IMG/VR virus record: IMGVR_UViG_3300029319_000471
Span: 4,605-25,122 of that record
Origin: a virus
DNA length: 20,518 nt
Strand: one strand, 5' to 3'
This document shows, piece by piece, positions 1 through 20,518 of this stretch. The position numbers and the translations under genes are program-made. Position 1 is the first letter of the stretch. Every line of letters begins with the position of its first letter. The notes under the pieces are model-generated. The model saw nothing but the letters and a program-made list of their open reading frames with translations. It was not told where the DNA came from and did not search any database.

Positions 1-978
1 GAAACAACTCAAAGAGATGCTTTCTTGCAGAGTGGGGTCGTGACACCTCTAGCAGAATTAAATCTATCCGCAGAAAGAGGCGGAGACTTTGTAAAGATAC
101 CTTTCTACAAAGCTAACTTATCTGGAGACTTTGAAGTTCTTACAGATTCATTATCATTAACACCTGGCAAGATCACAGCCGATAACCAAATCGCTGCTGT
201 TCTTCATAGAGGTCGTGCATTTAGTTCAAGAGACTTGGCTGCATTGGCAGTTGGTGGTGGCCCTGACCCAATGGCTGCTATCGCTCAGAAGATGGCTGCT
301 TATGTTAATAACCAGAAGCAGAAAGATTTATTCTCCTGTTTAACTGGTGCATTTGGTTCTATCAATGCAAACTCAAGCAGTTCTGCATTATTTGATTTAA
401 CAATTGATTCAGAATCAGGTGACACTCCAACAACTTTAAGTCCAAGACACGTTGCAAAAGCACAGGCTTTACTTGGTGATCAAGGTCAAAAGTTGACATC
501 AGTTGCAATGCACTCAAAAGTCTATTACGACTTAGTTGAGAGAAATGCGATTGATCGTATTTACGACAACACTGGCGCACCTGATACAGACGCAACTTCA
601 GGTACAACAGCAAATGCTTTCCCAGGAACAACATCTATTCCTACATTTATGGGATTGAGAGTTATTGTTTCTGATGATGTTCCAACAACAGGATCTGGTT
701 CCTCTACGGAATACAGTACGTTCTTTTTCTCGCAGGGATCAGTCGTTACAGGCCAGCAGGCTCCAATCAGAACACAAACAGATAGAGATATCCTTGCTTT
801 AGAAGAAGCAATGGCAGTGGATCTTCACTACATCTATCACCCTGTTGGGTTGAAATATGCAGTATCGACAGTTAATCCCACTCGGAGCGTTCTCGAAACT
901 GTAGGCTCTTGGTCGAAAGTCTATGAGACAAAGAACATCGGTATTGTTCGTGCAACTAACGTAAGTAACCAAGATTAA
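1..978 (+). CDS. Major capsid protein (5' partial)
   Basis: This is the shell-forming major capsid protein, expected to adopt the HK97 fold. The frame is open from base 1 (reading ETTQRDAFLQSG...), so the TTG at 25 is an internal Leu and the true start lies left of the window; 325 residues are visible. The family match rests on an N-terminal 'LQSGVV' segment, then 'IPFYKANLSGDFEVLTD', 'LTPGKI', a 'FSSRDLAALAVGGGPDPMAAIA' helix, and a conserved C-terminal part with 'IRTQTDRDILALEEAMAVDLHY' and 'HPVGLKY'. From memory these are features of the gp13-like capsid family seen in many environmental siphoviruses. A decoration-like gene follows 2 nt downstream across a TAA-TT-ATG junction. Terminase, portal and protease genes would be expected further left. 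Confidence 0.88.
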   Translation, partial: ETTQRDAFLQSGVVTPLAELNLSAERGGDFVKIPFYKANLSGDFEVLTDSLSLTPGKITADNQIAAVLHRGRAFSSRDLAALAVGGGPDPMAAIAQKMAAYVNNQKQKDLFSCLTGAFGSINANSSSSALFDLTIDSESGDTPTTLSPRHVAKAQALLGDQGQKLTSVAMHSKVYYDLVERNAIDRIYDNTGAPDTDATSGTTANAFPGTTSIPTFMGLRVIVSDDVPTTGSGSSTEYSTFFFSQGSVVTGQQAPIRTQTDRDILALEEAMAVDLHYIYHPVGLKYAVSTVNPTRSVLETVGSWSKVYETKNIGIVRATNVSNQD

Positions 979-980
979 TT

Positions 981-1346
981 ATGGCTTCTTTATTTGATGT
1001 TACTGCTGGCCTTTTAGTTGGCCCAACAGGCGGTGGTACTGTAACTCAGGTTACTAACAAATCGACAGGTGTAACTCTCAATACTGAGAGTGGACAAATC
1101 ACAATGAACAATGCACAGCTTGACGCTGGCACAGAAGTATCTTTCACAGTAACTAACAGCAAGATTTCAGCAACTGATGTTGTTGTGGCTTGTCATGGTT
1201 CTGCTGGAACTGCTGGTTCATACTTGGTAAATGCAAATGCGATTGCTGCTGGATCTTTCGCGGTAACAGTTTCAAACGTATCTGCTGGAAACCTAAGTGA
1301 AGCAATTGTTATTAACTTTGTTGCCCTTAAGGGTGCATCAAGCTAA
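981..1346 (+). CDS. Putative capsid decoration / head-associated protein
   Basis: A 121-residue beta-rich protein with almost no charged residues, rich in Ser, Thr, Gly, Val and Asn ('TVTQVTNKSTGVTLN', 'AGTEVSFTVTNSKI', 'SEAIVINFVALKG'). It has no signal peptide or membrane segment. Similar short proteins follow the capsid gene in many marine and proteobacterial phages (recalled, not searched). The position directly after the capsid gene suggests a capsid-surface decoration role, and the alternating hydrophobic pattern fits an all-beta fold. The start follows TAA-TT with no Shine-Dalgarno site, so it is probably translated by ribosomes coming off the capsid gene. It could instead be a general virion structural protein; function is inferred from position and composition only. 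Confidence 0.6.
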   Translation: MASLFDVTAGLLVGPTGGGTVTQVTNKSTGVTLNTESGQITMNNAQLDAGTEVSFTVTNSKISATDVVVACHGSAGTAGSYLVNANAIAAGSFAVTVSNVSAGNLSEAIVINFVALKGASS

Positions 1347-1483
1347 TGGCAATGTACGCATTTAGGCGTATGAGAGCGAGAAATGAGGCTGCTCAAAAGG
1401 CAGCTTCATTAACTCCTACTCTTGAAAAGCCAAAACCAAAACCAAAGCCCAAGAAGGTAAAACTAAATGGCGATAACTCTTGA
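1346..1483 (+). CDS. Small Lys/Pro-rich basic protein (45 aa)
   Basis: A short gene whose ATG overlaps the previous stop in a TAATG junction and whose end overlaps the next gene by 17 nt. The 45-residue product begins with an Arg-rich helix (MAMYAFRRMRARNEAAQKAA) and ends in a Lys-Pro repeat followed by 'KKVKLNGDNS'. Exact coupling at both ends and fully coding use of the space argue that it is real. Short basic ORFs at this spot between the decoration and adaptor genes are common in phages of this layout (from memory). Function is unknown; a basic peptide in the head module might contact DNA or the acidic capsid interior, but that is speculation. Confidence 0.55.
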   Translation: MAMYAFRRMRARNEAAQKAASLTPTLEKPKPKPKPKKVKLNGDNS

Positions 1484-2027
1484 TGCAACTGTTGGTGGTG
1501 CTAACGCAAACACCTATATCACTCTTGCAGATGCAAATTCATTTATTGAGGGTTTAGTCCTCAGTGATGACGCTGCTGCATGGGATGGCTCAAGCAACGA
1601 CAATAAAAACCGTGCATTGTTTACGGCTGCACAAAGAATTGATCGTGAAAAGTTTTTAGGAGCTAGGGTTGATGATACCCAAGCACTTGAGTGGCCGAGA
1701 TCAGGAGTAAGAAAACCTGATACCTATACCAACCTTTATGGCTTATCTTTTCCCAATAGATTAGTTGCTGATTATTACACAGATACTGAAATCCCAGATC
1801 GTGTAAAAAATGCACAGGTTATCTTAGCTGTTTATCTCAACAACAATAGGAACGGTTTGGAGTTGAGTGGTCTGGAAGATTTTGAAACAGTAAGTATTGG
1901 TAATATAAATGCAACCCCTAGATTCTATGGGGCTGTTGGTATTGATCGAATCCCACCTATAGTTGATCATTATCTGATGGGTATTAGAATAGGTGGAAGA
2001 GCAAACTTACAAATCAAGAGGTCTTAA
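1467..2027 (+). CDS. Head-tail adaptor (DnaT-like phage family)
   Basis: A 186-residue protein matching the phage family labelled 'DnaT-like ssDNA-binding protein', which by gene position and fold acts as the adaptor ring under the portal (HK97 gp6 / SPP1 gp15 role). Recognisable parts are the N-terminal 'GGANANTYITLADANSFI', a helical 'NRALFTAAQRIDRE', the signature 'QALEWPRSGV' near residues 73-82, and a helical 'VKNAQVILAVYLN'. The C-terminal tail is basic ('GGRANLQIKRS'). ATG at 1467 lies inside the end of the upstream 45-aa gene, so the two are coupled. The 'DnaT' label is historical; I see no reason to expect a replication role here. Confidence 0.75.
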   Translation: MAITLDATVGGANANTYITLADANSFIEGLVLSDDAAAWDGSSNDNKNRALFTAAQRIDREKFLGARVDDTQALEWPRSGVRKPDTYTNLYGLSFPNRLVADYYTDTEIPDRVKNAQVILAVYLNNNRNGLELSGLEDFETVSIGNINATPRFYGAVGIDRIPPIVDHYLMGIRIGGRANLQIKRS

Positions 2028-2029
2028 AA

Positions 2030-2269
2030 ATGGGCTACGGCTACCAATATCCAGCAGGGATAATCATTACAGATACAAATGCCCATACTGGCAGATTCGG
2101 TAAAGTGCATTGCTTATCAAATGCAGAGGTGACTTTAGTTGCTGAGAACTTAACAGAAAATGGTTCTGCAACTATCAATGGCATCACAATGAAATCATCT
2201 TCAGAAATTGAAGGTGTAATTACGAGTATCACTCTTGCAAGTGGTCAAGTCATAGCTTATTCATTATGA
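2030..2269 (+). CDS. Small beta-rich structural protein, function unknown
   Basis: A 79-residue protein opening 'MGYGYQYPAGIIITDTNAHTGRFGKVHCLSNAEVT' and ending 'SEIEGVITSITLASGQVIAYSL'. The pattern of short hydrophobic strands and turns suggests a small beta-sandwich or beta-barrel. Comparable short proteins occur in head or neck regions of marine phages (recalled only). It begins 2 nt after the adaptor stop, and its own stop overlaps the next start as ATGA, so it belongs firmly to the operon. Candidate roles are a minor decoration or neck protein. No catalytic motif is visible, and there is no signal peptide. Confidence 0.55.
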   Translation: MGYGYQYPAGIIITDTNAHTGRFGKVHCLSNAEVTLVAENLTENGSATINGITMKSSSEIEGVITSITLASGQVIAYSL

Positions 2270-2619
2270 GTCTTGCCAACGCACTGAAAAAGGCAGCATC
2301 AAAAACTCTGAGCAAACTTGGAGGTGATGTGACTATCAGACAGGTCACGGCTGGCAGTTATAACACGACCACTGGAGCTATTTCAGAATCCACATCTGAT
2401 ACTACCGTCAAAGGTGCGTTAACAAATGTAAACAGATCTGAGGTAAATGATCTGATTGAATCTCAGGACAAAAGGCTGACAATATCAGCAGGGGATTTAA
2501 CATTTGTACCAACCACAAAAGATAGGGTTGTTATAAGCAGTGTTGAATTTAAAATTATTCAAGTTGTAACAAATGAACAAAATAATACAGCAATAAGTTT
2601 TGATTTAATCCTGAGGTAA
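2266..2619 (+). CDS. Head-tail stopper / head-closure protein
   Basis: A 117-residue protein with a short basic N-terminal helix followed by a beta-barrel pattern: 'GDVTIRQVTAGSYNTTTGAISE', then 'VKGALTNVNRSEVN', then 'QDKRLTISAGDLTFVPTTKDRVVI', ending in strands 'FKIIQVVTNEQNNTAISFDLIL'. This layout is typical of phage head-closure or stopper proteins that close the connector after DNA packaging. The assignment comes from pattern plus its place between the adaptor and the gp10-like protein. The ATG overlaps the upstream stop (ATGA), showing translational coupling. Confidence 0.65.
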   Translation: MSLANALKKAASKTLSKLGGDVTIRQVTAGSYNTTTGAISESTSDTTVKGALTNVNRSEVNDLIESQDKRLTISAGDLTFVPTTKDRVVISSVEFKIIQVVTNEQNNTAISFDLILR

Positions 2620-2621
2620 CT

Positions 2622-2987
2622 ATGGCAAGAGAAATAAACTTAAATGATATTGGAGATCATTTCGGTGAAAAAGTACAAACGGTTGTGAGGAAAGCAACTT
2701 TTAAAGCGGAGGCTGATATTAAACAATTTACGCCTGTATTTCAACCAAGAGAGGGTGAAACAGGAGTTGGTGGAACTTTACGAAATTCATGGAAAAGTGA
2801 GGTAAAACCATTTGTTGGAATTGTTTCTTCAAATATTGAATATGCTGAACCTGTTGCTTATGGAACAAACTTGCCTCGAAGTTGGGGTAAAATTTACAGA
2901 ACTCGTCAAAATACTATAAAAGGTTATCCAGAGCTTATTGCAAAGCAACTTGAAAAATTTATTGCAGATGAATTTAGGAGGGCATAA
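2622..2987 (+). CDS. HK97 gp10-like neck / tail-completion protein
   Basis: A 121-residue alpha/beta protein of the HK97 gp10-like group (the lambda gpZ position), which helps join head and tail. Diagnostic parts are the helix 'VRKATFKAEADIKQFTPV', the strand-turn 'GTLRNSWKSEVKPF', and the conserved 'SSNIEYAEPVAYGTNLPRSW', followed by a C-terminal helix 'IAKQLEKFIADEFRRA'. The 'N..YA..V.YGT' motif is the strongest family indicator. The stop overlaps the next start as TAATG. Confidence 0.72.
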   Translation: MAREINLNDIGDHFGEKVQTVVRKATFKAEADIKQFTPVFQPREGETGVGGTLRNSWKSEVKPFVGIVSSNIEYAEPVAYGTNLPRSWGKIYRTRQNTIKGYPELIAKQLEKFIADEFRRA

Positions 2988-3409
2988 TGGCAGCAGTTGA
3001 TTTAAATACCATCAGATCCACAATAGAAGCAAGATTGGCAACAGAACTTGCATCAAGCCCTGCAATACCTGTTGTCTTTAACAACATGGCATTTGATTCC
3101 ACTACAGAAGATACTTTTGTTCAATGTATAACAAGTTTTGGCTCTGGTAGTTATTTAACAATGGGTGGATCTGGTAATTCTTCAAATAATATTGTTGGAT
3201 TAGTATTGCTAAATGTTTTTACGGAAGAGGGTATCGGGGCAGGGTCAAACTTTACAATTGGCAAAAGGTTGCGTGACCTCTACAATAATATTACAGTTTC
3301 AAATGTTATTTTTGATTCACCTATCGGCCCAGAAGTTTTAACATCAAGTCCAGAGGGTAAATTCCAAACACAAATTAGAATAACATTTGAAATATTCGAG
3401 GATCTTTAA
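2987..3409 (+). CDS. Tail terminator (gpU-like / DUF4128-type)
   Basis: A 140-residue protein that fits the tail terminator, the hexameric ring that caps the tail tube and docks to the neck. It begins with a helix 'TIRSTIEARLATELA', then 'IPVVFNNMAFDSTTEDTFVQC', a strand-rich centre containing 'NNIVGLVLLNVFTEEGIGAG', a helix 'GKRLRDLYNN' and terminal strands 'GKFQTQIRITFEIFEDL'. This order matches phage terminator-like families and the gene sits in the lambda U position, just before the tail tube. It overlaps both neighbours by one nucleotide (TAATG). Confidence 0.7.
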   Translation: MAAVDLNTIRSTIEARLATELASSPAIPVVFNNMAFDSTTEDTFVQCITSFGSGSYLTMGGSGNSSNNIVGLVLLNVFTEEGIGAGSNFTIGKRLRDLYNNITVSNVIFDSPIGPEVLTSSPEGKFQTQIRITFEIFEDL

Positions 3410-3552
3410 TGAAAATAACAGAGGCAATGCTTGATGCTATTGAAGCAGTAAAAGGTAGACGTGACCCTGCTTATTGGGATAGTCGTTGCAGAAGATATAT
3501 GGAAAAGCAAGAAAATTTAAAAAAAGATGTAAAAAAACCTAAAAAAGGTTAA
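3409..3552 (+). CDS. Small basic Lys-rich protein (47 aa)
   Basis: A 47-residue gene whose ATG overlaps the tail-terminator stop (TTTAATG). The product is MKITEAMLDAIEAVKGRR... followed by 'DPAYWDSRCRRYMEKQENLKK' and a Lys/Pro tail 'VKKPKKG'. It is an amphipathic helix followed by a basic tail, similar in style to the 45-aa gene in the head module. It lies between the tail terminator and tail tube. No family is recognised and function is unknown. One-base coupling and a coding-like composition support it as a real gene. Confidence 0.5.
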   Translation: MKITEAMLDAIEAVKGRRDPAYWDSRCRRYMEKQENLKKDVKKPKKG

Positions 3553-3577
3553 TATAAAATAAATACTTTCTTTTGTT

Positions 3578-3997
3578 ATGGCTATTAAGGGTGATGTAGG
3601 GAAAATTATGTTTGAAAACGCTGGCGGTACTGAAGCTGACGTTGGTCAAACAAGGTCTTGGTCTTTGTCTATTACCAAAGACACTATGGAGACAACAAAA
3701 CAAGGTGATACTTTTAAAACAAATATTGGTGGCTTGATTTCAGGTGAAGGTACAGCAGAACTTTTATATGCCCCTGGTGAAACTGGTGCAGGCTACACAA
3801 CATTTATTGATGATGTTCTAACTACAGGCGATAACGCTGACGCATTATTTGAGTTATTTCCTGATAGATCAACTTCAGCAAAAAAAATTAGTTTTGCTGG
3901 TATCATTACTTCTGCTGAATATGGGGCAACACTTGGCGAAGTTCAGGTAATAAATATCAGTTTTCAGACAAGCGGTACTATTACTTCAGCTATATAG
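3578..3997 (+). CDS. Major tail tube protein
   Basis: A 139-residue tail tube protein (lambda gpV role), which polymerises as hexameric rings around the tape measure. Diagnostic segments are 'QTRSWSLSITKDTMETTKQGDTFKTNIGG', 'LISGEGTAELLY', 'ALFELFPD' and 'KKISFAGIITSAEYGATLGEVQVINISFQTSG'. These strands and the position between terminator and tail chaperone make the call firm. The start at 3578 lacks a clear Shine-Dalgarno site; the upstream 25 nt are AT-rich, which may help initiation. Unlike lambda gpV there is no additional C-terminal Ig-like domain. Confidence 0.8.
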   Translation: MAIKGDVGKIMFENAGGTEADVGQTRSWSLSITKDTMETTKQGDTFKTNIGGLISGEGTAELLYAPGETGAGYTTFIDDVLTTGDNADALFELFPDRSTSAKKISFAGIITSAEYGATLGEVQVINISFQTSGTITSAI

Positions 3998-4027
3998 TAA
4001 ATTTAGAATAACTAACCCCACACAAAC

Positions 4028-4381
4028 ATGGCAGCAAAAAGAAACGTAGATCTCATCACTGAGGCTTTTAGTGATGTAATGACCGCAAGAAGAAAGTATG
4101 AGTTAAAAAAGCCAAATGGTGAACTATTGAAAGAGTTATATTTCCCACCACTTACAAGATACGACAGAATACAAGCACAAAACTCGGCTGGTACTGATGA
4201 GGCTTTGGCAATATCAACCAAACTACTTTGTCAACTTGCAGAGAATGAAGATGGTACAAAAGCTTTTGCTGCGGCTGATGCTGAAGACTTAAAAAGATTT
4301 TTACCAGAAACTGTTTTAAATGAACTTGAATTATTCATGATGGATATTCAAACTAATTTAGATACAGCAAAAAACGGATAA
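4028..4381 (+). CDS. Tail assembly chaperone, short (gpG-like) product
   Basis: A 117-residue protein at the lambda gpG position between tail tube and tape measure. It is mostly helical, with an N-terminal beta segment 'KYELKKPNGELLKELYFPPLTRYDRIQAQ' and helices 'ALAISTKLLCQLAENEDG' and 'AEDLKRFLPETVLNELELFMMDIQ'. Chaperones of this type coat the tape measure before tube polymerisation. The zero-frame product ends TAKNG-stop at 4379-4381. The last codons carry a slippery heptamer and give a minor extended product, listed separately. The stoichiometry (mostly the short form) is expected from lambda and is not visible here. Confidence 0.78.
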   Translation: MAAKRNVDLITEAFSDVMTARRKYELKKPNGELLKELYFPPLTRYDRIQAQNSAGTDEALAISTKLLCQLAENEDGTKAFAAADAEDLKRFLPETVLNELELFMMDIQTNLDTAKNG

Positions 4382-4557
4382 GGCGAGATAACTGGTTAAA
4401 TTTTGAGTTTTTTCTCGCAACAGAACTTGGAAAAACATTAGTTGAATTAAGAGAGGCTATAACAGAAGAAGAACTTATTTATTGGGCTGCATATTATGAA
4501 CTAAAAACTGAAAGGCATGAAAAAGAAATGCAGCGACAAAAGGCCAAATCAAGGTAA
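4028..4557 (+). CDS. Tail assembly chaperone, -1 frameshift (gpGT-like) fusion
   Basis: The join is at 4375: bases 4028-4375 in frame 0, then 4375-4557 in the -1 frame. Codons GCA AAA AAC (4367-4375) contain the classic heptamer A AAA AAC at 4369-4375, immediately before the frame-0 stop. The -1 frame continues for 60 residues, beginning RIRRDNWLNFEFFLATELGK and ending 'EKEMQRQKAKSR', so the fusion is 176 aa. The -1 ORF has a stop at 4354-4356 and no ATG, GTG or TTG near its beginning, so a frameshift is the natural route. The extension contains an acidic 'EAITEEELIYWAAYYEL' segment, like T-domains that bind the tape measure. It fills the gap before the tape-measure gene. Confidence 0.8.
4369..4418 (+). 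promoter_or_regulatory. Programmed -1 frameshift signal: slippery site plus predicted hairpin
   Basis: The slippery heptamer A AAA AAC occupies 4369-4375. After a 7-nt spacer, GCGAGA (4383-4388) can pair with TCTCGC (4413-4418). Inside it AACT (4390-4393) can pair with AGTT (4406-4409), leaving a 12-nt apical loop and a small asymmetric internal loop. Spacing of 5-9 nt from slip site to structure is typical for stimulatory hairpins. The pairing was found by eye; the energy was not computed. Confidence 0.7.
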
Positions 4558-4582
4558 TATATAATAAAGGTTATTTGTATTT

Positions 4583-6469
4583 GTGGCACAATCAACAGTC
4601 AGATTAATAGTTGATGCACAAAATGCTATCAATCCATTAAAGAGAGTAAATGATGCCACAAAAAATTTAAGTAGAAATACAGACAAATTAAAAGATAGAT
4701 TAAATAAATCAAACAGATCAATAAGAGAATCAGGAAGGGCTGCAAAATCAGCAAGTGCTGGATTTGCAACATTAAATAAATCTTTAATGCCGTTAATAAA
4801 GGCTCTTGCCGCAATAGCAGCTACAAGATTTGTTTTTGTTAATGCTGCTGATATTGAGACTCAAAGAAAAAGCTTAGAAGTCCTTACAGGCTCTCTTAGT
4901 AAAACAAACAAAATAATAAAAGAATTACAAGATTTTGGTGCTGTCACTCCATTTAAAAGTAGTGAACTAATTGAACAAACAAAACGATTAAAGGCTTTTG
5001 GTTTTGAAACTAATGAATTAGTAGACACCACAAAGAGGCTTGCTGATGTTGCTGGTGCTACTGGAGCAGATTTACAAGGTATTGCAACAGCCTTTGGACA
5101 GATAAGAGCAAAAGGAAAATTACAACAAGAAGAGAATCTTCAATTATTGGAAAGAGGGGTTGATATTACAACAGAACTTAAACGAATAACAGGTTTACAA
5201 GGTGAGGCTTTTGAAAAAGCACAAAGACAAGGAAAAATTGGGGCTGATCTTGTAAATCAAGCACTTATAAATTTAACTAATGAAGGTGGTGCTTTCTTTG
5301 AAGGTGCTTCTTCACAAGCAACAACGCTGAATGGAAAATTATCCACTTTGATAGATTCAACAGAAAGTTTGGCAAGAACCATCGGAGAAATACTTTCCCC
5401 TGCAATTAAAGGTGCATTGGATTTTGCAACAAAAGGTGTTACTGCTATAGAAAAATTGTTTTCAAGGTTTGGAGATATAGGTGATGTTGGTTTAGGTAAT
5501 GTTGCTAAAGCAGAGCAAGATGCACGCAGAGATGCAGCAAGACTAACAGCAACAAAATTTGGCACTGATTTTAAAGGAGAAAGCATATTTGCAAGTAAAG
5601 CAGAAAATGAATTTTTTAGGGAGCAATTTCAACTTCTTAGAGATCAAAATATTGAAAGAGAAAAGTTAAGGAACATACAATTTAAAGAAGTAGAAATTAT
5701 TGAAAAAAAAATAGAGAAAGAAAAAAAACACAAAGATTTAATAGAGGGTACAACTCTTACTTTTTCTGAAGGTTTAATACCATTAACTGATCTTTTTAAT
5801 CAAAGTTTGGGAGAAACAAACTTTTTAATCGAAGGTCTTTCTTTAGGTGCAGATATGTTTAATATGGAGCTTTTAAATGCAAAATCTGAAACAGAATTGT
5901 TAAATGAAAGGTTCAGAGAAATAGGTGAGGCAATTGAACAAGGTCTTGTTTCTAATCTTACAGATGCGGTTATGGGTACTCAAACATTAGGTCAGGCAGC
6001 AATAAATGTATTAGATCAATTGAAAAGAAAACTTATAGAAGTAGCTATTCAGAAAGCAGTATCTGGTATAGGAGGTTTTCTAGGGGGTATGTTTGGCGGC
6101 GGCGGTGGCGGCGGTGGCGGACTATTAGGCTTTGGCGGTGGCGGTGACGGTCTTGTACCTTTCATGCCAGGTTTAGGTGGAAAAGGTTTTGCTGAAGGAG
6201 GAAGACCACCTGTAGGCAAAGCATCACTTGTTGGAGAGCGTGGGCCAGAATTATTTGTCCCTTCTTCTGCTGGTACTATTATTCCAAATAATCAATTAGG
6301 TGGAGGAACTACAAATAATATTGTGGTTAATGTAAACATGGAAGGTGGTGTTGATGCACAAGGCGATGAAGAAGAAGGAAGGGAGTTAGGTACACTAATA
6401 GCAGCAGCAGTACAGGGTGAAATTGTAAAACAACAACGCCCTGGTGGTTTACTTTCTAATACTAGATAA
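4583..6469 (+). CDS. Tail tape measure protein
   Basis: A 628-residue tape measure, which sets tail length and helps DNA entry; at about 0.15 nm per residue it predicts a tail near 94 nm. The start is GTG at 4583, with AAAGG at 4566-4570. Residues 1-60 are helical and charged. A hydrophobic stretch lies near 68-84, and the tape-measure N-terminal domain spans roughly 85-285 ('FGAVTPFKSSELIEQTKRLK', 'QQEENLQLLERGVDI', 'LNGKLSTLIDSTESL'). A Lys/Glu-rich coiled coil lies near 350-385. A glycine-rich run (about 495-540, including nine Gly in a row at 505-513) is followed by the conserved tail 'LVGERGPELFVPSSAG' at 548-563. It directly follows the chaperone, as in lambda. No lysozyme or peptidase domain is seen. 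Confidence 0.88.
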   Translation: MAQSTVRLIVDAQNAINPLKRVNDATKNLSRNTDKLKDRLNKSNRSIRESGRAAKSASAGFATLNKSLMPLIKALAAIAATRFVFVNAADIETQRKSLEVLTGSLSKTNKIIKELQDFGAVTPFKSSELIEQTKRLKAFGFETNELVDTTKRLADVAGATGADLQGIATAFGQIRAKGKLQQEENLQLLERGVDITTELKRITGLQGEAFEKAQRQGKIGADLVNQALINLTNEGGAFFEGASSQATTLNGKLSTLIDSTESLARTIGEILSPAIKGALDFATKGVTAIEKLFSRFGDIGDVGLGNVAKAEQDARRDAARLTATKFGTDFKGESIFASKAENEFFREQFQLLRDQNIEREKLRNIQFKEVEIIEKKIEKEKKHKDLIEGTTLTFSEGLIPLTDLFNQSLGETNFLIEGLSLGADMFNMELLNAKSETELLNERFREIGEAIEQGLVSNLTDAVMGTQTLGQAAINVLDQLKRKLIEVAIQKAVSGIGGFLGGMFGGGGGGGGGLLGFGGGGDGLVPFMPGLGGKGFAEGGRPPVGKASLVGERGPELFVPSSAGTIIPNNQLGGGTTNNIVVNVNMEGGVDAQGDEEEGRELGTLIAAAVQGEIVKQQRPGGLLSNTR

Positions 6470-6808
6470 ATGGCAACTTTTCCTTCAATTACTCCTACTT
6501 ACGGAACAAGAAAAACAAATCAACCTAAAACACGAATCACACAGTTTGGTGATGGCTACCAACAACGTGTTCAGTTTGGATTAAATCAAGATCCTAAAGT
6601 TTTTAATTTAACTTTCAATGTAAGCGAAACAGATGCGGATACCATTGAGGCATTTCTTGATGCAAGAGGTGGAACGGAGAGTTTTGACTTCACTCCCCCT
6701 GCTGAAGCTAGTTCAAGCAAATTTATTTGTAAATCTTGGACAAAATCTATACCATATCTTGATAGAGCTACTATTAACGCAACATTTGAGGAGGTCTACG
6801 AACCATAA
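6470..6808 (+). CDS. Minor tail protein, gpM-like
   Basis: A 112-residue homologue of lambda minor tail protein M (Phage_min_tail family), part of the distal tail structure. Key segments are 'PSITPTYGTRKTNQPKTRITQFGDGYQQRVQFGLNQDP', 'VFNLTFNVSETDADTIEAFLDARGG', 'SFDFTPP' and 'KFICKSWTKSIPYLDRATINATFEEV'. The FGDGYQQR and FDFTPP motifs are characteristic. The gene follows the tape measure (TAAATG) and overlaps the L-like gene (TAATG), giving lambda order H-M-L-K-I-J. Confidence 0.85.
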   Translation: MATFPSITPTYGTRKTNQPKTRITQFGDGYQQRVQFGLNQDPKVFNLTFNVSETDADTIEAFLDARGGTESFDFTPPAEASSSKFICKSWTKSIPYLDRATINATFEEVYEP

Positions 6809-7383
6809 TGGCAATACCAGTATCTGAACTACAATCCATCAATCCAGGTTCAGTAATAGAACTTTTTGTTCTTGAATTAAATACAACCTTACATGGCTCA
6901 AACACCATATATCGTTTTCATAATGGTGCAAATATGAACGCAAATGGACAAGTTGTTTGGGCTGGCAACTCTTATCTGAGATTTCCTATTGAGTGTACTG
7001 GCTTTGAATTTGGTTCAACAGGAACTTTACCTAGACCAACAATTACAATAAGTAATATTCTTGGAACGATAACTGCCATCATGCAAGATGTAAATACAAC
7101 GACTGTTGGTAATGATTTGAATGGTGCAAAATTTACAAGAATAAGGACTTTGGCACGTTTTTTAGATGCTGTTAATTTTACTGGTAATACAAATCCATTT
7201 GGGACACCTGATCCAACAGCAGAGTTTCCACAAGAAATATATTTTTTAGATCGTAAAGTTACTGAGAATAGAAATATAGTAACTTGGGAAGCTCAATCTG
7301 CTTTAGACTTAGTAAATGTAAAACTACCCAAAAGAATTGCAACAAGAGCTATTTTTCCTGGTATTGGAGCATTTTTAGGATGA
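6808..7383 (+). CDS. Minor tail protein, gpL-like, lacking the C-terminal Fe-S part
   Basis: A 191-residue L-family tail-tip protein. It has the N-terminal 'SELQSINPGSVIELFVLEL', 'YRFHNGANMNANGQVVWAGNSYLRFPIECTGFEFGSTGTLPRPTITISN', and a late 'FPQEIYFLDRKVTENRNIVTWEAQSALDLVNVKLPKR' that matches the conserved middle of the family. It ends 'IATRAIFPGIGAFLG'. Lambda gpL is 232 aa and carries a Cys-rich [4Fe-4S] domain after this point. Here only one Cys is visible, in the N-terminal half, so the cluster domain is missing. The end overlaps the next start (ATGA), which argues against a recent break. Similar short versions may be normal in this phage group. Confidence 0.82.
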   Translation: MAIPVSELQSINPGSVIELFVLELNTTLHGSNTIYRFHNGANMNANGQVVWAGNSYLRFPIECTGFEFGSTGTLPRPTITISNILGTITAIMQDVNTTTVGNDLNGAKFTRIRTLARFLDAVNFTGNTNPFGTPDPTAEFPQEIYFLDRKVTENRNIVTWEAQSALDLVNVKLPKRIATRAIFPGIGAFLG

Positions 7384-8087
7384 ATTGGAAAGCTACTGCT
7401 TTAGAACACGCAAAAAAAGATGCACCATATGAATCATGTGGTTTAGTAGCTGTATATAAAGGAAAAGAAAAATATTATCCTTGTAAAAATCTTGCTGAAG
7501 AGTTAGGAGAACAATTTATTTTAGATCCTGATGATTGGATAAATGCTGAAGATCAAGGCGAAATTGTAGCTGTATTTCACAGCCATCCAGATCATCCTCC
7601 TTATCCTAGTGATGCTGACCTTGCAAGTTGTGAATATTTAGATTTACCCTTTTACATTGTCACTCCAGAAACAGAACAATGGTATTATTTCGAACCATCA
7701 GGCTATAAAAAAGAACTTATTGGTAGGCAATGGGTTTGGGGTGTTCAAGATTGTTGGAGTATAATTGAAAATTGGTATCAAAAGAATAAAGGCATAAAAT
7801 TAAAACATTGGGATAGGCCAAAAAGTCCAAAACAATTTAGTCAAAATCCATTGTTTGAATCTGGTTTGCCATTAACAGGTTTTGTTGAATTAGAAAATAC
7901 GATAGATTTAGAGGAAGGTGATGTTTTACTTATGGATACAACTAAAACAGGTAATTTAGATCATGTAGCATTGTATTTAGGAAATCAAACTATTCTTCAG
8001 CATTGTGTGAAAAAACTTAGTTGCAGAGAACTGTATGACCAAGCACATATAGACTGTACAAAGAAAAGGTATAGATATGTTAAGTAA
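7380..8087 (+). CDS. Tail-tip peptidase, gpK-like: JAMM plus NlpC/P60
   Basis: A 235-residue two-domain enzyme. An in-frame opening exists upstream from 7284, but ATG at 7380 overlaps the L-like stop and gives the expected N-terminus MNWKATALEHAKKDAPYESCG. The N-terminal JAB/MPN domain has the JAMM zinc ligands: E18, H67-S-H69 and S77xxD80. The C-terminal NlpC/P60 domain has a candidate Cys125 (GVQDCW), His195 (LDHVALYLG) and a third polar residue near His208. In lambda, K is a tail-tip assembly protein. The NlpC/P60 half is thought to cut peptidoglycan peptides during tail passage through the wall, while the substrate of the JAMM half is unknown. Both active sites look intact. Confidence 0.88.
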   Translation: MNWKATALEHAKKDAPYESCGLVAVYKGKEKYYPCKNLAEELGEQFILDPDDWINAEDQGEIVAVFHSHPDHPPYPSDADLASCEYLDLPFYIVTPETEQWYYFEPSGYKKELIGRQWVWGVQDCWSIIENWYQKNKGIKLKHWDRPKSPKQFSQNPLFESGLPLTGFVELENTIDLEEGDVLLMDTTKTGNLDHVALYLGNQTILQHCVKKLSCRELYDQAHIDCTKKRYRYVK

Positions 8088-8658
8088 AATAACAGTTTAT
8101 GGTAGATTAGCTCGTTTTTTAGGACAGCGTACTTTTGAAGCTGAAATAAATTCATCAGTAGATGCAATTCGGTTTTTATTAGCAAATTTTCCTAAATTAC
8201 AATCACACATGATAGAGCAAAATTACTGTATAAAAGTTGGTAATTATAGTATTGATGAAAATGAAATAGAAATGCCTGTGGGTAGTCAACATATAAAAAT
8301 AGTACCTGTTGTTGCTGGTTCAAAACGTGGTATTGGCAAATTTATTGCAGGAATTGCTATTGTAGGTTTTGTTGTAGCTACAGGTGGTGTTGGTGCTTTA
8401 GGTATAGCAGGAGGAACTGGTTTTTTAGCAGCAGCAGGAAATATTGGTATTTATTTAGCATTATCAGGTGCATCAGAAATGATAAGTCCTACGCCAAAAC
8501 CCCCTGGAGTTTCAGATGACCCTCAACAACGTAATTTTTCTTTTAATGGTGTACAAAATACTGGCAGGGCTGGTGTAGCAATACCTGTTGTTTATGGTGA
8601 AATATTTACAGGGTCATTAGTTGTGTCTGCTGGTATAGACACTGAGGACATTTTATAG
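8077..8658 (+). CDS. Tail tip assembly protein, gpI-like
   Basis: A 193-residue lambda gpI family protein. The N-terminal half resembles a ubiquitin-like fold ('KITVYGRLARFLGQRTFEAEINSSVDAIRFLLANFPKLQSHM'). A hydrophobic segment follows ('GKFIAGIAIVGFVVATGGVGALGIAGGTGFLAAAG'), then 'MISPTPKPPGVSDDPQQRNFSFNGVQNTGRAGVAIPVVYGE', the conserved hallmark of this family. It overlaps the K-like gene by 11 nt and precedes the J-like gene by 9 nt, keeping the lambda K-I-J order. Gly/Ala-rich hydrophobic segments in this family are thought to matter for tip assembly or membrane contact; that role is from family knowledge. Confidence 0.85.
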   Translation: MLSKITVYGRLARFLGQRTFEAEINSSVDAIRFLLANFPKLQSHMIEQNYCIKVGNYSIDENEIEMPVGSQHIKIVPVVAGSKRGIGKFIAGIAIVGFVVATGGVGALGIAGGTGFLAAAGNIGIYLALSGASEMISPTPKPPGVSDDPQQRNFSFNGVQNTGRAGVAIPVVYGEIFTGSLVVSAGIDTEDIL

Positions 8659-8667
8659 GAGAAAATT

Positions 8668-11600
8668 ATGCCTTTTTTCGGTAGTTCTGGTTTTGTTTCT
8701 GGTGATCCTGGTGATGCTGATCAAACTACAGGTTTAATTGGTCTTATAAATTCCTTAAGAAATGGAGATGCAGTAGAAAGTAGACAGGCTATTAATATTA
8801 TAGAGGCAATCTCAGAAGGTGAAATAGAGGGTTTTCCATCAGCAGCAGGATTAACAAAAGGAACTGACGCATACAATAGAGCAGCGTTAAAAGATATATT
8901 TTTAGGAAAAACACCTATTGTAAAAGCAAGTGCAAATTCAAATAATATTTTAGATTCTGATTTTAATTTTCAAAATATAAAATTTGAACCGCGTTTTGGT
9001 ACAAGTAATCAAACATTTATAAAAGCAATAAGTGAAATTGAAACTGAACAAGCAGTTGGTGTGGCAGTTACAAATGCTCAATCAGTAACAAGAACAATAA
9101 CTCAATCAGATATTGACGCTATAAGAATAACAATACGTTTTGATGCCTTAATAAATATAAATCCTGACGATGGTAAAAATTTAGGATCTACTGCTGCCGC
9201 ATTTATAATACTTACACAAAATAATGGAACTACTACAACTTTTAATGAAACTACAAATCCAGAGTTAAGAACAAGGGGAAAATCAAGAAATGCTTATAGT
9301 AGGGATTATTTACTGAATATACCTAACAACGCATCTTTTCCAATACAGGTAACAGTAGGAAGAACTTCGCCAGATAATAGTACAACTCAAAGAACTAATA
9401 CTTTTTCTTGGGTATCATTTACAAAAATCATTGATGAACAAAGACCTTATCCTGATATAGCACATCTGTATTTGCGTTTTGATTCTCAACAATTTCCTTC
9501 TATACCATCTCGGATGTATAGAATCCGTGGTGTAAAAATTAAAATTCCACATAATGCAACAGTAGATCAAACGAATGGAAGATTAATTTATACTGGAACT
9601 TTTAATGGAACGCTTACTACTACAAAACATTGGACAAGCGATCCAGCTTTTATATTATTTAACTTACTCACGGAAACTCGTTTTGGGTTAGGAGATCATA
9701 TTACTGAAGCTCAACTTGATAAATTTGCTTTTTATAGTGCTTCTGTATATTGTTCTGAATTAGTAGACGATGGCAATGGTGGTCAAGAACCACGTTTTTC
9801 TTGTAATACGATTTTACAAAAACGTGAAGATGCTTACGAAACAATTCAAGCATTAAGTTCTGTAATGAGAGGCATGACATTTTGGAGTGCAGGATCTTTG
9901 TCACTCACTCAGGATAGACCTACTGATCCATCATATTTGTTTAATTTATCTAATGTAACTCAAGAAGGATTTACATATTCTGGTACAAGTTTAAAAACAA
10001 GATCAACTGTTGTATCTGTATCTTATTTTGATATGGAAAATCAAGAATTAAATTTTGAAACTGTAGAAGATACCAATGCAAAAAATAAGTATGGAATTAT
10101 TCAAAAAAAAGTAACAGGATTCGGTTGTAGTTCTAGAAATCAAGCTAGAAGATTAGGTAGATTTATACTTTTTGAGGAACAAAATTCTACAGAAACTATT
10201 AGTTTTGCTACTGGACTCGCAGAAGGAGTAATTGTAAGACCAGGACAGGTTATAGAAGTAAGCGACCCAGTTAGGGCAGGGCTAAGAAGAGGTGGTCGAA
10301 TTAGTGCTGCTACAACCACAACAATTACTGTTGATGACACAGCAGACACCGATTTAGATAGCACAAACAGTCCAACACTAAGTGTTGTTATGCCTGATGG
10401 GTCAGTAGAAACTAAAACTGTAAGTAGTATTTCTGGGGCTGTGATCACAGTATCTTCTGCTTTTTCATCTGCTCCAAATTCTAATAGTGTTTGGATTTTA
10501 GAAAATAATACTTTACAAACTACTCAATGGAGAGTTGTTAGTGTTACTGAAGATAAGGATAATTATGCAATAACTGGAACGTCTTATAATTCAGGAAAAT
10601 ATGCGTTTATTGAAGATGGATCACCATTACCAGTGCGTAATATTACTATATTAAATGAATTAGTAGATGCACCTTCAAACCCTTTAGTACAAGAAGAATT
10701 TTTTGTAGAGGGTACAACGGCTAGAACAAGATTAAATATTAGTTTTAACTCAGTACAGAGGGCTGTTGGTTATGAATTACAATTTAGATTGGATGATGGC
10801 AATTTTAGTGTAATAAGAACAAGTAGTAATGAAATTGAAATTTTAGACTCACTTAAAGGTGTTTATGAATTTAAACTATTTAGTATTAATGCTGTACTTG
10901 AAACTTCAGCAAAGCCACAGACATTTACATTTAATGCTTTAGGTAAAACTGCTCTACCTAGTGATGTTACTGGATTAACAGCAGAACCTATAAGCGATAA
11001 GTTAGTTAGATTACGTTGGAACCTGTCTACAGATCTTGACGTGACCCACGGTGGCCGAGTTTACGTGAGGCATACTACAGATAGTACAGGAAATGGCAGC
11101 TTTTCTAACGCTACTGACCTTATCGAAGCACTCGCAGGAAACACCACAACTGCGGAAGTTCCTTATTTAGAAGGAGAATATATTCTTAAGTTTCAAGATG
11201 ATGGCGGTAGATTTAGTGCTGGAGAAACGAGTGTAATTATAGATTTACCAGATAATCTTGCACCTTTAATAGCTTTAACAAGACGAGAAGATTTAGATGT
11301 CCCTAAATTTCAAGGAACAAAAACTAACGTAGCTTTTGATGCTATAACAAATTCTTTGAATTTAACTGGTGTAGGTCTGTTTGATGCCGTTACAGATTTT
11401 GATTTAGTAGGTTCCGTAGATGATTTAGGAGGTATTGCACCATTAGGTACATACGAATTTGGCGGTGCAGCAGGAACATCTTTCTTAGATTTAGGTTCTG
11501 TGTTCAGTCTTGATTTAAAACGTCATTTTTTGACAGAAGCATTTTTCCCATCAGACCAATTCGATTCAATCACAGATATAGATGCAAGAGTTGATTTTGA

Positions 11601-12087
11601 TGGGGCAACGGCCACAAAAGTAAATGCTGAAATGTTAGTAGCTGTTACGCAGGATAATCCATCTTCTGGATCGCCTACATATACAGCGTTCCAGACATTT
11701 GCCAATGGTACTTACAAAGGTAGAGGATTTAAATTTAAAGTTAATTTAACAAGTGATGATCCTGACCAAGATATAAAAGTATCTCAACTAGGTTATACAG
11801 CCTCGTTCCAAAGAAGGACTGAACAAAGCACAACAGCAATAGCATCTGGTTCTGGATCTAAAAATATTGTCTTTAGTCACCCTTTCTTTACAGGGACTTC
11901 TGCTATAGGTGGAGTAAATTCAAATTTACCTTCTATTGGAATAACTGCACAGAATATGGCTAGTGGTGATTTCTTTGAATTATCTAATATTAGCGGTACA
12001 GGATTTACTGTTCATTTTAAAAATTCATCAAATGCTTCGATTGATAGAAATTTCACTTATCAGGCTGTCGGATTTGGTAAGGGATGA
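8668..12087 (+). CDS. Tail tip attachment protein, gpJ-like (central fibre / host specificity)
   Basis: A 1139-residue host-range protein at the tail tip. The N-terminal hub region has 'SRQAINIIEAISEGEIEGFP' and 'ALKDIFLGKTPIV'. The conserved tip domain around 321-417 has 'DPAFILFNLLTETRFGLGDHI' and 'FSCNTILQKREDAYETIQAL'. Two fibronectin-III-like beta domains lie near 675-860 ('LNISFNSVQRAVGYELQF', 'VRLRWNLSTDLDVTHGG'). The C-terminal receptor-facing part ends in a beta-rich 'FTYQAVGFGKG' typical of tail-fibre ends. Translation starts with a good Shine-Dalgarno site (AGGAGA, 8657-8662), rare in this operon. Residues about 789-831 are encoded by an unusually GC-rich stretch, which suggests domain exchange. 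Confidence 0.88.
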   Translation: MPFFGSSGFVSGDPGDADQTTGLIGLINSLRNGDAVESRQAINIIEAISEGEIEGFPSAAGLTKGTDAYNRAALKDIFLGKTPIVKASANSNNILDSDFNFQNIKFEPRFGTSNQTFIKAISEIETEQAVGVAVTNAQSVTRTITQSDIDAIRITIRFDALININPDDGKNLGSTAAAFIILTQNNGTTTTFNETTNPELRTRGKSRNAYSRDYLLNIPNNASFPIQVTVGRTSPDNSTTQRTNTFSWVSFTKIIDEQRPYPDIAHLYLRFDSQQFPSIPSRMYRIRGVKIKIPHNATVDQTNGRLIYTGTFNGTLTTTKHWTSDPAFILFNLLTETRFGLGDHITEAQLDKFAFYSASVYCSELVDDGNGGQEPRFSCNTILQKREDAYETIQALSSVMRGMTFWSAGSLSLTQDRPTDPSYLFNLSNVTQEGFTYSGTSLKTRSTVVSVSYFDMENQELNFETVEDTNAKNKYGIIQKKVTGFGCSSRNQARRLGRFILFEEQNSTETISFATGLAEGVIVRPGQVIEVSDPVRAGLRRGGRISAATTTTITVDDTADTDLDSTNSPTLSVVMPDGSVETKTVSSISGAVITVSSAFSSAPNSNSVWILENNTLQTTQWRVVSVTEDKDNYAITGTSYNSGKYAFIEDGSPLPVRNITILNELVDAPSNPLVQEEFFVEGTTARTRLNISFNSVQRAVGYELQFRLDDGNFSVIRTSSNEIEILDSLKGVYEFKLFSINAVLETSAKPQTFTFNALGKTALPSDVTGLTAEPISDKLVRLRWNLSTDLDVTHGGRVYVRHTTDSTGNGSFSNATDLIEALAGNTTTAEVPYLEGEYILKFQDDGGRFSAGETSVIIDLPDNLAPLIALTRREDLDVPKFQGTKTNVAFDAITNSLNLTGVGLFDAVTDFDLVGSVDDLGGIAPLGTYEFGGAAGTSFLDLGSVFSLDLKRHFLTEAFFPSDQFDSITDIDARVDFDGATATKVNAEMLVAVTQDNPSSGSPTYTAFQTFANGTYKGRGFKFKVNLTSDDPDQDIKVSQLGYTASFQRRTEQSTTAIASGSGSKNIVFSHPFFTGTSAIGGVNSNLPSIGITAQNMASGDFFELSNISGTGFTVHFKNSSNASIDRNFTYQAVGFGKG

Positions 12088-12112
12088 TAAAATAAAATAA
12101 AATATTACCGAA

Positions 12113-12742
12113 ATGGCAAGAGTCAACAGTACAACAAAAGAAACAGGTAATAATTTTAATGTATCTAACGGAACAGGTGCTGCGGTTCGTGCAGGGATAA
12201 ATGATATTTTTACAGCCTTAAGAACGATTAACTCTGCAAGTGGAGATCCATCAGGAGATGCAAATGTAGTTCAGTTCCAGCCTCATATAGATTCATCAAC
12301 AAATTTACTAAAAATTTGTACTTCTGTATCTTCTGGAACAGGTACATTTACAACTATTGGAAATATTACACAAGCTAATTTGGGTCTAGCTCCAGTTGCA
12401 GGAGCAACATTTACTGGAGATGTTATACATAACTACACAACAGCTTTACAAATACCCGTTGGAACCACTGCACAAAGACCTAGTTCCCCATCGACAGGAG
12501 ATTTTAGATTCAACAGTACAACCTCCTCTGCTGAAATATATAATGGATCAGCCTTTACTGCTGTAGGGGGCGGGGCGGGAGCAACCGGCTCGGGCGGCGA
12601 TGAGGTGTTCTTCGAGTCGGACACAAATGTAACGACATCATATTCGATAAGTTCTGGCAAGAATGCGCACACCGTATCGCCTATTATTAACAATGGTGTC
12701 ACTGTAACTGTGCCTTCTGGCAGTTTACTTGTTATTCTTTAA
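12113..12742 (+). CDS. Tail fibre protein with conserved C-terminal module
   Basis: A 209-residue fibre-type protein. The N-terminus 'RVNSTTKETGNNFNVSNGTGAAVRAGINDIFTALRTINSASGDPSG' is a common marine-phage fibre opening. The middle has short repeats such as 'APVAGATFTGDV', and 'GTTAQRPSSPSTGDFRFNSTTSSAEIYNGSAFTAV' is a shared fibre linker. The C-terminus after a Gly-rich hinge ('GDEVFFESDTNVTTSYSISSGKNA...VTVPSGSLLVIL') resembles a module found at the ends of many cyanophage fibre proteins (memory). The hinge is encoded by about 40 bases at roughly 80% GC (12561-12600), in sharp contrast to its surroundings. It is the first gene of the fibre cluster and probably builds side fibres. Confidence 0.72.
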   Translation: MARVNSTTKETGNNFNVSNGTGAAVRAGINDIFTALRTINSASGDPSGDANVVQFQPHIDSSTNLLKICTSVSSGTGTFTTIGNITQANLGLAPVAGATFTGDVIHNYTTALQIPVGTTAQRPSSPSTGDFRFNSTTSSAEIYNGSAFTAVGGGAGATGSGGDEVFFESDTNVTTSYSISSGKNAHTVSPIINNGVTVTVPSGSLLVIL

Positions 12743-12744
12743 TT

Positions 12745-13677
12745 ATGGCTTTAAACATTAACGGCACTACTGGTATTTCTGGAGTTGATGGATCAGCTTC
12801 CGCACCAGCATTAACAGGAACAGACAGTAATACAGGAATAAATTTTGCATCTGATACTGTCAATATAAATACAGGTGGATCGACTAGAGCAACTGTTGAT
12901 TCATCTGGAAGATTTGGTGTAGGTACAACAAGTCCACAACAAGAACTTCATGTTGTAGGTGATTCAGATGCCTGTGTAAGATTAACTTGTACTGATGGAG
13001 GTGTAGCTAGTTTTCAATTAGGTGATGCAAGTGATACTGTAATTGGTGGTATTTCTCTTGATTCTTCGGATAACAGTGTTCAATTTAGAGGAAACAATAA
13101 TACTGAACGTATGCGTTTAGATACATCTGGAAGGCTTCTTATAGGAACTAGTACTGAAACTTTTGCACAAGTTTGTCTTAAAGTTAATGCAGCTACAGCA
13201 CAACCATTTTCTATAAATGACTCAGGTAATAATTCTAGCTTGACATCAAGAATTGGTTTTAGAACAGGAAATACTCAAGTTGGAACTATTAAATCAGATC
13301 AAAGCTCAACACAATACAATACAAGTTCCGATTACAGACTAAAGGAAAATGCTGTTGCAATATCTGATGGTATTACAAGAGTAAAAACTTTAAAACCTTA
13401 TAAATTTAATTGGATAGTTGATGAAACAGATACAGTTATTGATGGATTTTTTGCACATGAAGTAAGTAATGTTGTCCCAGAAGCAATAAGTGGTACGAAA
13501 GACCAAGTTGCGGACTCTGCTGATGTAGCCAGAGGAGATGCTATGAAAGTTGGCGATCCAGTTTATCAACAAATAGATCAAAGTAAACTTGTGCCTTTAC
13601 TTACTGCTGCATTACAAGAAGCTATTGCTAAAATTGAAGTATTGGAAACAAAAGTAGCTGCTTTGGAGGCTGCATAA
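12745..13677 (+). CDS. Tail fibre with C-terminal peptidase S74 auto-cleaving chaperone
   Basis: A 310-residue fibre. The N-terminal half is a repetitive beta region ('ALNINGTTGISGVDGSASAPA', 'RATVDSSGRFGVGTTSPQQELHVVG', 'MRLDTSGRLLIGT'). The C-terminal part from about residue 194 is an intramolecular chaperone of the peptidase S74 family: 'SSDYRLKENAVAI' contains the Ser195/Lys200 pair expected for self-cleavage just before Ser195, followed by 'RVKTLKPYKFNW', 'GFFAHEVSNVVPEAISG' and a terminal coiled coil 'LQEAIAKIEVLETKVAALEA'. In characterised phages this domain helps trimerise the fibre and is then cut off. Cleavage would leave a mature fibre of about 194 aa. The start follows TAA-TT-ATG. 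Confidence 0.85.
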   Translation: MALNINGTTGISGVDGSASAPALTGTDSNTGINFASDTVNINTGGSTRATVDSSGRFGVGTTSPQQELHVVGDSDACVRLTCTDGGVASFQLGDASDTVIGGISLDSSDNSVQFRGNNNTERMRLDTSGRLLIGTSTETFAQVCLKVNAATAQPFSINDSGNNSSLTSRIGFRTGNTQVGTIKSDQSSTQYNTSSDYRLKENAVAISDGITRVKTLKPYKFNWIVDETDTVIDGFFAHEVSNVVPEAISGTKDQVADSADVARGDAMKVGDPVYQQIDQSKLVPLLTAALQEAIAKIEVLETKVAALEAA

Positions 13678-14190
13678 ATGACCGCTAAGATTAAACTAAA
13701 CGCAGCGTCAGGGGGTGGGTCAGTAAGCCTTGAAGCGCCAACATCTACAACAGGAAATGCGAATGTAGAATTTAAACTACCAATAGCTGATGGAACATCT
13801 GGACAAGCTGTGACTACAAATGCTAGTGGTCAATTAGCTTTTTCTTCTATTTCTTCAAATATTATTTTTGCAGAGGCGGTTGTTGATGGAAATAATGGAA
13901 GTCCGTCTGTCACTAGAAGCACTGGCTTTGGCTCTATAACGGATAATGGATCAGGAGATTACACTTTAGCTCTTAGTTCAGCACAGGCAGATGCTAATTA
14001 TACTTTTTTAGTTTCTACTGGTTTCCACGCAAATGGTGCTGCTGCCGTTAGTGCTGTTACTGAAAGAAATCAATCAAATGGTAATGAAAGAGCCAACACC
14101 ACAACTGCTGTGAATTTTGGAACTGTTAATTCATCTGGCAATGGTGTTGATGCCTTTGGTAATATTTTTGTAGCTTGTATGAGGGGTTAA
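13678..14190 (+). CDS. Tail fibre / virion structural protein
   Basis: A 170-residue protein opening 'TAKIKLNAASGGGSVSLEAPTST' and 'NVEFKLPIADGTSGQAVTTNASGQLAFSS', a widely shared N-terminal module of marine-phage fibre-like proteins (recalled). A variable beta-rich C-terminal part follows ('FAEAVVDGNNGSPSVTRSTGFGSITDNGSGDYTLALSSAQADANYTFLVSTG') and may be the receptor-facing region. The ATG comes directly after the S74-fibre stop (TAAATG). The first 60 or so bases are notably GC-rich compared with the rest, which suggests that the N-terminal module is exchanged between genes. No enzymatic motif is visible. Confidence 0.65.
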   Translation: MTAKIKLNAASGGGSVSLEAPTSTTGNANVEFKLPIADGTSGQAVTTNASGQLAFSSISSNIIFAEAVVDGNNGSPSVTRSTGFGSITDNGSGDYTLALSSAQADANYTFLVSTGFHANGAAAVSAVTERNQSNGNERANTTTAVNFGTVNSSGNGVDAFGNIFVACMRG

Positions 14191-14193
14191 ATT

Positions 14194-14631
14194 ATGAGCA
14201 AAGTTATTTTTACAAATTCAGATGGCACAGTAAGCATAATGACACCAATAGAGGGTACTGCGGAAGAATGTGCAAAAAGAGATTTACCAGATGGAACTTC
14301 TTATGAAATAGTAGATGATTCTGTTATTCCAACTGATAGAAGTTTTAGAAATGCTTGGAAGCAAAATAGTAAAACAATAGAAACAGATATGGCAAAAGCA
14401 AGAGAAATACATAAGACAAACATAAGGACAGCAAGAGCTATAAAATTTTCTGAATTAGATGTTGAATTTCAAAAAGCATTAGAGACATCATCTAGCACTA
14501 CTGATATAGTTAGTAAGAAGCAAGCATTAAGGGATGCCCCTGCTGATTCTGGTATAGCATCTGCTAATACTGAGGCGGAACTTAAAGCACAATGGAACAC
14601 CTCTATTCTTGGAGATTCACCTTATAGTTAA
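14194..14631 (+). CDS. Tail-fibre-associated protein (fibre assembly-like)
   Basis: A 145-residue protein that is helical and charged, unlike its beta-rich neighbours. It opens with 'KVIFTNSDGTVSIMTPIEG' and 'DLPDGTSYEIVDDSVIPTDRSFRNAWK', then long helices 'DMAKAREIHKTNIRTARAIKFSELDVEFQKALE' and 'DIVSKKQALRDAPADSGI', ending in 'ELKAQWNTSILGDSPYS'. The 'DR.FRNAW', 'MAKAREIHK.NIR.AR' and 'KQALRDAPAD' patterns occur in phage proteins beside fibre genes, often described as fibre-assembly or accessory proteins. The role is inferred from neighbourhood. It joins both neighbours by TAA-TT(A)-ATG junctions. Confidence 0.65.
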   Translation: MSKVIFTNSDGTVSIMTPIEGTAEECAKRDLPDGTSYEIVDDSVIPTDRSFRNAWKQNSKTIETDMAKAREIHKTNIRTARAIKFSELDVEFQKALETSSSTTDIVSKKQALRDAPADSGIASANTEAELKAQWNTSILGDSPYS

Positions 14632-14633
14632 TT

Positions 14634-15794
14634 ATGTCAGAGATCAAGGTAAATTCGATAAAAGGTGTAGCGGCAAGCTCGGCAGCAATCACTATTTCAA
14701 ACACCGATGGAACGTGTACTGCCAATATTACTAATAACTTAAGTAACAAAAATTTAATAATTAACGGAGCTATGCAAGTAGCTCAACGTGGTACGTCATC
14801 TACAACATCTGGTTATGCAACTGTTGATAGATTTGCAGTGCAGTATGGTGGAACAGATGAAGCACCTACTCAGGCACAGGTTGATGTGGCTGCTGGAACT
14901 TCACCTTATACAAATGGATTTAGAAAAGCATATAAAATTACAAATGGAAATCAAACAAGTGGTGCTGGTGCTGCTGATTTTGTAAGATACCGCATAAGAA
15001 TAGAGGCTCAAGACATTGCTAACAGTGGTTGGAATTATACATCTAGTTCAAGCAGCATAACATTATCTTTTTGGGTAAAATCAAGTGTCGCACAAAATTT
15101 TTATGGACATTTACTTACATTAGATGGTACTCAACAAGGTTATCCTTTTGAGACAGGTTCTTTAACTGCTGATACTTGGACAAAAATAACAAAAACAATT
15201 TCTGGTAATAGTAATTTAACTTTTAATAATGATAATAATCTTGGTTTGGAGATTTCAATTTATGGTTTTCTTGGCACAGATTTTACAGCTTCAGGTGTTA
15301 CTGAAAATGCTTGGAATGCTTGGAGTAGTAGCACTTATACAGAAGATCAAACCTCAACATGGTACACAACAAATGATGCGACTTTAGAATTGACGGGAAT
15401 GCAGCTTGAGGTAGGCAGCGTGGCAACAGATTTTGAGCATAGGTCATTCGGTCAGGAGCTTGCTTTATGTGAACGATATTGCTTAACTTTATGCACAGGT
15501 CAACAGTATATTGGTACTTGTATGCTTTATAATTCACTTACTCATACCGCAGCAATGGTATGGAAAACAACAATGAGGGCTGCACCTACAATGGTCGCAA
15601 ATTCTGGTACTGATTATTATATAACTTACAGAAATGGTGGTCAATCTACTTACAATTCCTTAACTGGAACAAGTCTTGTAAGTGCTAATGGAGGTGCAGT
15701 TTATACATCAAATGGGAGTGGTACGGCAGGACACGCTGGAGCAATAGCTGGTGCTAATGCAAGCACTTTAGTATTATTAACTGCGGAGCTTTAA
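14634..15794 (+). CDS. Tail fibre with carbohydrate-binding-like domain
   Basis: A 386-residue fibre. It opens with 'SEIKVNSIKGVAASSAAITISNTDGTCTANITNNLSNKNLIINGAMQVAQRGTS', a well-conserved fibre N-terminus in marine phages. A jelly-roll-like beta domain follows ('TLSFWVKSSVAQNFYGHLL', 'SLTADTWTKITKTISG') of the sort seen in carbohydrate-binding modules. A conserved segment follows near residues 254-282 ('TGMQLEVGSVATDFEHRSFG', 'ELALCERYC'), and a variable C-terminus 'TAAMVWKTTMRAAPTMVANSG' completes it. It is likely the main adhesin of this cluster, binding surface sugars. The conserved 'ELTGMQLEVG...' segment is encoded by a GC-rich stretch, consistent with recombination at that point. Confidence 0.75.
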   Translation: MSEIKVNSIKGVAASSAAITISNTDGTCTANITNNLSNKNLIINGAMQVAQRGTSSTTSGYATVDRFAVQYGGTDEAPTQAQVDVAAGTSPYTNGFRKAYKITNGNQTSGAGAADFVRYRIRIEAQDIANSGWNYTSSSSSITLSFWVKSSVAQNFYGHLLTLDGTQQGYPFETGSLTADTWTKITKTISGNSNLTFNNDNNLGLEISIYGFLGTDFTASGVTENAWNAWSSSTYTEDQTSTWYTTNDATLELTGMQLEVGSVATDFEHRSFGQELALCERYCLTLCTGQQYIGTCMLYNSLTHTAAMVWKTTMRAAPTMVANSGTDYYITYRNGGQSTYNSLTGTSLVSANGGAVYTSNGSGTAGHAGAIAGANASTLVLLTAEL

Positions 15795-15797
15795 ATT

Positions 15798-15983
15798 ATG
15801 GCATACCCAACAAATCCAATATATAAATTTATGACAGACCCACTAACAGGACAAATATCTGGTGTAAAAAAACAATTAGCATCTAACGTAGAAGGATTTA
15901 TACCAAATGATGAAGCAAACACCGACTACCAAGAGTACCTTGCTTGGGTAGCAGAGGGAAATACAGCCGAAGCTGCTGACTAA
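15798..15983 (+). CDS. Small fibre-cluster protein, function unknown
   Basis: A 61-residue protein, 'MAYPTNPIYKFMTDPLTG' through 'EGFIPNDEANTDYQEYLAWVAEGNTAEAAD'. The end 'YQEYLAWVAEGNTAE' is a motif that I recall at the C-termini of short proteins, or of tail-fibre assembly proteins, beside phage fibre genes. It begins 3 nt after the large fibre gene (TAA-ATT-ATG), so it probably closes the fibre operon and may act as a small fibre accessory protein. Its stop overlaps the stop of a possible gene on the other strand. Confidence 0.6.
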   Translation: MAYPTNPIYKFMTDPLTGQISGVKKQLASNVEGFIPNDEANTDYQEYLAWVAEGNTAEAAD

Positions 15984-16111
15984 TTAATCTTTTCCATTTG
16001 TCTGGTCATAATTCCACCTAAAATATACAAAGGCCCAAGAGTGGGAATAATTAAGAGCATTGATATAATTAAAGTGTGAGAAATCGCTTTCAGTATTGCT
16101 TCTTTAACCAT
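15980..16111 (-). CDS. Possible small membrane protein (43 aa), antisense
   Basis: A minus-strand ORF that exactly fills the space between two rightward genes. It reads MVKEAILKAISHTLIISMLL, then 'IIPTLGPLYILGGIMTRQMEKIN', and contains one clear hydrophobic membrane segment with a charged end. Its start codon shares the sequence CATG (16109-16112) with the start of the rightward gene at 16110, and its stop TAG overlaps the stop of the gene ending at 15983. No Shine-Dalgarno site is visible on either side of the shared start. The amphipathic N-terminus and charged tail look protein-like, but a 43-aa ORF can be chance. A holin role would be a guess. Confidence 0.4.
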   Translation of the reverse strand: MVKEAILKAISHTLIISMLLIIPTLGPLYILGGIMTRQMEKIN

Positions 16112-16343
16112 GTTTCAAAAAATTTGTCAGATAGCCTCATTGTTGTCACTTTTTCTAACCTTGTCAATGTTGGGCGGTTCATACTACGCTTACAGATTTG
16201 TCACCTCTGAGCAATTCAAGGCTAGGGTAATGAATGAGGTGCTTGATAATGTGCAGGGGCTAATGCCCAAAGTATTAGACAATAACCTTCCAAAAATGAC
16301 AGGGCCATCTTTGCTAATACCATCAAAGAAAATTGGTTTATGA
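16110..16343 (+). CDS. Small single-pass membrane protein, cyanophage-like
   Basis: A 77-residue protein with an N-terminal hydrophobic segment at about 8-30 ('IASLLSLFLTLSMLGGSYYAYRF'), then a soluble part 'TSEQFKARVMNEVLDNVQGLMPKVLDNNLPKMTGPSL'. The 'VTSEQFK.RVM.EV...' and '.LPKMTGPS' pattern reminds me of small membrane proteins in marine cyanomyoviruses (memory only). It is probably anchored in the host inner membrane with the C-terminal region on the outer side or in the cytoplasm; topology is not determined. It overlaps the next gene by ATGA. A spanin-like or lysis-related role is possible but unsupported. Confidence 0.6.
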   Translation: MFQKICQIASLLSLFLTLSMLGGSYYAYRFVTSEQFKARVMNEVLDNVQGLMPKVLDNNLPKMTGPSLLIPSKKIGL

Positions 16344-16501
16344 ACTGTTTTTGGTGCGATAATGAACTTATAACAAGTGGTGATATAGACATTGATGAAT
16401 CAATGCCAACTTATCCTGAGTTTTCTGTAATGACTAATTTATCTTGTCCAAAATGTTTTTCGCAAGTTGAAGTTCTAAAAAAAAGAGATGCTTTTGATTA
16501 A
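16340..16501 (+). CDS. Small zinc-ribbon-like protein (53 aa)
   Basis: A 53-residue protein whose ATG overlaps the previous stop (ATGA) and whose TAA overlaps the next ATG (TAATG). The product begins MNCFWCDNELITSGDIDI and ends 'MTNLSCPKCFSQVEVLKKRDAFD'. Cys3/Cys6 and Cys36/Cys39 form two CxxC knuckles, the usual arrangement of a zinc ribbon. The 'NLSCPKCF' ending resembles small proteins I recall from marine T4-like cyanophages. The role is unknown; zinc ribbons of this size may bind nucleic acid or protein partners. Confidence 0.6.
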   Translation: MNCFWCDNELITSGDIDIDESMPTYPEFSVMTNLSCPKCFSQVEVLKKRDAFD

Positions 16502-16719
16502 TGATTTTTGGATTTTTTAAAAAATTGATTAAATATTACATTGATAAACTTATGTCCTGGATAAGAATAAAAAAATTACAATTTGAATTAGATAATGAGA
16601 TAAAAAAATATCATGATGATATGGATGCAAAAATGACAAAACCTAGAATTGTCGAAAAAGGTACTTTTGGAGAAGATGGCTGGTCTATTTCAATAGGAGA
16701 TGTAGATAAAGATGAGTGA
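16501..16719 (+). CDS. Small basic/coiled protein, function unknown
   Basis: A 72-residue protein. The N-terminus 'MIFGFFKKLIKYYIDKLMSWIRIKKLQFELDNEIKKYHDDMD' is a strongly amphipathic, basic, aromatic helix that could lie on a membrane or bind a partner. The end is 'RIVEKGTFGEDGWSISIGDVDKDE'. No family is recognised. It is coupled to both neighbours: TAATG upstream and an 8-nt overlap with the gene at 16712. It may work with the tail-anchored protein that follows, on context alone. Confidence 0.5.
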   Translation: MIFGFFKKLIKYYIDKLMSWIRIKKLQFELDNEIKKYHDDMDAKMTKPRIVEKGTFGEDGWSISIGDVDKDE

Positions 16720-17335
16720 AATAAAGATACCTGAGATAAAACTTCCAACAATTGATATTCCAGATACTCCATATTTTACAAAACCAAAACTGGAAGGCAA
16801 GTTGCCTGGGTGTTATTTATATCATCGTGATCTAGAAATCACACGCAATCCATCATTATTAATATCAGATAAACGTGGCACATATACTGTATGTCCAAAC
16901 GGTGAAATCCCATCATATACTCCGATGACATATGACCCTGCACAGATAATAGATACAGAGCCAGTTCCTGTTAATACTGCGCCAACTCAAAAAGATACAA
17001 ACGTAACACAACCAAAACCTAAAAAAGATAAGAAAGTAGTATATGAACCCTGCCCACCTGAAAACGCACAATTTAGACCAGGAGATTACAGAAATGATCT
17101 GAGAATTGAAAGATTGGTAAAATGGGAAAGATCCCCTTCAGATGGTATTACTTGTGTCGGAGTCTGGGAAAAAGTACCATTCAGAGAAAGCTTTACTGGT
17201 ACACCTCAAACACTCATTTCTACTGCTGTTATCGGTGTGGTTGCTGGTGGGTCTGCGCTTCTTGCTCCTGTAATAAAAAAAGTGATTTCTGAAATATTTA
17301 AAAAGATAAAAAAACAACTGACAAAGAAAAAATAG
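16712..17335 (+). CDS. Tail-anchored membrane protein, function unknown
   Basis: A 207-residue protein. The N-terminus is Pro/Ile-rich with a short repeat 'IPEIKLPTIDIPDTP'. The central part 'GKLPGCYLYHRDLEITRNPSLLISDKRGTYTVCPNGEIPSYTPM' has Cys34 and Cys61, and Cys114 and Cys148 follow. A charged Pro-rich linker lies near 90-110. A single hydrophobic segment at about 167-187 is followed by a very basic tail rich in Lys, typical of a tail anchor in the inner membrane. I recall similar proteins in marine cyanophages without a known function. It ends the 16110-17335 coupled group; there is an 81-nt gap before the next gene, with no convincing terminator. Confidence 0.55.
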   Translation: MSEIKIPEIKLPTIDIPDTPYFTKPKLEGKLPGCYLYHRDLEITRNPSLLISDKRGTYTVCPNGEIPSYTPMTYDPAQIIDTEPVPVNTAPTQKDTNVTQPKPKKDKKVVYEPCPPENAQFRPGDYRNDLRIERLVKWERSPSDGITCVGVWEKVPFRESFTGTPQTLISTAVIGVVAGGSALLAPVIKKVISEIFKKIKKQLTKKK

Positions 17336-17416
17336 CATTGTTACGATTTTAAAACATATACAAAGTGATGACATTCTAGTGATAAACTATGAAAGCAATA
17401 ACATTTATGAGGTTTT

Positions 17417-17728
17417 ATGAAACTTACAATGCAAAACAAAACAGGTCATCATCTTGAAGATAATGATGAATTTTACTTTGACAATGATATTTTGAACGAT
17501 AAAGTTCATTTATTTTTTAAATCAAATCGAAACAGCGTTGATGAATATTCAATGACAGGTCATCAATTTTTAAATTCTTTTGAACTTTCTATCAATACTT
17601 TAGGTATTGAACACGATACGATGTTAAAAAAAATTGGTAATATTATTTTTGCAAGAATCAAACAGCTTGAAAAAGATTATGAGATGATTCGCGCTCACGA
17701 AAATTCTCAGAAAAAGGAGGCAGTATGA
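17417..17728 (+). CDS. Hypothetical protein of the control-like operon
   Basis: A 103-residue protein with no recognised family. It is charged and soluble: 'HHLEDNDEFYFDNDILNDKVHLFF' is followed by helices 'HQFLNSFELSINTLGIEHDTMLKKIGNIIFARIKQLEKDYEMIRAH'. The start has a proper ribosome site (GAGG at 17409-17412, 4 nt before ATG). The stop overlaps the start of the ParB-like gene (ATGA), so they are one translational unit and may act together. It has no membrane segment or signal peptide. Whether it is regulatory or a partner of the ParB-like protein is unknown. Confidence 0.55.
   Translation: MKLTMQNKTGHHLEDNDEFYFDNDILNDKVHLFFKSNRNSVDEYSMTGHQFLNSFELSINTLGIEHDTMLKKIGNIIFARIKQLEKDYEMIRAHENSQKKEAV
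17713..17720 (+). promoter_or_regulatory. Strong Shine-Dalgarno site (AAAGGAGG)
   Basis: AAAGGAGG lies four bases before the ATG of the ParB-like gene and is nearly a perfect complement to the 3' end of 16S rRNA. It sits inside the upstream coding region. Most structural genes in the window lack such a site, so this gene probably has strong, independent translation. Confidence 0.75.
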
Positions 17729-18681
17729 CCTCCCAAGTCCAAGATGCCCTTTCAACTATCTATGAGGGCATAGAATATTCTCTTGAATTTATTACTCCAG
17801 AAAAAGCACAATTTTATTTGACAAAAAACTTTGAAAATAATCGCAAGATTAGCAGAAATAATCTTGAAGAGTTAAAAAGAGAAATGAAAAATAGTCGTTT
17901 TATTTTATCTGACTCTGCCATTTGTTTTGATACAAATGGCACTCTAGTCAATGGTCAACATAGATTGATGGCTGTTGTTCAAACAGGAATGACTCAACCA
18001 TTTCTTGTTGTCAAAAATATGCCTAGCAAATCCAAGCAAATAATGGATGTTGGTAAATCAAGGTGTATGTCTGATCGTATTACTGTTAGTGGTGTCAAGA
18101 TCAGTAGAAGAGATTGTGCAACCATAAGACACGCTATGGCTGCTATAAATAGTACAACTGGTACTGAGCAGTATTCAAGACCATGCCATGATGCCATAGT
18201 TGCTGAAACTTATTTAAAACATAATCAGTTTCTTTATCTTATGAGTAAAGTCTGTCCCACTAATACAACTAGGGTTAGGTCATTTTTTCTTGGAGCAGGG
18301 TTGAAAATTTATGCTGAAATGACTTACAACACTCAAAATCCAAGACATAAAAAGTACAACCATACAATGAATCCTAAAGAAAGGGCATTACATTGGTTAA
18401 ATATTGTCACTACAGGTATGGCAAGTCCTATTGATGGTGTTGATAGAGATATCAAACCATGTGATAGAGCAGCACAGATTATTTTTACCAAGTCTTGTGA
18501 TAGCAGCATAAAAAGATCATATTGGAATAGTGCTGAAGCCTTTGCTCTTACTGTTAGAGCAGCCCATAATTTTATGATTGGTTTAGATACTCAGTTTCTT
18601 AAAGTTCCTAAAGACGATCCTTTTAGAGATTTCATTGAGTTGCCATCAACCAATAAAATAATGACTATGGCATCAAATTGA
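17725..18681 (+). CDS. ParB/sulfiredoxin-like domain protein
   Basis: A 318-residue protein with the ParB/sulfiredoxin fold in its N-terminal 120 residues. 'FITPEKAQFYLTKNFENNRKISRNNLEELKREM' leads to 'SDSAICFDTNGTLVNGQHRLMAV', where N76-G77-Q78-H79-R80 is the hallmark nucleotide-binding motif, followed by 'IMDVGKSRCMSDRIT'. The rest is a helical C-terminal domain without a recognisable helix-turn-helix or KorB region. Proteins with this domain are common in marine phages and can bind or cleave nucleic acid or hydrolyse nucleotides; the activity here is unknown. There is no ParA in the window. It overlaps the upstream gene and is followed 30 nt later by a ribbon-helix-helix-like gene. Confidence 0.78.
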   Translation: MTSQVQDALSTIYEGIEYSLEFITPEKAQFYLTKNFENNRKISRNNLEELKREMKNSRFILSDSAICFDTNGTLVNGQHRLMAVVQTGMTQPFLVVKNMPSKSKQIMDVGKSRCMSDRITVSGVKISRRDCATIRHAMAAINSTTGTEQYSRPCHDAIVAETYLKHNQFLYLMSKVCPTNTTRVRSFFLGAGLKIYAEMTYNTQNPRHKKYNHTMNPKERALHWLNIVTTGMASPIDGVDRDIKPCDRAAQIIFTKSCDSSIKRSYWNSAEAFALTVRAAHNFMIGLDTQFLKVPKDDPFRDFIELPSTNKIMTMASN

Positions 18682-18711
18682 CGTTACAATGTTCTTAATT
18701 ACTTTTTTATA

Positions 18712-18957
18712 ATGAATGAAAATTTATCACGATTAACAGTTCAGATAACAAAACATCAGCATAAATTATTGAAATATCATGCCAAGCCTGGTACATCAAT
18801 CTCTTCTCTTGTAAGACAAGCACTTGATAGTCACTTTGCTGACGCTGAAGAAGCTCTCAGGGAAAAATACTTTGAGGCAGTAAAGTATGAAGAGTACGAG
18901 AAATACATGGCTGCACAAAAAGAACCAGTAGTAGCTGATGCAAGTTCTTTGTTATAA
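18712..18957 (+). CDS. Probable ribbon-helix-helix DNA-binding protein
   Basis: An 81-residue protein whose first 45 residues match a ribbon-helix-helix pattern: a short strand 'RLTVQITKHQHKLLKYHAK', a turn 'GTSISSLVRQALDSHF', then an acidic helical tail 'DAEEALREKYFEAVKYEEYEKYMAAQ'. Such proteins bind DNA as dimers through the N-terminal strand and act as regulators, antitoxins or centromere-binding proteins. No toxin gene is next to it. The ATG is preceded by AT-rich sequence without a Shine-Dalgarno site. A strong terminator follows at once. Family assignment is by pattern, with moderate confidence. Confidence 0.6.
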   Translation: MNENLSRLTVQITKHQHKLLKYHAKPGTSISSLVRQALDSHFADAEEALREKYFEAVKYEEYEKYMAAQKEPVVADASSLL

Positions 18958-18963
18958 ATAATA

Positions 18964-18997
18964 AGTAGGCAAGTGTAATACCCGTGACTTGTCTACT
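18964..18997. terminator. Bidirectional intrinsic terminator between convergent operons
   Basis: An 11-bp stem pairs 18964-18974 (AGTAGGCAAGT) with 18987-18997 (ACTTGTCTACT), with one G-U pair and a 12-nt loop. Rightwards it is followed by GTTTTATTTT, leftwards by a U-rich run on the other strand (TATTATTTAT). It sits between the rightward gene ending at 18957 and the leftward operon whose last stop (18993-18995) lies inside the stem. Both transcripts could end here. Confidence 0.8.
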
Positions 18998-19616
18998 GTT
19001 TTATTTTGTGAGTATGTGGGATAACTTGATTGGGAATTGTTGTTAATACTACGTTTTTACACGCAACCGCATCTTCATTTATCAATTTTACTCCAAGTTT
19101 TAATTGCTCGGCACATACCTTCATTCTCGCCAGATTGGCCTCTAAACGTGCTTTCTGTAATGCAAACTCCTGTCCTTTTATTTGGTTTTCAGCAGCTTTG
19201 ACGCAAAGATCAGATCCTTCTCCCAATGGTATCTGCAAGCTGATTGTGAAACCATAATTAAAATTATGAGTTGATTGATCAATTCTTGGCTGTTCACTTT
19301 GATATAAAATTTTTCCTGGATTTACTAAATTACCTGAAGCATCCTCTGCAAGGTCATAAATATTAGTTTTAGTTGTGGTAATTCTAGGTGTGCTATAGTT
19401 TTCCCCTTTGGTTACAAATGGTGTAAAGGCTAATGTCGGTTGCTGGCACTGAATATTTCCTCCATAGGTCATCGTTGGAAATCCGCCATTTATGGTTTGG
19501 TAGCCATTGTTTATAACCGTTCCGGAACTGGATGCACTAGGGCTACTCACTGTATTAGCAAGGGTTTTGGGTGATATTAATAATATTATTGAGAGAATAT
19601 ACTTAAGGAAGTACTT
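18993..19616 (-). CDS. Exported protein of leftward trio (gene C), start unresolved
   Basis: The reading frame ends at 18993. A hydrophobic signal-peptide-like segment 'KYFLKYILSIILLISPKTLA' begins near 19616 and leads to the mature part 'NTVSSPSASSSGTVINNGYQ'. The mature part is Ser/Thr/Gly/Asn-rich with four Cys, and then 'YGFTISLQIPLGEGSDLC' and a charged helix 'ENQIKGQEFALQKARLEANLARMKVCAEQLKLGV'. There is no ATG, GTG or TTG in this frame between the signal region and ATG at 19724, 138 bases inside gene B. Likely explanations are an unusual start, a sequence error, or a mutated start; the left limit given here is only where the signal begins. From memory it resembles secreted proteins in marine cyanophages. 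Function is unknown. Confidence 0.6.
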   Translation of the reverse strand, partial: KYFLKYILSIILLISPKTLANTVSSPSASSSGTVINNGYQTINGGFPTMTYGGNIQCQQPTLAFTPFVTKGENYSTPRITTTKTNIYDLAEDASGNLVNPGKILYQSEQPRIDQSTHNFNYGFTISLQIPLGEGSDLCVKAAENQIKGQEFALQKARLEANLARMKVCAEQLKLGVKLINEDAVACKNVVLTTIPNQVIPHTHKIKQ

Positions 19617-20014
19617 TGACTTTCTGTGTTTATAGTGCGCTGAATAGTGCTGGTCGCATCCAAACCGGGCGCAAGGAAATTTTCCGTTATGCTGAATGAT
19701 TCTTGTGGATTTACAATCTCCCATTGGGGCTTGGTAGACAAATTTGGAGTTACCCATTGAAACGAAACTCCATTAACTGTTTGCGTGTTTGTATAGGTAG
19801 CATCTGGTGATATAACTGTGCCATCTTTAACTTGTATGTTATGGCCTTGCAAACTGTAAGAATATCCTGTCCGATAATTTTCCGTAACAATGGTTTCCAC
19901 AATAATAGTTTTACTAGAACTGCTACTTTCCATTTGGCCTGTAGAGAACGATGGAGTGATACCCCCTGCATAAGCACTAGGTACTCCAAATAAAAAAATT
20001 ATCAGCCATTTCAT
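19586..20014 (-). CDS. Exported protein of leftward trio (gene B)
   Basis: A 142-residue secreted protein. A TTG lies one codon upstream, but ATG at 20014 overlaps the stop of gene A (TGATG) and gives the natural N-terminus MKWLIIFLFGVPSAYA, a short signal peptide with a likely signal peptidase cut after Ala16. The mature part is beta-rich and Ser/Thr-rich: 'GGITPSFSTGQMESSSSSKTIIVETIVTENYRTGYSYSLQGHNIQ' and 'SISQ'-style ends 'TSLSIFSQ'. I recall related proteins in marine cyanophages. It should be exported to the periplasm or beyond. It is co-transcribed with genes A and C. No enzyme motif is visible; the function is unknown. Confidence 0.7.
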   Translation of the reverse strand: MKWLIIFLFGVPSAYAGGITPSFSTGQMESSSSSKTIIVETIVTENYRTGYSYSLQGHNIQVKDGTVISPDATYTNTQTVNGVSFQWVTPNLSTKPQWEIVNPQESFSITENFLAPGLDATSTIQRTINTESQSTSLSIFSQ

Positions 20015-20518
20015 CAATCAATTTCAAGCTTTATTGTGTTAGACATTTGTGCTGTCACACCCGGCCCTGTAGCAGATAAGTTAACTGTCATCGCTCCACC
20101 ACTATCCATAGTCATAGCCGTAGTGCCTATATTTCCACCTGCAAAAGTTGTTGTATCTCCGAATATTGGTAATGCAGGTACAGCACCATTGGTAACCGTA
20201 GTATTTGAAGTAGGTATAGAATCGCCTTGGATAAAGCTTTCTGACACAGACCATGCATCCCCTGCGGTGGTAACTGCGTAAGTAGTTGTAGCGTCAATTG
20301 TGGGAACGCCATTAGTGATTTGTGCATCCGTTAAATCTAAAGTACCAATAGCATTTGCAGTATCACCTGCTGTTGGCGTGACATTTGTACCCGATGCCGA
20401 GAAGGTCGTACCGATGCGGTTAGAGGTTGAACTAGCTCCTAATGTACTGACCGAGACAACATTCTGGATTGAGTGATTGATGTCCGCATAAGCTGGCGCA
20501 GATACAAGAAAAATAAAA
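20014..20518 (-). CDS. Exported protein of leftward trio (gene A), 5' partial
   Basis: The frame is open to the right edge, so the start and the first signal-peptide residues are missing; 167 residues are visible. The visible end of the signal peptide is 'FIFLVSAPAYA', followed by mature 'DINHSIQNVVSVSTLGASST', giving a likely cut at AYA-D. The rest is rich in Thr, Gly, Ala and Ser with few charges ('TTFSASGTNVTPTAGDTANA', 'DAWSVSESFIQGD', 'TTTFAGGNIGTTAMTMDSGG') and ends 'AQMSNTIKLEID'. This composition suits a beta-rich secreted or surface protein. The stop overlaps the start of gene B. The smaller ORF that begins at 20247 is only an internal start. Function is unknown. Confidence 0.7.
   Translation of the reverse strand, partial: FIFLVSAPAYADINHSIQNVVSVSTLGASSTSNRIGTTFSASGTNVTPTAGDTANAIGTLDLTDAQITNGVPTIDATTTYAVTTAGDAWSVSESFIQGDSIPTSNTTVTNGAVPALPIFGDTTTFAGGNIGTTAMTMDSGGAMTVNLSATGPGVTAQMSNTIKLEID

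Follow-up and report, generated by a model that had tools for sequence, protein, structure and literature searches.

Genes A, B and C, which run leftward at one end of the analysed stretch of viral DNA (20,518 nucleotides, referred to here as the window), encode the exported proteins of a membrane-directed module of six genes. The other half consists of genes D, E and F, and the module is common to most marine cyanobacterial viruses across three unrelated morphotypes. The module is tentatively read here, with a confidence that falls somewhat short of even, as a late egress or lysis set in which E would be holin-like and B and C, possibly with A, would replace spanins at the outer membrane. When viruses lyse Prochlorococcus and Synechococcus, they drive one of the major carbon fluxes of the ocean, and no assigned function was found for this set of genes, one of the most widely shared among cyanophages. 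The relevant features of the window are as follows.

16110 to 16343, plus strand: gene F (phrog_568), 77 aa, one N-terminal transmembrane (TM) segment
16712 to 17335, plus strand: gene D (phrog_570, T4-GC234), Pro-rich, one C-terminal TM segment and a Lys-rich tail, convergent with C
17417 to 18957, plus strand: three inserted genes between D and C, outside the conserved module
18993 to 19757, minus strand: gene C (phrog_848/1755, T4-GC235, "gp165"), exported, beginning within B
19586 to 19757, minus strand: out-of-phase overlap of B and C, 172 nt from the first candidate ATG of C and 139 nt from the second
19586 to 20014, minus strand: gene B (phrog_650, Pfam DUF6322, T4-GC236), exported
20012 to 20016, minus strand: TGATG junction, in which the stop codon of A overlaps the ATG of B
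20014 to 20518, minus strand: gene A (phrog_564, T4-GC237), exported, first codons missing at the contig end

A previous sequence-only reading had described a tightly coupled leftward trio of exported proteins, and its observations on the DNA itself are borne out: three leftward reading frames occupy 18993–20518 with all remaining window genes rightward, A and B are joined by TGATG, B, C and the incomplete A each show a hydrophobic N-terminus with an A-x-A-like site behind it, and the GC content of 20401–20460 is 0.50 vs 0.344 in the tail-tip gene (0.44 in A and 0.363 in the window). Its description of the coupling holds for A and B and requires correction at the second junction, where C overlaps B by ∼172 nt; likewise the trio is real, but as a unit it is incomplete, since D and F in the window and probably E also belong to it. 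The end of the window is the end of the 25,122-base virus record (G000), and the frame of A is left open there; in the intact relatives L008 and L018 the start of A reads MKKLLPFIFLVSAPAYADINHS. The signal peptide of C lies at approximately residues 45–68, and an A-x-A-like site follows the hydrophobic stretch in 85 of 87 C reading frames. Four cysteines of C are invariant among relatives, and D also carries conserved cysteines, as expected of proteins located outside the cytoplasm.

Neither in the window nor in its relatives is there a start codon beside the signal peptide of C; instead the frame continues back into B, where it reaches an ATG or GTG (TTG in a few loci), mostly at a conserved Trp codon of B. 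In the window the candidates are the ATG codons at 19757 and 19724. The +2 frame of B is open for at least 46 codons in 80 of 80 sequences and the +1 frame in 0 of 80, where the 80 sequences are mutually related rather than independent tests and cover three divergent groups; codon-preserving shuffles reproduce such openness in about 10% of cases (3.4% for the window). Variation at fourfold-degenerate third positions is no lower in the overlap than in comparison regions (0.49 vs 0.45, 0.38 vs 0.42, and 0.41 vs 0.42), so that a dual-coding constraint on the N-terminal stretch of C was rejected and only the openness of the frame, not its sequence, appears to be kept. The N-terminal extension of C is thus probably translated with its sequence barely constrained, and the overlap data support a start of C somewhere inside B. 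A programmed frameshift or a non-AUG start is not needed to account for C, because every relative whose sequence extends far enough has an open frame reaching back to an ATG, GTG or TTG in B. In 9515-10a and NATL2A-133 (L107 5321–6313 and L108 3280–4308) the C frame is open over the whole of B, about 120 codons.

Homologues of A, B and C were detected by tblastn in 344, 418 and 421, respectively, of 50,697 phage records, all under organism names including Synechococcus, Prochlorococcus, Cyanophage, "Marine" or "uncultured", and the B protein of a podovirus used as query matched 50 records. The previous expectation of relatives in cyanophages of other families is supported, with members among myo-, sipho- and podoviruses. 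No function is attached to phrog_564, to phrog_650/DUF6322 or to phrog_848/phrog_1755. An hhalign comparison (97.2%, E = 4e-11) shows A and B to be paralogues that have diverged widely. On the bacterial side only 10 matches were found in 84,980 species genomes, mostly with neighbouring module genes present as well, which suggests binned or co-sorted phage contigs, and a host origin of the genes was rejected on these grounds. The whole module is carried by a 188-kb contig filed as Nonlabens xiamenensis and by a 189-kb Prochlorococcus single-cell contig (L093 and L095), sizes that agree with complete cyanomyovirus genomes lodged in bacterial assemblies.

The grouping of these genes exceeds what chance would give. 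Of the 84 sequences holding both C and D, 83 have the two in convergent orientation, with a median C–D gap of −16 elsewhere, D usually overlapping the 3′ end of C, vs 1664 in the window; L088 and L092 have enlarged gaps as well. The sole contig with D and C on the same strand (L068, 4327–5094) may represent an inversion or a chimeric contig. The genes inserted between D and C in the window encode a 103 aa product, a ParB-like protein (phrog_5931, which is present in MED4-117 too) and a ParD/Arc-like protein of 81 aa. E is a small membrane protein of family DUF6450; its gene stands immediately ahead of A in L008 and L018, the closest relatives, and in the window phage it is probably situated past the contig end. 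Two hydrophobic segments are predicted in E of S-SM1 and NATL2A-133, and in E of L008 only the first is above the cut-off. The name "plasmid stability", given to F by phrog_568 and in many GenBank records, looks like a misnomer for a small protein with one TM segment, and such a function was rejected. B, C, D and E are jointly present in S-SM1 and P-SSP7 and jointly absent from S-PM2 and S-SZBM1, and S-CREM2 lacks B, C and D and has one marginal match to E. Apart from that trace the set is thus present or missing as a whole in the test records, as the sequence-only reading had supposed for its trio, and the scattered single homologues that would have spoken against a unit were not found.

The arrangement of the module differs among phage types. 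In cyanomyoviruses E-F-G-D is convergent to C-B-A; in S-SM1, E-F-G-D lies on the main strand, and the opposite-strand genes in 49 kb are A-B-C and one small ORF opposite hsp20. In siphoviruses E adjoins A, and D and F come after the tail genes, so that E switches operon between myo- and siphoviruses while remaining inside the cluster. In the T7-like phages 9515-10a, NATL2A-133, S-SBP1 and P-SSP7, in which A is not detectable, D-E-B-C lies on one strand between the tail-fibre and terminase genes, and in P-SCSP1u E-B-C is convergent with D. The depositors of P-SSP7 annotated one TM segment in D and two in E (P-SSP7_043) using TMHMM, and a possible signal peptide in B using SignalP. In T7 the same slot holds the two-TM holin 17.5 and the overlapping spanins 18.5/18.7.

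In cyanomyovirus-type loci the motif CTAAATA is found at positions −28 to −37 of A in 16 of 40 cases, compared with a mean of 0.9 and a maximum of 5 in shuffled sequences, and S-SM1 and Syn9 have the variant CTACATA at the corresponding place. NATAAATA/TATAAAT has been given as the late promoter (PMC2984593, PMC3037559). CTAAATA or NATAAATA is found upstream of structural genes too in S-SM1, S-SZBM1 and S-CREM2, and because CTAAATA there stands ahead of structural genes in an orientation that tracks the gene strand, the motif is likely to act as a late promoter.

The AlphaFold2 model of B (pLDDT 78.5) contains two long terminal beta strands, residues 25–48 and 117–141, and in that of C (mean pLDDT 55; 72–78 in parts) a 38-residue helix comes after a long beta hairpin. 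No solved structure matched by sequence, and fold searches returned phage collar and tail proteins, the flagellar L-ring and beta-pore stems, all of them non-significant or very poorly superposed, for which reason a multimeric beta structure in the outer membrane is put forward as a possibility. The best match of B, to the phage upper-tail protein 8egr_I (prob 0.93, E 1.3e-3, TM 0.24, rmsd 28.8), was rejected as a shared long-hairpin shape, and BFVD returned mainly marine-phage relatives without function. C resembles TolC (Pfam OEP) in that its modelled beta hairpin is followed by a long helix, but it has a single hairpin and no repeat, and the homology tests were negative: PF02321 gave a best E of 0.13, in 2 of 57 members, and hhalign a probability of 0.8% against one Prochlorococcus OEP.

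In a late egress set, E, F and D would reside in the inner membrane, whereas B and C, in most cases together with A, would be located beyond it. With its small size, its two predicted membrane segments and its basic tail, E would behave as a class II holin; B and C, plus A in the larger phages, would be secreted via Sec; their long beta strands (those of B and C) might then form an assembly at the outer membrane or within it; and this assembly would carry out the final opening, as spanins do in T7 and lambda, with D and F possibly connecting it to the inner membrane. In the literature no lysis function is assigned to the module. In complete MED4-117, the Pfam families displayed (25 of 27, from a scan of 57 proteins with 6 left out) include no recognised holin, endolysin or spanin, only DUF6450. 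The module resembles the T7 lysis region in position, in its small, predicted two-TM protein and in its out-of-phase overlapping pair of envelope proteins, and differs from it in that no homology is detectable, in that B and C are secreted, beta-rich and devoid of a lipobox or a plain TM-plus-coiled-coil design, and in the additional presence of D and F.

Compared with spanins in particular, the agreement is partial. B and C form an overlapping out-of-phase pair in the lysis region, an arrangement typical of spanins that is not proof of membership. A, B and C contain no lipobox with Cys, only A-x-A-like sites; in C a hydrophobic N-terminal stretch and the 38-residue helix occur together with a cleavage-like site and the long hairpin; in F one TM segment is followed by a short helix-like stretch; and no classical spanin pair was recognised in the module. 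The family match of E is to DUF6450 and to no named holin family. Against the lysis reading, Syn5, S-PM2 and S-SZBM1 do not have the module and must lyse by other means, a TM-plus-coiled-coil protein (gp47) occupying the lysis slot of Syn5, and S-SBP1 has both the module and a TM-plus-coiled-coil gp50 that is possibly a spanin. Because Syn5 manages without the module and S-SBP1 has both, confidence in the lysis reading is restrained. A more specific form of it, in which a mobile egress module of three morphotypes opens the outer membrane by secreted, beta-structured, multimerising proteins unlike spanins or disruptins, and in which the out-of-phase overlap couples translation of two of the subunits, is doubtful.

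The sequence-only reading had proposed a host-altering cassette acting in the envelope of infected cells. The proteins are exported and should indeed act in the envelope, but the late-promoter-like motif in cyanomyoviruses and the position in the lysis-gene slot of T7-like relatives make an optional cassette for the surface or for exclusion a less favoured reading. Envelope remodelling or superinfection exclusion, in which the exported proteins would cover or plug the infected cell's outer membrane, or mark debris, and thereby keep further phages or progeny from adsorbing, would agree with the signal peptides, the beta-rich folds, the lack of an evident virion role and the broad conservation in phages with common hosts. 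It is unlikely given the same motif and slot, the association with E and its two predicted TM segments in each of the three phage types, and the finding that no PADLOC-DB model is matched by A, B, C, D or the inserted genes, on which a defence reading was also rejected.

A trans-envelope conduit, with E, F and D in the inner and C, B and A in the outer membrane, might alternatively move solutes or proteins late in infection without lysis, for example in nutrient uptake. Nearly all products have a membrane segment or a signal, multimeric pores typically have long hairpin strands, and A is labelled "OMP1 protein" in some records; nevertheless, with TolC/OEP homology absent, no solved homologue found and D-E-B-C occupying the lysis slot of T7-like phages, this explanation is improbable. 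That the products are minor virion or virion-associated proteins, such as fibres or an ejected channel, despite their signal sequences would be compatible with late expression and with the location of D and F behind tail genes in siphoviruses, but appears quite improbable in view of the Sec-type signals in A, B and C, their plain "hypothetical" label in the S-TIM5 record, where other genes read "virion structural protein and packaging", and the fact that gp31 and gp32 of P-SCSP1u (C and B) are unnamed in the virion structure paper (PMC10575957). The virion proteome tables of S-SZBM1 and S-CREM2 provide no test of a virion role, as both phages lack B, C and D.

Neither the gene families nor the greater part of the cyanomyovirus cluster is new. 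A cluster of GC218, 219, 234, 235 and 237, often with the "plasmid stability" gene, was described in 15 of 16 cyanomyoviruses and proposed to be a functionally linked, possibly mobile cassette, with no function given (Sullivan et al., 2010, PMC3037559). The window contains A, B, C, D and F homologues from the same gene families; neither the window nor the siphovirus loci showed GC219. Whereas that description concerned cyanomyoviruses only, the cluster is here extended to sipho- and podoviruses. It also gains GC236 (B) as a member, together with the paralogy of A and B, the overlap of B with C, the late motif and the lysis slot. The literature searched, which lacks most subscription journals, contained no report of the three-morphotype unit, of the operon switch of E, of A and B as paralogues, of the conserved overlap between B and C, of the late motif or of the synteny with the lysis slot. 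If the module drives egress, it would offer a genetic handle on the timing and manner of cell bursting, explain roughly 400 sets of "hypothetical" genes together, and add a beta-structured means by which the outer membrane of Gram-negative cells can be opened. Both the unit and its minimal core (D, E, B, C) are now delimited closely enough for knock-out or expression.

Cyanopodoviruses share the TM-plus-coiled-coil gene (Syn5 gp47, S-SBP1 gp50) in the lysis slot, which also holds a small conserved protein (Syn5 gp48, S-SBP1 gp46); the lysis-slot coordinates of the two shared genes are 6393–6836 in L113 and 4415–4576 and 5942–6196 in L109, and both are further candidates for lysis functions.
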